DNA of 64,000 nucleotides from Fusibacter paucivorans (GTDB lineage Bacteria > Bacillota > Clostridia > Peptostreptococcales > Acidaminobacteraceae). Shown here in pieces: positions 1 through 64,000 of the stretch. The stretch lies in assembly GCF_018390735.1 (NCBI RefSeq), contig NZ_JAHBCL010000016.1, forward strand, positions 1 to 64,000, in the 5' to 3' direction. Under the pieces are notes generated by a model. It searched no databases and was not told the origin of the DNA. It saw only the letters and a program-made list of their open reading frames with translations. Position numbers and translations under genes: made by a program. Position 1 is the first letter of the stretch. Each line of letters starts with the position of its first letter.

Positions 1-36
1 CAAGGAAGCTACAGACATCACTCTATCTAATAAATT

Positions 37-60
37 AATTATACATGTAAATGTATAATT
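37..60. promoter_or_regulatory. Perfect 10-bp inverted repeat, candidate operator
   Basis: AATTATACAT at 37-46 and ATGTATAATT at 51-60 are perfect inverted arms around GTAA. The site lies about 120 bp upstream of the first gene. Its size and symmetry fit a dimeric repressor operator such as TetR family sites, but no regulator gene is in view, so its function is inferred only. Confidence 0.4.
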
Positions 61-69
61 GTTGATAGC

Positions 70-96
70 TTTAAAGGTTATAGGTCGTCCTTTAAA
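70..96. repeat. 8-bp inverted repeat in the leader of the first operon
   Basis: TTTAAAGG at 70-77 and CCTTTAAA at 89-96 are perfect arms separated by 11 nt. There is no following T-run, so it is not an obvious terminator. It may be a second operator or a leader hairpin. Nothing else is recognisable in bases 1-178. Confidence 0.3.
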
Positions 97-178
97 ACCT
101 AAATACATTATATAAGGAAGACTGACATGTGAAAGCGGGTGATCATTTTGCTTTTGGGATGTCAGTCGAGGATCGGGT

Positions 179-559
179 ATGTTGTTTTTTGCAGGTATTA
201 TTATGTTTATGAATGTTTTGTTGTTGACGGTTCTGGTGCCGGGCGGACCAATTGAAAACAGAGATTTTAGTGCACTAAAAGGCATTGTATTTTGGGGATT
301 TAACGTTTTTCTCATTACTTTGGGGCTTGCATCTTACGGTACAAGTTATTTATTGCTAACGGCAAACCACTATGCTGTGCGGGCGGCACAAGTACTTGCC
401 GTATTGTACTTTGGTGTTTACATGGTAGATTTAGGAGGCATTTTTCCAAAATCACCGACGAAGATGTCAAAAGTGCTGATGCTGATGGAAATTATCAACG
501 CATCCATGGCTGTTTTGCTCTTTATTTGTGTTACAGCTGTCGAAAAGGGTGTGATGTAA
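179..559 (+). CDS. Small membrane protein, four predicted TM helices
   Basis: A 126-residue, very hydrophobic protein with about four membrane-spanning stretches (roughly residues 1-20, 33-60, 65-88 and 97-120). I do not recognise a family. The ATG at 179 is preceded by GAGGA at 168-172, and an in-frame stop at 140-142 limits any longer form. The stop codon directly abuts the ATG of the EFR1-type ferredoxin gene, so the two are almost certainly cotranscribed, and this protein could anchor or partner that redox protein. The function is unknown; only the membrane location is supported. Confidence 0.7.
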   Translation: MLFFAGIIMFMNVLLLTVLVPGGPIENRDFSALKGIVFWGFNVFLITLGLASYGTSYLLLTANHYAVRAAQVLAVLYFGVYMVDLGGIFPKSPTKMSKVLMLMEIINASMAVLLFICVTAVEKGVM

Positions 560-1330
560 ATGCTGGCAAAGGCGCCCATTTCCATTTATTATTTTTCAGG
601 GACAGGGAATACACTGCTCATGGCAAATGCGATTAAACAGGCATTTGAGCAAAGAGACTATCGAGTGACATTAAAGGATATGATGCGCTCAAAAGCGATT
701 GAAGCAACGGAAGCTGGCTATTTAGGCATTGTTGTTCCCGTAGCGGTGCAGTCGACATTTCCAATCGTATGGGATTTTATTGAACAATTGCCGCCTGGAA
801 AAGGTCGAAAAGTCTTTTTTGCCGATACAATGGAAAGTTTCTCCGGCGGCATTGTCGGACCGATGAAAAAAGCATTGACGGCAAAGGACTATATGTGCAT
901 TGCCGCACATGAATTCAAGATGGCGACGAGTATGCAGACAACACCGAAAAAAGTTGATGAAGGTGAGCGAAAAAATGCAAAAGCGCTGGAAGAAGCAGAT
1001 GACTTCGTTCAGGCGATCGTGACTGAAAAAGCAGTGTGGCGACGTGTACCGATCTTTTCAGATGCAATGCGTGCCATATCCAAGGGACGCGGCATTTGGA
1101 CTAAGACCAGTGAACGTATTCAAGCGGAAACAGCGCTATGCGTTCAATGCGGCTTGTGTCAGAAACACTGTCCTGTTAATGCCATTACAATGACAGCGGA
1201 CAGTGTTAAAATTCAACATGAAAAATGTATTGCCTGTGTGCGCTGTGTGAATTATTGTCCCCAAAATGCTTTCACGCTGGGCGGCAAACACGTGATGCAG
1301 AAAAAAGTGATTGCCATTCAGTCTCTTTGA
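560..1330 (+). CDS. EFR1-type flavodoxin/ferredoxin fusion protein
   Basis: A 256-residue cytoplasmic electron carrier. The N-terminus has a flavodoxin-like FMN-phosphate loop (SGTGNT at residues 13-18). The C-terminus has two classical 4Fe-4S motifs of the form CxxCxxCxxxCP, with cysteines at 194, 197, 200, 204 and at 223, 226, 229, 233. This layout matches the EFR1 family of anaerobes, thought to shuttle electrons between flavin and Fe-S clusters; partner enzymes are not established. It starts immediately after the stop codon of the upstream membrane protein gene and is probably translationally coupled to it. Confidence 0.85.
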   Translation: MLAKAPISIYYFSGTGNTLLMANAIKQAFEQRDYRVTLKDMMRSKAIEATEAGYLGIVVPVAVQSTFPIVWDFIEQLPPGKGRKVFFADTMESFSGGIVGPMKKALTAKDYMCIAAHEFKMATSMQTTPKKVDEGERKNAKALEEADDFVQAIVTEKAVWRRVPIFSDAMRAISKGRGIWTKTSERIQAETALCVQCGLCQKHCPVNAITMTADSVKIQHEKCIACVRCVNYCPQNAFTLGGKHVMQKKVIAIQSL

Positions 1331-1510
1331 TACCAGAAGGTGTCGACGGTGGCTGATTACGATTATCACGTAATGTAATGATGAGATGCGAAATGCCTTT
1401 GTCCGATAATGAATGCGTCGGGAGGAACAGCATCTTTTTGTTTTTTGAGGAAAGCTTGTAATGTTTTGATATTGGTGTGATTGCATCTGATTTTTTTGCT
1501 GACGGGATGG

Positions 1511-1516
1511 TATAAT
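1511..1516 (+). promoter_or_regulatory. Candidate -10 box for the PHP gene
   Basis: TATAAT at 1511-1516, 29 bp before the preferred start codon. No good -35 hexamer sits at 16-18 bp spacing, so the promoter is tentative. The rest of 1331-1530 shows no gene. Confidence 0.35.
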
Positions 1517-1539
1517 AGGGAATAGAAAGGATGGTTGCC

Positions 1540-2274
1540 ATGAAACTCAAGGGAGATTATCATATGCACTCTAAATACAGCGGTGATTGTAAAAATGAGA
1601 TGGAAGCAGTGGTTAAACAAGCCATTGAAATGGGACTGTCGGAGATTGCCATCACAGATCATGGGCCGATGCATTCAGGGTATGGCATCAAGGCATCACA
1701 GTATCCGGAGATGCGTGCAGAGATAGATGCTTTAAGGCAAAAGTATCCGCAAATTAGTATTTTGCTTGGTTTAGAGGCCAACCTTATCGGAACAGCTGGG
1801 GAGATTGACCTAACGGATACCATGCAACCACTTTGTGATTGGCTTAACGTTGGATATCATTTTGGCAGCAATCTCGGTCGTGATATGGGACTCCATATTC
1901 GCAATTTTTTAAGTAAGTTCAGCAAGCGCATTTATGAACGCGCCAAGAAAGACAACACAATGGCCATGATCAATGCGATGCGCAAACATTCGATTCGCAT
2001 GCTGACACACCCTGGTGCCAAAGGCCCTGTCGATATTGACGCTGTAGCGCGCGTTGCGGCAGAAACGGGTACGATGCTTGAAATCAACAACTCACATGGT
2101 CATTTGACAGTAGAAGAAATTAAAATTGCGATGCAGTACGATGTCGTTTTTGTGGCAAACAGTGATGCACACCGCATTGAACGAATCGGCATCGTCACGG
2201 ACAGCATTCAGCGCATTGTCGAAGCGGGGTTGCCGACTGACCGCATATACAATCTGGATGACGCATGCGTTTGA
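1540..2274 (+). CDS. PHP-domain phosphoesterase (YcdX-like)
   Basis: A 244-residue metal-dependent phosphoesterase of the PHP superfamily. Metal ligands are visible as the N-terminal HxH (H8, H10), the TDHG motif, a central THPG and a C-terminal NSDAHR. This gene commonly precedes rapZ and yvcK in Clostridia, as here. An ATG at 1531 is also in frame, but AAAGG at 1527-1530 directly abuts it, whereas it lies 9 nt before the ATG at 1540, so 1540 is preferred. The substrate is unknown; histidinol phosphatase-like or phosphodiesterase activity is possible. Confidence 0.85.
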   Translation: MKLKGDYHMHSKYSGDCKNEMEAVVKQAIEMGLSEIAITDHGPMHSGYGIKASQYPEMRAEIDALRQKYPQISILLGLEANLIGTAGEIDLTDTMQPLCDWLNVGYHFGSNLGRDMGLHIRNFLSKFSKRIYERAKKDNTMAMINAMRKHSIRMLTHPGAKGPVDIDAVARVAAETGTMLEINNSHGHLTVEEIKIAMQYDVVFVANSDAHRIERIGIVTDSIQRIVEAGLPTDRIYNLDDACV

Positions 2275-2469
2275 AACCATCACGGCTGTATCAATGATCA
2301 CGTACTAAAACAGCGGCGCTTTACAATAGTCGTGTTCTGTAGCAGCATTGTTTTGCAGCAATTCTGTTTTCTACCGCTGTGTTTACGGAAAGGCTCCGTG
2401 TATGCGCTGTGTTATATTGAAATAAAATGCCAATAGAACCCATGATTAAGTTTGATAGGAAGGTGTCAC

Positions 2470-3321
2470 GTGAATTTTATTATCATCTCCGGACAGTCCG
2501 GTGCAGGCAAAAGTCAAGCGAAAAAGGTCTTTGAGGACTTGGGGTATTATTGCATTGACAATTTACCGCCGTCGCTCATTCCCAACTTTGTGGAGCTGGT
2601 AGAGCAAAACTCTGAAGGTATTCACAACATTGCTCTTGTCATTGACATTAGAGGCGGCAGATTTTTTAAAGATCTGGAAGATCATCTCGAAGGGCTCAAA
2701 CAGCGGCATTACGAGTATAAGATATTTTACTTCGAAGCCAACGATGATATTCTGGTGAAACGGTTTAAAGAAACGCGGCGAACGCATCCGCTTGACCCAA
2801 CAGGTCGCATTGAAGATGCATTGGCTTCTGAAAAGCAGATTTTGGAGACGCTAAAAGATCAGGCACACTATGTGATCAATACGTCCAATCTGACACATGC
2901 CGAGTTAAAAGCAGAAATTACACGGTATCTTGACTTGTCAGAAGGCGATCAAAGTCTGAATCTGACGATTATGTCCTTTGGGTTTAAAAAAGGACTGCCG
3001 CTCGATGCGGATTTTGTCTTTGATGTGCGTTTTTTACCAAATCCTTATTATATTGAAGATTTGAAGCATCGTACGGGCAATGAAGCGGCGGTGCAGTCTT
3101 ATGTGATGGGATTTGAAGAGAGTCGCCAGCTGATGACGCATATTCAGTCACTGCTTGACTTTGCCATGCCCGGCTTTATGAGGGAAGGGCGCAGTCAGTT
3201 GGTGATTGCCATAGGCTGTACCGGCGGACAGCATCGGTCTGTGACCTTTGCGAACTTACTAGCCGCTTATTACCGGGAACAGCATTATCCCGTCAAATGT
3301 GTTCACAGAGAACTGGATTAG
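2470..3321 (+). CDS. rapZ: RNase adapter / nucleotide-binding protein RapZ
   Basis: A 283-residue RapZ (YvcJ) protein. The P-loop GQSGAGKS is at residues 8-15, and the C-terminal half carries the conserved GCTGGQHRSV signature. In Gram-negatives RapZ presents GlmZ to RNase E; in Firmicutes YvcJ binds and hydrolyses nucleotides and its role is less clear. The best start is GTG 2470 with AGGAAGG about 7 nt upstream; an in-frame TTG at 2452 is less likely. It is followed by glmR, the standard neighbour. A region with no gene and no clear signal (about 195 nt) separates it from the PHP gene. Confidence 0.93.
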   Translation: MNFIIISGQSGAGKSQAKKVFEDLGYYCIDNLPPSLIPNFVELVEQNSEGIHNIALVIDIRGGRFFKDLEDHLEGLKQRHYEYKIFYFEANDDILVKRFKETRRTHPLDPTGRIEDALASEKQILETLKDQAHYVINTSNLTHAELKAEITRYLDLSEGDQSLNLTIMSFGFKKGLPLDADFVFDVRFLPNPYYIEDLKHRTGNEAAVQSYVMGFEESRQLMTHIQSLLDFAMPGFMREGRSQLVIAIGCTGGQHRSVTFANLLAAYYREQHYPVKCVHRELD

Positions 3322-3397
3322 ACAAGATGACAATGGTATAAGGGCTGAATAAAACGTAAGACGATTTGAAGAAAATCTATAAAAGGAGATGCAACAC

Positions 3398-4390
3398 TTG
3401 AAAATAGTAGCAATAGGCGGTGGGACGGGTTTATCCATTCTCCTAAGGGGGCTTAAGGAAGTTTCACAAGAGATTACAGCAGTTGTGACCGTTGCCGATG
3501 ACGGCGGTGGCTCGGGTGTATTGAGAGAAGACCTTGGCATGCTGCCGCCGGGTGATATTCGCAACTGTATTTTGGCGCTGGCCAATACCGAACCTATTTT
3601 ACAGGACTTGCTGCAATACCGTTTCTCAGAAGGTCGTCTGAAAGGCCAAAACTTCGGCAATTTAATGATTGCCGCTATGCAAGGAATTTCAGAGGGGTTT
3701 GAAGATGCGATTCGGAAAATATCAGATATTTTCGCCATCACTGGGAAAGTACTGCCGGTTTCTGTCGTTCCAATGGTGCTCTATGCACAACTGACGGATG
3801 GCATCCACGTTAAAGGCGAATCAAATATTCCGCTGGAAGTCGTTAAACGCGGCGCAGGTGTCAAGAAGATCTGGGTTGAACCGCACGATGTGGAGAGCGG
3901 CGATGAAATTATTGAGGCGATTTTAGCGGCGGATGTGGTAGTGCTGGGACCAGGTAGTTTGTTTACCAGTGTTATTCCCAATATGCTCGTCGATAATCTG
4001 ATGGCGGCGCTTAATGCAACCCATGCCAAGCGCGTCTATATCTGCAACATTATGACGCAGCCGGGTGAGACCGACCACTTTACCGTTGGTGATCATGTCA
4101 AGGCGCTTTTTACCCATACAAAACTCAAAGCACTTGATGCCGTCTTTATCAACGAAGGAACGCTGACGGAAGAACAGATGGCGCGATACTTAAAAGAAGA
4201 TTCTAATCTTGTTGCCTTCACGCCTGAATGTGAGGCGATGCTGGCTAAAATAGGCATAGATGTCTATAAAGATGACTTAATCGAAGTGGTTAAAGGCTAT
4301 GTCAGACATAATGCGGGATGCATTGCAATGAAACTGGAGGCGATCTGCGAACGTGCTTATACGCCGATTAGTCATGATCTAAAAGTGTAA
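3398..4390 (+). CDS. glmR: Gluconeogenesis factor GlmR/YvcK
   Basis: A 330-residue member of the YvcK/GlmR (CofD-like) family, which binds UDP-sugars and balances carbon flow between glycolysis and peptidoglycan precursor synthesis. The GGGTGLS loop is at residues 7-13, followed by the family motifs VADDGGGSG and PGDIRNC. The start is most likely TTG 3398: AAGGAG at 3383-3388 abuts the in-frame ATG 3389 but is correctly spaced for the TTG. It sits between rapZ and whiA as in most Firmicutes, except that tnaA and a Nudix gene intervene here. Confidence 0.93.
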   Translation: MKIVAIGGGTGLSILLRGLKEVSQEITAVVTVADDGGGSGVLREDLGMLPPGDIRNCILALANTEPILQDLLQYRFSEGRLKGQNFGNLMIAAMQGISEGFEDAIRKISDIFAITGKVLPVSVVPMVLYAQLTDGIHVKGESNIPLEVVKRGAGVKKIWVEPHDVESGDEIIEAILAADVVVLGPGSLFTSVIPNMLVDNLMAALNATHAKRVYICNIMTQPGETDHFTVGDHVKALFTHTKLKALDAVFINEGTLTEEQMARYLKEDSNLVAFTPECEAMLAKIGIDVYKDDLIEVVKGYVRHNAGCIAMKLEAICERAYTPISHDLKV

Positions 4391-4520
4391 ACAGTGCAAA
4401 TATCTTGCTGTGTCTATTTTTTGCCCCTCAATGATTTGCATTCCGACGGTATGATGATAAGAAGAACATCCATAAAAAGGCTATCAGTAGATGCTATTAT
4501 TGTATACAAGAGAGATTGGC

Positions 4521-4549
4521 TTCAAAATAAACTGGAAATCCGATATAAT
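4521..4549 (+). promoter_or_regulatory. Candidate promoter of tnaA
   Basis: TATAAT at 4544-4549 with TTCAAA at 4521-4526 (17-bp spacing, 4/6 match to consensus). Transcription from here would give a leader of about 130 nt before the tnaA start. I see no Trp-containing leader peptide after the inferred start site. Confidence 0.5.
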
Positions 4550-4619
4550 AAGGATGACCACGAAATTTTGAAGCCATAAAAATTTTTTGGAAGCTGAGAA
4601 GGAATGACATTGTGATTTG

Positions 4620-4642
4620 CAAAGGCGTCTAGCGATGCCTTT
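4620..4642 (+). promoter_or_regulatory. Hairpin in the tnaA leader
   Basis: AAAGGCGTC and GATGCCTTT pair as a 9-bp stem with one G-U pair around TAGC. Only four T residues follow, so it is a weak terminator at best. It could be an attenuator or a stabilising stem in the tnaA leader. The strong Shine-Dalgarno AAGGAGG follows it. Confidence 0.4.
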
Positions 4643-4684
4643 TAAAAATTCACCTTATATCATCACATAAGGAGGATTAATTTT

Positions 4685-6067
4685 ATGGCAAAGCGAGTAC
4701 CAGAACCATTCAGAATCAAGATGGTGGAAAGCATGAGCATTATTCCAAAGGAGGTCAGAGCACAGCGTCTCGTCGAAGCGGGCTACAATCCATTTGCATT
4801 GCGCGCTGAGGATATCTACATCGACCTCTTAACGGACAGCGGCACAGGCGCTATGAGTGACAGACAGTGGGCCGCACTGATGCTTGGCGACGAATCCTAT
4901 GCGGGGAGTCGATCATTCTATAAGCTTGAAGCGGTGGTTCAAAAAATTACGGGTTACAAGTACATCATACCATCACATCAGGGAAGGGGTGCCGAGCAAG
5001 TTGTCTTACCTAACGTCATTAAGAAAAAAGGCGATTACGTGTTGAACAACATGCACTTTGACACCACCATGGGCCATGTGCTCATCGCTGGCGGCAAGCC
5101 GGTAAACCTCATTCATGAAAAAGCCTATCATACAGAAGTCTATGATGACTTCAAAGGCGATTTTGACTTGGAAATGTTGGAAAACTTTATCGTCGATAAA
5201 GGCGTGGAGAACATATCCTGTCTTATTATGACTGTGACATGCAACTCCGCAGGTGGTCAGCCTGTTTCCATGGCGAATATGAAAGCGGCTAGTGAAATTG
5301 CCCATCGTCATGGGCTCAAGGTCTTTATTGACGCAGCGAGGTACGCAGAAAATGCTTATTTTGTTAAAACGAGAGAAAAAGGCTATGAAGATAAAACCAT
5401 TCTCGAAATAGCACAGGAGATGTTCGGCTATGCAGACGGTCTTATGATGAGTGCTAAAAAAGACGGGATTGTCAACATGGGCGGCCTTATCGGTATTAAG
5501 GACGATGAAGACCTCTATAATGCTTGTCGTTCAACGGTTGTACCAATGGAAGGCTTTCCGACTTACGGCGGTCTTGCAGGCAGAGATATGGAAGCACTTG
5601 CCGTCGGACTCGAAGAGGGACTTGATTTTGATTACCTTGAATACAGAATTGGTCAAGTCAAGTATTTAGGCGATCGGCTGAGAGAAGCCGGCGTTCCGAT
5701 TCAATATCCAACGGGTGGACATGCGGTTTTCGTAGACTGCAAGAAACTTTGCCCTCAAATCCCATTTGACCAGTTTCCGGCACAGGCTGTCTGTAATGAA
5801 GTTTATATTGACAGCGGTGTGAGGGCTGTTGAGATTGGTTCTTTCTTGCTTGGCAGGGATGATGAGACTGGTGATCCGCTGGAATCACCACTTGAACTGA
5901 TGCGGTTAACCATTCCAAGACGCGTTTATACGAACGATCATATGGATTATGTTGCTGACGCAGTCATCGAGGTGGCAAAGAAAGCAGATACGCTCAAAGG
6001 TTTTACTTTTGACTATGAACCAAAAGTGCTGAGACATTTTACGGCGAAGCTTAAACCCGTTGAGTAG
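4685..6067 (+). CDS. tnaA: Tryptophanase (L-tryptophan indole-lyase)
   Basis: A 460-residue PLP enzyme of the beta-eliminating lyase family, converting tryptophan to indole, pyruvate and ammonia. The PLP lysine lies in SAKKD (K259). Three positions separate tryptophanase from tyrosine phenol-lyase and all point to tryptophanase: Asp126 in HFDTT (Thr in the phenol-lyase), Ile384 in EIGSF (Arg there) and His451 in LRHFT (Phe there). The gene has its own candidate promoter and a strong terminator and lies between glmR and whiA, an unusual place. I see no TnaC-like leader and no adjacent tryptophan permease. Confidence 0.93.
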
Positions 6068-6245
6068 AGGGCATATTGTTCAAGTCAATGTTATAAGCGT
6101 GAGAAATGTTTTGACATAGCAATATCAGTGCTGCTACAGAAAAGAGCACGTGAGGTTAAACGGATGCAAACAGTTTAGCAGAGCATAAAAAAGAGATACT
6201 CAGCAATGGCAAAAATCGAAGGAAACGCTGAAACTAAAGAAGTCA

Positions 6246-6280
6246 GCACACGGCGAAGCAACGCGCCGTGTGCTTTTTTT
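6246..6280 (+). terminator. Intrinsic terminator of tnaA
   Basis: GCACACGGCG at 6246-6255 pairs perfectly with CGCCGTGTGC at 6264-6273, and seven T residues follow. The rest of the 320-bp gap holds the promoter of the next gene. Confidence 0.9.
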
Positions 6281-6328
6281 ATGGATGGTTTCGCGCTGAA
6301 ATTTGGTGCCGAATTACCAGCGTATTTA

Positions 6329-6337
6329 TGATATACT
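6329..6337 (+). promoter_or_regulatory. Extended -10 promoter for the Nudix-whiA operon
   Basis: TGATATACT at 6329-6337 matches the extended -10 pattern TGnTATAAT with one mismatch. No good -35 is present, which is usual for this class. It lies about 70 bp before the Nudix start. Confidence 0.45.
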
Positions 6338-6405
6338 AATAGTTGAACCAGCTGTGTTTAAACGGTTTTGGTTTGTGAGTTAAATGAATGTTAGAAGGTG
6401 AATGC

Positions 6406-6828
6406 TTGAAAAAGGTATACAGTGCCGGCGGTGTTGTCTTTCTTAAAAACAGCGTTCTCATGCTTCAAAAAATTAACGGTGATTGGGTCTTGCCAAAGGG
6501 AAAAATTGAAACCTATGAGCATAGTTCAGATACGGCGATTAGAGAAGTGCGGGAAGAAGCAGGGATCAAGGCAACCATTGTACAGCCAATAGGTGAGACA
6601 TCCTACAAGTTTAAAAATTATTGGTCCAATAATCACGTTATTGAAAAACGCGTCGCATGGTTTTTGATGAAAGCCGTATCGACACAGGCAAAGCCGCAGC
6701 GTGAAGAAGGGTTTATTGCCGCCAAATTCATTCACATTAACAACGTTCAGCAACTGGCGAAATACGATGATGAGCGAGAGATGCTTATCAAGGCACTAGA
6801 AGTTATGAAATCATTGGAAGGTGTTTAA
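6406..6828 (+). CDS. Nudix hydrolase
   Basis: A 140-residue Nudix protein. The Nudix box GX5EX7REVxEEAG is intact at residues 32-54 and binds the catalytic Mg ions. Members hydrolyse nucleoside diphosphate derivatives; the substrate cannot be read from the sequence. TTG 6406 is preferred because AGAAGGTG lies 5-8 nt before it, while the in-frame ATG 6388 lacks a ribosome binding site. The stop overlaps the whiA ATG by one base, so the two are coupled. Confidence 0.85.
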   Translation: MKKVYSAGGVVFLKNSVLMLQKINGDWVLPKGKIETYEHSSDTAIREVREEAGIKATIVQPIGETSYKFKNYWSNNHVIEKRVAWFLMKAVSTQAKPQREEGFIAAKFIHINNVQQLAKYDDEREMLIKALEVMKSLEGV

Positions 6829-7781
6829 TGTCCTTTTCTTCAAAATCAAAAAATGAGTTGACCCGTATTGTCACCGAGGGTAAATGCTGTCATCGCGCAG
6901 AGCTCTCAGGCATTATTCGGGTAAGTGGTGCGCTTGAATTTGCAGGCTTTCAGAAAATAAATTTGAGGATTACAACCGAAAACCCGGCAGTGGCTAGGCG
7001 TATTTTTTCGTTAATCAAGAAAACCTACAAGCGCCAAACAGAAGTATTGATGAAAGAAAATAAGATGCTGAATAAGCATCATCTATATGAAGTGCTCATT
7101 CAGGATGTGGATGATATCCTCAGAGATCTGGAAATCTTTGAAACAGATGAAGATCATATTGTTCTAAATGATGTACTGCCCGCAAAACTTTTAAAAAAGC
7201 AGTGCTGTCGAAAAACATATCTGCGCGGTATATACTTAGGCGGCGGCTCGCTTAGCAACCCAGAAAAGAGCTATCATCTGGAACTGATTACACACAATGC
7301 GGATTATGCTCAAGCGCTGTCCGACTTTATGAACCACACTTATGAATTGGGCGCGAAATGGACGGCACGAAAGAAAAATTTTATCGTCTACATTAAAGAA
7401 AGTGAGAAGATCGTTGACTTTCTCAATATAATCGGTGCACATCAAACGCTTTTGGAATATGAAAACGTGCGTATATTAAAACAGATGCGCAATAACGTCA
7501 ACCGCGTTGTCAACTGTGAGACGGCGAATCTAAACAAAACCATTGACGCCGCTTACGAACAGGTTGCCAAAATTGAGGCGATCGAAGCTTCCGTTGGCAT
7601 TGATACTTTGCCTGAGAAACTACAGGAAGTTGCACGTGTTCGCCTTGAAAATCCCGATGCTACACTCCGCGAGTTGGGAGAACTGATGGATCCGCCGATA
7701 GGCAAATCTGGCGTTAACCATCGACTTAAGAAAATCATCGAAATTGCAGATAAATTGCCAAATGGAGGTAAGCCGTTGTGA
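6828..7781 (+). CDS. whiA: Sporulation/cell division regulator WhiA
   Basis: A 317-residue WhiA protein: a degenerate LAGLIDADG homing-endonuclease fold (about residues 1-215) followed by a C-terminal helix-turn-helix with the typical segment ending GVNHRLKKI. In Firmicutes WhiA affects division and chromosome segregation; in actinobacteria it controls sporulation genes. It overlaps the Nudix gene by 1 nt and the following lipoprotein gene by 4 nt, forming a tight operon. Confidence 0.93.
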   Translation: MSFSSKSKNELTRIVTEGKCCHRAELSGIIRVSGALEFAGFQKINLRITTENPAVARRIFSLIKKTYKRQTEVLMKENKMLNKHHLYEVLIQDVDDILRDLEIFETDEDHIVLNDVLPAKLLKKQCCRKTYLRGIYLGGGSLSNPEKSYHLELITHNADYAQALSDFMNHTYELGAKWTARKKNFIVYIKESEKIVDFLNIIGAHQTLLEYENVRILKQMRNNVNRVVNCETANLNKTIDAAYEQVAKIEAIEASVGIDTLPEKLQEVARVRLENPDATLRELGELMDPPIGKSGVNHRLKKIIEIADKLPNGGKPL

Positions 7782-9055
7782 TAAGACGTAGGACATACAA
7801 GATAAAGGCCAGTGCTTTGCGAATTGGTATGATACTCATGACAGTGTATTTTCTGTCAGGTTGTACACTGTCTGAGCGTATTCTCGCCAGTAATGACAGC
7901 GAATCTCAGGCGTGGGAACTGATTACGGACAGTGCAAATCGAACCGAAGTCGTCCTCTGCGTCGATCCATCCGATGAAGCACTGATTGACTGGCTTAAAG
8001 ATGACTTTGCTGAACGCATGAAAGTTAACTACAATGTGACGGTAACCGTACTGGTACAGTCAATTGCAAAAACCTATGAAAAACTAGGTGATGACCAGCT
8101 AAATGAACGTGAAACAGGGCAATTTGATGTTGTGTTTCTGAATGGCGATACCTTTGATATTGCAATGAAAAATCAGTACCTTTACGGTCCTTTTGAAGAT
8201 CAAGTGCCCAATGCGGTTTCGTACCTCAATGCCTCGGATCTTGAAATGCAATACGATGAGGCGCGCGCCATCAATGGTTATGAACTGCCCTATGCGAAAA
8301 CACAGCTTTACATGATTTACGATGAAAACTATTTTTACGATATCCCCGAAAGCAATGAAGCGCTTTTAGCACTTTTTAAGTCTTTTAAAGGTCAATTTAC
8401 TTACCCTGACCCACGAACCAGCGATGTTGGCGAAGCTTTTATCGTCAGCCTGATGCTGCCGTATCTCGATATTGAAAAACTCAATACAGGAGAGTTGGAT
8501 GACGCAGCGCTGCTGGAAGCTGTGACGCCGGTACTGGATGCTTTAAAGGCATTAAAGCCTTATCAGTATGGTGAAGGAACCAGTTTCCCACAGACAGCGG
8601 CGGCAATGGATCAGCTTTATCAAAATGGCGATCTTGTTTTTTCCATGAGCCTCGTCAATAATTATGCAACGGATCAACTGAGGGCATATGAATATCCCGA
8701 GGAATCAAATGTCTTTGTTATGCCGGAGGGCAGTACTGGATTGACGGACTACGTTGGCATCGCCAACAATGCGCCCAACAAATCGGGTGCTATTGTCGTA
8801 ATCAATGAACTGCTTTCAGCGGCATCACAGGCAGACATTTACAATCCGAAATTCTTGGGCAAATTGCCGGTTTACGATTTGACGACGACACCGGATGAGG
8901 CCTTTACTGATTTAAAATCCGTTAAACTTAAATCGACGACGCTTTCCTATAGTGAATTGCTGGATATGCGCTTTCCGGAAATTGCACCGGGGATGCGGCA
9001 AAAAATGGTGAACCTTTGGACAGCGCATGTCTTAAACGATACGACAGGGGAATAG
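7778..9055 (+). CDS. Extracellular solute-binding lipoprotein
   Basis: A 425-residue secreted lipoprotein. It has a basic start, a hydrophobic core and a lipobox LSGC with the lipidated Cys at residue 29. The remainder has the look of an ABC-type solute-binding protein of the sugar-binding class (two-lobe pattern, aromatic residues), but I see no ATPase or permease gene nearby. GTG 7778 overlaps the whiA stop. A solute-binding protein stranded between whiA and dnaE is odd; its ligand is unknown, and it could be an orphan receptor. Confidence 0.75.
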   Translation: MIRRRTYKIKASALRIGMILMTVYFLSGCTLSERILASNDSESQAWELITDSANRTEVVLCVDPSDEALIDWLKDDFAERMKVNYNVTVTVLVQSIAKTYEKLGDDQLNERETGQFDVVFLNGDTFDIAMKNQYLYGPFEDQVPNAVSYLNASDLEMQYDEARAINGYELPYAKTQLYMIYDENYFYDIPESNEALLALFKSFKGQFTYPDPRTSDVGEAFIVSLMLPYLDIEKLNTGELDDAALLEAVTPVLDALKALKPYQYGEGTSFPQTAAAMDQLYQNGDLVFSMSLVNNYATDQLRAYEYPEESNVFVMPEGSTGLTDYVGIANNAPNKSGAIVVINELLSAASQADIYNPKFLGKLPVYDLTTTPDEAFTDLKSVKLKSTTLSYSELLDMRFPEIAPGMRQKMVNLWTAHVLNDTTGE

Positions 9056-9057
9056 CC

Positions 9058-13661
<4,604 letters not shown>

Positions 13662-13815
13662 AATAGGTGTGACTAGAAGCACCAAAGCGCATCGCATAAG
13701 TGAAACGTTTGGCAGGCTGTATGATGAAGCTGGTTGAAGTCAAACGATCTACTCGGATAATTGGAAGTTTAAAATTGTGAGGGAGCAAGTTAAAACCGAA
13801 AATTAGGAGGAAATT

Positions 13816-15576
13816 ATGTTAAGAAAGACGAAGATTGTATGTACCATTGGGCCTACCAGTGAGAGCAAGGCGACTTTCACAAAATTGGTTCATGAAGGGC
13901 TAAACGTCGCGAGATTAAATTTCTCACACGGCTCCCATGAAGAACATCTCGCGCGTATTGAAATGATTAAGGAAGTACGCGAAGAACTCAATGCACCCAT
14001 TGGTATACTGCTTGATACGAAGGGGCCTGAAATTCGAACCGGCAAATTTAAAGAACCCGTTTTTACGCTGGTTGAAGGACAGGAATTTGTGCTGACAACT
14101 TCTGAACGCGTTGGCGATCAGGACGGGTGTCAGATTTCTTATAAAGGACTACCTGCCGATGTCGTCAAGGGAAATCGCATTCTTATTGACGATGGGCTCA
14201 TCGAACTCGAAGTGCTTTCCACAACGGAAACGGATATTGTAACCAAGGTCTTAAACGGCGGAGATGTTAAAAATAACAAAGGTATTAACGTACCAAACGT
14301 TAAAATTAATTTGCCTGCCATTACACAGAAAGACATTGATGATATTGTTTTTGGCATTCAAAATGACATCGATTTTATTGCCGCTTCTTTTATTCGGAAA
14401 GCCGCTGACGTTTTGGAGATCAGAAAAATTTTGGAAGCCAATCATGCACATGATATTCATATTATTTCTAAAATAGAAAATCAAGAAGGTGTTGACAATC
14501 TTGAAGAAATTCTTGAAGTTTCGGATGGACTCATGGTTGCTAGAGGTGATCTCGGTGTGGAAATTCCAACAGAACTCGTACCGCTTGTTCAAAAGCACAT
14601 GATTGAAATGTGCAATACGGAGGGCAAGCCCGTTATTACAGCAACCCAAATGCTCGATTCGATGATGCGGAATCCTAGGCCGACACGTGCAGAAACCACA
14701 GATGTTGCCAATGCGATTTTTGACGGTACGGATGCCGTCATGCTTTCTGGCGAAACTGCTGCCGGGAAATATCCCGTTGAGTCGGTTAAGACGATGGCGA
14801 AAATTGCACTGGCGGCAGAGAGCTCTATTAATTATCGTGAAGCGCTTCAAAAGCGCATTGCGATGGCTGATGAAGCTGGTGTCACTTACGCAGTTAGTCA
14901 CGCGACGGCATCGACGGCACTGGATCTCGATGCATCAGCAATTTTAACGGCGACAGCCTCTGGATTTACAGCTCGTAAAGTCTCAAAACTCAGGCCGAAA
15001 GCACCGATTATTGCCTGTACGATGTTGGAAAATGCGAAATACCGCATGGCATTGGTATGGGGGGTTATTCCACTCGTCATCGGTGAAGCGACAAATACAG
15101 ACCGTATTTTTGAAATGTGCGTTGAGCATGCGAAAGAGGCGGGACACATTGAAGACGGCGATCTCGTCGTTATTACCGCAGGGATTCCCGTTGGTGTGTC
15201 CGGTGCAACAAACTTAATGAAAGTACACCTCGTTGGCGAAGTGATCATTAAAGGAACTGGACTCGTCAAGGCAATGGTTCGCGGGCGCGCCTGCATCGGC
15301 AGTACCGCTGAAGAAATTGAAGGTAAATTTGAAGATGGCGATATTATTGTCGCAACATCAACAGATCGCGATTTAGTACCGTTTATGTCACGTGCAGCGG
15401 GCGTCATCGTAGAAGAAGGCGGCTATACGTCTCATGGCGCCATTGTTTCGCTCAGTCTGAAAAAACCTTGTGTTGTCGGTGTGGCGCATGCAACCACCCA
15501 GCTGACTGATGGTATGGAAATCACACTTGATTCTAGCAAAGGCATTGTATATGCTGGGAAATCACGCGTCCTTTAG
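13816..15576 (+). CDS. pyk: Pyruvate kinase with C-terminal PEP-utilising domain
   Basis: A 586-residue pyruvate kinase, longer than the roughly 470-residue core because it carries the extra C-terminal domain typical of Bacillus and many Clostridia. The core shows RLNFSHGS near the N-terminus, the DTKGPEIR motif and the catalytic MVARGDLGVE. The extra domain has the phosphohistidine-like motif TSHGA (His540) of PEP synthase and PPDK mobile domains; its role in pyruvate kinase is unclear. The start has AGGAGG 7-12 nt upstream. It follows pfkA by 154 nt with no clear terminator between. Confidence 0.95.
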   Translation: MLRKTKIVCTIGPTSESKATFTKLVHEGLNVARLNFSHGSHEEHLARIEMIKEVREELNAPIGILLDTKGPEIRTGKFKEPVFTLVEGQEFVLTTSERVGDQDGCQISYKGLPADVVKGNRILIDDGLIELEVLSTTETDIVTKVLNGGDVKNNKGINVPNVKINLPAITQKDIDDIVFGIQNDIDFIAASFIRKAADVLEIRKILEANHAHDIHIISKIENQEGVDNLEEILEVSDGLMVARGDLGVEIPTELVPLVQKHMIEMCNTEGKPVITATQMLDSMMRNPRPTRAETTDVANAIFDGTDAVMLSGETAAGKYPVESVKTMAKIALAAESSINYREALQKRIAMADEAGVTYAVSHATASTALDLDASAILTATASGFTARKVSKLRPKAPIIACTMLENAKYRMALVWGVIPLVIGEATNTDRIFEMCVEHAKEAGHIEDGDLVVITAGIPVGVSGATNLMKVHLVGEVIIKGTGLVKAMVRGRACIGSTAEEIEGKFEDGDIIVATSTDRDLVPFMSRAAGVIVEEGGYTSHGAIVSLSLKKPCVVGVAHATTQLTDGMEITLDSSKGIVYAGKSRVL

Positions 15577-15635
15577 GATGTAAAATATTTAAAACAGTAT
15601 GAAATGACAAAGAGTCAGATATGATACCCTTCTTG

Positions 15636-15666
15636 AAAACGACTTATCGGTTTAAGCGTTTTTTAG
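15636..15666 (+). terminator. Terminator after pyk
   Basis: AAAACG(A)CTTA and TAAGCGTTTT pair across a TCGGTT loop with one bulged A, and six T residues close the structure. The rest of the 284-bp gap before the aldolase gene shows no gene. Confidence 0.75.
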
Positions 15667-15860
15667 AGGGGTGTTTTTATATAAGCGTTATGTAAGGAAA
15701 TGGCATCATGTAAAAAATCCGATAAATAATTGTAAAATCCTGAGAAACAGATAAAATTAAGGGTATAACCTACAGTGATCGAAATGATTGCATCACGTTC
15801 TTTTAGTCAATCATCTTTAGGCAGAGGATGTTACATTATATTTAACGATGGAGGTAGTTC

Positions 15861-16751
15861 ATGAACAGCTTACAACTCGAGAGAATGAAAAATGATAAAG
15901 GTTTTATTGCAGCACTTGATCAGAGCGGCGGCAGTACGCCAAAAGCATTGGCCAACTACGGTATTCAAAAGGATTCGTATAAGGATGAAGCAGAGATGTT
16001 CCAATTGGTACATGATATGCGTAAACGTATTATGCAAAGTCCGGCATTTACAAAAGAACGTATTTTGGCTGCGATCTTATTTGAAAAGACCATGGATATG
16101 AAAGTTGATGGCAAGTATAGTGCCGATTATCTTTGGGAAACGAAAGGGATCGTCCCCATTTTAAAAGTCGACAAGGGATTGGCTGAACTTGCAAATGGCG
16201 TACAGCTTATGAAACCGATGCCGCAATTAAATGAACTGTTAAAGCGGGCAAAAGAGCGCAACATCTTTGGCACAAAAATGCGTTCCGTTATAAAAGAAGT
16301 GAATGAAGCGGGAATCAAGGCGGTTGCTGCGCAGCAGTTCGAGATCGCTAAAATAATTTGCGAGGCTGGATTCGTGCCAATAATTGAACCGGAAGTCGAC
16401 ATTCACACAAAGAATAAAGCAGGTGCAGAAGCCATTTTAAAGCAGGCGCTGCTTGATGAACTGAAAAATTTGGATTCACAATATAAAGTCATGTTCAAGC
16501 TCACAATCCCAGAAGAACCCAATTTCTATGAAGCATTAATGGATTCGCCAAGCACCATAAGGTGCGTCGCATTGTCAGGTGGTTATTCGCGTGAAATGGC
16601 AAATGAAAAACTGTCGAAAAATCACCAGCTTATTGCCAGCTTTTCAAGAGCGCTGACAGAGGGGTTAAGCGTTGATCAGACTGATGATGCCTTTAATACG
16701 ATGCTTGATCAATCTATTCAATCAATTTTTGATGCATCTGTAGCAGGCTAA
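15861..16751 (+). CDS. fda: Class I fructose-bisphosphate aldolase
   Basis: A 296-residue class I (Schiff base) aldolase of the type known from Staphylococcus. The N-terminal [17 protein letters not shown], the central IIEPEVDI and the Lys in FKLTIP (K213, expected Schiff-base lysine) are all present, as is LSGGYSRE. It cleaves fructose 1,6-bisphosphate to triose phosphates, matching the glycolytic genes pfkA and pyk just upstream. The start has GGAGG about 8 nt upstream. It is a separate transcription unit bounded by terminators. Confidence 0.94.
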
Positions 16752-16898
16752 TCCTTATGATACTAAATAAATTCGAACGTTGCCTGCAATTGTTTTTCAA
16801 AGCTTGAGCCAATCGCAGGGAAAGATCACAAATGGGGGTTCTGCAATAAAATAGGTGCATAAGTGATGCGCTAGATGCAATGGATAAAGATAATCTTG

Positions 16899-16933
16899 AA
16901 AAGATGAACGGCCAGCGTGCTGTTCATCTTTTT
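16899..16933 (+). terminator. Terminator after the aldolase gene
   Basis: AAAAGATGAAC at 16899-16909 pairs perfectly with GTTCATCTTTT at 16922-16932 and the second arm is itself T-rich. The remaining gap holds the promoter of the next gene. Confidence 0.88.
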
Positions 16934-16978
16934 CTATGAGCAAGTACAAAGAGCGCTTTATTTAGACGCACGAAATTA

Positions 16979-16987
16979 TGCTATAAT
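16979..16987 (+). promoter_or_regulatory. Extended -10 promoter of the aldo/keto reductase
   Basis: TGCTATAAT at 16979-16987 is a perfect extended -10 element, 47 bp before the ATG. A TTTAGA at 16961-16966 is a poor -35 at 15-bp spacing. Confidence 0.55.
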
Positions 16988-17033
16988 AAAGAGGCGAAGC
17001 GACTGTGATTTGTTCGTGAGGAGGACTAAAGGA

Positions 17034-18053
17034 ATGATAAATAATGAACTTGGCAATACGGGGTTAAACGTATCGCGGATAGGTTTCGGCGGGATCCCTA
17101 TTCAGCGATTGGCGCAAAGTGAAGTCAATAAAATCATGAAGCATTTAACGGAACAGGGCATTAATTTTATTGATACCGCGCGTGCTTATACTGTTAGCGA
17201 AAGCTACATTGGCGAAGCGTTGAAAGATGGTTTAAGAGAGAAATTCATATTGGCGACAAAAACACAGGCGAGAACATATGATGCTATGAAAGCGGATATT
17301 GAAACGTCTTTAAAAAATCTGCAAACGGATTATATTGATTTATATCAGCTTCATTTGCTAAAAACAAGGGAAGATTATGATTTAGTGATGAGTGAAAATG
17401 GTGCTTATCGAGCGTTGAAAGAAGCGAAAGCAGCCGGTAAAATTGGACACATTGGTGTAACGGCGCATAATGCAGTTTTTTTGGAAAGCCTTTTAGATGA
17501 GATGCCTTTTGAAACGATACAATTCCCATACAACCTCGTTGAGCGACAGGCGGAAATGCTGTTTGAACGCGCGAAGGCGAAAGGGATCGGCGTGATCGTG
17601 ATGAAACCGCTTGCAGGCGGCGCGTTGGACAATGCGGACTTAAGCATACGTTTTATCCTTGAAAATAAAAATGTCGATATTGCAATCCCGGGTATGGATA
17701 GTATTGAACAGGTTACCCAAAATGCAGCAATTGGCGCCGGCAATCTTCCACTCTCAGAGAGCGAGTGTTTGCAGGCGGATCAAATTGCGCTTGAACTGGG
17801 TACACAATTTTGCAGGCGCTGTGGTTATTGTCTACCGTGTGCTGCGGGGATTGATATTCCGATGCAGTTTTTACTCGAGGGTTATTTAACACGTTATGAC
17901 TTAAATGATTATGCGACGACGCGCTATGTCAATCAGCCAGTTGATGCGTCAGCTTGTATCAAATGCGGGCTTTGTGAGCCAAGATGTCCTTATCATCTGC
18001 CGATCAGAGAGATGTTGACCCGCGTGACCAAAGCATTTGCAGCTGTCTTGTAA
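17034..18053 (+). CDS. Aldo/keto reductase with C-terminal 4Fe-4S domain
   Basis: A 339-residue oxidoreductase. Residues 1-250 form an aldo/keto reductase barrel (TGLNVSRIGFGG, DTARAYTVSE with the catalytic Tyr, and LYQLH). The C-terminus holds two cysteine groups, CRRCGYCLPC and CIKCGLCEPRCP, typical of the ferredoxin domain found in anaerobe AKRs. It probably reduces or oxidises a carbonyl compound using NAD(P)H with an Fe-S relay; the substrate is unknown. AGGAGG at 17019-17024 supports ATG 17034. It is monocistronic, with its own promoter and terminator. Confidence 0.88.
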   Translation: MINNELGNTGLNVSRIGFGGIPIQRLAQSEVNKIMKHLTEQGINFIDTARAYTVSESYIGEALKDGLREKFILATKTQARTYDAMKADIETSLKNLQTDYIDLYQLHLLKTREDYDLVMSENGAYRALKEAKAAGKIGHIGVTAHNAVFLESLLDEMPFETIQFPYNLVERQAEMLFERAKAKGIGVIVMKPLAGGALDNADLSIRFILENKNVDIAIPGMDSIEQVTQNAAIGAGNLPLSESECLQADQIALELGTQFCRRCGYCLPCAAGIDIPMQFLLEGYLTRYDLNDYATTRYVNQPVDASACIKCGLCEPRCPYHLPIREMLTRVTKAFAAVL

Positions 18054-18104
18054 AGAAAGAAACAGGTGAGAATCAAAAGTTTTTTAAAGCAGTTTTTTAA
18101 AATT

Positions 18105-18168
18105 AAAAGCGTTGTCATAACAATCGTTCGTCATTAAAATGACGCCGACAGTGTGACAACGCTTTTTT
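18105..18168. terminator. Bidirectional terminator between convergent genes
   Basis: AAAAGCGTTGTCA at 18105-18117 pairs with TGACAACGCTTTT at 18154-18166, and a second hairpin (CGTCATT/AATGACG) lies inside. A-run and T-run flanks serve both the plus-strand reductase and the minus-strand transporter gene. Confidence 0.85.
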
Positions 18169-18614
18169 CAGGATGCGCATCCCGTATCTTTTCGATGCTG
18201 CAAGAGGAGGCCTGCAGCAATGAGACATAAACCGAAAATTCGCTTGACATCAAATATGCCTGCTGTGTAATAGTCGAGAACCATGCCCATGCTCATTTGA
18301 CCAAGGAAGGGCAGCAGAACAATATGGAAAGCTTTTATTTTCGGTGCAATATGATTGAGCAAAAACAAGACCGCACAGCCTAGTGCACCGCCAATCAAGC
18401 CGTTTGTAAGGGTCAAAGGCGATTGAATGGCGAGGGCAGTGCCGTTGCCGCTCAGCAAACTCACTAAAAGATAAGTGATGCCTGCCGTTAAAGTTGCAAA
18501 TAAATAATTATAAAAGGATGCGCCGAGATTACCTATTTTTTGGGCGTTGTTCCCATTGGCAATGGGTGTGACCACAATGAGAACGCCCATGAGAAAGGCG
18601 AGCAACAGATACAT
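18168..18614 (-). CDS. YdcZ-type (DUF606) DMT family transporter subunit
   Basis: A 148-residue membrane protein with about five TM helices, matching the DUF606/YdcZ branch of the drug/metabolite transporter superfamily. The start codon is preceded by GGAGGTAAT. It follows a paralogous gene of similar size by 27 nt on the same strand; such half-size pairs commonly act as a heterodimer. The substrate is unknown. The Crp/Fnr-type regulator divergently encoded next door is the probable controller. Confidence 0.8.
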   Translation of the reverse strand: MYLLLAFLMGVLIVVTPIANGNNAQKIGNLGASFYNYLFATLTAGITYLLVSLLSGNGTALAIQSPLTLTNGLIGGALGCAVLFLLNHIAPKIKAFHIVLLPFLGQMSMGMVLDYYTAGIFDVKRIFGLCLIAAGLLLQHRKDTGCAS

Positions 18615-18641
18615 ATTACCTCCATATGGATAAAATCGTGA

Positions 18642-19052
18642 TCAGGCTGTTAAAAAGAGTCCTAAACCTGCTGCGATTAGGATAAACCCAATGCCTTGAT
18701 CTCTCGTGACAGGTTGTTTTGCTTTTCCCAGCAATCCAAACTGATCAATAATCATGGATGCTGTTACTTGTCCAAAGAGGCTGAGACCAACCATCAACGC
18801 GATTCCAAGCGGTCCGATAACGGTATTGCTAAGCAAGACGGTTAAAGCAGACATGATACCGGGTATAATAAATTGCAGTGGTATGCGCTTGATTGGCAGT
18901 GAATGCGACTTAAACCAAAGGACGATACTAAAAAAGAGCAGTCCAAAGCCTTGGAAAAATAAGTTGGCAAAGGCTGCACCGGTTTCAGCAGAGATTTGTC
19001 CGTTGAAATAGACCATTAGCGCCAAAAGGGCGCCTGTAAATAGTGCTAACAT
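18642..19052 (-). CDS. YdcZ-type (DUF606) DMT family transporter subunit
   Basis: A 136-residue membrane protein with about five TM helices, paralogous to the gene downstream. Its C-terminal signature with Gly-rich helix (GIGFILIAAGL) is typical of the family. ATG at 19052-19050 is preferred because the complementary strand carries GGAGG 6 nt before it; a longer form to 19118 is open but has no such site. It is first in a two-gene operon transcribed away from the Crp-like gene. The exported compound cannot be read from sequence. Confidence 0.78.
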   Translation of the reverse strand: MLALFTGALLALMVYFNGQISAETGAAFANLFFQGFGLLFFSIVLWFKSHSLPIKRIPLQFIIPGIMSALTVLLSNTVIGPLGIALMVGLSLFGQVTASMIIDQFGLLGKAKQPVTRDQGIGFILIAAGLGLFLTA

Positions 19053-19076
19053 AAAGCCTCCATAACAATCATTTCT

Positions 19077-19098
19077 AATCTTATTGTAAAGTAAGATT
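19077..19098. promoter_or_regulatory. Candidate operator upstream of the transporter pair
   Basis: AATCTTA at 19077-19083 and TAAGATT at 19092-19098 are perfect 7-bp inverted arms, 25 bp before the transporter start. They are a plausible site for the adjacent Crp/Fnr-type regulator. The rest of 19099-19328 shows no gene. Confidence 0.35.
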
Positions 19099-19328
19099 GC
19101 CATTAACAAATAGGACATATGTCATGTTTTTGGAAATTGTGTTATCATTTTTTATATAAATTAAGTTGGATTTGTGGAGGCTTGTATGCCGTTTACGCTA
19201 ATACAGACAGCTGTAGAAAGGAGCGCTATGATAACACGATGTAAGAAAAATCGGATCATCATGCTGATATGCATTGTAATATGATTCAGGCGGATTGAGA
19301 GAGCGATTAATAGTGAGGAGGCGTAACC

Positions 19329-20024
19329 ATGAAAATAATTGAATCCGGGAAGGCATCGCCTTTGATTAATAAAATGATTTTGGAAAACAATTTATCCGAT
19401 ATACTGACTGATTCGTTGTTGGAGCGTATAGAATTGTGTCTTTATGAAAGCGGCGAAAACATTATTCGCGAAGGTGAGGCAATGCAGCATTACTTTTTCT
19501 TTATTACAGGTCGGCTTAAGATTTTCCAAACATACGAGAATGGCAAATCACTGTTGATTCAATTTTATACGGCGATGGATTCACTTGGAGAAGTTGAGCT
19601 TATTGAGGAATGTGATGCCTTTTGTTCAGTAAGTTGTATCATGGATTCTATGCTGCTGCGTCTGCCGATGTATGAGATGAAAGCAATTTTATATCAGCAT
19701 TTGCCCTTTTTAACCTATGTTTCGAAGTCATTGAGCAGAAAGCTTACATCTGCAAACCACAATCAGGCATTTAACTTGCTGTATCCAGTAAAGTACCGAT
19801 TAGCCAGCTATTTGCTTTGGCATTGTCCCGATAAGAAAGAAGTGCGCTACGCTGAGAGCTTTCAAGAAATCTCTGAATTTATTGGGACGAGCTATCGTCA
19901 ATTTAATCGAGCACTCAATATGCTGATTGATGAGGGTTTTATTGAAAAGAAGGGCAAGAGGATTTGCATTATTTCCTATGAGGCACTCGCTAAGCTGTCA
20001 GGGCATATTTACATTGGTGCATAA
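19329..20024 (+). CDS. Crp/Fnr family transcriptional regulator (YeiL-like)
   Basis: A 231-residue regulator. Residues about 20-140 form a cyclic-nucleotide-binding-like beta barrel (IIREGE, FFITGRLKIFQ), and residues about 165-225 a winged helix-turn-helix (ISEFIGTSYRQFNRALNMLIDEG). There is no clear Fnr Fe-S cysteine set, so the effector is unknown. It is divergent from the DMT transporter pair, an arrangement that suggests it controls their expression. ATG 19329 has GAGGAGG about 6 nt upstream. Confidence 0.85.
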   Translation: MKIIESGKASPLINKMILENNLSDILTDSLLERIELCLYESGENIIREGEAMQHYFFFITGRLKIFQTYENGKSLLIQFYTAMDSLGEVELIEECDAFCSVSCIMDSMLLRLPMYEMKAILYQHLPFLTYVSKSLSRKLTSANHNQAFNLLYPVKYRLASYLLWHCPDKKEVRYAESFQEISEFIGTSYRQFNRALNMLIDEGFIEKKGKRICIISYEALAKLSGHIYIGA

Positions 20025-20340
20025 AGAATGGATGCACATCGCGAATCACATCACGAATACACATCAGAAGATTTCTCAAGTGAAAGCGAGTGGGGGCGGT
20101 CTGTAATGCCGGGCGCAGCATGGAGGAGGGGGGAATACAAAATATTTATACGAATAAACCATTGACCGATATTAATATTTTTCAGCGGGTATGTATAGAA
20201 TGATACTATAAAAAAATGAGGCAATTGTATGATTAAATTTTAATCCTTTCACGGCAATATGTATTATTTTCGCAAGCTGAAAATTCAACTGATTTTCGTG
20301 AAGAATCAACGAATGGCAATGATGCAATTTCCTTATATAA
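20025..20340. other. 316-bp gap with no convincing gene
   Basis: A 27-codon open frame near 20121 has no known resemblance. TTGACC near 20162 lacks a well-placed -10. I see no other structure here. Confidence 0.4.
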
Positions 20341-20355
20341 GTGGGAATGGGGCCT

Positions 20356-21378
20356 ATGGACAATAAGCGTATAATAATTGTAGATGATGATCCGATGATG
20401 CTCAAATCGCTGGCGAGACTACTCAAAAAAGCGCATTATAGTGTGGAAGCTTTTGTTGATCCTCGCGAGGCTGAAAATGCTGTGTCTCAATATTATTATG
20501 ACATAATGATTACGGATTACAGTATGCCGTATTTAACAGGGATAGAGCTGATACGACGCTTTAAGCGGCGTCATGAAAACAGTGAGGCGATCCTCGTAAC
20601 GGGGCTCACTGAATTCGGACTCGCAGTCAGTGCTGTCAACGAAGGGAATGTTTTTAAATTTATTACAAAACCATTTGAAGCCAATCGTTTGATTAATTAT
20701 GTGGAAGATGCATATCAGCAAGTAGAGAAAAATAGCATATACAGGCATTTTAAAGACTGGTCTTTTGAGACGTTGGGCAATAATGATTATGATGATGTCG
20801 TTGTTGCACTTCAAAGAAATGCGATTGATGGTCTTATGAATCTCATGAAAGCAAAAGATGAGGAGCTGTATGAGCATTCGCAACGCATTGGCAAACTCTG
20901 TCTCTTATTTGCCAATGAAATTGGCTACCCGATAAATGATGTTGATAATTTATACCATGCTGCTTTACTTCACGATATCGGTAAACTGGCGATTAAAGAT
21001 CAAATATTAGATAAACAAAGCGGTCTCAATGCGCTTGAATTTAATGAAATAAAACGACATCCAAGCGTTGGTGCGGATCTTGTTAAGAAACTGGGGGTCA
21101 ATCATGTAATTCAAGATTATATTCGTCAGCATCACGAGCGCATTGACGGTAAAGGCTATCCCCTGGGATTGTCGGGGGATGAGATCGCACAAGCAGCCAA
21201 AATTATTGCAGTGGCAGATGCTTATGATGCGCTGAGTTCAAAACGTGCTTATAAAGCAGCCTTAGATTTTAAAGAAGTTCAACGCATATTGATTGAGATG
21301 AGCGTGGGGACGTTTGATCGAGTTCTCGTAGATGCTTTTCTAGAAATGTTGACGCGGAAACATTTAAGAATTGTTTAA
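20356..21378 (+). CDS. Response regulator with HD-GYP phosphodiesterase domain
   Basis: A 340-residue two-domain signalling protein. The N-terminal receiver has the acidic pocket VDDD, the phospho-acceptor Asp in MITDYSMP and the Lys in TKPFE. The C-terminal half is HD-GYP (LLHDIGKLA, HHERIDGKGYP), which hydrolyses c-di-GMP to pGpG or GMP. All key residues look intact. No histidine kinase is adjacent. In-frame starts at 20341 (GTG), 20347 and 20356 all have weak ribosome binding sites; 20356 is a guess. It links c-di-GMP turnover to the GEMM riboswitches at about 29.7 kb. Confidence 0.88.
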   Translation: MDNKRIIIVDDDPMMLKSLARLLKKAHYSVEAFVDPREAENAVSQYYYDIMITDYSMPYLTGIELIRRFKRRHENSEAILVTGLTEFGLAVSAVNEGNVFKFITKPFEANRLINYVEDAYQQVEKNSIYRHFKDWSFETLGNNDYDDVVVALQRNAIDGLMNLMKAKDEELYEHSQRIGKLCLLFANEIGYPINDVDNLYHAALLHDIGKLAIKDQILDKQSGLNALEFNEIKRHPSVGADLVKKLGVNHVIQDYIRQHHERIDGKGYPLGLSGDEIAQAAKIIAVADAYDALSSKRAYKAALDFKEVQRILIEMSVGTFDRVLVDAFLEMLTRKHLRIV

Positions 21379-21395
21379 AGGAATGGGACATGATG

Positions 21396-21442
21396 AAAGC
21401 CAATAAATGCAGTAACCATGCGTTACGCTTTATTGGCTTTTT
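21396..21442. terminator. Terminator after the HD-GYP gene
   Basis: AAAGCCAATAAA at 21396-21407 pairs perfectly with TTTATTGGCTTT at 21429-21440, with an inner GTAAC/GTTAC stem, followed by T residues. It separates convergent genes. Confidence 0.85.
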
Positions 21443-21551
21443 GATAGAAATAAAAGTGCTCTTCTAAGTGCTCTTCCGGATTATTCAGCATACGATAATG
21501 ACATCCTTTAATGACGGCATAAGAAGAGATTATAGTGCCATTGCATTCTGA

Positions 21552-22907
21552 TTAAGAAATGCTGGGATCCATATTGATGTAGAGCGGTTGTGTGAACGGC
21601 TTTGAGATATCAACGCCATAAAAATCGTCGATGATTTCATGGTTGACAATTATTTGTACACTGTCAATATTTTCATAACTGCAATAGGAATAAACGATAC
21701 TGTCAATCATTCGCTGTGCCGCATTTGATGCGATTTCATCGGAAAGAGTGTCAAGACAGCTTTCGAAATTATCACTAAAATCCAAAGTGATGGTGCCGTT
21801 TTCGTTTAGATCGGTTCCGAGCAATGAGACTTGCGCAGGTATCGATGGTGATAAACCATCAATTGCCTCTTGATCCCGAAGCGCCAAGGCGCCTTTTAGA
21901 ATACGAAGCATTCTTTCGTAGGTAGAATCGTCAGCGCTTTCAAAAGCATCAATTGATATCGGCATCATCATGCTGTAATCACTGTTCAAACTGTAATTGA
22001 GATAGGCCATATTCGCTTTTGTTGGTTCATAATGTGCTTTCAGATCGACATTGCCAAATGCTTCATCATCCTTATTGTCAATATAGAATTTCACGGATGA
22101 GATAAATGACAGTGATGTCATTGAGTTGACAATAGATTCTGTCACCTGCTCAAAACGATCTTCGTAACCGACTTGTTCAGGCGAATAAATGTAAACTGAA
22201 GCGACGCCATTGCTGATATAAATACGAGAAGCATACGGAATCGTCGGTCCGGGTAATAGTCCCAGTGTTTCTGTTGGTCCAGCGTGCAGTGCTTTAAAAA
22301 GCGTTCTGGATCTGTTTTCCGGATAGGCGACGCGTGTCGAGATCGGAACGAGATGTTTATAATCATCAGTTGGACAATACAGTGTCATGGACAGTCTGCC
22401 GTTTTGCTCTGTATCCGATGTAGTGAGATACGTTTTGTCGAAGTTTAGTACGGAGAAATTCGCCATAGCTTTGACAGTTTCACTGTTTGATGCATCAATC
22501 TGATAATACCCCGGCGAAAGTGCATTTGAAATTTCACTGAGGTTAATGACAATTGAAGTTATTAACGGATCATCAGTGGCACTGATGGTATAATTAAGTT
22601 CTGAAAGTTTCAAAACCGCAGGAGACTTTAATGGCGAATTAATCGTAACTTGTAGGGTATTTAAAAATGAATCGGTCGGCTGCGCAATATCTGAAGCTAA
22701 AATGGCAAGTGTCATGCGTTGTGGGTTGACCGGATCTATCTCAATTGAATCTTCTAGCGTAAATTGAACGGGTTTTTCTGTAATCGTCGGTGTTTCAATA
22801 ACGGGCTGGAAAGGATTGATGTCTAGGATTTCCATATTCATGGGCATTCCGGACAGAAAGAAAAAGAGCATGATAATAAAGATTAGATTTGTGAAAAACT
22901 TTAACAT
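21552..22907 (-). CDS. Secreted GerMN-domain protein
   Basis: A 451-residue exported protein with an N-terminal hydrophobic segment (residues about 5-22) and two GerMN-type repeats: one in the centre (after SRTLFKALHAGP, containing the ISNGVASVYI strand) and one near the C-terminus (LRILKGAL, LNENGTITLDFSDN). GerMN domains occur in spore germination protein GerM and in cell-wall lipoproteins of Firmicutes, supporting a cell-surface or spore role. ATG at 22907-22905 is preferred because AGGAGG precedes it on the coding strand; a start at 22934 is also open. There is no lipobox Cys. Confidence 0.75.
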   Translation of the reverse strand: MLKFFTNLIFIIMLFFFLSGMPMNMEILDINPFQPVIETPTITEKPVQFTLEDSIEIDPVNPQRMTLAILASDIAQPTDSFLNTLQVTINSPLKSPAVLKLSELNYTISATDDPLITSIVINLSEISNALSPGYYQIDASNSETVKAMANFSVLNFDKTYLTTSDTEQNGRLSMTLYCPTDDYKHLVPISTRVAYPENRSRTLFKALHAGPTETLGLLPGPTIPYASRIYISNGVASVYIYSPEQVGYEDRFEQVTESIVNSMTSLSFISSVKFYIDNKDDEAFGNVDLKAHYEPTKANMAYLNYSLNSDYSMMMPISIDAFESADDSTYERMLRILKGALALRDQEAIDGLSPSIPAQVSLLGTDLNENGTITLDFSDNFESCLDTLSDEIASNAAQRMIDSIVYSYCSYENIDSVQIIVNHEIIDDFYGVDISKPFTQPLYINMDPSIS

Positions 22908-23217
22908 GCATTGCCTCCTGCAATCATTTGCCAAGTTCAGAAAACTTCTATAAAATAAACGTCAAGCGTGTGATACAATCATATTGTGACCTATTTGAAA
23001 GTGTTAACAAAAGATGATTAAAATCATTGTAAATGGCTTTATAACGCCATTCATTTCAACATAACGTAGGTGAACCATAGAATGATGTATAAAAAGTTAT
23101 CATAAAATCACTATACTCTATTCTATAATAATATAATCACACATTGATTGCAAATGAGAAACGGCAATAAACGAACAATTGCCATGAAAAATCCATTTTG
23201 AAATAGAGGAAATTCAT

Positions 23218-24846
23218 ATGAAGTCAAAATCATCCAAAAAACGTTCGAAAAAAGAACTCAAATCATCGGAGGCAAAAGTACTTGACGATAAAATCCTTTA
23301 CCCGATTACGATAGAAGACATTACCGAGGAGGGTGAGGGCATTGGCCATATTGACGGCATGACAGTCTTTGTTCACAATGCACTGCCGGGAGACCATTTA
23401 TTGACAAAATTGATAAAAGTGAAGAAGCGTTATGCCATTGGCATTATTCATCAAATGCTGGAACGATCGGAAAACCGCATTACCGCGCCATGTCCCTATG
23501 CCAGACAGTGCGGCGGCTGTCAGTTGCAGGAATACGATTATGCGGCACAGCTCGCTTTTAAGGAAAACCATTTAATTGAAACGTTAAAACGCATTGGCGG
23601 TATTGAAACGTATCAGTACGATGGCTTTATTGGCATGGCGTCGCCGGAACATTATCGCAACAAAGGTATTTATCAAATGGCGCTTGTTAAAAGCAGCGGT
23701 GCCGTTGGCTTTTACAGAAAGCGCAGCCACGATATCGTTGACGTCAAACAATGCATGCTTCAAACGCAGTCAACCAATGATCTTATCTACCTGCTCAGAG
23801 GTTGGATTGAACGCAGCGGCATTGCCATTTACAATGAAAAGACCGCGGAAGGTATTTTAAGGCGCGTGATGGTGCGCGATACGCAAAAAGGCGACGCCAT
23901 GATGGTGGTTTTTGTCGTGACAAAGCGTGATAAAACTGTCGATCGCCTTTTGGCTGCTGTGAAAGCAGAACTGCCGCCGACGCTAAAATCCGTTTATTTG
24001 AATTACAATGCTGATTTAGGGAATACCGCACTTTCCTATGATTATGAACACGTATACGGTGATCCTGAAATTATAGATACCATCGGGACGGCGTCTTTTA
24101 AGATTTCGCCGCAGTCGTTTTTCCAGATAAACCGCGTCCAAACAGAGCGGCTCTACGACGTCGTCGTGCGCTATGCGAGTGACATTTTTGGGGAAAAGCA
24201 GGCCATAGAAGTGGCGCAGAATTTTGAACAAATGCAGCCTGCAGCGAAGCAGCCTTGTGATGAAACCATCGTGAATACAGTGAATACTGGCGCTGAAACA
24301 TGTGATGCTGCAGCAGGGGACATTGAAAACGCTAAAAACATTGAAGACGGGGATAACGGGGATAACGCATTAGAAGGCTTAACGGTGCTTGATCTCTACT
24401 GCGGCATCGGCTCCATTGGCATTTATCTGGCGAAGCATAATCCTAGAATAGCCCGGATTATTGGTGTGGAGGTGGTATCGAATGCCATTGAGGATGCACG
24501 TGTCAACGCGGCCTTTAATGGTCTTGAAAATACCGAATACCACGTTGGCAAAGCGGAGGCAGTGATGCCAATGCTCAAAGAGCGTGGCATCACCACTGAT
24601 CTCGTCATCCTCGACCCACCGCGAAAGGGTTGTGATGAAGCACTCCTTTCGACGCTCGTGGCAATGGCTGTTCAAAACATTATCTATGTGTCCTGCAAGC
24701 CATCCACTTTGGCGCGCGATCTTAAATACCTTACAGAAAATGGTTTCATCGTCCAAAAGGTCACAGGTGTGGACATGTTTCCGTGGACAGGGCACGTGGA
24801 AGCGATAATTCTGATGACGCGTAGTGGTTCAGGTGAGAAAAAGTAG
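23218..24846 (+). CDS. rlmD: 23S rRNA (uracil-5-)-methyltransferase RlmD
   Basis: A 542-residue class of RumA/RlmD enzyme making m5U in 23S rRNA. A basic N-terminus and TRAM domain (about 25-85) lead to the Fe-S cysteine cluster CPYARQCGGCQ, the SAM motif LDLYCGIGSIG and the catalytic Cys in YVSCKPSTLARDL. It is about 80 residues longer than usual: a low-complexity, Asp/Asn/Ala-rich insertion of about 45 residues sits just before the SAM motif (around 335-380). AUG 23218 has GAGG 8 nt upstream. It stands alone, at the right edge of the ordinary chromosome. Confidence 0.9.
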   Translation: MKSKSSKKRSKKELKSSEAKVLDDKILYPITIEDITEEGEGIGHIDGMTVFVHNALPGDHLLTKLIKVKKRYAIGIIHQMLERSENRITAPCPYARQCGGCQLQEYDYAAQLAFKENHLIETLKRIGGIETYQYDGFIGMASPEHYRNKGIYQMALVKSSGAVGFYRKRSHDIVDVKQCMLQTQSTNDLIYLLRGWIERSGIAIYNEKTAEGILRRVMVRDTQKGDAMMVVFVVTKRDKTVDRLLAAVKAELPPTLKSVYLNYNADLGNTALSYDYEHVYGDPEIIDTIGTASFKISPQSFFQINRVQTERLYDVVVRYASDIFGEKQAIEVAQNFEQMQPAAKQPCDETIVNTVNTGAETCDAAAGDIENAKNIEDGDNGDNALEGLTVLDLYCGIGSIGIYLAKHNPRIARIIGVEVVSNAIEDARVNAAFNGLENTEYHVGKAEAVMPMLKERGITTDLVILDPPRKGCDEALLSTLVAMAVQNIIYVSCKPSTLARDLKYLTENGFIVQKVTGVDMFPWTGHVEAIILMTRSGSGEKK

Positions 24847-25035
24847 ATGTTGACCACAACATATAGTGGTTTTGGTCTAAAATTTGGGCAAAAAACAGAC
24901 GAAAAAATGACGTTTTTTGACCCCGGAAAAAGGGCTAAAATATAGATGACATAGCGGATTTTATGAGTTGAGAGTATAATAAGAGCTTAGAAGCATATGA
25001 AATAAGAAATTAAAAAGTTTGAAGGAGGACAATGG

Positions 25036-25299
25036 ATGAGTGAAGAAAAATGTTGCTCTTGTTGCAGTACTGATAGTAAGGATCCTGTAATTGGTGAATA
25101 TGTTTGCTATTGCAACCATGTAACTGAACAAGATATTATAGAAGCAATTGAAAATGGAGCATTAACTGTAAAAGACGTGATTGATAAGACTGGCGCTATG
25201 AAGAACAGCAATTGCGCAGTCAATAATCCAAAAGGGGTATGTTGTTATTCTGATATAGTTTATGTTTTCAATAAACATATGGAAAATACAAAATTATAG
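25036..25299 (+). CDS. BFD-like [2Fe-2S] binding protein
   Basis: An 87-residue small cysteine-rich protein. CYC and CCYSD-type cysteines flank a helix-rich segment (EQDIIEAIENGALTVKDVI) that matches bacterioferritin-associated ferredoxin/CopZ N-terminal domains, which bind a [2Fe-2S] cluster. The N-terminus carries CCSCC, possibly a further metal site. GAAGGAGG lies about 8 nt before the ATG. It is the first gene in the AT-richer region and lies near the heavy-metal operon, so it may be part of imported metal-handling DNA, though this is inference. Confidence 0.72.
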   Translation: MSEEKCCSCCSTDSKDPVIGEYVCYCNHVTEQDIIEAIENGALTVKDVIDKTGAMKNSNCAVNNPKGVCCYSDIVYVFNKHMENTKL

Positions 25300-25359
25300 A
25301 TTGTAATGAGTGAAATTTATTGAACTTAAATAATCAATAAATGATAATTTGAAAGGCGA

Positions 25360-25408
25360 GGCAGAGTTTTTAGATCAACTAAAATGATCTATAGACTCTG
25401 CCTTTTTT
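25360..25408 (+). terminator. Terminator-type hairpin before the pseudogene
   Basis: GGCAGAGT at 25360-25367 pairs with ACTCTGCC at 25395-25402, an inner AGATCA/TGATCT stem extends it, and six T residues follow. It stands 30 bp before the start of the pseudogene and so has the position of a leader attenuator. Confidence 0.8.
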
Positions 25409-25439
25409 ATGTCCAAAAACAGAAAGTGAGGAAAAAGAG

Positions 25440-25664
25440 ATGGCTAAATTTCTTATGTATGATTCTGGATTACAGGAACTAGAGCAGTTGATGATGCTAG
25501 TTCCAAATTTTGTACCAAGAGGAAGCGGTATGGTTGTAGTCCGCGGATTTGTAAAGGAAGATACACATCAAGTATTAAAGTCACTGCCTAACTTATTAAC
25601 CAAGTAAGCGTTAAATCAGATACTGGATATCTTGATTAATGTTGGAATTGTTAAGCAAACATAA
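25440..25664 (+). pseudogene. Remnant of the 35294-type conjugative element gene
   Basis: Translation from ATG 25440 gives 55 codons whose first about 33 residues closely match the start of the protein encoded at 35294 (shared LEQLMMLVPNF.PR.SGM). After the stop at 25605, the same frame continues for 18 codons to another stop, giving a segment that resembles the last 25 residues of that protein (AIINAILI / QILDILIN pattern). The middle, about 150 residues, is missing. This looks like an internally deleted copy with an in-frame stop. A functional 55-residue peptide cannot be excluded. Confidence 0.7.
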
Positions 25665-25714
25665 ACGATGGGAGTTCTGAACAAGTAATATTAATCCAGC
25701 TAAAATTTAATTAA

Positions 25715-25850
25715 TTGAATAATCAATGGCTTAAGCGTATAGTATGGCAATTAAACCGTACATTTTTTTTACTATAACCCAATGGGTCACTTGAAAAACT
25801 GCAATATGCAGTGAATCAAGCGGCCTTTTATGCCCAAAATCAGAAAGCTG
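25715..25850 (+). repeat. Degenerate copy of the 36.47-36.59 kb hairpin element
   Basis: This stretch shares order and sequence with the segment at 36470-36590: an AATTGAATAAT start, an AAACCGTRC then T8 run, and CTTGA..CTGCAATATGCAGTGAATCAAGCGGCC followed by T residues. The left half of the second stem is lost here. Bases 25850-25990 show no gene. Confidence 0.6.
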
Positions 25851-25991
25851 AAAATGGTCACGTTGAATTAAAAACAATGACTCAGTTCTTCAGTAACTTG
25901 AGTACCTAACAGCTCTTCTTATTCCCAATTTTTACCAAAACGAAGTAGTGAGCTTGTTATGTAAAGTATATAAATATAGAAAGGTAAAATG

Positions 25992-26015
25992 ATATATGAG
26001 TGTGCATTCATATAT
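25992..26015. promoter_or_regulatory. Candidate CadC/ArsR operator 1
   Basis: ATATATGA at 25992-25999 and TCATATAT at 26008-26015 are perfect inverted arms immediately upstream of the -35 box. This matches ArsR/SmtB-type operators. Confidence 0.55.
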
Positions 26016-26016
26016 G

Positions 26017-26044
26017 TTGACATTTTTAATATAAATGGTAAAAT
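26017..26044 (+). promoter_or_regulatory. Promoter of the cad operon
   Basis: TTGACA at 26017-26022, 16-bp spacing, TAAAAT at 26039-26044: near-consensus sigma-A promoter, flanked on both sides by inverted repeats. Confidence 0.75.
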
Positions 26045-26052
26045 GAAATTAT

Positions 26053-26074
26053 AATATATGAACGTTTGAACATA
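26053..26074. promoter_or_regulatory. Candidate CadC/ArsR operator 2
   Basis: TATATG at 26053-26058 and CATATA at 26069-26074 are inverted arms around a 10-nt centre containing a GAAC repeat, located just downstream of the -10 box where a bound repressor would block initiation. Confidence 0.55.
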
Positions 26075-26100
26075 TAATCATACGAACAAGAGGTGGCATA

Positions 26101-26490
26101 GTGATCAAAGATTTCGAAGCAGAGCGATGTGACTGTAATGTGCTTCATGAAGATGTGGTGAAGAAGGTAAAATTGAAGATGCCTCAGTACACAGATATGA
26201 ATGATTTAGCAGAATTATTTAAGATCTTTGGGGATACAACCAGAATTAACATTTTATCTGCATTATTTGAAGAAGAAATGTGCGTATGTGATATCGCATA
26301 TTTATTAAACATGACTCAGTCTGCGATATCTCATCAATTAAGAGTCTTAAAACAAGCAAGAATAGTGAAGAATAGGAAAGATGGTAAAGTAGTCTTCTAC
26401 TCTTTAGATGATGAGCATGTAAAGAGAATAATTGATCAAGGCTTAATTCATGTTAATGAAAACAATAAAGGGAGGGCTTTAAATGAGTAG
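26101..26490 (+). CDS. cadC: ArsR/SmtB family metal-sensing repressor (CadC-like)
   Basis: A 129-residue winged-helix repressor. The CDC pair at residues about 10-12 and the ELCVCD-like cysteines (EEMCVCDIA) in the recognition-helix region correspond to the CadC Cd/Pb/Zn site. The helix-turn-helix segment LNMTQSAISHQLRVLKQA is clear. It should release DNA when Cd(II), Pb(II) or Zn(II) binds, derepressing the ATPase gene it overlaps by 8 nt. GTG 26101 has AGGTGG about 5 nt upstream. Two inverted repeats flank its promoter. Confidence 0.9.
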   Translation: MIKDFEAERCDCNVLHEDVVKKVKLKMPQYTDMNDLAELFKIFGDTTRINILSALFEEEMCVCDIAYLLNMTQSAISHQLRVLKQARIVKNRKDGKVVFYSLDDEHVKRIIDQGLIHVNENNKGRALNE

Positions 26491-28882
26491 CACAATCAAG
26501 AAAGAACTGATACTGGAAGGCTTAGATTGCGCAAATTGCGCAACTAAGATTGAGGATAGAGTGAGTAAACTAGAACATGTTACTTTATCTTCAATGAACT
26601 TTGCAACCAAAACACTGACGATTGAAGTTTTGCAGACTGGTGATATCGATCAAGTGATGAATGATACCACTGCCATTGTTGCAAAACTGGAGCCAGATGT
26701 AGTTGTTAAAGAGAAAGTTATTACTAAAGCAGAAAAAAAGATTTTGATGCTTATGGGTTTAGGATGTGCAAATTGTGCCTCTAAGATTGAAAAAGAAGTA
26801 AAAAATATCGATGGGGTTGTGAATGCAACAGTGGATTTTGTTTCAAAAAAACTCATTATAGAAGTAAGACATAAACGAGAACTACCAAGAATTGTTGAAG
26901 AAGCAACAAAAATAGCCGTAAGAATTGAGTCAGGAATTAAAGTGGTTGATATGGAAGTGCACAAGAAAAAAGAAGTCAGTGAAGACAACAGACATGAAGA
27001 AAGTGGACATGAAGAAGATGGTATCAATAAAGTAGAGATAATCCGTCTCGGCTCAGGTTTTGTTTTGTTCTTAGTAGGTCTACTGATGAATTTCTCACCA
27101 ATGATTGAATTGGTAGTTTTTTTAACAAGTTATCTTTTAGTTGGTGGAAGTGTCGTTCTAAAAGCTTTGAGAAATATATCAAGAGGACAGGTTTTCGATG
27201 AAAACTTTCTGATGGGTGTAGCAACCATAGGCGCATTTGCTATTGGAGAATATCCAGAGGGTGTTGCAGTAATGCTCTTTTACCAAGTGGGAGAATTTTT
27301 CCAAAGTATGGCTGTAAATCATTCAAGAAGGTCAATAACTGCTTTAATGGATATTCGACCTGACTTTGCAAATCTCAAAATTGGTGATAATGTCGAGAAG
27401 GTTTCTCCTGAAGATGTAGCAGTTGGAGATACTATTATTGTAAAACCGGGAGAAAAGGTTCCACTAGATGGCAAAGTACTTTCTGGAACTTCTATGTTGG
27501 ACACTTCAGCAATCACTGGTGAATCGGTTCCTAGAGAAGTAGAAACGGGAGATGATATTCTTTCTGGAACAATTAATAAAAACGGACTTTTGACAGTTTT
27601 AGTGACGAAAGAATTTGGAGAATCAACGGTTTCTAAAATTCTTGATTTGGTTCAAAATGCAAGCAGTAGAAAAGCGCCTACCGAGAACTTCATCACAAAA
27701 TTTGCTAGATACTACACACCAGCCGTTGTTTTTATCGCTCTTGCACTGGCTATAATTCCACCACTAATGATTCCGGGAGCAACTTTTAGCGAATGGATTT
27801 ATAGAGCACTTGTGTTCCTTGTAGTGTCATGTCCTTGTGCATTAGTAATATCAATTCCGTTAGGTTTCTTTGGTGGTATTGGCGGTGCATCAAAAGCAGG
27901 CATTTTGATGAAAGGGAGTAACTACCTTGAAGCCTTGAACAATGTTGATACAGTTGTTTTTGATAAAACAGGAACTTTAACTAAAGGCGTTTTTAAGGTA
28001 ACAAAAATTGTGAACTTAACAAATCAATTATCCGATGAAGAACTTCTTGAATACGCAGCCTACACTGAAAGCTATTCAAATCATCCAATAGCTCAATCAA
28101 TTTTGAAAGCCTATAAGAATAATGTTGATAAGAGCATGATTGAAGAGTACGATGAAATTTCTGGATATGGTATTCAAGCGAAAGTTAAAGGGAAAACCGT
28201 ACTGGCTGGGAATCTCAAACTGATGAAAAAGGAGAATATATCCTTTGATGAAGGTCGTACGAAGGACGAAGTTGGTACGATTATTCATATGGTTATCGAT
28301 CAAAAGTACTCAGGATTTATTGTTATTTCTGATGAGATCAAGGAAGATTCAAAGCGAGCAATTCAAGAGTTAAGAAAATTAGGCGTTAAGAAACTTGTAA
28401 TGTTGACAGGTGACAATAAAGCAATTGGTGAAAAAATAGGTCAACAACTTGGATTAGATGAAGTATATTCAGAACTTTTGCCACATCAGAAGGTTGAAAA
28501 GCTTGAAATGCTGGAAGGCCGAGAGGGTAGAAAAGGTAAATTGGTGTTTGTAGGTGACGGTATAAATGATGCCCCAGTTTTAACACGGGCAGATATTGGT
28601 ATAGCAATGGGTGGGATTGGTTCTGATGCTGCAATTGAAGCTGCGGATGTCGTAATCATGACGGATGAACCATCAAAAATTGCAAGTGCAATACGCATTG
28701 CAAAACGAACGAAGACCATTGTGTGGCAGAATATTATATTTGCTTTCGCAGTTAAAGGAATTGTACTGGTTCTTGGCGCTGGCGGACTAGCCACAATGTG
28801 GGAAGCTGTATTTGCAGATGTTGGTGTTGCTGTTCTAGCTGTTTTCAATGCTATGAGAGTACTTAATTCGAAAACTCAATAA
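26483..28882 (+). CDS. cadA: Cd/Zn/Pb-exporting P1B-type ATPase CadA
   Basis: A 799-residue heavy-metal P-type ATPase. Two N-terminal metal-binding domains carry CANC (C16/C19 and C95/C98). The translocation motif SCPCALVISIP defines the P1B-2 (Zn/Cd/Pb) class rather than copper pumps (which have CPC plus different helix 7-8 residues). DKTGTLTK is the phosphorylation site, followed by HP (SNHPIA) and GDGINDAP. It is in an operon with the CadC-like repressor, so it exports toxic divalent metals, chiefly cadmium and zinc. Confidence 0.95.
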   Translation: MSSTIKKELILEGLDCANCATKIEDRVSKLEHVTLSSMNFATKTLTIEVLQTGDIDQVMNDTTAIVAKLEPDVVVKEKVITKAEKKILMLMGLGCANCASKIEKEVKNIDGVVNATVDFVSKKLIIEVRHKRELPRIVEEATKIAVRIESGIKVVDMEVHKKKEVSEDNRHEESGHEEDGINKVEIIRLGSGFVLFLVGLLMNFSPMIELVVFLTSYLLVGGSVVLKALRNISRGQVFDENFLMGVATIGAFAIGEYPEGVAVMLFYQVGEFFQSMAVNHSRRSITALMDIRPDFANLKIGDNVEKVSPEDVAVGDTIIVKPGEKVPLDGKVLSGTSMLDTSAITGESVPREVETGDDILSGTINKNGLLTVLVTKEFGESTVSKILDLVQNASSRKAPTENFITKFARYYTPAVVFIALALAIIPPLMIPGATFSEWIYRALVFLVVSCPCALVISIPLGFFGGIGGASKAGILMKGSNYLEALNNVDTVVFDKTGTLTKGVFKVTKIVNLTNQLSDEELLEYAAYTESYSNHPIAQSILKAYKNNVDKSMIEEYDEISGYGIQAKVKGKTVLAGNLKLMKKENISFDEGRTKDEVGTIIHMVIDQKYSGFIVISDEIKEDSKRAIQELRKLGVKKLVMLTGDNKAIGEKIGQQLGLDEVYSELLPHQKVEKLEMLEGREGRKGKLVFVGDGINDAPVLTRADIGIAMGGIGSDAAIEAADVVIMTDEPSKIASAIRIAKRTKTIVWQNIIFAFAVKGIVLVLGAGGLATMWEAVFADVGVAVLAVFNAMRVLNSKTQ

Positions 28883-28909
28883 ACGCATTGTTGAGTTTCA
28901 GGAGGTAAC

Positions 28910-29491
28910 ATGCTAAATGTAATATCAAGTGGGTGTCTGCTTCTTTTTGGTAGTGTGTACATTGCGAAATTGTTGCTTTTAAAGTATAGGGATAAAATCC
29001 TCGCCAATTCATTAGGTGATAAGGGAAAAGAACGAAATTTGAGCAGAGTTGAAAGACTGGTTAAATGGTCTGTATATACTTGGATTGCAATTTGGATTTT
29101 GAATATTTTCGGAATTTCGATTTATGCACCATTGTTGATGAATATGCCACTTAGGTACATTGGTGTGGCATTGAATGCACTTGGAGCAATCTTGTTTTTC
29201 ATATCCGTTATTGTTATGAACAAGTCGTGGCGAGTAGGTATTGATCACAATAGCACTGCTAAACTAGTGACAAGTGGGATTTACAAATTTTCTAGAAATC
29301 CTGCTTACGTTGCCTTTGATACTATGTTTTTAGGAACGGCAATTACTTTTGGAGATTTTGGATTGTTGTTGATAGGTATAGTTGCTGGATTTAGTTTGCA
29401 CAATTTGATATTGAAAGAAGAATCGTATCTTGAAGAAAAATTTAAAGGTGATTATATAAAGTATAAAAATGATGTTGGTAGATATTTATAA
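28910..29491 (+). CDS. Isoprenylcysteine methyltransferase-like membrane protein
   Basis: A 193-residue membrane protein of the ICMT/PEMT family, with four or more TM helices. The C-terminal catalytic signature is visible: TSGIYKFSRNPAY, followed by EESYLEEKFKGDYIKY. Bacterial members have no known prenylated substrate and many sit next to metal ATPases; the function here is unknown. It follows cadA by 28 nt with AGGAGG upstream and is followed by a terminator, so it is the third gene of the cad operon. Confidence 0.8.
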   Translation: MLNVISSGCLLLFGSVYIAKLLLLKYRDKILANSLGDKGKERNLSRVERLVKWSVYTWIAIWILNIFGISIYAPLLMNMPLRYIGVALNALGAILFFISVIVMNKSWRVGIDHNSTAKLVTSGIYKFSRNPAYVAFDTMFLGTAITFGDFGLLLIGIVAGFSLHNLILKEESYLEEKFKGDYIKYKNDVGRYL

Positions 29492-29505
29492 AGAATAAAC
29501 TTATT

Positions 29506-29552
29506 AAAATCCCTGAACGCTATGAATCGACAATTCAATTCAGGGATTTTAA
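29506..29552 (+). terminator. Terminator of the cad operon
   Basis: AAAATCCCTGAA at 29506-29517 pairs perfectly with TTCAGGGATTTT at 29539-29550. Confidence 0.85.
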
Positions 29553-29587
29553 TTATTTGGTTTATAGGTTAGTAAGCATGAATTGGT

Positions 29588-29618
29588 TTGACAATTACGG
29601 ATAATGTGCTATTATAAA
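29588..29618 (+). promoter_or_regulatory. Promoter of the riboswitch-controlled gene
   Basis: TTGACA at 29588-29593 and TATAAA at 29613-29618 (19-bp spacing; TTATAA at 18 bp is an alternative). Transcription would start near 29625, just before the first aptamer. Confidence 0.55.
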
Positions 29619-29652
29619 ATTATATTAAATAAAAGTAACAGTGAAGAGATAC

Positions 29653-29746
29653 TCTTTTCACGATAATGGCAAACCATTGGAAACGGTGGGACGCAAAGCT
29701 ATAGGGCCTTTCGAATGAATGGCAGCCTAGCCACCGAATGAGAAGA
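29653..29746 (+). ncRNA. GEMM-I (cyclic-di-GMP-I) riboswitch, first copy
   Basis: The conserved core is present: GGCAAACC, a GAAA-capped stem, GGGACGCAAAGC, GGGCC, then GGCAGCCTAGCCACCGA. P1 pairs TCTTTTCA (29653-29660) with TGAGAAGA (29739-29746). In Vibrio Vc2 numbering, position 20 is G and position 47 is A, the combination that binds c-di-GMP. Bases after P1 can form an alternative stem (GAAGATTTTC with GAAAACTTC), so transcription control is possible. Confidence 0.92.
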
Positions 29747-29791
29747 TTTTCTGTTTTTTGAAAACTTCAATAAGTCCATATTGTGATGAGT

Positions 29792-29887
29792 AACTCTCAA
29801 CGATAATAGCAAACCATTAGTAATGATGGGACGCAAAGCCATAGGGCCTTTTAAAAAGAGGCAGCCGTGCTACCGAAAGGAGAGTTA
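29792..29887 (+). ncRNA. GEMM-I riboswitch, second copy with A at position 20
   Basis: Same core as the first copy: AGCAAACC, a GTAA-capped stem, GGGACGCAAAGC, GGGCC, GGCAGCCGTGCTACCGA. P1 pairs TAACTCTC (29792-29799) perfectly with GAGAGTTA (29880-29887). Position 20 is A rather than G (AATAGCAAACC against AATGGCAAACC upstream); A20 occurs in GEMM-Ib riboswitches that bind 3',3'-cGAMP. The Shine-Dalgarno AAAGGAG (29876-29882) runs into the 3' strand of P1, so ligand binding would be expected to lower translation. Confidence 0.9.
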
Positions 29888-29889
29888 TT

Positions 29890-30681
29890 ATGAAAAAAAT
29901 AATAAGCATTTTAATGGTTTTAATGATTTTAGTTGGAAGTTCAATACAATCATATGCTTCAACACAAGCGCTCCAAGCTGATACTGATAATGGATTAGTA
30001 AGAGTTCAGCTTGATGATGTAGACGGTGCTAAAATGCTGTTATTAGTTGAAAAAGATGGTGTACGATACTCTTATCCAATTACTGATACAGATATCAATC
30101 AATTTCCACTTCAATTGGGAAATGGCAACTATCTCGTTAGAATTATGCAAAATACAACCGGCAACAGTTATAAAGAGTTATCCAGAATTGATGTTACATT
30201 AGAATTAGAAAACAACAATAATGTATTTCTAGCATCTATACAAGACATAGAGTTTGATGATACTTCATTACCTATCGTCAAAGCCAAAGCATTAACAAAA
30301 GGATTAAAAAATGACATCGATAAAGTTAAAGCAATATATAATTATGTAAATCAAAATATTAAGTATGATTATACAAAAGCAAAAAATGTTAAAAGTGGTT
30401 ATTTTCCAGATATCGAGTCTACTTATATCACAAATACAGGTATTTGTTATGATTACGCTTCAATTGTAGCTGCGATGCTTAGAAGTGTTGGTATTCCAAC
30501 AAAATTGATAAAGGGTTATTCAATTCCAACGAAAGACATCTATCACGCATGGAATGAAGTATATGTCGATGACGAATGGAAAATAATAGATACTACAGTT
30601 GACTCTGCATATGTTCAAGCAAATTTGAGTACAAAAATGTTTAAATCATTTACTGATTACAAGGCATCTAAAATGTACTGA
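29890..30681 (+). CDS. Secreted transglutaminase-like protein
   Basis: A 263-residue secreted protein. The signal peptide (residues 1-24, ending in SYAS) is followed by an N-terminal beta-rich domain and a transglutaminase-like domain with the triad Cys186 (TGICYDYA), His219 (YHAWNE) and Asp234 (KIIDTT). Members act as cysteine proteases, transglutaminases or inactive binding domains at the cell surface. It is directly controlled by two cyclic dinucleotide riboswitches, suggesting a role in adhesion, biofilm or surface remodelling. Bases 30682-31180 carry only leader-type structures described separately. Confidence 0.88.
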   Translation: MKKIISILMVLMILVGSSIQSYASTQALQADTDNGLVRVQLDDVDGAKMLLLVEKDGVRYSYPITDTDINQFPLQLGNGNYLVRIMQNTTGNSYKELSRIDVTLELENNNNVFLASIQDIEFDDTSLPIVKAKALTKGLKNDIDKVKAIYNYVNQNIKYDYTKAKNVKSGYFPDIESTYITNTGICYDYASIVAAMLRSVGIPTKLIKGYSIPTKDIYHAWNEVYVDDEWKIIDTTVDSAYVQANLSTKMFKSFTDYKASKMY

Positions 30682-30848
30682 TATAATCTTCGATTTTGAT
30701 TTTTAAGAAGTCATTGTCGTGTTTATTAGTCTCTGAAAATCGTAAATGGATGAGCTATCGGAAACAAATTTGATTCAATAAATTCATATTATTACTTGTC
30801 GGGCCCCAAAAGTCAATTATGCAGATTTCTGAATTAGGGATTTGATTT

Positions 30849-30880
30849 TTGACAACAATGAAGATTTATGAAAGTATATT
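30849..30880 (+). promoter_or_regulatory. Possible promoter upstream of the SLH gene
   Basis: TTGACA at 30849-30854 and TATATT at 30875-30880 lie 20 bp apart, longer than ideal. It would give a leader of about 290 nt with two terminator-like hairpins. Nothing else is seen in 30682-30960 apart from a 25-codon open frame at 30858. Confidence 0.35.
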
Positions 30881-30963
30881 GATAGAGCTCACATTAGCAG
30901 AAAAGCGTGAATGCTTTGAATTTGATTTGAATTGAATAGTCGAATTAATATTTGAAAAGTTAT

Positions 30964-31017
30964 GAGGCAATTGTTTAAGGTCAACTATAATGACCAATAA
31001 GCTATGCCTCTTTTTTT
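30964..31017 (+). terminator. Terminator-type hairpin in the SLH gene leader
   Basis: GAGGCA at 30964-30969 pairs with TGCCTC at 31005-31010, with an inner GGTCA/TGACC stem, then seven T residues. It has the same two-stem design as the hairpin at 25360. Confidence 0.75.
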
Positions 31018-31117
31018 ATTTTAAAAATCTGTGAAAAAGAGTCATTCATAAACAAGCCAATTGTTTATTTAGCTTATGTAAGAATCAAAGTTATATGAAT
31101 TTAAAATGGATTTGAAG

Positions 31118-31147
31118 CCGGGGTCAAATAGTTGATTCCGGTTTTTT
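31118..31147 (+). terminator. Second terminator-type hairpin just before the SLH gene
   Basis: CCGGGGTCAA at 31118-31127 pairs with TTGATTCCGG at 31132-31141 (G-U pairs included), followed by six T residues, 35 bp before the ATG at 31182. In this position it would act as an attenuator. Confidence 0.78.
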
Positions 31148-31181
31148 CATATCAAAAATTAAACGAAAGGATGGAAAATTT

Positions 31182-31400
31182 ATGAGACAGAAAGAAAAAC
31201 GCATTGGTATTGTTGCACTCGCCTTCTTGATTCTGCTATGTAGTGGAATCTATATTGCTTACCGACTTCATCCGGAAAGTTTTATAGGAAAGGACGAAAT
31301 TATCACACGTGGCGAATACGCTGCGATTCTAGCAAATGAGATTTCGCTTGATATCTCAAATTCAGAAAAAGAACCACCAAGTTTTCACAGACATCGATGA
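31182..31400 (+). pseudogene. N-terminal part of the frameshifted SLH surface protein
   Basis: A 72-codon frame with GAAAGGA upstream. It encodes a signal-anchor segment (residues about 8-27) and the first half of an SLH repeat (IITRGEYAAILANEIS). It runs out of frame at the GTTTT run near 31380-31384; shifting by +1 continues directly into VFTDIDDHWAEKYIEALVDAG, the second half of the SLH repeat. The two frames are therefore one gene, 31182-35247, interrupted by a single extra base, by programmed frameshifting or by a sequencing error. Confidence 0.75.
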
Positions 31401-34400
31401 TCATTGGGCAGAGAAATACATTGAGGCTTTAGTAGATGCAGGAATCTTTGATCTAGCAGACTATCCAGATGCTTTCAAACCCGATGAGCCAATTACCCGT
31501 GCTGAAATTATCAAGCTTCTAGTGAAAATTAAAGGTTTGGAAGATGAGGCAATGAACACTCAAGGGCACAGTGGCTATAAGGATCAAGAAGTCATCAAAG
31601 ATGAAGACAAAGGCTTTGTAATCATTGGTCGAGAGAATGGAATCATTGGAGATGAGGAGGATGATAAAATCAGGCCAAATGATCAGGCGACCAAAAGCGA
31701 AGCGGAGGAGATGACAGAGAGTATTAATCAAAAGCCGATTGAAGAAAAGCCTACAATACCATCACAAACGCCTGATACGACAACACCAGAACCAATTAAA
31801 CCGACTGAACCTGAAACTCCCACAGACCCAACGACAAATCCAGAAGAGAACATGCCACCTATAACACCAACTCCAGACTCTAGTGGTGGAAGTTCTCACG
31901 ATAAATCTGATAGAGATTCTTATCATCCTACAGCAGAGGTGAAGTTTGAATTACCCGAAGTAGTCCACACAGACAATGAAATTGAAGTGATGCCTATGTG
32001 GAAATACATGAATAGCTATACTTGGACACTGTCTAAAACTGATGTAGATGGCTCTGAAAAGTCTATTGAGATGAAAGATGCTGTTACAGGCGCACTTGGA
32101 CTGGAGGGTGGCACCGTTAAGTTTATGGAGTACGGTCAATATACTTTGACAGCCACCGCTAAAAATGCCAGAGGAAAAGAAACTGTACTATCCATGCAAA
32201 TCAAAGTATACCCAGTTATCAATATGAACTTTGATATGCCTGAAACAACGCACACTGATAAATCAACAACCATCACATACTCGTTAGAAAATCTATATGG
32301 AAACAACATCGAGTGGTCAGCGATAAAAGATGGTGAAGTAGCAAAAATAGCTGACATCTTTGACGGTGAACTTGGAAATGAAGGTGGAACCTTTGTTTTC
32401 AGGAACAAGGGGGAATATACCCTAACTGCATGGATTAAGGACGCTACTGGCCGTATATTTTCACATACGGAATCCACAAAAGTTTATCCTGTTGCGGGAA
32501 TTTCATTTAACCTTCCATCCGTGTCTCATACGGATAAGGAACTTAATCTTTCAACGGTCCTAATTGAAGCAAATAACATGAACGTTGATTGGATCCTACT
32601 GAAGAATGGCGAGGCAGTTGAACTTTCAAATGAGCTCGAAGGTAAGCTAACCAATGAAGGTGGAAATATTCGTTTCAAGGATAAGGGCGTGTATATGCTC
32701 ATTGGAAAATTAATCGATGAAACCAATAGAACATTTGAAGTTTCACATAGCATAACAATCTATCCCATTGGTTCTGTTGGATTTTATGCACCTGAAATTA
32801 CGCATACAGATAAGACAATCCACGTAGAAACCCGATTTGAAAATCTCGGAGATGCATCAATTCAGTGGTCACTATCCAAAGATGGTGAAACAGTTGAAGT
32901 TAAAAATGCAATTCAAGGTGAACTTGCTGATGAGGGAGGCTTCATCAGCTTTGTAAATAAAGGAGAGTATGTTCTTAAAGCATCCTTCACTGATAAGGCA
33001 GAAAGAAGTTACAGTTACTCAGCTCCAGTCAAAGTGTATCCAGTCCCGAGCATCTCGTATACTTTGCCTAAAACGGCTCACACAGATACTGTAGTCCAAG
33101 TGGTTCCTGAAACCTCAGAGATGGATGGCCTTAATGTTCAGTGGTTACTTGAGAATGGTTTTGGATTCCAAGATTTTGGAACGTATGTTAATGGAACGCT
33201 TGATAATAATGGTGGTTCTATAAGTTTTAAACATGCTGGAACTTACGAATTGATTGCTCGCATTACTGATGAAACAGGTCGAGTATTCCTATTTGAAAAC
33301 GGTGGTAAGATTGAGGTTCTGCCAGTGCCGAACATTTCATTTGAACTTCCGGAAACGACACATCTCGACCGTACCTTAGATCTTAGAACAAGAGGAAATA
33401 ACAATGTACTTCCGGTGAATTGGTCAATCATGAAGGATGGTGAGTTAGTAAATTTATCTGACGTTATTGATGGAGCCATTAATGCCTATGGTGGACAAAT
33501 TCGTTTTACTCAGACTGGAGAATATACACTTACTTCCTCAATGACAGATGCTCTGGGAAGAGTATTTTCTTATACAGCATCAACTACAGTCTATCCAGTT
33601 CCGGAGATTTCACTTTCTGTGCCAGAGACTTGGTATGTAAGTGAGATGGGGGCAATCAGTGTTACCGGTACTTATATTGATAACCTCATTACAGAATGGA
33701 CTATTATAAAGGATGACGGTGGCTCTGAACCTTATTCCAATTTTGCAACTGGTGAATTAAACAAACAAGGTGGCAACCTAACATTCCCTTCAAAGGGCCA
33801 GTATGAACTAACCCTAACAATGGCAGATACTTCTGGTCGAAGTTATGTAAATAGTGGTAGGTTTACGGTTTACCCAATCCCTAGCATGAGCACTTCACTG
33901 ACACCAATCAGTTACAGTGGTGATGCCATTACCGCTACAGCACTTGGTTCAGAACTTGATGGTATGGACATTGAATGGCTAATTTCTGTTGATGGTGGTG
34001 AGGAAAAGCCATATGCACAATGTGTAACAGGCTCGCTAGGTGAAAATGGAGGCAGCTTTACAGTCACTACAGATAAAACAATCTCTATTAAGCTGGTTGC
34101 TGAGGTGACAGATGTTAATGGTAGGAAATTTACTTTCACATCTAATACTGCGACAGTCAAGCCGGTAGCAAGTTTTAGTTTCTCAGCTCCACAGACTGTT
34201 CACGTTGGTGATAGCATAAACGTTTCTATGCAGTCCTTATCTGGACTTGAGGGTAGGAATCTTAATTGGTCTCTATCTCAAGATAGCAATCCAGAGAATT
34301 ATTCTGGAACATTATCAAATAGTGGCGGTAGCATTGTCATAAACAAAACCGGCAACTATGTTATAAAAGCTAGTACTATTGATAGCACCGGTAGAGAATT

Positions 34401-35247
34401 CAGTTTTTCCAAGAGCATCGCCATAACAAACACAGCACCTAACAAGCCAATCGCTAGTGCTGTTGTAACAAGAACTGCACTGAACTCTAAGCTAAAGGTC
34501 AATATTTCAGCCACAGCAACTGATCCAGACTCAGATGCATTCACACTTGAGTATTCAGGCAGTACGGCAGACAATTATTATCCTGTAGGAACTCATACTG
34601 TAAAGGTTAGAGCAAAGGATAAATGGGGTCTATATTCAGAATGGACAAACATCACTTTTACAGTTACAAACTCTGTACCTACTACACCAGTGATTACACG
34701 TACACCAGACGGAAACAGTGTCGCTCCCGGTGTACCAATAACCATTACAGCATCGAGCAGCGATCCTGATGGTGATGCCATCACATATGTTTGGGAGGGA
34801 CGACCTTCACAAACAAGCACAGCTTATCCACTGGGTAAAAATGTTGTTCGCGTCAAAGCAGTAGATTCTACTGGAGCAGAATCGCCATGGGCAGCTATCG
34901 TATTCTTTGTTGCTGATCCTAATAGTGGCGGTGGTATGACGCTAAACGGTCCTGAATCCGTTATTCTTGAACAGGGGATTGCAGGTGCGACCATTACAAA
35001 CTATACCTTTACAGTGCCACCGGTTAGCGGACATAGTGGTCAAGATTATGGAAGAGTACGTGGATATAACGTTTTAGCTGGACAGTGGGATCAACTTGAC
35101 TATGCAACGACTACAAATGGCATTACATTCAGTAGAACTCTGTCGCCGAGTGTTTACAGCAAATTGGAGTTTTATTACTACACCAATCACGATTGCATGT
35201 ACAACAAATCAAATATCACCTATTCAGTAAGCTTCTATTTTCAATAA
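31336..35247 (+). CDS. Giant SLH-domain surface protein with Ig-like repeats (frameshifted)
   Basis: The meaningful frame begins near 31385 and encodes about 1285 residues. It starts with SLH-type segments (TDIDDHWAEKYIEAL, EPITRAEIIKLLVKI), then a Pro/Thr/Glu linker, then about nine repeats of roughly 88-95 residues that begin with P..HTD and end with VYPV, then two Ig/fibronectin-like domains (DPDSDAF, DPDGDAI) and a C-terminal beta-rich tail. SLH domains bind secondary cell-wall polymers, so it should be an S-layer-type adhesin. The first codons after the ATG at 31336 read no known domain, so the true start is the ATG at 31182 in the other frame. Confidence 0.75.
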   Translation: MRFRLISQIQKKNHQVFTDIDDHWAEKYIEALVDAGIFDLADYPDAFKPDEPITRAEIIKLLVKIKGLEDEAMNTQGHSGYKDQEVIKDEDKGFVIIGRENGIIGDEEDDKIRPNDQATKSEAEEMTESINQKPIEEKPTIPSQTPDTTTPEPIKPTEPETPTDPTTNPEENMPPITPTPDSSGGSSHDKSDRDSYHPTAEVKFELPEVVHTDNEIEVMPMWKYMNSYTWTLSKTDVDGSEKSIEMKDAVTGALGLEGGTVKFMEYGQYTLTATAKNARGKETVLSMQIKVYPVINMNFDMPETTHTDKSTTITYSLENLYGNNIEWSAIKDGEVAKIADIFDGELGNEGGTFVFRNKGEYTLTAWIKDATGRIFSHTESTKVYPVAGISFNLPSVSHTDKELNLSTVLIEANNMNVDWILLKNGEAVELSNELEGKLTNEGGNIRFKDKGVYMLIGKLIDETNRTFEVSHSITIYPIGSVGFYAPEITHTDKTIHVETRFENLGDASIQWSLSKDGETVEVKNAIQGELADEGGFISFVNKGEYVLKASFTDKAERSYSYSAPVKVYPVPSISYTLPKTAHTDTVVQVVPETSEMDGLNVQWLLENGFGFQDFGTYVNGTLDNNGGSISFKHAGTYELIARITDETGRVFLFENGGKIEVLPVPNISFELPETTHLDRTLDLRTRGNNNVLPVNWSIMKDGELVNLSDVIDGAINAYGGQIRFTQTGEYTLTSSMTDALGRVFSYTASTTVYPVPEISLSVPETWYVSEMGAISVTGTYIDNLITEWTIIKDDGGSEPYSNFATGELNKQGGNLTFPSKGQYELTLTMADTSGRSYVNSGRFTVYPIPSMSTSLTPISYSGDAITATALGSELDGMDIEWLISVDGGEEKPYAQCVTGSLGENGGSFTVTTDKTISIKLVAEVTDVNGRKFTFTSNTATVKPVASFSFSAPQTVHVGDSINVSMQSLSGLEGRNLNWSLSQDSNPENYSGTLSNSGGSIVINKTGNYVIKASTIDSTGREFSFSKSIAITNTAPNKPIASAVVTRTALNSKLKVNISATATDPDSDAFTLEYSGSTADNYYPVGTHTVKVRAKDKWGLYSEWTNITFTVTNSVPTTPVITRTPDGNSVAPGVPITITASSSDPDGDAITYVWEGRPSQTSTAYPLGKNVVRVKAVDSTGAESPWAAIVFFVADPNSGGGMTLNGPESVILEQGIAGATITNYTFTVPPVSGHSGQDYGRVRGYNVLAGQWDQLDYATTTNGITFSRTLSPSVYSKLEFYYYTNHDCMYNKSNITYSVSFYFQ
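31939..34434 (+). repeat. About nine tandem Ig-like repeats within the SLH protein gene
   Basis: Each unit of about 265-285 nt encodes a beta-sandwich module with recurring features: P..HTD near the start, a WSL.KDGE strand, GGxxxF, Y.LTA and a closing VYPV. The first six units are closest to one another; the last three have diverged (HTD lost or altered). Confidence 0.75.
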
Positions 35248-35293
35248 CGATTCAGATTTAAATAACAAAACTTGAAAGAGAGGTAGATAACCA

Positions 35294-35983
35294 ATGTCAA
35301 AATTATATATGTACGGTACAGAGCTTGGGGAGCTGGAACAATTGATGATGCTAGTGCCCAATTTTATGCCAAGGAAAAGCGGAATGATTGTTATGCATGG
35401 TATTAATAGGGGGAAAGAGGCATCGAAATGTCAGCCATGCTTGTATGAGGAGAGTAGCTCCCAAATAAGTGAAATTGGAAATGTGATTAATGAAATAAAT
35501 CGATTAGGATTTGACAGCTATAAAGACATCACTTTCACTTGTTTTAAAAATCATAGGTCAATTCGACTCAATGAAAGACTTATCAATTTAGCCAGAAATT
35601 ATGATGGGGAAATATTTTTAAATGAAATTCAGCGTTCGAGATTTTATTCAGTGTGCAGGTTGCAAGGTGTATCCACTAAAGATAGAAATTCGTTTTACCT
35701 TGCCACATTGTTTTTGCTTACTGCGGATGATAAGTTGTGGAGCGTTGCAAAAGATCATGTTTATTTAGACAGTTTTGAATTTAAAAAGATGCAGCTTAGT
35801 GGAATTAATACTGAAGGATATGCTCTCTATCAAACCGCCAGAACCATTTGCATGGGTAGAGAGTACATCAAACTGGATGAGATTGCAGACAAGACGTTAA
35901 TCGGTGATAGGGCTTTTAAAGCGATTATCAATGCAATACTCATTTCAAAATATGGATTACTAGTGCTAAACCTAAATGACTAG
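35294..35983 (+). CDS. Conjugative element protein, DUF6075-like C-terminus
   Basis: A 229-residue soluble protein. The first 33 residues (LEQLMMLVPNF.PRKSGM) are conserved in the pseudogene at 25440. The middle and C-terminal part (RNSFYLATLFLLTADDKLW; TEGYALYQTARTICMG) resembles the DUF6075 type seen in Firmicute conjugative elements, but this is by eye. GAAAGAGAGG lies upstream. It is the first gene of the continuous plus-strand block that makes up the conjugative element. The function is unknown; a regulatory role is possible from its place. Confidence 0.6.
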   Translation: MSKLYMYGTELGELEQLMMLVPNFMPRKSGMIVMHGINRGKEASKCQPCLYEESSSQISEIGNVINEINRLGFDSYKDITFTCFKNHRSIRLNERLINLARNYDGEIFLNEIQRSRFYSVCRLQGVSTKDRNSFYLATLFLLTADDKLWSVAKDHVYLDSFEFKKMQLSGINTEGYALYQTARTICMGREYIKLDEIADKTLIGDRAFKAIINAILISKYGLLVLNLND

Positions 35984-36014
35984 AAGAGTTACTTTCTTAC
36001 CGAGATGACTGTCT

Positions 36015-36045
36015 CAATAAAATAGAAGGTAGTTCTTTTTTATTG
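36015..36045 (+). terminator. Attenuator-type hairpin before the DUF4314 gene
   Basis: CAATAAAATAGAA at 36015-36027 pairs with TTCTTTTTTATTG at 36033-36045 with a single mismatch; the T-run lies inside the second arm. It is weak compared with the other hairpins. Confidence 0.5.
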
Positions 36046-36152
36046 GCTCAAACTAGAAAGCGGGTTAGCTTATGAGATCATGAGAATTGGTCTCTGAAGA
36101 CCGCTGAAGAGCTTGGAGTAACAGAATGTACAGACAATGGAGGGATAGGTAT

Positions 36153-36440
36153 ATGCATGGTTTTAAATCTCGAAACGAAGTTGAAAGAATCAAGGAGCAG
36201 TATCCTGTAGGCACTAGGATAGAACTTATCCAGATGGATGATCCATATGCACCTGTTGAGTCTGGTATACAAGGAACTGTTGAAATCGTTGACGATGCAG
36301 GCACTCTTCATATGAAATGGGATAACGGAAGAACTTTGGGCATCGTCCCCGGGGAAGATCAGTTCAAGGTAATCTCAAAACCTGCTGAGGAAACAATGGA
36401 CAATGATCAAAAGCAAGGCATGGGAGGATTGAATATGTAA
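36153..36440 (+). CDS. DUF4314-like small protein
   Basis: A 95-residue protein with the typical DUF4314 pattern: YPVGTRIELIQMDDPYAPV, a QGTVEIVDD strand and MKWDNGRTLGIVPGEDQF, suggesting a small SH3-like barrel. ATG 36153 is chosen because GGAGGG lies about 9 nt upstream; the ATG at 36126 precedes that site. It ends in a short tail with GMGGLNM, one of several Met-rich C-termini in this element. The function is unknown; the family is common in Tn1549-like elements. Confidence 0.7.
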   Translation: MHGFKSRNEVERIKEQYPVGTRIELIQMDDPYAPVESGIQGTVEIVDDAGTLHMKWDNGRTLGIVPGEDQFKVISKPAEETMDNDQKQGMGGLNM

Positions 36441-36483
36441 AGACAAGAACAAAAACTGCTACAAGCAAATTAATTGAATAATT

Positions 36484-36589
36484 CAAGGCATATATGTACG
36501 GAAAGTAAACCGTGCTTTTTTTTATGCCTTGAGTTCTATGAGGCCGCTTGAATGACTGCAATATGCAGTGAATCAAGCGGCCTTTTTTT
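36484..36589 (+). terminator. Double terminator hairpin before the winged-helix gene
   Basis: Stem 1: CAAGGCAT (36484-36491) with ATGCCTTG (36524-36531), enclosing ACGG/CCGT and a T8 run. Stem 2: GGCCGCTTGA (36542-36551) with TCAAGCGGCC (36573-36582), an inner ACTGCA/TGCAGT stem and a T7 run. A degenerate relative lies at 25715-25850. Confidence 0.8.
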
Positions 36590-36630
36590 ATTTCAAAAAA
36601 ACTATCCCACCAGAAAAAGGAGGCGAGGAG

Positions 36631-36987
36631 GTGGAATATGTAAATCTTAATGAGAGATTTTTAAGTCACTTAAAAAGAAATCATACAGGTGCAGGGAGTG
36701 CTGTACAAAGCAAGGGGTTGGAACTACGGTTTCAAATGAGCGGAAGGAAGATCCGTGACATAGTCAATACACTCAGATGCGAGGGACATCCCATCTGCAG
36801 TGACGATGGCGGTTATTATTATGGCGCCAATAAGCATGAGGTTCTTGGTAGCATACGTCAGCTGAATAGCCGGATTGAAAAAATTGCAGAAGCTAAAAAT
36901 GGACTGGTAGATGCCCTATCCCTCTATCCGGATTCAAGTAGCAATGAACAGCTTCAAATCTGGTTTGTGTGTGTGAAGGAGGGATGA
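36631..36987 (+). CDS. Winged-helix DNA-binding protein of phage/element type
   Basis: A 118-residue protein. The central part has the pattern seen in small phage and conjugative-element regulators (GRKIRDIVNTLRCEGHPICSDDGGYYYG), which reads as a helix-turn-helix plus wing, followed by a coiled-coil-like helix. GTG 36631 is preferred, with AAGGAGGCGAGGAG just upstream; the open frame extends to 36568 but that part overlaps a terminator. It sits directly before the dam gene, a frequent pairing in phages. The DNA target is unknown. Confidence 0.7.
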   Translation: MEYVNLNERFLSHLKRNHTGAGSAVQSKGLELRFQMSGRKIRDIVNTLRCEGHPICSDDGGYYYGANKHEVLGSIRQLNSRIEKIAEAKNGLVDALSLYPDSSSNEQLQIWFVCVKEG

Positions 36988-36990
36988 TTT

Positions 36991-37851
36991 ATTAATAGTT
37001 TTATGAGTTGGATAGGCGGAAAGAAATCCATGAGGGAACTGATTGTTTCGCTCTTTCCGCTTTATTATGAAAGGTATATTGAAGTATTCGGTGGAGGGGG
37101 TTGGGTTTTATTTCATAAGCCACCGGGCAATGATTTTGAAGTTTATAATGACTTCAATAGTTTGCTCGTAAACCTTTATCGATGTGTCAGAGATCAATAT
37201 GAAGAACTTCAAAATGAGCTGAAGTATGTTTTAAATTCAAGAGAGGATTTTGATGAAGTCAAAGCTGTCCTTGATAAGGCATATGTTGAAAATGACGTCA
37301 AACGTGCAGCGTGCTTTTATCAACTAATCAGATACAGCTATGCATCAGGACTTACGAGCTTCGGCAGCCAACCCCATGACATCAGAAGCAATTTTCCTAT
37401 CATTGAGCAGGCTCACCGTAGACTAGCAAAAGTAGTCATCGAAAATAAAGATTTTGAAAAGCTGATTCGGCAATATGATCGCCCTGTCAGCTTTTTTTAT
37501 TTGGATCCACCTTACTTCGACACAGAAAAGTACTACAAGAATGTCGGAGAAGGTGGTTTTCAAAAGGAAGATCACATCAGACTCAGAGATACACTGCTTG
37601 GTATAGAAGGGAAGTTTCTACTTTCCTACAATGACTGCGAGTATATCAGAGAACTGTACGATGCCCCTGGCATCACGATCGAGAGTTACAACCGAATCAA
37701 TAACATCAAGCAAAGATATGATAATGGCGCTCAGTTTTCAGAGATTCTCATAGCCAATTATGACATGCATGAACGTGAGCGAGACGGCTTGGGGCAAATG
37801 AATTTATTTGATATCAATAACGAATTTAATAAGGAGGAAATCAGCTTATGA
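36991..37851 (+). CDS. DNA adenine N6-methyltransferase (D12 class, Dam-like)
   Basis: A D12-class (alpha group) adenine methyltransferase. WIGGKKSMRE near the N-terminus is the SAM-binding motif region, FGGGG follows, and the catalytic DPPY motif (YLDPPYFDTEKYY) is intact. It would methylate adenine in GATC-like sites, perhaps protecting the element from restriction. The usual N-terminus of phage enzymes (NSFxxWIGGKK) starts upstream of the ATG at 37003, and AAGGAGG at 36977-36983 is well placed for the codon ATT at 36991, so an AUU start is suspected. It overlaps the next gene by 4 nt. Confidence 0.85.
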   Translation: MNSFMSWIGGKKSMRELIVSLFPLYYERYIEVFGGGGWVLFHKPPGNDFEVYNDFNSLLVNLYRCVRDQYEELQNELKYVLNSREDFDEVKAVLDKAYVENDVKRAACFYQLIRYSYASGLTSFGSQPHDIRSNFPIIEQAHRRLAKVVIENKDFEKLIRQYDRPVSFFYLDPPYFDTEKYYKNVGEGGFQKEDHIRLRDTLLGIEGKFLLSYNDCEYIRELYDAPGITIESYNRINNIKQRYDNGAQFSEILIANYDMHERERDGLGQMNLFDINNEFNKEEISL

Positions 37852-38345
37852 AAAGACTAGAACAAGCGGTAAAAGGTTTTCTGTGCCTTCCAATTACAGA
37901 ATCTGCAGAAAGAAAAATTGGTGATGTCGGAAAGTTAGAAGCAACCATCATCAAAAGTGGTGTAGTGCTTACAAAGTCAGAAATGACGGCGATGGATGTA
38001 TTAGAAACCATTGATGGACTTGAAGAAATACTCAAAGAATTGTACAACGCTCTAGTTGGTGCAACAGGCATTTGTTGTGAGGATTGCGACCCAGATGAAA
38101 CTGAAGATGCGGTTGCAATCAAACTGCCAGAATTTATTCTCGAAGATGCAGGCATTCCAAAAGACGCTAAGCTTTGTGCGTTCACAACTGAGGCGAGTGG
38201 CGAAGTGACCGTCATGGAGGCTGAATACAAACATGATCTCACCGATGTGCCTGAAGACATGCTTAAGTTATTAAAGGACATTGGAGTTTGCTTATCTTGC
38301 CTCAATGAGTGCCTGATGTCTGAAAGAATCATTTATGGAAAGTAG
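37848..38345 (+). CDS. Conjugative element protein with AbrB-like segment
   Basis: A 165-residue acidic protein. It contains paired cysteines (CCEDC, and CLSC near the C-terminus) and a segment reading like an AbrB/SpoVT swapped-hairpin (IKLPEFILEDAGIPKDAKLC). A metal-binding or DNA-binding role is possible, but the family is not known to me. ATGA overlaps the dam stop, so translation is coupled. AAGGAGG lies within the end of dam. Confidence 0.5.
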   Translation: MKRLEQAVKGFLCLPITESAERKIGDVGKLEATIIKSGVVLTKSEMTAMDVLETIDGLEEILKELYNALVGATGICCEDCDPDETEDAVAIKLPEFILEDAGIPKDAKLCAFTTEASGEVTVMEAEYKHDLTDVPEDMLKLLKDIGVCLSCLNECLMSERIIYGK

Positions 38346-38407
38346 AAGTAACCTAAACCTAAAATCAATTTATGTGAGCGGACATGGGGCAATGGGAGGT
38401 GATGTAA

Positions 38408-38965
38408 ATGAGCGGAATTGAAATGAAAAACGGACTACTTGTCTTTTATGGGAATCCTGCAGGTTATGTCAAAGAGAACGAAGCAACTGTTGACACGATG
38501 TTTCAGGGTAAAGAATTTGACGAGTGGCTTGCAGAAAAAAAGTTCATTCCCAATTGGACAGAAGGCGTTTTTGAAAGGCTTTCTAAAGGTGAAAAATTAG
38601 GGGGCTCACTTGAGGCTAGCAGTCCCCTTAAAAAAGTTCGAATTTGGCAGCTTAAACCTGAGTCAGATTTTGAACTCAGATTCAGATCTTACGATGATGT
38701 AGTGACAGCCTCTGGAGAGCCATGTAAGGATAATTACGATGTTATCTTTGATTGTGAACTTGAAACAAATGATCTTGAGTCCATCTATACAAATTTCAAC
38801 TTGAACCACCCATCAGATTTTAAAGGACACTCTCTTTCAATTTCTGATGTGGTGGAGCTTTACGATGAAAACGGCAGAGAATTTCATTATGTGGACCAAT
38901 TCGGATTCAAGGAAATTGAATTTATGGATCAAGAAAAAGAACAGGATATAAAAATGAGCATGTAA
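38408..38965 (+). CDS. YodL domain protein
   Basis: A 185-residue soluble protein. The C-terminal half matches the YodL pattern: VRIWQLKPESD, FRSYDD, NYDVIFDCEL, IYTNFNLNHPSDFKGHSLSI and a YVDQFGFKEI close. YodL domains are common in conjugative elements, often in large multi-domain proteins; their role is unknown. The C-terminus ends in KMSM, one of several Met-rich tails in this region. GGGAGGTGATG lies just before the ATG. Confidence 0.75.
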   Translation: MSGIEMKNGLLVFYGNPAGYVKENEATVDTMFQGKEFDEWLAEKKFIPNWTEGVFERLSKGEKLGGSLEASSPLKKVRIWQLKPESDFELRFRSYDDVVTASGEPCKDNYDVIFDCELETNDLESIYTNFNLNHPSDFKGHSLSISDVVELYDENGREFHYVDQFGFKEIEFMDQEKEQDIKMSM

Positions 38966-38993
38966 AAAATCTAAACTACTGGAGGAACTATCA

Positions 38994-39230
38994 ATGAAAA
39001 GATTTATGAAAAACGTAAATAACTTTGCTGTAAGACAGGCTATCAGAGCGGATAAAGCACTTAGAAATAATAAGGGAGAAGGCTATATCGATACAGCGGT
39101 TAAAATTCTGATTGCTGTTGTACTTGGCGCACTTTTACTTGCAGGACTCTATGCATTGTTTGGTGAGGTGGTCATGCCTACACTCACACAACGCATTAGA
39201 GACATGTTTAACTATGGTGGTGCAAATTAG
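38994..39230 (+). CDS. Small membrane protein, putative Flp/Tad-type prepilin (DUF6133/Maff2-like), copy 1
   Basis: A 78-residue protein with a basic N-terminus, the motif KGEGYID at residues 27-33, a single hydrophobic helix (about 33-55) and a short hydrophilic tail. The shape matches Flp prepilins, where a peptidase cuts after Gly just before the helix. It is near-identical to the protein at 39650. The family is seen in clostridial conjugative elements without assigned function. The prepilin reading is inference, supported by the A24 peptidase gene 640 bp downstream. Confidence 0.7.
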   Translation: MKRFMKNVNNFAVRQAIRADKALRNNKGEGYIDTAVKILIAVVLGALLLAGLYALFGEVVMPTLTQRIRDMFNYGGAN

Positions 39231-39246
39231 AGAGGAGTAATGACTC

Positions 39247-39561
39247 ATGGGAAAAACAGCGAAAACTCAGAATAAAAGAGAATCTAGTCTTTACTATGAT
39301 GTGAAGATACAAAGTATCAGACCAGAAGGAACATTAAGAGCCACTGCAACAGTCAACATCAATGATGCTTTTGCCATCAGGGGTGTAAAACTCATGGAAG
39401 GATCAAAAGGGCTCTTTGTATCCATGCCGAGTTACAAAGCAGGCAATGGGGAGTATAAGGATATCTGTTTCCCTTGTACATCTGAAGTAAGAAAAGAATT
39501 TGATAAAGCTGTGATTGGAGCGTATGAACAGGCACTGACACAAGGCCATGATCAGGAATAA
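39247..39561 (+). CDS. spoVG: SpoVG-like protein (C-terminally truncated)
   Basis: A 104-residue SpoVG family RNA/DNA-binding protein, with the core SIRPEGTLRATATVNIND and CFPCTSEVRKEFD. Chromosomal SpoVG affects septation and sporulation; element copies have unknown roles. After the TAA at 39559 the same frame stays open for 18 codons, ending in QTMTL, so the tail may have been cut off by a point mutation; the extra segment is acidic like other tails in this element. It lies between the two putative prepilin genes. GAGGAG upstream of the ATG. Confidence 0.8.
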   Translation: MGKTAKTQNKRESSLYYDVKIQSIRPEGTLRATATVNINDAFAIRGVKLMEGSKGLFVSMPSYKAGNGEYKDICFPCTSEVRKEFDKAVIGAYEQALTQGHDQE

Positions 39562-39649
39562 AAAGAAAAAGCTTCAGAAGAAGCGACTCAGGAAAATGCA
39601 CAAACGATGACATTGTAAATCAAAATAAAGAAAGGTTGGTAATTCTGAT

Positions 39650-39880
39650 ATGAAGAAATTTATAAAAAAAGTGAATGACATTACTATGACATATGCTATT
39701 AAAGCAAAGGTGGCAGTCAGTAACCATAAAGGTGAGGGCTACATCGATACAGCCGTCAAAATCTTGATTGCGGTAGTGCTCGGAGCATTACTTCTTGCAG
39801 GTCTATATGCATTATTCGGTGAGGTGGTCATGCCCACTCTTGAGCAAAGAATCAGGAACATGTTTAACTATGCAGGTTAG
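39650..39880 (+). CDS. Small membrane protein, putative Flp/Tad-type prepilin, copy 2
   Basis: A 76-residue paralogue of the protein at 38994: KGEGYID at residues 27-33, then an almost identical hydrophobic helix and tail (RIRxMFNY). The N-terminal 20 residues differ, so the two copies may have distinct roles or be major and minor subunits. It overlaps the prepilin peptidase gene by 11 nt, which ties the two functionally. Confidence 0.7.
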   Translation: MKKFIKKVNDITMTYAIKAKVAVSNHKGEGYIDTAVKILIAVVLGALLLAGLYALFGEVVMPTLEQRIRNMFNYAG

Positions 39881-40292
39881 CAGTATCATTCAGACGGTGC
39901 TGTTTTTCTGTTTGATGGGATGTGCAGTCTATACAGATATCAAAAAAAGAGAAATCCCAGCAATCATTTGGTCGTTGGTTGCACTGATATCAATATTAGA
40001 TTTTAAGACTGTTCATCTGTTTGGCATTTTAGTAGCACTACCATTATTAATTGCAGCTATGATGAGTCCAACTGGTATTGGTGGCGGGGATATTAAGCTT
40101 GTAGCTGCGGTCGGACTTGTGATTGGCTTTTGGAAAACAGTGACTGGGATGGCAATTGGACTGAGTCTAGTGATCATTTTTCACGGAGTTGTAAAACTGT
40201 TTTACAGAATCTCGAACAAGGAGCATGGGCGCATGGCCTATCCGTTAGCGCCCTTTCTCGCTCTTGGTTATCTGTGTATCTATTTTTTATGA
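39870..40292 (+). CDS. Prepilin peptidase, A24 family (TadV/CpaA-like)
   Basis: A 140-residue membrane peptidase of the short TadV/CpaA type, lacking the N-methyltransferase domain. The catalytic aspartates are D23 (YTDIKKREIP) and D74 (GIGGGDIKL). It has about five TM segments. It should process the prepilin-like proteins carrying KGEGYID encoded on either side. The start ATG 39870 lies inside the end of the upstream gene (11-nt overlap). Length fits the small A24 class, not PilD. Confidence 0.88.
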   Translation: MQVSSIIQTVLFFCLMGCAVYTDIKKREIPAIIWSLVALISILDFKTVHLFGILVALPLLIAAMMSPTGIGGGDIKLVAAVGLVIGFWKTVTGMAIGLSLVIIFHGVVKLFYRISNKEHGRMAYPLAPFLALGYLCIYFL

Positions 40293-40510
40293 AGGAGATG
40301 ATGAAGCTGTTTGTAAAAGGACATAGATTTGAAACGAGTTATAATCATGAAACCTATGCATATGCAGGCAAGTGGTCAGGATCCGTGGTACTTGCTCCTG
40401 AAAATGACGAGAATGCGGAGGTTCTCATTTATACAGAAAATGAAATTAACGAACTGATTGAGACAGGCGAATTAAAGCAGATCACAGATCAGGAAATGGT
40501 GATGCGGTAA
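40289..40510 (+). CDS. Small conjugative element protein
   Basis: A 73-residue soluble protein, starting at ATG 40289 (overlapping the peptidase stop) or at ATG 40301, which has GAAGGAG just upstream. It has no known domain; the sequence is polar with Tyr/Trp (YAYAGKWSGS) and an acidic C-terminus. It is located between the prepilin peptidase and CpaB-like genes in the pilus module. The function is unknown. Confidence 0.6.
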   Translation: MKEMMKLFVKGHRFETSYNHETYAYAGKWSGSVVLAPENDENAEVLIYTENEINELIETGELKQITDQEMVMR

Positions 40511-40549
40511 CAATCTAAAGAAAAGAATCTATATAAAACGGAGGTACGT

Positions 40550-41323
40550 ATGAATATTTTTAAAAACAGAATGGTTGTCGGGGTGTTTTGCATTGTGCTT
40601 TCACTCCTCATTTGCTTTGGCATAACGCCATTGTTCAATAAAGGCATCAGCCAAAAGACTGAGATTGTCAGAGTGACTAAAGAAATAAAGGTAGGGGCTC
40701 AAATTACAAAGGATATGGTCCAAAATATTGAAGTTGGTGGGTACAACCTCCCAACAGATGTTGTGAGATCAAAAGAAACAGTAGTTGGAAGCTATGCACT
40801 TGCTGATTTATCAATTGGGGATTACATTTTGAATGCAAAAGTTTCAAAATCACCAGCTGCTGAAAATGCTTATTTGTACAATCTAGATGGCAGTAAGCAA
40901 GCTATGTCCATTACCATTAAGAGTTTTGCAAATGGTCTTTCCGGAAAGCTTCAAAGCGGTGATATTGTATCTATCATTGCTCCAGATTATAAAAAACAGG
41001 GGGCAACTGTTATTCCGCCAGAGCTTAAATATGTGGAAGTCATTTCAGTCACAGCTTCAAGCGGGTATGATGCCAACACAGGTGAACAGAAGGTTACCGA
41101 GGACGAAAGAGAATTACCTTCAACAGTTACACTACTTGTAACACCTGAACAAGGAAATATTTTAGCTAGTCTTGATGCAGATGGAAAGACACATCTTTCA
41201 CTTGTGTATCGAGGAGACCAGAAAAATATTAAGGAGTTTCTTGATACTCAGACTAAAATTTTAGATGCTCTATATCCCAAAAACAGCACTAATGCTACAA
41301 CTTTAGTTGGACAGGGGGAATAA
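40550..41323 (+). CDS. cpaB: CpaB-like SAF domain protein (Flp pilus assembly)
   Basis: A 257-residue protein with one N-terminal TM helix (about 8-28) and a SAF domain (residues about 45-110, with EIKVGAQITKDMVQNIEV). CpaB/RcpC proteins assemble around the pilus machinery in the envelope and some bind polysaccharide; this is a Gram-positive variant lacking an outer-membrane partner. It comes just before TadZ-, TadA-, TadB- and TadC-type genes, the normal order of Tad loci. GGAGGTACGT is upstream of the ATG. Confidence 0.85.
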   Translation: MNIFKNRMVVGVFCIVLSLLICFGITPLFNKGISQKTEIVRVTKEIKVGAQITKDMVQNIEVGGYNLPTDVVRSKETVVGSYALADLSIGDYILNAKVSKSPAAENAYLYNLDGSKQAMSITIKSFANGLSGKLQSGDIVSIIAPDYKKQGATVIPPELKYVEVISVTASSGYDANTGEQKVTEDERELPSTVTLLVTPEQGNILASLDADGKTHLSLVYRGDQKNIKEFLDTQTKILDALYPKNSTNATTLVGQGE

Positions 41324-41325
41324 GG

Positions 41326-42138
41326 ATGATCAATTTTAAGAAGAATTCAATCTTCTCCCGTGATGCCAAAGAAGAATCAGTAAAAGAAGAGATTCTCCAC
41401 GGCGGTGTTCTAGCTGTCTGGGGAAGCCCAGGATCCGGTAAAACAACGACTGCCGTCAAACTAGCCAAGTATCTTGCAGATAAAAAGAAAAATGTCATTT
41501 TAGTACTGTGTGATATGACTGCACCGATGCTGCCTTGCATTTGTCCGCCATCAGATTTGGAATGTGAAAAGTCACTCGGAAGCATTCTGTCTGCGACACA
41601 TGTGACCGAACCGTTGGTGAAATACAACATGATCACCCACAAGAAGATGGCCTACCTAACAATGATTGGTATGCTGAAAGGCGAGAATGAGTACACCTAT
41701 GCTTCGTATTCAAAAGTGCAAGCGATGGAGTTTATTGAATCGCTTAGAAAAATAGCGCCATTTGTTATCATTGACTGCAGTAGCTACATTGCCAATGACA
41801 TTCTATCAGCTGTTTCACTTCTTGAATGTGACAGTGTTCTCAGGCTTGCCAATTGTGATTTGAAGTCTATAAGCTATCTCTCCAGTCAGCTGTCACTCTT
41901 ACAGAACAGCAACTGGGATATAGACAAGCAGTACAAAGTCGCATCCAATGTCAAATCCAATCACGGAATAGAACATATGGCAGGAGCACTTGGGAGTCTT
42001 TCTTTTAAACTGCCTTATTCAGAGGAAGTGGAAGAACAGACCTTAGCAGGAAATTTACTTGCAGACCTGACACTTAAAAACAGCAGGGAATACAGAAAAG
42101 AAATTGAAAAAATTGCAAAGGAGGTGTTCGGATGCTAG
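41326..42138 (+). CDS. TadZ/CpaE-like ParA/MinD-type ATPase
   Basis: A 270-residue P-loop protein. GSPGSGKTT (33-41) is the Walker A motif, and FVIIDCSS the Walker B region; the typical deviant Lys of ParA/MinD is not obvious. Placed two bases after cpaB and overlapping tadA by 7 nt, it corresponds to TadZ/CpaE, which localises the pilus machine. There is no receiver domain. Start ATG 41326 has GGGGGAATAAGG upstream. Confidence 0.75.
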   Translation: MINFKKNSIFSRDAKEESVKEEILHGGVLAVWGSPGSGKTTTAVKLAKYLADKKKNVILVLCDMTAPMLPCICPPSDLECEKSLGSILSATHVTEPLVKYNMITHKKMAYLTMIGMLKGENEYTYASYSKVQAMEFIESLRKIAPFVIIDCSSYIANDILSAVSLLECDSVLRLANCDLKSISYLSSQLSLLQNSNWDIDKQYKVASNVKSNHGIEHMAGALGSLSFKLPYSEEVEEQTLAGNLLADLTLKNSREYRKEIEKIAKEVFGC

Positions 42139-43589
42139 ATAATCGAAATGAAAAACTGATCGAACCAATGGATAATCGAATCGAAGAACTCATGAACACC
42201 TCAAACAAATATAAGAAAAACAAGGAGCTGGGTACTGAAAATCGTACACACTCCTTATTTTTCGCCCCTGAGTCAGAAAAGAAGGATTTTCAGACTGTCC
42301 TCAAAGAAGTGCAAGAATACATCTCTAGCAACTACTCTGTTCTGATCACGGATCAGGGCTTGGAAGATGCTAAAGAGCAGATGAAACGTTACATCAGCAA
42401 GTACGTCATGGATGAAAGAATTGCAGTCAAGGGCATGGAAGGACAAGAACTGGTTGATGCCCTATATACCGAAATGGCTGAGTATGGTTTTCTCACAAAA
42501 TACATCTTTGGAAAAGGCATTGAGGAGATAGATATCAACTCATGGCAGGATATCGAGGTGCAATACTCTGATGGACGAAATGAAAAATTGAAAGAGCACT
42601 TTGACTCACCGGAACACGCCATCAATGTCATTAGAAGAATGCTTCATGTCTCTGGGATGGTCCTTGATAACGCAAGCCCTGCAGTCCTTGGACATCTTTC
42701 AAAGAATATCCGAATTGCTGTCCTTAAAACGCCACTTGTGGATGAAGACGTTGGCATTGCAGCATCTATCCGAATTGTTAATCCTCAAAGCATGAGGAAA
42801 GAGGATTTTGTCAGGAGTGGTACAGCTACGGAGGAGATGCTCGACTTCCTGTCCAACCTGATTCGCTACGGCATTTCTGTTTGCGTAGCAGGAGCGACAA
42901 GCTCTGGTAAAACAACGGTCCTGGGATGGCTTCTTACAACCATCCCAAACAACAAGAGAATCTATACCATTGAAAATGGATCCCGTGAGCTAGACCTAAT
43001 CCGTCAAGATGATGGGAAAGTCGTCAATTCAGTGATTCATACCATCACTCGTGACAGCGAGAATGAAAAACAAAGAGTCGACCAAATCATGCTTCTTGAT
43101 ATGGCACTGAGATTTAATCCGGATATTGCAGTGGTTGGTGAAATGCGTGGGGCTGAAGCAAACGCAGCTCAGGAGGCAGCTCGAACAGGTATTGCGGTAC
43201 TTACAACAATTCATGCCAACTCTTGTGAAGCAACTTACCGAAGGATGGTATCCCTTTGTAAACGTGCGGTGGATATGTCAGATGACACGCTTATGGGATA
43301 TGTGACAGAAGCCTATCCTATCGTTGTCTTTTGCAAACAGCTTGAAAACAAGCAGAGAAAGATGATGGAAATCATGGAATGCGAAATTCTACCGGATGGT
43401 TCCAGGAATTATCGCGTACTGTTTCAGTACATCATTACGGAGAATCGAATGGATGAGCAGGGCAAGTTTATCATTGAGGGAACACATAAACAGGAGTATA
43501 GCATTTCCGAGAGCTTGTCCAAAAGGCTCCTTGAAAATGGGATGCCCATTGAAATGATCAATCGAATGAAGCGAAGGGAAGTGACTTAA
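42132..43589 (+). CDS. tadA: TadA/CpaF-type secretion ATPase
   Basis: A 485-residue hexameric secretion ATPase. Walker A is GATSSGKTT at 254-262, and the Asp box and Walker B (PDIAVVGEMRG) plus the His box (VLTTIHANS) are intact. It is of the CpaF/TadA class that powers Tad pili, rather than VirB11 of classical T4SS. The N-terminal about 120 residues are element-specific. Start ATG 42132 overlaps the preceding gene, and GGAGGTG lies upstream. It is part of cpaB-tadZ-tadA-tadB-tadC. Confidence 0.92.
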   Translation: MLDNRNEKLIEPMDNRIEELMNTSNKYKKNKELGTENRTHSLFFAPESEKKDFQTVLKEVQEYISSNYSVLITDQGLEDAKEQMKRYISKYVMDERIAVKGMEGQELVDALYTEMAEYGFLTKYIFGKGIEEIDINSWQDIEVQYSDGRNEKLKEHFDSPEHAINVIRRMLHVSGMVLDNASPAVLGHLSKNIRIAVLKTPLVDEDVGIAASIRIVNPQSMRKEDFVRSGTATEEMLDFLSNLIRYGISVCVAGATSSGKTTVLGWLLTTIPNNKRIYTIENGSRELDLIRQDDGKVVNSVIHTITRDSENEKQRVDQIMLLDMALRFNPDIAVVGEMRGAEANAAQEAARTGIAVLTTIHANSCEATYRRMVSLCKRAVDMSDDTLMGYVTEAYPIVVFCKQLENKQRKMMEIMECEILPDGSRNYRVLFQYIITENRMDEQGKFIIEGTHKQEYSISESLSKRLLENGMPIEMINRMKRREVT

Positions 43590-43591
43590 AG

Positions 43592-44521
43592 ATGAATGTG
43601 ATACTACTAATTGCCTGTATCGGAATGATCACGGGCTTTTTTATCATCTTATCGCTATCACCAATGGAATTTACAGATAGCGTTTTCAAAAATATTTTGA
43701 ACAAACCGCGCAGTATCAAAGAAGAAATAAATGAAATAACCAAACGAAAGAAAGTGTCTTACTTTAGACGAGAAGTCATTGAAGTGCAGTCAATTTTGAA
43801 GCTGACCGGACGAGAAGGATGGTTTCCAATGATCTGCGCAGTGTCGTTATTTCTTTTTGCCATTGGCAGTGGAATTGCAATTGTGCTTGGCAATTTCTTT
43901 TCAGCGCCTGTTCTTGGTATCGGTTTTATGCTTCTACCGTTTTGGTATGTGAGGCTGACACAAACCCATTTTAAAAGGGATATTGCAGCTGAGCTTGAAA
44001 CAGCTCTGTCGATCATCACGACAGCGTACCTAAGAAATGAAGATATTGTGACTGCGGTAGAAGAAAATATCGACTATCTGAATCCGCCAGTTCTGTCTGT
44101 ATTCAAGGGATTCGTCTATCGCATTAAGATGATCAACCCAGACATTGCAGCAGGTTTGGAGGAAATGAAAGTTCAGCTTGAAAACGCTGTGTTTCGTGAA
44201 TGGTGCGATGCTTTGATTGCATGCCAGATTGATAGAAACCTAAAAACCACACTAACACCCATCGTATCTAAATTATCTGATATGCGAGTGGTAAATGGCG
44301 AGCTAGAAAATATGGTCTTTGAGCCGAGAAAAGAATTTATCTCCATGCAGCTCTTAGTGGTTGGAAACATACCGCTATTATATTTTTTGAATAAGGACTG
44401 GTACAACGCTTTAATGCATACACCTCTTGGCCAGATTATTCTAGCCATCTGTTTCGCTGCAATCTTTATTTCAGCAGCATTTGTTATTAAGCTGACACAG
44501 CCCATTGAGTATAGGAGGTAG
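43592..44521 (+). CDS. tadB: TadB-like inner membrane platform protein
   Basis: A 309-residue integral membrane protein with TM helices near residues 1-20, 80-115, and 255-305 and a soluble middle domain. This layout and the position after tadA match TadB (type II secretion F domain) platform proteins, which form the base of Tad pili. Sequence identity to characterised TadB is not obvious by eye, so the call rests on topology and context. It starts two bases after the tadA stop. Confidence 0.75.
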   Translation: MNVILLIACIGMITGFFIILSLSPMEFTDSVFKNILNKPRSIKEEINEITKRKKVSYFRREVIEVQSILKLTGREGWFPMICAVSLFLFAIGSGIAIVLGNFFSAPVLGIGFMLLPFWYVRLTQTHFKRDIAAELETALSIITTAYLRNEDIVTAVEENIDYLNPPVLSVFKGFVYRIKMINPDIAAGLEEMKVQLENAVFREWCDALIACQIDRNLKTTLTPIVSKLSDMRVVNGELENMVFEPRKEFISMQLLVVGNIPLLYFLNKDWYNALMHTPLGQIILAICFAAIFISAAFVIKLTQPIEYRR

Positions 44522-44527
44522 GCAGAA

Positions 44528-45400
44528 ATGATGATATTGATTGTGCTATTTGGACTTCTTTTTGCCGTGGGTCTGTTCTTTATACTAGCTGAGGTATTTA
44601 AGCTTCCAAGACTTGCAACGGGGAAAGCCATGATCTCTGCGGTAAGTCAGAATAAGGGTAAGGCGAAAAATCTGGATGTTTTGATTGGCAGTTTATCGGT
44701 GAAACTTGCCAAACATCTTCCAATGGATGAATACAAAAAAAGCAGGATGAAAAACACTTTAAAAGCCGCCGGCATGAACCAAAGTCCAGAAGAATTTATG
44801 GCTTTCGCACTTGTTAAGGCTTTGCTCGTGGCAATTGGTGTTATCCCATGCCTTCTGGTTTTGCCGTTACTTGCTCCTGTTTTGATGTTCCTCGCGGTGA
44901 TGATCTACTTCAAAGAAATTAAAAAGGCCGATGAAAAACTGTCTGCCAAAAGAGAAAAAATCGAATCAGAACTGCCAAGGTTTGTGGCTACGATTACACA
45001 AGAGCTGAAGGCAAGTAGAGATGTTCTTGGCATACTTGAGAACTTTAAGAAAAATGCTGGGGAGGAGTTTGGAAATGAACTGGACGTTTTAACTGCGGAT
45101 ATGAGATCTAGTAGTTATGAAGCGGCCCTTACAAGATTTGAGGCAAGAATCAACTCGCCTATGCTATCGGATATCACAAGAGGTTTAATTGGTGTTCTTA
45201 GGGGTGACGAAGGGGGCGTATATTTTCAGATGCTTGCCCATGATATGAAACAACTGGAACTTCAAAGATTGAAAGCACAGGCAATGAAGATACCACCCAA
45301 AATTCGAGTGTTCAGTTTCATCATGCTCATGTGTTTCCTCATGACCTACATGGCAATTATTGTGTATGAAATTTTACGTTCCCTTGGCGGAATGTTTTAG
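44528..45400 (+). CDS. tadC: TadC-like inner membrane platform protein
   Basis: A 290-residue membrane protein with TM segments near residues 1-20, 92-125 and 263-285 and a cytoplasmic domain (ELPRFVATITQELKASRDV, typical T2SSF signature). It pairs with the tadB-like gene just upstream. Together they should form the platform over TadA. GGAGGTAGGC lies 4-13 nt before the ATG (44528 or 44531). Confidence 0.8.
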   Translation: MMILIVLFGLLFAVGLFFILAEVFKLPRLATGKAMISAVSQNKGKAKNLDVLIGSLSVKLAKHLPMDEYKKSRMKNTLKAAGMNQSPEEFMAFALVKALLVAIGVIPCLLVLPLLAPVLMFLAVMIYFKEIKKADEKLSAKREKIESELPRFVATITQELKASRDVLGILENFKKNAGEEFGNELDVLTADMRSSSYEAALTRFEARINSPMLSDITRGLIGVLRGDEGGVYFQMLAHDMKQLELQRLKAQAMKIPPKIRVFSFIMLMCFLMTYMAIIVYEILRSLGGMF

Positions 45401-45415
45401 GGGAGGTGGTGAAGT

Positions 45416-45811
45416 GTGAGGCATTTATTAAAAAGCAACCGTGGTGAAGGATACATTGATGTGGTTGTGCTTGTACTTTGTGCAATGCTCGTGATTGCGC
45501 TTGCTGTGAAGGTGTTTCCTGCCTACATCATCAAACAGCAGGTGGACACCTTTGCTGTTGAGCTAATGAGAGAAGCAGAAATTGCTGGAAGAGTGGGAAC
45601 AGAAACTACACAGAGAGAACTGATTTTAAGAGAAAAAACTGGAATTATCCCAACGATTGTATGGTCAAAATCGGGTCAGATTCAGCTCAACGAAGAAATA
45701 TCAGTGACAGTGACTTATCCGATTAACATAGGACTGTTTGGCGGTTTTGGCTCCTTCCCGATTACCCTCAGAGCTGATGCTGCAGGAAAGGGGGAGGTCT
45801 ATTGGAAGTAA
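45416..45811 (+). CDS. DUF4320-like protein, putative minor pilin
   Basis: A 131-residue protein with a short basic start, the motif RGEGYID at residues 9-15 and a single hydrophobic helix (16-36), then a soluble beta-rich domain. The motif is the same as in the two small prepilin-like proteins upstream, so peptidase processing is predicted. The layout resembles TadE pseudopilins, which have a longer soluble domain than Flp. It starts at GTG 45416 with GGGAGGTGG upstream. Confidence 0.68.
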   Translation: MRHLLKSNRGEGYIDVVVLVLCAMLVIALAVKVFPAYIIKQQVDTFAVELMREAEIAGRVGTETTQRELILREKTGIIPTIVWSKSGQIQLNEEISVTVTYPINIGLFGGFGSFPITLRADAAGKGEVYWK

Positions 45812-46344
45812 AAAAAATACTGTCAAACAACAGAGGTAGTGGTTTTCCACTAGCAGTTGCCATCACGCTGTGCTTGGTCATGATTTTCACTGGAATATCT
45901 GAATATTTTAGGCTCATGATAGTTGCACAGGGTGTTCGTGATGCACTTCAGTCAGCTGTCATTTCAACAGTCAGTGACAATTATGATGATGTTTATCATG
46001 GTGTTCGTGAAGGGTACTCAGGTGGGTATCAACCTATTGATACAGATTTTGAAGAGTCCTTCGACTATGGTGATGTTTATGATCGTTTAGATGGCATTCT
46101 TGGTCTGAAGCAACTTGGCTATGAGCACATTAAAACAACCGGTGAAGGTAAAACAGAGTTTAAAATATGGGATTTGAATGTTGATATCCAAAATGCACCA
46201 CTGGCTAGCGGCGATATTAAACAGCAAAGGTTTAAGGTGGATAGTTCCATTATGCTTGAAGTACCTGTATCATTTGGTGGAAAACTTCTGCCACCCATGA
46301 TAATTAAGGTCAAAAACAGCGCTGGTTACACCCCGAAATTTTAG
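45802..46344 (+). CDS. Putative TadE/TadF-like pseudopilin
   Basis: A 180-residue protein with RGSGFPL at residues 11-17, a hydrophobic helix (about 17-35) and a soluble domain. The N-terminal motif is a variant of the KGEGYID element of neighbouring small proteins, supporting a related processing route. It overlaps the previous gene by 10 nt and begins at TTG 45802 after GGGGGAGG. I do not recognise a named family for the soluble domain. Confidence 0.6.
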   Translation: MEVKKILSNNRGSGFPLAVAITLCLVMIFTGISEYFRLMIVAQGVRDALQSAVISTVSDNYDDVYHGVREGYSGGYQPIDTDFEESFDYGDVYDRLDGILGLKQLGYEHIKTTGEGKTEFKIWDLNVDIQNAPLASGDIKQQRFKVDSSIMLEVPVSFGGKLLPPMIIKVKNSAGYTPKF

Positions 46345-46444
46345 ATTCTAAGAACTTGTAAAATTATAGTAGACTATTCAAAAGGCTTGTGCTAGGGTGA
46401 GGTTTAAGAAGGACAATACTTTAAAAATTAAGGAGGCATTTCTC

Positions 46445-47002
46445 ATGAAAAATATTAATGATAAAACGAAGAAAAGAGTAGTACTGGCTTGCGGTCTTGT
46501 GATCAGCGTGGCACTTATTGTGATGATCGGGGCTAGATTTACGAAAGCACCAGTGACCGAGGCAATCAATAATACTCAGAACACTGAAATAAGCAAGGTT
46601 GTCGTAGAAAACCCAAATGGTGCAGAAACAAATAAAAATGACGAGGTCAAGGTCGAGCCAATCGAAGTGCCAAAAGAAACTCAAGTGGATAGTGGTGCAG
46701 ACGATACAGGAACAGACCAAAAAATTCAAGGTGATGTTCCCGATAAACCAACTTATACTGAAGAACAACTGACTGATCCGACACAAAAGCCTGACGGTGA
46801 AAAAGTAGATCCACAAAAATCAGAAGATAAGAATCCTACAACGACTACAACACCAAAGCCAAATAAACCGGTAACGACTACGGAACAGAAACCTTCTGGT
46901 GGGCTACCCGGATTTGATAGTGTGCCAGATGGCGGAGCGAATCAAGTGATTAACGGAGAAAGCGATGGAGATATCAACAAAGAAGTTGGATCGATGAATT
47001 AA
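46445..47002 (+). CDS. Membrane-anchored Pro/Thr-rich protein (DUF6550-like)
   Basis: A 185-residue protein with a positively charged start, one TM helix (residues about 9-27) and a long extracytoplasmic tail rich in Pro, Thr, Asp and Lys. The layout matches the DUF6550 type of clostridial conjugative elements. It is likely a wall-spanning or spacer protein of the transfer apparatus. AGGAGG precedes ATG 46445 by 8 nt; an upstream open frame lacks such a site. Confidence 0.6.
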   Translation: MKNINDKTKKRVVLACGLVISVALIVMIGARFTKAPVTEAINNTQNTEISKVVVENPNGAETNKNDEVKVEPIEVPKETQVDSGADDTGTDQKIQGDVPDKPTYTEEQLTDPTQKPDGEKVDPQKSEDKNPTTTTTPKPNKPVTTTEQKPSGGLPGFDSVPDGGANQVINGESDGDINKEVGSMN

Positions 47003-47020
47003 GAATAGTAGCAAATGAGG

Positions 47021-47044
47021 GCACTGCATATAGCGGTGCTTTTT
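47021..47044 (+). terminator. Internal attenuator-type hairpin
   Basis: GCACTGC at 47021-47027 pairs with GCGGTGC at 47033-47039 (one G-U pair), followed by five T residues, inside the run of transfer genes. Confidence 0.65.
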
Positions 47045-47065
47045 CTTTTGCAGAAAGGAGCACAA

Positions 47066-48808
47066 ATGAAAAAAATAGCTAGAAGCGTTTTGATGATTCT
47101 GATGATATTCAGTCTATTGGTACCAATGAATGCATTTGCTGATGGGGACGGAAACATCGATACCGGTGGTGGGGATATGGGTTCGGGAACCAGTACCAAT
47201 GTATGGAATCCCGGGAATGAAGGCGTTAGAGTTACTGTTGTTAGAAGTAGTGATCATGCAGTAGTAACGACACCGATTGATATTACAAACAAGCAGCCCA
47301 GTGCGTCCATTTATCACTTTGGTAAAGTGAGTAAAGTCCAATACAGTAGCGGTAGAGCACTATCACCAGTAAAAGGTGGATATGCTAGTGTGAAACCATC
47401 TCAGAGCATGCCTAAGATAATCAGTACGAGCGGGAAAAATAACATAACAGCTATTAAAAAATACTTCTGTTCGGAGTATCTGGTCAAGTTGATTGCCAAT
47501 CAGACCGGTATGAACTATGACGTTTTAGTCAGTGGCGATTACAAATTACTACTTGAACCAATGGCATATTATAAATTTGAAGGGGTTATGATTGCAACTA
47601 CAGCGACTGAAGCTGCAATGTATGATGAGAAAGTAAATGGCTTGCTAAGAAAAAGAATGGTTTCATTAACTCATAAAAACTTGCCACTAGCCATGTTCTT
47701 AGAAGTTGCGGATTTAGGATATCCTGCGTGGAGTGGTAGCACGACAACACCAGCTACAAATGCAAATATTAAATCCTCATTAGGACTTGGTATAGTCAGG
47801 TATAAGGATGAACCAACCGAAGCACCAGTAGTAAGTGCTAATGATTATGAATACCGAGTCAACACGGATGTCATCACAGCGGTTACGGTTAGTGGTGGTC
47901 AATCGGATCCAGATCACCCAACGCGGGTCAGTTTTAGCATTGAAGGAACTACCTATAACGTTGGAAATGTATTTTATCCGAGTGGTGATTCACAATTGGC
48001 ATGGGTCAAATGGAGGACGCCTTCGGAACCAAAAAACATGACCATACAAGTAACTGTAAGTGGTCCCGGAAATACTTCGAAATCAACGATTCATGTTAAA
48101 ATCATTGACCTTGATAAGAATCCGCCACCAAATCCTGTAGCAGATGATAGGAACGATGAGTTCACATTTTCATCAGTACCTGCAAGACAAGAAATGACAA
48201 GGGCAGATTGGAGTATTTGGCGACCTTGGTGGTTTGCATACTGGGTCGATGAAGGTCATTGGGAGAGAGACTCATGGACGGATAGCGAGGGAAACTCACA
48301 CTCGAGTAGTTACTGGGTATCAAATTGGGTTGATCGAGGATGGTGGGAATTTAACCTTGATCAATATTATGCTACTTTTTCATCGACCATGAGTATCAGA
48401 TGCGACAGTAAAAACCCAACAGCAAATGGCAGAACGATGAAAAGTGGATACGGAATCAATGAATCTGTAACTGCATCAATCACCAGTAACCAGAGTACTG
48501 CAGTCACACATCCTCAAAATGCAGTGGCTTATTTTCCTGAGTTTCAGTACAAAACTTACTGGAGGCTACTTGAAAAAATTCAAAGTGGATCAACGGCTAG
48601 ATTTGAGTATAAGAGGAATCCATATAGCACTTACAGTAACCGAACACACTTCACACCTATATGGATGCCTGATGGAAACTACACAGTGAATACTTGGGTC
48701 ATCGATGCATGGACTCCTGTTGGGATGTTATCCATGAACCTATCGGACTCATTAACAATCAGGGGCAACCTTTGGAATGACTGGCACATTGCACCGCTAA
48801 AACCTTAG
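47066..48808 (+). CDS. Large secreted Trp-rich surface protein of the element
   Basis: A 580-residue exported protein with a signal peptide (residues 1-25, ending NAFA). The central region is very rich in Trp/Tyr (RPWWFAYWVDEGHWE then YWVSNWVDRGWWEF), suggesting an internal duplication of about 20 residues. The rest is beta-rich, with a possible Ig-like domain around residues 270-350. I do not recognise a family. Its place within the pilus/transfer operon suggests a surface component for mating contact. AAAGGAG precedes the ATG 47066. Confidence 0.6.
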   Translation: MKKIARSVLMILMIFSLLVPMNAFADGDGNIDTGGGDMGSGTSTNVWNPGNEGVRVTVVRSSDHAVVTTPIDITNKQPSASIYHFGKVSKVQYSSGRALSPVKGGYASVKPSQSMPKIISTSGKNNITAIKKYFCSEYLVKLIANQTGMNYDVLVSGDYKLLLEPMAYYKFEGVMIATTATEAAMYDEKVNGLLRKRMVSLTHKNLPLAMFLEVADLGYPAWSGSTTTPATNANIKSSLGLGIVRYKDEPTEAPVVSANDYEYRVNTDVITAVTVSGGQSDPDHPTRVSFSIEGTTYNVGNVFYPSGDSQLAWVKWRTPSEPKNMTIQVTVSGPGNTSKSTIHVKIIDLDKNPPPNPVADDRNDEFTFSSVPARQEMTRADWSIWRPWWFAYWVDEGHWERDSWTDSEGNSHSSSYWVSNWVDRGWWEFNLDQYYATFSSTMSIRCDSKNPTANGRTMKSGYGINESVTASITSNQSTAVTHPQNAVAYFPEFQYKTYWRLLEKIQSGSTARFEYKRNPYSTYSNRTHFTPIWMPDGNYTVNTWVIDAWTPVGMLSMNLSDSLTIRGNLWNDWHIAPLKP

Positions 48809-48836
48809 ATCAAAAAAAGAGAGGTGGAAAATCTAA

Positions 48837-49178
48837 ATGAAAAAAAATAAAAAAATAGCAGTGATTATCTGCATGGTATTGCTGCTGACATTAATGTTTA
48901 GTACCACAGCCTTTGCAGGTGGTACTGGAGATGTTGCAGGAGCAATTGAGAGCACTTGGACTGATGCATCTGGGCAAATCAAAACCGTTGTGAACAAGGT
49001 AGTCTTTCCGGCAATCGACCTTATTCTAGCGGTTTTTTTCTTTGCTAAACTTGGGATGGCATACTTTGACTATCGGAAACACGGACAATTTGAATGGGCA
49101 GCGCCGGCCATTTTGTTTGCGTGTCTTGTTTTCACATTAACTGCCCCAACATATATTTGGAAAATACTCGGGATATAG
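48837..49178 (+). CDS. DUF3852-like small secreted/membrane protein
   Basis: A 113-residue protein with a cleavable signal peptide (about 1-27), then an amphipathic part and two TM helices (about 52-72 and 85-105). This is the DUF3852 pattern found in clostridial conjugative elements; the topology also resembles TrbC/VirB2 pilins (signal peptide plus two helices), so it may form the conjugative pilus or channel. The GAGAGGTGG ribosome binding site lies 8 nt upstream. Confidence 0.65.
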   Translation: MKKNKKIAVIICMVLLLTLMFSTTAFAGGTGDVAGAIESTWTDASGQIKTVVNKVVFPAIDLILAVFFFAKLGMAYFDYRKHGQFEWAAPAILFACLVFTLTAPTYIWKILGI

Positions 49179-49190
49179 GAGGCCTTGTCT

Positions 49191-49628
49191 ATGAACTTTT
49201 TTGAACAGGAACTAAGAAAATTTTTCGCAAAAGATCACGCATTCAATGATGTCAAATTCATCGGAAAAGCCTGCTATGGTACTTTGGGTGAGAAGACTAG
49301 AATGAAACTTGAATTTGTAACGCTTGGAACTCATCAGAAATATGAAGGGATCAAGGCGACAGTCATTGATAAAAATGATGGCGTCATTGACACACTCACT
49401 TTGAAATTTTCAGATGCTTGGGGGAAGAAAAAGCTTAATAACCCCAATTTTAGAGATGGCATAGAACCATACATCTGGATTTATAACGAAAAAGCGGAGT
49501 GGTATGCTTACCAGCCGACTAATGCAGATTACAAAGTAATGGCTGAATCGGTGAGTGACTATGCTGAGCTATTCAAAGAGCAGACACAAGAGATGAGAAA
49601 CAGTTATTCCCTAAATCAACAAATGTAA
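49191..49628 (+). CDS. Conjugative element protein of unknown function
   Basis: A 145-residue soluble protein, no known domain by eye. It begins with a helix (FFEQELRKFF) followed by a beta-rich middle (YGTLGEK, LEFVTLG) and a helical end, with a short tail NQQM. ATG 49191 follows GGAGG by 8-12 nt; an in-frame TTG at 49185 is also possible. It lies between membrane components of the transfer system and could be a cytoplasmic accessory. Confidence 0.6.
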   Translation: MNFFEQELRKFFAKDHAFNDVKFIGKACYGTLGEKTRMKLEFVTLGTHQKYEGIKATVIDKNDGVIDTLTLKFSDAWGKKKLNNPNFRDGIEPYIWIYNEKAEWYAYQPTNADYKVMAESVSDYAELFKEQTQEMRNSYSLNQQM

Positions 49629-49636
49629 TGAAGAGA

Positions 49637-49667
49637 GGCATGTCGTGACAAAAACGGCATGCCTTTT
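49637..49667 (+). terminator. Internal attenuator-type hairpin before the VirB6-like gene
   Basis: GGCATGTCGT at 49637-49646 pairs with ACGGCATGCC at 49654-49663, followed by TTTT. The ribosome binding site AGGAGG of the next gene lies 14 bp further on. Confidence 0.7.
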
Positions 49668-49696
49668 CACTTTGATGGAAAGGAGGTAGCTGTCAA

Positions 49697-50599
49697 ATGT
49701 TTATATGGGATTTTGTAATGGGTGATGTCATGGACCAGATTATTGACTGGTTTTATGGTCATCTTGTAGGTTTTCTGGGAGATTTCTTTGCCCAGATGGG
49801 CAACATGGGTGTTGAGCTTTTTGATATGACATGGGTGCAAAGCATTGTGCTTTTTTTCACTTATCTTGCTTGGATGCTGTATGTGGTGGGGTTAGTTGTG
49901 TCTTGCTTTGAAACAGGAATTGAGTATCAATCAGGAAGAGGAAGTGTCAAAGATGCTGCGCTTAATGCTATTAAAGGATTCATGGCAGTGAGTCTTTTCA
50001 CAACTGTACCAATCGAACTCTATAAGTTATCAGTAACTCTACAAAGCAGTTTAACCGCAGGCATTACGGGTCACAATAGCGGTGTTGGTGAACTTGCAAA
50101 TGCAATCATTGGAGAACTGGGAAACATCAGTGACGTTTCAAGCGTAGGCAGTTCAGGTGTGTTCGGTGGACTTTCTACGATAACGAGTCCTATTATGGCA
50201 CTTTTTATTATTATCCTCATGGGATATGCAGTCGTGAAAGTGTTCTTTGCAAACCTTAAAAGAGGTGGAATCCTGCTCATACAGATAGCCGTAGGAAGTC
50301 TTTATATGTTCTCGGTTCCAAGAGGATACATTGATGGATTTATTCAGTGGATAAAGCAAATCATTGGTCTTTGCCTCACGACTTTTTTGCAGGCAACAAT
50401 ACTGACTGCAGGCCTAATGGTGGTAAAAGATAACGCTCTCCTCGGTCTTGGACTCATGTTATCAGCAGGAGAAGTACCAAGAATCGCGGGTGCCTTTGGT
50501 CTAGATACATCAACAAAAGCAAATGTGATGAGCGCGGTTTACACCGCTCAAGCAGCCGTTAATACAACTAGAACGATTGCACAGGCTATACCAAAATAG
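49697..50599 (+). CDS. VirB6/TrbL-like conjugation channel protein
   Basis: A 300-residue polytopic membrane protein with about six TM segments (near residues 45-70, 90-110, 165-190, 195-215, 225-250 and others). It fits the VirB6/TrbL class of the T4SS inner-membrane platform found with VirB4 in Gram-positive elements. The N-terminus is amphipathic and starts within AGGAGG range. It is followed by the two-part methyltransferase and the PrgI-like gene. Confidence 0.72.
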   Translation: MFIWDFVMGDVMDQIIDWFYGHLVGFLGDFFAQMGNMGVELFDMTWVQSIVLFFTYLAWMLYVVGLVVSCFETGIEYQSGRGSVKDAALNAIKGFMAVSLFTTVPIELYKLSVTLQSSLTAGITGHNSGVGELANAIIGELGNISDVSSVGSSGVFGGLSTITSPIMALFIIILMGYAVVKVFFANLKRGGILLIQIAVGSLYMFSVPRGYIDGFIQWIKQIIGLCLTTFLQATILTAGLMVVKDNALLGLGLMLSAGEVPRIAGAFGLDTSTKANVMSAVYTAQAAVNTTRTIAQAIPK

Positions 50600-50621
50600 A
50601 TTAATTGGGAGGATTATAAAA

Positions 50622-50657
50622 ATGTTACGACTGGCGCAAAGGGAGGCGTTGCCATGA
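50622..50657 (+). CDS. 11-codon leader ORF coupled to the methyltransferase gene
   Basis: ATG 50622 with GGGAGG 11-16 nt upstream opens an 11-codon frame whose TGA overlaps the ATG of the methyltransferase gene at 50654 (ATGA-type overlap). It probably only serves translational coupling, or is a remnant. Too short to judge from sequence alone. Confidence 0.3.
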   Translation: MLRLAQREALP

Positions 50658-51316
50658 TTACTATGGGAAGCCTCTTTGATGGAATAGGAGGTTTTCCACT
50701 TGCAGCAGTCCACAATGGTATTGTTCCATTGTGGGCAAGTGAAATTGAGAGTTTTCCAATTGAGGTCACAAAAATAAGATTTCCTGAAATGCTTCACGTA
50801 GGGGATATTACAAAACTTAGTGGAAATACCCTTCCTGTTGTGGACATTATTTGTGGAGGATCTCCTTGTCAGGATTTATCTGTTGCAGGACAAAGAGCTG
50901 GACTTGCCGGTGAGCGATCAGGGCTTTTCATGGAACAGATAAGGATAACGAAAGAAATGAGGATTGAAGATGGAAAACGAGGCAAAACAAATGACCTTGT
51001 GCGACCTCGATTCTTCGTTTGGGAAAACGTCCCTGGAGCATTTTCATCAGCAGAAGGAGAAGATTTCAAAGCAGTTCTTGAGGAAACCGCAAGAATTGCT
51101 GACAACAACATACTTATACCTCGACCTCCGGGAGGGGTATGGAAATCTGCTGGGTGCATTTTGGGAAGTCAATTCTCCGTTGCTTGGAGAGTTCTCGATG
51201 CTCAACACTGGGGTGTCGCCCAACGACGCAAAAGAATCTTTCTTGTCGCAGATTTTGGAGGATACACCGCTCCCAAAATATTATTTGAGCAAGACCGCTT
51301 GCTTAGGAATACTTAG
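50654..51316 (+). CDS. C5-cytosine methyltransferase, catalytic part (motifs I-VIII)
   Basis: A 220-residue protein with the front half of a cytosine-5 DNA methyltransferase: motif I (GSLFDGIGGF), motif IV with the catalytic Cys in PCQ (C72), motif VI ENV (124-126) and motif VIII (QRRKRIF, 190-196). It stops before the target-recognition region and motifs IX-X, which are supplied in another frame by the overlapping gene at 50970. The two chains would together make a full enzyme, as known for the split methyltransferase M.AquI. The overlap is about 350 nt. Confidence 0.88.
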   Translation: MITMGSLFDGIGGFPLAAVHNGIVPLWASEIESFPIEVTKIRFPEMLHVGDITKLSGNTLPVVDIICGGSPCQDLSVAGQRAGLAGERSGLFMEQIRITKEMRIEDGKRGKTNDLVRPRFFVWENVPGAFSSAEGEDFKAVLEETARIADNNILIPRPPGGVWKSAGCILGSQFSVAWRVLDAQHWGVAQRRKRIFLVADFGGYTAPKILFEQDRLLRNT

Positions 51317-52304
51317 AAGGTCGAAAGCTAGAGATAAAGAACTACCATTTCAACTTAAAAAGGCTCTCGAAATTCAGGCAGGTATCGCTAATTTGGATCA
51401 AGATTTATCGAACAATTTGGCAACAGAACTGAGATCATATCACATCAATCAACGAAACGAGGGCATCGATCTAAATGGAATATCAGGTGCGTTAATGGCA
51501 ACTCAAAATATGCAGATGCAGACCTTTATTACAGAACCTATGATTTGCCTTAACGACCAAGGTGGTAATCGGATGGATATCACTGAGAATATTACATCCA
51601 CTTTGAGAGCTTGCATGGGAGGACATCTGCCAATAGTGACTCAGCGTTACAAAGAGGGTGTTGAATTAGAAAAGGAAGAAAATGAACAAGCGCTTCTATT
51701 CGATAATCATGCGAAGGACTGTAGATACACTGGCCCACTAAATGTAGCACCAACTATTGCAGCAACATACGGGACAGGTGGTAATAATGTTCCTTTGGTT
51801 TCAAAACACATGAATGACGAAAGTTATTGTATCGCAAGTAACATCATCAATCGGCAAGATAAGAATGGTGGAAATGGTTGTGGCTTTCAAGAAAATATAA
51901 GCTATACCTTGACTACAGCAGACATCCATGCTGTATGTTCAATCCCGAAAGCCTACCAGAATATCGTTGGAGCTTTGTGTGTAGGTGATGAAAAAGGAAT
52001 TGGAAATCAATATGTGAGTCAAGATAAATGCATAATAGACTATCAAGAGATGACATCTGAGAAAAAAGAGGATACTGAAATTGATAAAAGACTATCCTCA
52101 ATTAATCTTGTTCGGAGATTAACCCCACTAGAATGTGAAAGACTTCAAGGCTTTCCAGATGGGTGGACAGATATACCAAAAGCATCAGATAGTCCGAGAT
52201 ATAAAGCTCTCGGAAATAGTGTAGCAGTTCCATGTGTAGATTTTATTATGCATGGAATTGCTTGTTTTTTGAGAAAAATCAGACAAGAAGAGGAGGAGCG
52301 ATAG
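50970..52304 (+). CDS. C5-cytosine methyltransferase, C-terminal part, overlapping frame
   Basis: A 444-residue protein. Residues 1-115 are encoded in the +1 frame inside the catalytic gene and carry a segment found in phage methyltransferases (SFGKTS at 16-21, YLDLR, LLGEFSMLN, SQILED, PKYYLS, GILRR). The middle (about 120-375) is a repeat-rich variable region, probably for target recognition. The end has motif IX (RRLTPLECERLQGFP, from 382) and motif X (GNSVAVP, 415-421). ATG 50970 has GAGG 7-10 nt upstream; TTG 50964 is possible. It cannot be active alone. Confidence 0.85.
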   Translation: MENEAKQMTLCDLDSSFGKTSLEHFHQQKEKISKQFLRKPQELLTTTYLYLDLREGYGNLLGAFWEVNSPLLGEFSMLNTGVSPNDAKESFLSQILEDTPLPKYYLSKTACLGILRRSKARDKELPFQLKKALEIQAGIANLDQDLSNNLATELRSYHINQRNEGIDLNGISGALMATQNMQMQTFITEPMICLNDQGGNRMDITENITSTLRACMGGHLPIVTQRYKEGVELEKEENEQALLFDNHAKDCRYTGPLNVAPTIAATYGTGGNNVPLVSKHMNDESYCIASNIINRQDKNGGNGCGFQENISYTLTTADIHAVCSIPKAYQNIVGALCVGDEKGIGNQYVSQDKCIIDYQEMTSEKKEDTEIDKRLSSINLVRRLTPLECERLQGFPDGWTDIPKASDSPRYKALGNSVAVPCVDFIMHGIACFLRKIRQEEEER

Positions 52305-52562
52305 ATGTACATGTACCCTGACAATCTGAAAGCTAAAGCCACACTTTGGCTTTGGGAACTAAAAGATATTGGCATTATTGGAGTAGGACTTCTGATTTCT
52401 GTATTTGCACTTTCACAGACTGGAATCTTGGTCCCTATAGTAATAACAGCAGTTTATGCCTTTTTAGCAATCCGATTTGAGGACACGAGTATTTTGGATT
52501 TTATCCGTTATGCCTGTGCTTTTTTTATTTTAAAACCGCAAATGTATGAATGGAGGTTGTAG
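52305..52562 (+). CDS. PrgI/VirB3-like small membrane protein
   Basis: An 85-residue protein with two TM helices (about residues 20-36 and 42-58). Size, topology and position just before VirB4-related genes match the PrgI/VirB3-like component that docks VirB4 at the membrane. It starts one base after the methyltransferase stop (TAG then ATG), with GAGGAG upstream, so it is in the same transcript. The M at 52311 is an alternative start. Confidence 0.68.
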   Translation: MYMYPDNLKAKATLWLWELKDIGIIGVGLLISVFALSQTGILVPIVITAVYAFLAIRFEDTSILDFIRYACAFFILKPQMYEWRL

Positions 52563-52564
52563 AT

Positions 52565-53170
52565 TTGAAAAATAATCGTCAGAAAGAAAAACAAAAGCAG
52601 TCCACAAGGGAGCTTATAGGGATCAATGAAATCACGGACTATAGCATTAAAACGGCATATGGGGAACTAGTCTATTTCATCATTCATCCAACAAACATTT
52701 CTGTTTTATCTGAATCAACAGTCAGTGCAAGGATCTATGCCCTCATGACTGTGCTTAAAGGAATTGCTGAGATCGAAATGCTTTGTCTAAACTCGAAAGA
52801 GAACTTTGATGAAAACAAGCAATACCTGAAAAAAAGAATGGAAGAAGAATCAAATCCAGTGATTAGAAAACTACTTCAAATGGACAGTACCAATCTCGAC
52901 CGAATGCAGGTTCAAATGGCTACTGCTCGAGAGTTTCTAATCATTATTAGATTAAACAGAGGCGATGAGAACAGTCAGAAAGATAAAACTTCAGATGTGT
53001 TTCCTTATCTATCAAGAATTGAAAAAAGCCTTAAGGATCAAGGCTTTACTGCTAGACGAGCAGATAATGCTGACATAAAGCGATTACTCGGAGTCTACTA
53101 CGAGCAGAATGTAACGACAGAGAAGTTTGAGGATTATGATGGCGAAAGGTGGGTGATTATTGGTGATTAA
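52565..53170 (+). CDS. Conjugation protein upstream of VirB4 (unassigned)
   Basis: A 201-residue soluble protein. It begins with a charged, coiled-coil-like stretch followed by a mixed domain (ITDYSIKTAYGELVYFIIHP), and resembles the N-terminal accessory domain that precedes VirB4 in some Gram-positive elements; I cannot name a family with confidence. TTG 52565 is preferred, 9 nt after GGAGG at 52552-52556, since the ATG at 52550 sits before that site. In the T4SS operon, between PrgI-like and VirB4 genes. Confidence 0.55.
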   Translation: MKNNRQKEKQKQSTRELIGINEITDYSIKTAYGELVYFIIHPTNISVLSESTVSARIYALMTVLKGIAEIEMLCLNSKENFDENKQYLKKRMEEESNPVIRKLLQMDSTNLDRMQVQMATAREFLIIIRLNRGDENSQKDKTSDVFPYLSRIEKSLKDQGFTARRADNADIKRLLGVYYEQNVTTEKFEDYDGERWVIIGD

Positions 53171-53208
53171 TGAATCGATTCCAAATCCTTTTGCAAAATA
53201 TACCAAGG

Positions 53209-53217
53209 TGGTATAAT
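53209..53217 (+). promoter_or_regulatory. Extended -10 promoter of the GIY-YIG gene
   Basis: TGGTATAAT at 53209-53217 is a perfect extended -10, with TTTTGC at 53189-53194 (17 bp) as a possible -35. It gives this gene its own promoter inside the transfer operon. Confidence 0.65.
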
Positions 53218-53274
53218 CAATGCATTAGTATGTACAAATGATTCGTTGATTAAACTATTTTGAGGTGAGTTGAA

Positions 53275-54072
53275 ATGAAGAAATTGCTGAGCTATGATTT
53301 CGAATATATCCAAGATATTAATCCAATTTTAGATGAATCGGGTAAGATTCAAGAGTATTCTCCGCAAGAAAATTACAGTAAAAAGGATTCTTTTGAGTTG
53401 AATAAACATGGTTCAGGTACATTTTGTAAATTTTCAATACATTCGAAATGGTCGGGAGTAGCAGGGGTATATGCGTTTTTTATCGATGACATACTTGTCT
53501 ACATTGGTCAAGCAGCGGATTTTGCTCAAAGATTCAATATGGGGTACGGGAATATTTCACCCAAAAATTGTTTTATTGGGGGCCAATCTACTAACTGTAA
53601 GATAAACAAAATGGTACTCGACTCTATTAAATCGGGGCATACAGTCTCTGTGTATTTTCATAGAACTCATGATTATAATAAAGCTGAGAGGGAACTCATT
53701 AAATACTATAAACCTCAGTATAATACAGCGCTTAATAATGATTTGGATACAGCGCAAATAAATACTATTAGGAATCAGACGACATCTTCAAAACAAGCTG
53801 AAGTGGTTGAGATTAAAAATAAGTCGGTGAACCCATCTGTCTCGAAAGTGAGGGAATTCATTCAAAAAGAAATCGAAATTGCAAAAGCACAAGGAAAAAA
53901 AGATCTCGTAATTCGTTCGGGAGATATTCATCAGACGTTAAAGATGGCAAATGCAATGCCAACAGTGTGTTCCGCAATGAGGACGTTAGATGGAGAATAT
54001 AAGTATGAGGTAATAGAAGAACCACCAAAGGGTAATGGATCAAGATTAGTTTTTAAGTATATTTTTAATTGA
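53275..54072 (+). CDS. GIY-YIG nuclease family protein
   Basis: A 265-residue protein. Residues about 60-160 form a GIY-YIG domain: GVYAFFIDDILVYIGQAADFAQRF with the two Tyr, a following Arg, and a distal Glu in KAERELIKYYKPQYN. The C-terminal domain (about 175-265; SGDIHQTLKMANAMPTVCSAM) resembles a small DNA-binding module that I cannot name. It has its own promoter and a following terminator and so forms an independent cassette between the PrgI-side genes and virB4. It might be a homing-type nuclease or defence/anti-competition cargo. Confidence 0.78.
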   Translation: MKKLLSYDFEYIQDINPILDESGKIQEYSPQENYSKKDSFELNKHGSGTFCKFSIHSKWSGVAGVYAFFIDDILVYIGQAADFAQRFNMGYGNISPKNCFIGGQSTNCKINKMVLDSIKSGHTVSVYFHRTHDYNKAERELIKYYKPQYNTALNNDLDTAQINTIRNQTTSSKQAEVVEIKNKSVNPSVSKVREFIQKEIEIAKAQGKKDLVIRSGDIHQTLKMANAMPTVCSAMRTLDGEYKYEVIEEPPKGNGSRLVFKYIFN

Positions 54073-54119
54073 ATGCTATCAATTACCAAACCGAACTAAT
54101 TTAAATACAATATATTAGG

Positions 54120-54154
54120 CAGCTTTGAAGAATTTTCTTTGAAGTTGTTTTTTT
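54120..54154 (+). terminator. Terminator between the GIY-YIG gene and virB4
   Basis: CAGCTTTGAAGAA at 54120-54132 pairs with TTCTTTGAAGTTG at 54135-54147 (three G-U pairs), followed by seven T residues. Transcripts of the transfer operon must pass it to reach virB4. Confidence 0.75.
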
Positions 54155-54176
54155 ATTGCAAAGAAAGGGTGAGTGA

Positions 54177-55997
54177 ATGAAAAAGATAAAAACCAATGAT
54201 ATGACGGGAAGTGAAGTAAAATCATTTGTCGATATGATTGCTCCATCAGTCATCAAGTTCAACGTGGACCATTTTATTTGTGGCAACACGTTCCGCTGTG
54301 TTTGGGCACTTCGAGAGTATCCGACAAGCACCAATGAGCAAGCAATTCTAGGACACTTGGGAGAAAAAGATGGTGTTACACTGCGTATCTATACAAGACA
54401 GGTGACAGCAACTGAAGAAAAGAAAATTATTCATAATGCAGCTAATAAGAACCGCATGCATTCCACAAGCACGAATGACCTTCAGCAGACCGTCACCGCA
54501 GAAAGTAACCTTCAAGATGTGGTTACCTTGGTATCTACCATGCACCGAAATAGAGAACCATTACTTCACTGTGCTGTTTATATTGAACTTACTGCTAGTG
54601 ATATGGATGGCTTAAAGCTCTTGCAGACGGATGTTCTGACTGAGCTTGTAAGGAGCAAATTGAATGTGGATCGGTTGATGCTTAGACAGCAGCAGGGTTT
54701 TATGTGTGTTGGGCCAACGGGTAGAAATGTGTTCGGCAGTCAGTATGAAAGGGTGCTTCCGGCATCATCAGTCGCCAATCTATATCCCTTCAACTATTCG
54801 GGGAAGACCGATAGCAATGGCTTTTATTTAGGCAGAGACAAATATGGATCCAATGTCATTGTAGATTTTGACAAGAGAGATGATGACAAAACCAATCCGT
54901 GTATCCTCATCTTGGGGAACTCCGGGCAGGGCAAGAGCTATCTTTTGAAACTCATTTTGTGCAACATACTGGAATCTGGCAAGAATGTCATCTGCCTTGA
55001 TCCTGAGCATGAGTATGTGGAGCTCGCTGATAACATCGGTGGATGCTTTGTAGATTTGATGTCTGGTGAGTACATGATCAATCCGCTTGAACCCAAAACA
55101 TGGGATGAGGGTGGATCGCCACAAGATAAGGATGCACCCATTGCTTTTAGACAGGCAACAAAACTCAGTCAGCATATTTCATTCTTAAAAGACTTCTTTA
55201 GATGCTATAAGGATTTTGATGATAAGCATATTGATGTCATTGAAATTATGCTTGGCAAGCTATATATCAAGTGGAATATCAGTGACAATACCAATTTTAA
55301 AAGCTTAAGTTCCAATGACTATCCGATCCTTTCAGACCTTTACCAATTGATAGAAGAGGAATATCAAAACTATGACAAAGGCAAATTTCAACTTTATACG
55401 ACAGAACTGCTTCAAGAAATACTTCTTGGGCTCCACTCCATGTGTCAGGGTGCTGAAAGTAAATTCTTTAATGGACACACCAACATCTCATCGAATCGCT
55501 TCATAGTGTTTGGTGTAAAAGGCCTGCTTCAAGCGAGTAAAAATGTCAAAAACGCTTTGCTTTTCAATATACTTTCCTTCATGAGCGACAAGCTTCTGAC
55601 GGAAGGCAATACAACTGCAGGTATTGATGAACTCTATCTGTTCTTAACCAATCTCACTGCAATTGAATATATCCGAAACTTTATGAAACGTGTGCGTAAG
55701 AAAGAATCATCGGTTATTCTAAGTTCTCAAAACCTTGAAGATTTCAATATCGAGGGGATCAGAGAACTGACAAAACCGCTGTTCTCCATTCCAACGCATG
55801 CGTTTTTATTTAATGCTGGCAATATCGACAAGCAGTTTTACATGGACACCTTGCAATTAGAAGAGTCAGAATACAACCTCATTAAGTTCCCTCAACGTGG
55901 CGTCTGCTTATATAAGTGTGGGAACGAACGATACAACCTTGCCGTACATGCACCGGCATATAAAGAAAAGCTGTTTGGAAAGGCAGGTGGAAGATAA
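54177..55997 (+). CDS. virB4: VirB4/TraC-like conjugation ATPase
   Basis: A 606-residue ATPase that powers type IV secretion in conjugation. Walker A GNSGQGKS is at 247-254, and the Walker B region (TAGIDELYLFL) follows near 475, with C-terminal QNLED as the arginine-finger region. It lacks the TM helices of VirD4 coupling proteins. The N-terminal about 230 residues are the usual VirB4 platform domain. It follows a terminator and overlaps the next gene by one base. Confidence 0.9.
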   Translation: MKKIKTNDMTGSEVKSFVDMIAPSVIKFNVDHFICGNTFRCVWALREYPTSTNEQAILGHLGEKDGVTLRIYTRQVTATEEKKIIHNAANKNRMHSTSTNDLQQTVTAESNLQDVVTLVSTMHRNREPLLHCAVYIELTASDMDGLKLLQTDVLTELVRSKLNVDRLMLRQQQGFMCVGPTGRNVFGSQYERVLPASSVANLYPFNYSGKTDSNGFYLGRDKYGSNVIVDFDKRDDDKTNPCILILGNSGQGKSYLLKLILCNILESGKNVICLDPEHEYVELADNIGGCFVDLMSGEYMINPLEPKTWDEGGSPQDKDAPIAFRQATKLSQHISFLKDFFRCYKDFDDKHIDVIEIMLGKLYIKWNISDNTNFKSLSSNDYPILSDLYQLIEEEYQNYDKGKFQLYTTELLQEILLGLHSMCQGAESKFFNGHTNISSNRFIVFGVKGLLQASKNVKNALLFNILSFMSDKLLTEGNTTAGIDELYLFLTNLTAIEYIRNFMKRVRKKESSVILSSQNLEDFNIEGIRELTKPLFSIPTHAFLFNAGNIDKQFYMDTLQLEESEYNLIKFPQRGVCLYKCGNERYNLAVHAPAYKEKLFGKAGGR

Positions 55998-56485
55998 TGA
56001 ATACCCAGAGAAATCTAGCGGAACTTAAAAAGAAGAAGGACGAGATCATTGCTGACATGAAGGCTTGCATTACCTATGCACCAGATCAAGTAAATGATCT
56101 GCTATGCCTAATGGAGCGATATATAAAAGCAGAGACAGAAGAAAGGCAAAGACTTATTGGCCAGATTAGAAGATGCATGGATGGAGAAATCTATGATAAT
56201 CCTTTTGAGGCCTATTATTGTTATTCAATCGATGACATTGAAAGATTCGACCAGATCCTGAGCAGTTTTATCAATCAAAGTAAGGGCCTTGGCTATAGAC
56301 AATTGGAGCTTGAAACTGAGGTGCAGCAGGTAGTAAAACAACTTAATCATTTGAATGCCAGTTGCCGTGACGAGTTAATTGATCCTTACAGAAGAGAAAA
56401 GCTAATAAATCTGTTTGAAGAAGTCGGAAAGCTTCGAAACATTGATGGCATCAAAGGAACTATCAATAATCAGCGAACATGGTAA
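55997..56485 (+). CDS. Conjugative element protein, helical, unassigned
   Basis: A 162-residue protein made mostly of charged helices with coiled-coil character (residues 1-50 and 90-140). It has no TM helix and no motif that I recognise. The start ATG shares its A with the virB4 stop (TAATG). As it sits directly after virB4, it may be an accessory of the ATPase. GGTGGAAG precedes the start. Confidence 0.55.
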   Translation: MNTQRNLAELKKKKDEIIADMKACITYAPDQVNDLLCLMERYIKAETEERQRLIGQIRRCMDGEIYDNPFEAYYCYSIDDIERFDQILSSFINQSKGLGYRQLELETEVQQVVKQLNHLNASCRDELIDPYRREKLINLFEEVGKLRNIDGIKGTINNQRTW

Positions 56486-56496
56486 GGTGGTGAACC

Positions 56497-57546
56497 ATGG
56501 ACCTACGAGATCAGAAATTTGGAATTGAAATTGAAATGACGGGCATTACAAGACAAAGAGCTGCCGAGGTGCTTTCAGAATATCTTGGCGGATATACGGA
56601 TTATGAGGGAGGTGGGTACGGCACTTATACTGTTGCAGATAATGAAAATCGAAAGTGGAAACTGGTCAGCGATGCCAGCATTCAGTGCCAGAAAAAAGTG
56701 GGGAATCGCAAGCAGATTGCCGACCGAGATTACAGTGTTGAACTGGTAAGCCCGATTTGTAGGTATGAGGACATTGAAAAGATTCAGGAGATGATTCGAG
56801 TGCTTAGAGAGGCAGGGGCTTTCAGTAATAGATCCTGTGGCATTCATATTCACATCAATGCAGCACCCTTTGAAGCTTATCAGCTCAGGAATTTGGTGAA
56901 CATTATTGCTTCAAAAGAAGATATGGTCTACCGAGCTTTACAGGTGGATTCGCAGAGAGAACGGCGCTATTGCAAGAAAATAGATCCAGAGTTTCTCGAA
57001 AGCATGAACCGCCAAAAGCCCAAAACCATAAATCAAATGCAGAACCTGTGGTACAAGGGGAACGATGGTAGCTATCAGCATTATCATGACAGTAGGTATC
57101 ACTGCCTTAATCTTCATTCTGTCTTTCAAAAGGGAACGATTGAATTCAGAGCGTTTAATGGAGCTCTTCATGCAGGTAAGGCGAAAGCTTATGTTCAGTT
57201 CTGTATGGCAATTACAGCGCAAGCCTACAACCAACGCTCAGCAAGTCCTATCAAAACGGTATCAGACAATGAAAAATATACGTTCCGTGTTTGGCTACTT
57301 CGCCTTGGTCTTATCGGAGATGAATTTAAAACAGCACGAAAGCATCTGCTAGATCATCTTGAAGGGAACATCGCATGGAAGTCCCCAGAACAGGCCATTG
57401 CACAGAAAGAAAGGCTTCGAAAGAAAAAAGAGCAAGAGCTCATTGAACCTAGTGAATCAGTAATAAATCAAACGGAATATGTAGCCATTGAAGAAATTCA
57501 GCAGGAGGAAGAGTCTCCTGCTTTTTCTATGTCTATGGGAATGTAG
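56497..57546 (+). CDS. Amidoligase-family enzyme (ATP-dependent peptide/amide ligase)
   Basis: A 349-residue protein of the amidoligase family (COOH-NH2 ligase related to glutamine synthetase). EIEMTG at residues 11-16 and the HIHINA and FRAFNG-type motifs (IEFRAFNGALHAGK) fit the family's nucleotide/metal site. Members are predicted to form amide bonds on peptides or metabolites. It is immediately followed by a gamma-glutamylcyclotransferase, a pairing seen in conjugative elements of Firmicutes. The tail ends in SMSMGM. GGTGG lies upstream of the ATG. Confidence 0.82.
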   Translation: MDLRDQKFGIEIEMTGITRQRAAEVLSEYLGGYTDYEGGGYGTYTVADNENRKWKLVSDASIQCQKKVGNRKQIADRDYSVELVSPICRYEDIEKIQEMIRVLREAGAFSNRSCGIHIHINAAPFEAYQLRNLVNIIASKEDMVYRALQVDSQRERRYCKKIDPEFLESMNRQKPKTINQMQNLWYKGNDGSYQHYHDSRYHCLNLHSVFQKGTIEFRAFNGALHAGKAKAYVQFCMAITAQAYNQRSASPIKTVSDNEKYTFRVWLLRLGLIGDEFKTARKHLLDHLEGNIAWKSPEQAIAQKERLRKKKEQELIEPSESVINQTEYVAIEEIQQEEESPAFSMSMGM

Positions 57547-57555
57547 GAGGGAAAA

Positions 57556-58059
57556 ATGCAGAAAGAAAAACTATATATCGCCTATGGCAGCAATATGAAT
57601 TTGCCCCAAATGAAACAACGTTGTCCCACTGCAAAACAAGTGGGAACAACTGAAATCAAAGATTATGAACTCCTTTTCAGAGGGTCTAAAACAGGTGCTT
57701 ATGCAACAATAGAACCGAAGGAAGGTAGTTCTGTTCCTGCTATGATTTGGTCTGTGGGTCCAAAGGACGAAATTGCACTAGACCGATATGAAGGATATCC
57801 GAGGTTTTATGACAAGGAAACTGTGGAACTTGAGGTAGATGGTGAGTCTGTGTCGGCTTTTGTATATGTAATGACAGAAGGGCATTTGCTTGGCATTCCG
57901 TCTGATTTTTATTTAAAAACAATTGAAGAAGGCTATCGGACTGCAGGTTTTGATACGGAAATTCTAGAACGGGCAGTCGAGTATACCAAAGAACGAATGG
58001 AATCAGAGCAAGTTGAAGACTACGAACAAGATAATATGTATGGACTCGGGTGGTGGTGA
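57556..58059 (+). CDS. Gamma-glutamylcyclotransferase-like (AIG2) protein
   Basis: A 167-residue protein of the GGCT/AIG2 fold. The substrate loop YGSNMN (residues 10-15) and the catalytic Glu region (DRYEGYP) are intact. GGCT enzymes cleave gamma-glutamyl linkages to 5-oxoproline, so this could reverse or trim the product of the amidoligase encoded 9 bp upstream. The pair suggests a peptide or wall modification cycle. GGAGGG lies 8-13 nt before the ATG. Confidence 0.8.
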   Translation: MQKEKLYIAYGSNMNLPQMKQRCPTAKQVGTTEIKDYELLFRGSKTGAYATIEPKEGSSVPAMIWSVGPKDEIALDRYEGYPRFYDKETVELEVDGESVSAFVYVMTEGHLLGIPSDFYLKTIEEGYRTAGFDTEILERAVEYTKERMESEQVEDYEQDNMYGLGWW

Positions 58060-58065
58060 TAAAAA

Positions 58066-59145
58066 ATGGCGGATCCGGTTTTAGTGGCTAGAGCTGTGGC
58101 AATGGCCCTTAGTGATGAAAGAATTAGAAAAAGTATTGGGTGGACAATAGTCGCCGTACTGTCTCCAATCATTGTGTTAATCGCTATCCTTTGCGGGATG
58201 CTTTCAGGAACTGCAAATCATAACAATGCAGCACTAGAACTGTGCTTTCATGGAGGTGCTATAGCGGGTAATGTACCAGCAGAGTACCGCGAGCACATTG
58301 AGAATATGCGAAGTAGCTTTGCTGTTCTTGACGATGCGATCAAAGAGGTAAACTCAAATATAGAAGGAGGAGATAGTCTGGATTCAACACGGATCAAGGC
58401 TATTTTTTATTCTCTGTATTTCGGCGCCGAGCAGCCATCCCAGGTAAATAGCAAAGCGTTTGTTGATAGTTTTGTAACTTATGAAGAACGCACAAGGTCG
58501 GTGATTGGTGAAGACGGAACAACTCATACTGAAGTTTATACCGTTACAGTTCCAATAAAAGACCATCCTACCATCTATAAAAATATAGATAAGAAATTGG
58601 GCATTACCGTCACAAGTGAAAATAAAGCAAACGCAACAGAAATCTATTATCGGATTTTATACGGAAAACCTGCGCCTACTTACGGCAGTGAGTTTGATGA
58701 TTTTATTAATGGAATTGCAGTTTCGCCTGAGCCTTTCATTGGTGAGGATGGGTTTTGTTCACCTGTCGGCGCTAATTGGAGGAGTGCTGTGACAAGCGAA
58801 TTTGGATATCGAGCGGATCCCTTTACCAAAAAGAAAAGAGGGCATGGCGGTATAGATTTGGGGATGCCCAAAGGAACGCCTGTTTACTCGGCTCTAAGCG
58901 GTACTGTCATGTTGGTGAGGTACTCAACCTCTGGATATGGCTATCATGTCGTTGTTGATCATGGTGGTGGCGTTATCACTTTGTACGGACATTGCTCGAA
59001 AATACTTGTTAGTGAGGGAGAACCAGTAACTGTAGGTCAAGAGATTGCCAAGGTCGGCTCTACTGGAAGAAGTACAGGAAACCATCTACATTTTGAAATC
59101 AGAGTGGGCGGTGAAAAACAAAATCCAAGAAATTACTTACCCTAG
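58066..59145 (+). CDS. M23 peptidase, conjugation cell-wall hydrolase
   Basis: A 359-residue membrane-anchored hydrolase. One TM helix (about 25-50), an extracytoplasmic spacer (50-225), then a LytM/M23 domain (about 230-355): GHGGIDLGMPKGTPV, YGHCSKI and NHLHFEIRVG supply the Zn-binding His/Asp/His residues. It should open peptidoglycan for the mating channel, like CD1108-type wall hydrolases. It follows the amidoligase/GGCT pair by 6 nt, again linking those to wall chemistry. Confidence 0.88.
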   Translation: MADPVLVARAVAMALSDERIRKSIGWTIVAVLSPIIVLIAILCGMLSGTANHNNAALELCFHGGAIAGNVPAEYREHIENMRSSFAVLDDAIKEVNSNIEGGDSLDSTRIKAIFYSLYFGAEQPSQVNSKAFVDSFVTYEERTRSVIGEDGTTHTEVYTVTVPIKDHPTIYKNIDKKLGITVTSENKANATEIYYRILYGKPAPTYGSEFDDFINGIAVSPEPFIGEDGFCSPVGANWRSAVTSEFGYRADPFTKKKRGHGGIDLGMPKGTPVYSALSGTVMLVRYSTSGYGYHVVVDHGGGVITLYGHCSKILVSEGEPVTVGQEIAKVGSTGRSTGNHLHFEIRVGGEKQNPRNYLP

Positions 59146-59160
59146 AAAGGACGTGGAGAA

Positions 59161-59736
59161 ATGCTAAAAACAAATGCTATATTTTTTAGAAAAGTGAGTG
59201 AACTAGAAACACAGCCATGTGTAATTGAAGCTATACAGTTGATGAACCAAAGTGAATATGATGAGCTTTCAAAAGGACTGCTAAGGGACAGGTCTTTTAT
59301 TTCAGATAAAAAAGAAGATATGTTCACAAACCCGTCTGGACAAACACACTGTCTGCTTGCACTGAATGAAGAAAGTGGTGATGGCATTTTGATTGATAGC
59401 AGCGGCTATAACTATGCAAGATACATCAGTTTCATGCCTAATATTAAGGCGTACATTGATCAGCAAATCTCTCAAGTAGCAGATCAAATCCTACAGGAGG
59501 CTGCCGAAAATACATCGAATGGTAGTTGGATTGTGTACTTTGAGGAAATCGCTGAACAGCACAGCCTTAATGTGAAACCGAATAACGGAATCGGGACTTT
59601 GCTTGTGAACGAGCTTCAGGGCAGAGAAGAAATGGCGGAAATTAACTTGGAGGAGGATTGCCTTGATATGACGCTTTACCTCGACTTCTGCAAAAATATC
59701 AATCCATCTGAGCTAGAACAAAATATGGGAATGTAG
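59161..59736 (+). CDS. Conjugative element protein (DUF6329-like)
   Basis: A 191-residue soluble protein. The N-terminal pattern (AIFFRKVSELETQPCVIEAIQLM; DGILIDSSGYNYARYISFMPN) resembles the DUF6329 type of clostridial elements. It ends in a short tail EQNMGM, the same kind of Met-rich end as in neighbours. The function is unknown. It starts 16 nt after the M23 gene with GGACGTGG upstream. Confidence 0.6.
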   Translation: MLKTNAIFFRKVSELETQPCVIEAIQLMNQSEYDELSKGLLRDRSFISDKKEDMFTNPSGQTHCLLALNEESGDGILIDSSGYNYARYISFMPNIKAYIDQQISQVADQILQEAAENTSNGSWIVYFEEIAEQHSLNVKPNNGIGTLLVNELQGREEMAEINLEEDCLDMTLYLDFCKNINPSELEQNMGM

Positions 59737-59747
59737 GGAGGACTACG

Positions 59748-60128
59748 ATGATGAAAAACGAAAATACGATTAAGGTACTGAAAATTGAACCCGGGAAAAT
59801 GCCTTATGAAAAAGAAATGGTCAATGACCTTGAAGGGATTCAAGCTGAAGTAGAGGGTATGTTTGAATGTGTTTATCTGGATAACAACTGCATTGCTGTT
59901 GTGAATGAAGAAGGAAAATTGAATGGAATGGAGTTGAATCGAAGGATTGGTAATGACATTATTGCCGGTCCTTTTTTCATTTGTGGCGATAGCGATGATG
60001 GTGAATTTATTTCATTAACAGATGAGCAGATGGAGGTGTTCGCTAGTGAATTTAAGGATGCCCCTGTATTTTCTGGTGATGAGCCAGAGGCTCAACCGAG
60101 AATGATCGTTACTAGTTTCAACTATTAG
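59748..60128 (+). CDS. DUF3846-like protein
   Basis: A 126-residue acidic protein whose arrangement (KVLKIEPGKMPYEKEM, CIAVVNEEGKLNGMELNRRI, DIIAGPFFICG) fits the DUF3846 type common in mobile elements. It has no catalytic motif that I can see. It starts at ATG 59748 or 59751 behind GGGAGG. Likely cotranscribed with its neighbours; role unknown. Confidence 0.7.
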   Translation: MMKNENTIKVLKIEPGKMPYEKEMVNDLEGIQAEVEGMFECVYLDNNCIAVVNEEGKLNGMELNRRIGNDIIAGPFFICGDSDDGEFISLTDEQMEVFASEFKDAPVFSGDEPEAQPRMIVTSFNY

Positions 60129-60140
60129 GAGGCGCAAATC

Positions 60141-60539
60141 ATGAGTATAACAACAGAAAAAACAACGCTTCAGGTGAGCTTTCCAAAAGAAAAGTTGGAG
60201 GCGCTCAAGTTTTATATGGACGAAAAGGACACCACAGTTGAGAAAGAACTGCAGGGCCATATCAAAAGTATTTATGAAAAATATGTTCCGGCAGCAACAA
60301 GAAGATACCTAGATCGAAACGATCCTGCTGAAGGTCTACAAACTGAAGTAAGGGTTGAAGCAGAGGAACAACCGCAAGAAATAACTGCGCCAATGCCTTC
60401 TACACGTGGCAGAAGACGTAACGCCAGAGAACAAAATGAGGAAACTGTGGAAGTAAATCAATTGGTTGAATCCGAGAGTGCTGATGAAAATCAGGAGCAA
60501 GGTGAAGAACAATCACAAGAGATGAGCATGTCGATGTAG
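60141..60539 (+). CDS. DUF6103-like protein, long form
   Basis: A 132-residue protein. Residues 1-60 form a helical domain (KEKLEALKFYMDEKDTTVEKELQ, YEKYVPAATRRYLD) shared with the next gene; the rest is acidic, Glu/Gln-rich, and ends in MSMSM. The DUF6103 label is by eye. Short helix-rich proteins of this kind are common beside relaxase genes. GGAGG is 10 nt upstream. Confidence 0.6.
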   Translation: MSITTEKTTLQVSFPKEKLEALKFYMDEKDTTVEKELQGHIKSIYEKYVPAATRRYLDRNDPAEGLQTEVRVEAEEQPQEITAPMPSTRGRRRNAREQNEETVEVNQLVESESADENQEQGEEQSQEMSMSM

Positions 60540-60602
60540 GCTTTTCTCATCTTAACATTGTGCATTAGAGCTATGAAAAATCATATTTGGAGGATGACGA
60601 TT

Positions 60603-60863
60603 ATGAAAAAAGAAACAATTTCAATCAGCCTTGAGGCTGAAAAACTGAGAGCGATTAAGAAGTATATGGAGAAAAAAGAGGCCGATCTGCAGGCAGAGAT
60701 GGCGGATCAGCTACAAAAGCTTTACGAGAAATACGTGCCGGCCAATGTCAGAGAGTACATTGACGAACGAGAAGAGGACGAAATCGCACCAGAAAAGACA
60801 AAAAAGGCAATCAAAACAACTACTCAGCCGAAATCCATTCCAACATCTCATGAAGGGCAGTAG
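60603..60863 (+). CDS. DUF6103-like protein, short paralogue
   Basis: An 86-residue helical, highly charged paralogue of the upstream protein (ISLEAEKLRAIKKYMEKKEADLQAEMADQ; YEKYVPANVREYID). It lacks the Met-rich tail. ATG 60603 has GGAGG 9-13 nt upstream. It is the last gene before the 400-bp noncoding mobilisation region. Confidence 0.6.
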   Translation: MKKETISISLEAEKLRAIKKYMEKKEADLQAEMADQLQKLYEKYVPANVREYIDEREEDEIAPEKTKKAIKTTTQPKSIPTSHEGQ

Positions 60864-60908
60864 TAAATCGGGTTTTTGAGCCATTATTTGCCCCTGTGTA
60901 CGATTATT

Positions 60909-60941
60909 TAGCATGGAGTGGAGTAACACTACCCCCTGCTA
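60909..60941. repeat. Imperfect 13-bp inverted repeat, possible nic-region stem
   Basis: TAGCATGGAGTGG (60909-60921) and TACCCCCTGCTA (60930-60941) pair with two mismatches and a G-T pair. The loop contains GAGTAACAC. Hairpins of this kind adjoin nic sites in many oriT regions. Confidence 0.4.
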
Positions 60942-61062
60942 ATATTTGAGCGAAATTTGAGCCGAGTTTGGCAAAATAAAATCTGGCATATAATCAGAAA
61001 TCAAAGTCGAAATTAGGGGTTAATCGTGCCTGATTCTAATTATTATTCTGGTGCAGGATAAA

Positions 61063-61259
61063 GAGAGGTGGTCGCAAAGCGCCACCTCTCGCCCACTTCG
61101 CCCGGCAGTGCCGAGCGTTCAAAGATTTCGGGTAGGTGGTCAGAATCGCTCAAATGGGACAAACAGGTGGTCGGATGGGGAAAGAATGCCCATATTGCAG
61201 GGCCTTTCAGGTGGTCAATAGGGTGGACATAGGTAAATAAAGGCGATTTGGAGGTGGTG
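61063..61259. other. oriT: Candidate oriT: hairpin and repeated AGGTGGTC motif
   Basis: AGGTGGTC occurs at 61066-61073, 61134-61141, 61165-61172 and 61209-61216, plus AGGTGGTG at 61252-61259. GAGAGGTGG (61063-61071) pairs perfectly with CCACCTCTC (61082-61090). A CGGC/GCCG hairpin lies at 61103-61113. The region is GC-rich compared with its surroundings, is noncoding and lies just upstream of the ribbon-helix-helix and relaxase genes, as expected for oriT with protein-binding repeats. Noncoding bases 60864-61262 hold this and the stem at 60909. Confidence 0.5.
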
Positions 61260-61262
61260 TGA

Positions 61263-61685
61263 TTGAGTCAATTGCAGAATAAAGCCAAGAGCAGAACGGC
61301 AGTGTGGCTTTATCCTGAGACAATGAAGCGCATGGATGAAATGCTGGAAAAAGATAACGTGAAAAATCGGAGTGAGTTTATCGAAAAGGCTTTGCAGTTC
61401 TATATGAGCTACCTTAACAGTGAAGGTGCAACGGAATACTTGTCCAAGGTAATCGTCGCAGCAATGCAGGGGCTACTTAGAGAAACAGAAAGCAGGCACT
61501 CTGGGAATCTTTTTAGGTTATCTGTTGAGATGTCCATGATGATGAACATTCTTGCAGCAGGGCTTGAGATCAGTGATGAAGATTTAAGAAAACTCCGTGG
61601 CCGGTGTGTTAACGAAGTGAAAAAGACAAAGGGAAAAATCAGTATAGAGGAAGCGTTGAAGTTTCAACATGGAATTGAAGAATAA
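61263..61685 (+). CDS. Ribbon-helix-helix protein, putative relaxosome accessory (MobC-like)
   Basis: A 140-residue protein whose first 50 residues read as a ribbon-helix-helix DNA-binding fold (RTAVWLYPETMKRMDEML, NRSEFIEKALQFYMSYL), followed by a helical C-terminus. Placed directly before the relaxase, it is probably the relaxosome accessory that binds oriT repeats. TTG 61263 is preceded by GGAGGTGGTG, part of the repeated AGGTGGT motif, so it may also regulate itself. Confidence 0.75.
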   Translation: MSQLQNKAKSRTAVWLYPETMKRMDEMLEKDNVKNRSEFIEKALQFYMSYLNSEGATEYLSKVIVAAMQGLLRETESRHSGNLFRLSVEMSMMMNILAAGLEISDEDLRKLRGRCVNEVKKTKGKISIEEALKFQHGIEE

Positions 61686-61706
61686 TACATGAAGGGAAGG
61701 TGACCA

Positions 61707-64000
61707 ATGCCAAGGATCGTTTTAAAATGCCCATATTTAAAAGGGGGCACAAAAAAGTCGGCTGCTCATCTTTCCAATCTTGTAACCTACATGGCGACTC
61801 GATGCGGTGTTGAAAAGTTACCAAAGGAAAGGAGCAGTCTTCCTTCAACATTGAAACAGGGGGATTTGATTCAGCAGATTATTAATGAATTCCCTGAAGC
61901 CAAGAAACTATTTGAGTATGAAGATTACATTGAAAGCAAGACAGTAGAAAACGCATCTGAGTTTATCACGATGGCTCTTGAGCAAAACATGGATATAATC
62001 GGTCAGCGAGAAAATTACGTGGATTATATCGCCAACCGTCCAAGGGTACAGCGAATGGGGACTCACGGTTTATTCACTGGTGGAGATGATGAAATTGCCC
62101 TTAGCAGAATTGCAGAAGAAGTGGGTAATCATCCGGGTAACATATGGATTCCTATTATTTCACTTAGAAGAGAAGATGCGATTCGAACTGGATTTGATAA
62201 AGTCAAAGCCTGGCATAATATGCTTTCCTATTTCACCCCGGAAATTGCGGAGGCGATGAAAATACCGATTCAGAATTTTAGATGGTATGCAGCATTTCAT
62301 AATGAAAGCCATCATCCTCATGTCCATATGGTCTGTTACTCGACAGATCCCAATGAAGGATTTCTTACGAAAAAGGGCATTGAGCAAATGAAGTCTGGAC
62401 TTGTAAAAAACATCTTCAAAGGTGAAGTACAAGAGATATATGCTCAGCAAACGGAGAGAAGGGATCAGCTAAAATGTGAGAGTAACGAAGCACTGCTTAA
62501 ACTGATCGGTGAAATGAAAACAGGACATGCTCAGAATCCCAAAATCGAAGCGCTATTCTTGGAGCTATCAGAAAAGCTAAAGCATTCTAGCGGTAAGAAA
62601 GTCTACGGTTACTTGCAGCCAAGCTTAAAAAAGCTTGTTGATGAATTGATTGACGAACTTTCAAAAGAAGACATTGTGGCTAAAGCATATGAGCTATGGT
62701 ATGAGATGCGAGAAGAGGTATTCCATAGTTACATGGATGAGATCCCAAACCGGCTTCCACTTTCAGAGCAAAAGGAATTCAAAGCCATCAAGAATATGAT
62801 CATTGCTGAGGCAAATCAGTTTTCGTTTGAGTCATTTGAGCTTGAGGAGATAACTGCAATTGAAGAGTCATTCAATGATGAAATTCCAGGGCCTCATGGT
62901 TATGAAGTAGGTGGAGAGTTCAATGGCTTTGACTATGAGCAGGGTGAAGTGCAGAGTGGAAATGTTTTGAATGAAAACGATCAAGACTTTTATGTGGACT
63001 GGACCGATGCATATAAAATGGCTCGGAAACTTTTAGTTAGAACAGAAGACATTCCACAAGATTTTAAGATGGCACGAATTAGACTAGAGCAAGAAGCAGA
63101 AATTGGAAATGTGCTTGCGATTTATGACTTAGGAAGAATCTATTCTTTGGGTCTTGGTTTGGAGAAGAATTCGGACACTGCAGATGAATACTATGTAAAA
63201 GCTTTTACCGGATTTCAACAAGTAGAATCGAGCAAGGCATGGAAGTACACAGAGTACCGCATTGGCAAAATGCATGCAGCAGGACAGGGTACAGACCAAG
63301 ATTATCAAAAGGCAGCAGAATGGTTTCAGTTATCAGCAGAGAAAAAATACAAGTATGCGCAGTATTCACTTGGAGCACTTTATAATCGAGGACAAGGCGT
63401 CGATCAAGATTTTAATAAAGCTTTTGAATTGTATCTGAAGTCCGCAAAGCAAGGATTTCCATATTCGAAATTTGAAGTGGCCAAGATGTACCGGGATGGC
63501 ATTGGAACTGACAAAGATGAAACAAAATCGAGACAGTATTTTCAAAGAGCTTTTAAAGGGTTCGAAAGCTTAGAGGAAACTAGCAAGGATGATAAAATCC
63601 AGTACCGGCTGGGGTGGATGCTTCAAAACGGCGTTGGAGCAGAGCGAGATCTAATACGGGCGAAAGATTACTATCTGAAATCAACAAAAATGGGTAATGT
63701 CTACTCAAGCTTCGCATTAGCCAAGATTGTACTTAAAGAAGAAAATCCTGAACCAGATGAATTAAAAAAGGTGATGGAGTTTCTACAATCAGTGGCTGAC
63801 AGTGATGATGTTTCATTGAAAGATATCAAGAACCCAACAGCCTATTCACTGGGGAAGCTTTTTCTTGAAGGTAAGGTTGTAGCTAAAAATATAGCACAAG
63901 CGATTCATTACCTTGATACATCGAATGAGTATGGCAACCCGTGGGCGAGTTATCAGCTTGGAAAATTGTATTTGCAAGGAAAGGAGATGCCCAAAAACAT
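61707..64000 (+). CDS. MobP-type relaxase with C-terminal Sel1 repeats (partial)
   Basis: At least 764 residues; runs off the window end. The N-terminal domain has the three-histidine motif of MOBP relaxases (HHPHVH at 202-207, preceded by H198), resembling the MobP3 group of Firmicutes; it should nick oriT and stay linked to DNA. From residue about 440 onward there are at least six Sel1-like repeats (A....LG..Y..G.G...D...A..YY..A), unusual in a relaxase, probably for protein-protein contact. ATG 61707 has GAAGGGAAGGTGA upstream. Confidence 0.88.
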   Translation, partial: MPRIVLKCPYLKGGTKKSAAHLSNLVTYMATRCGVEKLPKERSSLPSTLKQGDLIQQIINEFPEAKKLFEYEDYIESKTVENASEFITMALEQNMDIIGQRENYVDYIANRPRVQRMGTHGLFTGGDDEIALSRIAEEVGNHPGNIWIPIISLRREDAIRTGFDKVKAWHNMLSYFTPEIAEAMKIPIQNFRWYAAFHNESHHPHVHMVCYSTDPNEGFLTKKGIEQMKSGLVKNIFKGEVQEIYAQQTERRDQLKCESNEALLKLIGEMKTGHAQNPKIEALFLELSEKLKHSSGKKVYGYLQPSLKKLVDELIDELSKEDIVAKAYELWYEMREEVFHSYMDEIPNRLPLSEQKEFKAIKNMIIAEANQFSFESFELEEITAIEESFNDEIPGPHGYEVGGEFNGFDYEQGEVQSGNVLNENDQDFYVDWTDAYKMARKLLVRTEDIPQDFKMARIRLEQEAEIGNVLAIYDLGRIYSLGLGLEKNSDTADEYYVKAFTGFQQVESSKAWKYTEYRIGKMHAAGQGTDQDYQKAAEWFQLSAEKKYKYAQYSLGALYNRGQGVDQDFNKAFELYLKSAKQGFPYSKFEVAKMYRDGIGTDKDETKSRQYFQRAFKGFESLEETSKDDKIQYRLGWMLQNGVGAERDLIRAKDYYLKSTKMGNVYSSFALAKIVLKEENPEPDELKKVMEFLQSVADSDDVSLKDIKNPTAYSLGKLFLEGKVVAKNIAQAIHYLDTSNEYGNPWASYQLGKLYLQGKEMPKN

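Follow-up and report, generated by a model that had tools for sequence, protein, structure and literature searches.

The pair of overlapping open reading frames at 50654-52304 of the window (that is, of the whole stretch of 64,000 nucleotides of Fusibacter paucivorans DNA that was analysed) probably encodes a two-chain C5-cytosine DNA methyltransferase (C5-MTase) of a conjugative element, with a second chain that would have grown from a cryptic, out-of-frame small protein; judging from sequence, we give this reading a probability of about 0.7. Motifs I-VIII, for AdoMet binding and catalysis, would come from the alpha chain (ORF1). The beta chain (ORF2), starting at its own ATG inside ORF1, would consist of an N-terminal tail, a module of the form LSxILE..KYYLS..GILRR, the target-recognition region (TRD) and motifs IX-X. 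Taken together they would yield the motif order of canonical enzymes (I-VIII / module / TRD / IX-X), and the two presumably join into a single enzyme that would label the DNA of the element, perhaps as protection against host restriction during transfer. The parts are as follows:

49697-50599, + strand: upstream neighbour, a TrbL-type conjugation protein (TrbL_5; PF19511, 1.9e-148)
50654-51316, + strand: ORF1, putative alpha chain, 220 aa, C5-cytosine methyltransferase motifs I-VIII (PF00145, 1.9e-35)
50864-50872, 51023-51031 and 51221-51241, + strand: PCQ, ENV and QRRKRIF, respectively, all in ORF1
50958-50962, + strand: TGAGG, whose TGA (50958-50960) is the stop after which the +1 frame opens, and which also contains GAGG
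50970-52304, + strand: ORF2, putative beta chain, with nested domain, TRD and motifs IX-X (PF00145, 1.9e-11, residues 284-429)
50970-51316, + strand: dual-coding overlap of ORF1 and ORF2, 347 nt from the ATG or 353 nt from the TTG (50964-51316)
50988-51002, + strand: QMTLC, degenerate, at the place of the clamp-binding-like motif of part of the relatives (consensus from excerpts of PMC12309361)
51243-51380, + strand: core module LSQILEDTPLPKYYLSKTACLGILRR...ALEIQ in the ORF2 frame, the best-conserved part of the nested domain, directly after motif VIII
52113-52157, + strand: motif IX (RRLTPLECERLQGFP) in ORF2, by motif reading and PF00145
52200-52235, + strand: motif X (YKALGNSVAVPC) in ORF2, by motif reading and PF00145

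The preliminary description had seen here a methyltransferase split into two genes that overlap out of frame by about 350 nt, with motifs I-VIII (PCQ and ENV among them) in the upstream frame and IX-X in the other, and so it proves: PF00145 (123 bits over profile positions 2-129 for ORF1, 44 bits over 200-321 for ORF2) and motif reading agree, YKALGNSV being read in ORF2. PCQ and ENV with motifs I-VIII in ORF1, and motifs IX and X in ORF2, are the sequence marks of a C5-cytosine DNA methyltransferase. ORF2 occupies the +1 frame relative to ORF1, open from 50961 to its stop at 52304. The first candidate start is a TTG at 50964, followed by the ATG at 50970; a Shine-Dalgarno-like GAGG (50959-50962) lies 7 nt 5' of that ATG, and the letters TGAGG also serve frame-0 residues E-M-R of ORF1. 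A DUF3852 gene with a weak TrbC match is also near, and it is from these adjoining conjugation genes that we take the pair to be part of a conjugative element. At E 0.001 ORF1 matches nothing else in the 4.4 Mb assembly (96 contigs).

Is so long a dual-coding overlap peculiar to this locus? It had been thought rare; in this family it is not, the nested +1 gene being found also in single-chain relatives, the dmt gene of phage P1 included. Searched against translated sequence, residues 1-137 of ORF2 matched 109 phage records. In the first seven annotated records examined, the match is the +1 frame of one long, single-chain, methyltransferase-like CDS (five of the seven are named as a methyltransferase or methylase, the other two as "hypothetical protein"), and the domain is present too in an eighth, unannotated record (L001). 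To keep the second frame from guiding the selection, loci were collected with a query confined to the ORF1 residues that precede the overlap. (A note on method: the viral, genome, P1-type and second-family locus sets are each the best 80 of 560-592, the frequencies drawn from them apply to near relatives of the queries, and kinship among sequences inflates all sequence counts.) Within these sets of the best 80 of 560-592, the +1 frame is open for at least 120 codons in 71 of 80 viral loci (of the remaining nine, four run into a contig end, two stop short of ENV and three have an early stop) and in 71 of 80 genome loci (nine being cut, broken, interrupted or relocated); with the P1-type query, one of whose 80 loci was left out of the analysis, it is found in 77 of 79 readable loci, and the remaining two retain the core. 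L030, L047, L056, L310 and L311 retain the core although their +1 frame meets an early stop; in the first three, which are the early-stop viral loci, the nested domain still reaches 111, 111 and 133 bits. Phage P1 itself (AF234172) has the nested +1 frame at 66710-67198 (163 codons). In many relatives that are single-chain in frame 0, the +1 frame runs to some 135-165 codons and has its own start. Among other C5-MTase loci found blind to the second frame, the +1 element is present in one of 22 (L191).

Homologues with a single chain in frame 0 thus exist, yet they keep the second frame, and dual coding stands. Since the single-chain relatives keep the +1 gene, the overlap is older than the split. 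The chains are indeed parted between motif VIII and the TRD, but the overlap is not what the split produced: comparison of the relatives shows that the +1 gene did not arise in that way, and in the window's lineage the nested gene and the C-terminal half form one open frame. The split state is found in 44 of 68 non-redundant genome rows, with ORF2 frames of split members open for 252-602 codons. On a 91-row tree the split and single states need seven changes without four unclear rows and nine with them, and the starred branches force at least six, counts that give no direction.

That both frames of the overlap look real had been noted for this locus, and two tests on the relatives bear this out: 1) In a synonymous-shuffle test the frame-0 protein was held fixed, synonymous codons were reshuffled and +1 stops were scored (121 of 161 sequences were taken, 40 being lost to a strict motif regex). 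The +1 frame is stop-free in 57 of 60 viral relatives (95%, against 15% expected) and in 56 of 60 genome relatives (93%, against 10% expected), both drawn from the best 80 of 560-592, and no shuffle-tested relative has an open +2 frame. For the window alone the chance of an open +1 frame is 0.11, which is not significant; the case rests on the relatives. Ordinary C5-MTase controls have the +1 frame open in 0 of 23, with 6.65 stops observed against 6.14 expected; left out of this control set were L197, which is of the window's own type, and L191, L498, L500, L501, L502 and L504, already known as carriers of the +1 element. 2) Third positions of frame 0 are the second positions of +1 codons, and codon-position rates were compared over 1454 pairs from 143 non-redundant genes (13 with a frame 0 shorter than 205 codons were dropped; the pairs are not independent, hence no P-values). 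Rates at positions 1/2/3 are.165/.091/.524 before the overlap,.296/.201/.372 inside it and.343/.170/.249 in its last 20 codons; the lowered third and raised first positions recur in single-chain genes (369 pairs) and in split genes (456 pairs), each analysed apart. For the P1-type family (2099 pairs, from the best 80 of 560-592) the third-position rate falls to.146 at the core. The codon-position test finds constraint in both frames of the overlap, and the comparative evidence shows the overlap to be dual-coding and its +1 frame to be under protein-level constraint, beyond chance.

The family also offers a natural experiment, the same domain being met overlapped, fused and on separate DNA. In five relocated loci (L260, L261, L257, L253 and L476; the clade is one of Oscillospiraceae, and the first four group at 98% SH-aLRT) the nested domain lies downstream of ORF1, at the head of ORF2, and the open frames of ORF1 and ORF2 overlap by 19-56 nt or not at all. 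The order of the ORF2 chain is the same in all five: nested domain first, then TRD and motifs IX-X. In the four that group together, third-position rates are ordinary both in ORF1 codons 107-216 (.550) and in the domain on its own DNA (.574-.596). The relocated domain is still recognisable except for its SFGKTS part, and because SFGKTS is missing from these copies outside the overlap, it is best taken as largely a by-product of the frame-0 codons for WENVPGAFSS. The complete "phage-type domain" first proposed (SFGKTS...PKYYLS...GILRR) has to be trimmed accordingly: LSQILE..KYYLS..GILRR is what is conserved.

A nested-protein HMM run over all frames of 475 loci gave 452 matches of at least 30 bits, of which 443 overlap a methyltransferase match in another frame; an earlier run over 369 loci found the offset to be +1 in 687 of 689 pairings. 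(Another note on method: many of these loci were fetched as methyltransferases and some contigs are repeated, so that the overlap with methyltransferases is partly built in; the fair test of the association is that of loci fetched by the nested protein itself. L253 was non-overlapping in the 369-locus run and overlapping under the looser cut of the 475-locus run.) The nine matches that do not overlap comprise two interrupted mycobacteriophage genes, and the rest (L017/L104/L398/L260, L257 and L261/L263) are one arrangement, that of the L260/L257/L261 group, which L253 and L476 share.

What, then, is the nested domain? AlphaFold2 predicts its N-terminus at low pLDDT, its core and C-terminus as confident helices (pLDDT 89-98). 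Two Foldseek runs against the PDB recognised no fold (best E 4.9 and 2.2), two second looks with VIA-align gave no match reaching Z 2, and a search of the PDB by sequence gave two weak matches for the whole domain (best 0.078) and none for the core. BFVD returned 48 matches. Two had E-values under 0.01, A0A8S5LZA8 (1.6e-6), which is a cytosine methyltransferase of a phage, and G1FGG9 (0.0022), a Thibault protein of 81 aa; the others were at 0.78 or worse. Pfam matched one of 125 nested proteins, weakly; 57 of the 125 match a single PHROGs family, phrog_16143, named only "DNA methyltransferase".

The core HMM finds its match in frame, just after motif VIII, in L503 (2.2e-7), L187 (0.001), L199 (0.0036) and L181 (0.011), and in the +1 frame in L498, L191, L500, L501, L504 and L502 (E 5e-6 to 8e-4); these E-values refer to a small set, the other C5-MTase loci in six frames, and L503 itself had been found via the nested profile. 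When the core was aligned by hhalign with 14 full-length enzymes it was placed after motif VIII with E 0.0015 and a probability of only 16.5%; with canonical segments picked by pattern, which biases the result, the probability was 96.6%. Homology of the core (LSxILE..KYYLS..GILRR) to the stretch that canonical enzymes carry in frame from motif VIII to the TRD is likely, though not certain. Scanning 196 genomes of the class yielded 26 core matches at E 0.01. Fifteen of at least 44 bits lie in C5-MTase +1 frames (14 of the window's family, and the more distant L518), as do six weaker ones (L519, L520, L521, L523, L528 and L530); the frame of the match in L517 also encodes part of the methyltransferase, L526 and L529 are canonical in-frame matches, and L522, L524 and L525 are unrelated or unconfirmed.

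Weak +1 matches led to a second methyltransferase family, of which 76 of 80 viral loci (the best 80 of 560-592) were analysed. Its +1 frame is stop-free in 78% (n=76) against 2% expected in the shuffle test. The element L.DIL..KY.LS, sought by regex in the same best 80 of 560-592, stands in the +1 frame of 55 of the 76 and in frame 0 of one, a low count since the regex missed L557; at the element's 15 codons the third-position rate is.233 (p3/p1 0.52; 389 pairs) against.41-.55 before it.

Part of the nested proteins carry in their N-terminus a motif that resembles the pentapeptide of beta sliding-clamp ligands (QL[S/D]LF or QxxLF), the consensus being given as QL[S/D]LF in excerpts of PMC12309361. 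Counted against synonymous shuffles in sets that are again the best 80 of 560-592, with patterns chosen after examples had been seen and among related, not independent sequences, the strict form QL[ST]LF occurs in 21 of 72 members of the window's group (0.1 expected) and a loose form in 41 of 72 (1.9 expected); the motif occurs in 16 of 59 members of the second family (0.4 expected), and the strict form in 6 of 71 viral single-chain members (0.1 expected). P1-type nested proteins have the strict form in 0 of 77 and the loose one once (2.0 expected), so that there is enrichment in three of four groups of relatives; the strict form is absent in 65 of the 71 viral single-chain members and in 51 of the 72 of the window's group. 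Relocated copies keep the loose form in four of five. The window's own QMTLC is without the F at the fifth position. Nested proteins that bear QL[ST]LF may bind the clamp, and might then tether the enzyme to the DNA sliding clamp.

In the unsplit relatives the same start would yield a free small protein of about 135-165 aa, which may act as a subunit that supplies the module in trans; the single-chain frame-0 proteins could also be complete enzymes that need no partner. One can extend the argument, tentatively and at somewhat less than even odds: many C5-MTases of phages and mobile elements, P1 Dmt included, would be unrecognised two-subunit enzymes, in which an out-of-frame small beta supplies the VIII-TRD segment in trans and, in several lineages, a clamp tether, the gene for it being old, common to several phage families, and at times fused or moved out of the overlap.

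The most durable of the other explanations grants that the +1 protein is real and translated, and gives it a job of its own (clamp-based replication or anti-defence, for example) in place of that of a methyltransferase subunit, the C-terminal fusion being a by-product. The unsplit frame 0, which looks like a complete enzyme with its C-terminal motifs, suits this explanation, as do the enrichment of the clamp-like motif and the N-terminal part of the nested protein, for which the searches run here found no methyltransferase likeness. Against it stand the resemblance of the core to the canonical in-frame segment that follows motif VIII, the fact that the domain outside the overlap still heads a chain of TRD and motifs IX-X at 5 of 5 loci, and the matches of the nested-protein searches, which fall on or beside C5-MTases, bar the three weak ones that are unrelated or unconfirmed. 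We consider it unlikely.

The two-chain reading needs a start inside ORF1. In the best 80 of 560-592 of each set, an ATG precedes ENV by 10 codons in 61 of 71 viral nested frames and by 19 codons in 72 of 77 P1-type ones; a Shine-Dalgarno-like match of at least 4 bases precedes a possible start in 69 of 71 viral, 68 of 72 genome and 23 of 77 P1-type frames, a count made without a null. (The 72 genome frames count the window, and the 71 and 72 include the relocated L017 and L260, in which the +1 frame is open without the nested domain.) The nested start is probably used, because the split, in its 44 genome rows, works only with an internal start; in the window, translation would begin at the ATG at 50970.

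Could ORF1 instead be joined to ORF2 by programmed +1 ribosomal frameshifting near CTT AGG (51302-51307), with no internal start at all? The sequence CTT AGG A, shortly before the ORF1 stop, resembles the CUU AGG C of yeast Ty1 (as quoted in part of PMC5009743), and a +1 shift there would connect motifs I-VIII to the TRD half. The tail of ORF1 is not conserved, however, and programmed frameshifting at CTT AGG was rejected on that account: among split loci the end of frame 0 ranges from 16 nt ahead of the first base of the GILRR codons to 167 nt past it. In the unsplit members, moreover, such a shift would produce a chain that lacks both the TRD and motifs IX-X, relatives keep the start codon, and the ORF2 of the relocated L476 has its own ATG behind AAGGAGG. 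This makes a frameshift a highly improbable account of the pair.

Still less probable is that the +1 frame is an untranslated by-product of frame-0 conservation, or the fossil of an old frameshift. Frame 0 does force SFGKTS (from WENVPGAFSS) and KYYLS (from KILFE), the relocated copies confirming this for SFGKTS, but third positions are slower than first ones (p3/p1 0.50-0.73), the +1 frame is kept open against the synonymous null, and the domain survives on separate DNA; on these three grounds the by-product was rejected, and the last of them also makes an RNA element unlikely. Least probable of all is a decaying pseudogene, a single-chain enzyme broken by frameshift in the window: single-chain relatives do exist at up to 91% N-terminal identity (L203, L205), but the split state and its long ORF2 frames are widely shared, and the IX-X block of 32 split members (those, out of 46, in which a regex recognised motif IX in ORF2) evolves at ordinary purifying rates (.167/.079/.562).

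The closest precedents for the two-chain enzyme are M.AquI (CYCGRG) and M.EcoHK31I (YGGCCR), the latter likewise a C5-MTase of two polypeptides. To our knowledge no nested gene is known for M.AquI. In M.EcoHK31I the gene of the beta subunit (176 aa) reportedly lies inside the alpha gene, in another frame; if so, M.EcoHK31I is the precedent that comes closest to having a nested beta chain of this kind. M.AquI resembles the window's pair in having two chains cut at the same place: its large subunit holds motifs I-VIII and its small subunit IX-X, with the split between VIII and the distal variable region. It differs in that the relevant passages of PMC3404938 mention no long dual-coding overlap. 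In M.EcoHK31I motif IX is in the small polypeptide and the large one keeps TRD and motif X (same passages of PMC3404938), unlike the window, where ORF1 ends after motif VIII and motif X is in ORF2. The ShiLan element, an HNH endonuclease hidden out of frame in a phage methylase (PMC11855218, in excerpt), is akin to the nested gene in its placement, but it is a mobile insertion of disjunct distribution, whereas the frame described here is conserved and overprints the methylase's own motifs.

In prokaryotes few long overlapping genes have been fully established (abstract of PMC9927249), and this one lies in a textbook enzyme family and is present in a model phage, P1. A study of conserved frame transitions names no DNA cytosine methyltransferase cluster in the portions seen (PMC3711429), and the literature searched, which comprises portions of PMC3439449, PMC6456624, PMC4549789, PMC3404938, PMC3711429, PMC11855218, PMC5009743 and PMC12309361, yielded no account of a gene nested within the methyltransferases of this kind. 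Two-chain C5-MTases are already known, but the wide spread of the conserved nested frame appears to be new as far as those portions go. Should the small protein prove to be a subunit, the "single-gene" methyltransferases cloned from these families would have been two-gene clones that went unnoticed, and the specificity and replication coupling of such enzymes would need to be looked at again. P1 Dmt is single-chain, annotated as bifunctional and "perhaps" C5, and has the same nested +1 frame as the window, from which it differs in being unsplit and without a clamp-like motif. The P1 record itself carries no nested CDS annotation; one P1-like record (L286) annotates the nested frame, as a hypothetical protein.

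Putative tyrosine recombinase genes, judged by eye, lie within or against the methyltransferase gene at two loci of relatives:

L280 (G087), 1451-5047, minus strand: three putative tyrosine recombinase genes, inserted in ORF1, the alpha-chain frame
L476, 2-2090: putative tyrosine recombinase genes, immediately 5' of the methyltransferase remainder

In L476, one of the forms with the nested domain relocated to its own DNA downstream of ORF1, what remains of the methyltransferase after the recombinase-like genes runs from the ENV motif onward; conserved motifs of the methyltransferase gene may therefore be favoured insertion sites.

L280 is a near relative in which ORF1 is broken directly 3' of the PCQ codons, the remainder of the split pair being open downstream of the insert.

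Inserts of other kinds are as follows:

L223, 4572-6452: putative reverse-transcriptase/maturase gene whose end is HNH-like, resembling a group II intron on visual inspection
L282, 1285-2808, and L284 (mycobacteriophages Schatzie and Thibault): HNH endonuclease gene inside the methylase (record annotation)

The intron-like insert of L223 breaks ORF1 within the ENV motif, between WEN and V; L204 stops at this same point of the gene, near its position 3872. In both mycobacteriophages the nested domain is located 3' of the HNH insert, and in Thibault it falls inside an annotated hypothetical protein; the annotators of the Schatzie record state that the intron boundaries are not determinable.

The nested +1 frame of dmt, the single-chain methyltransferase gene of phage P1, is itself annotated in one P1-like phage record:

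L286 (ON470617), 2501-2992: nested +1 frame of dmt, "hypothetical protein" (record annotation)

That record annotates no dmt CDS over the nested frame.

Single-chain relatives close to the window (genome loci L203, L211, L213 and L215) are 785-799 codons long and have in common a segment, CLTPWDVQSRRIF, 3' of the nested stop.
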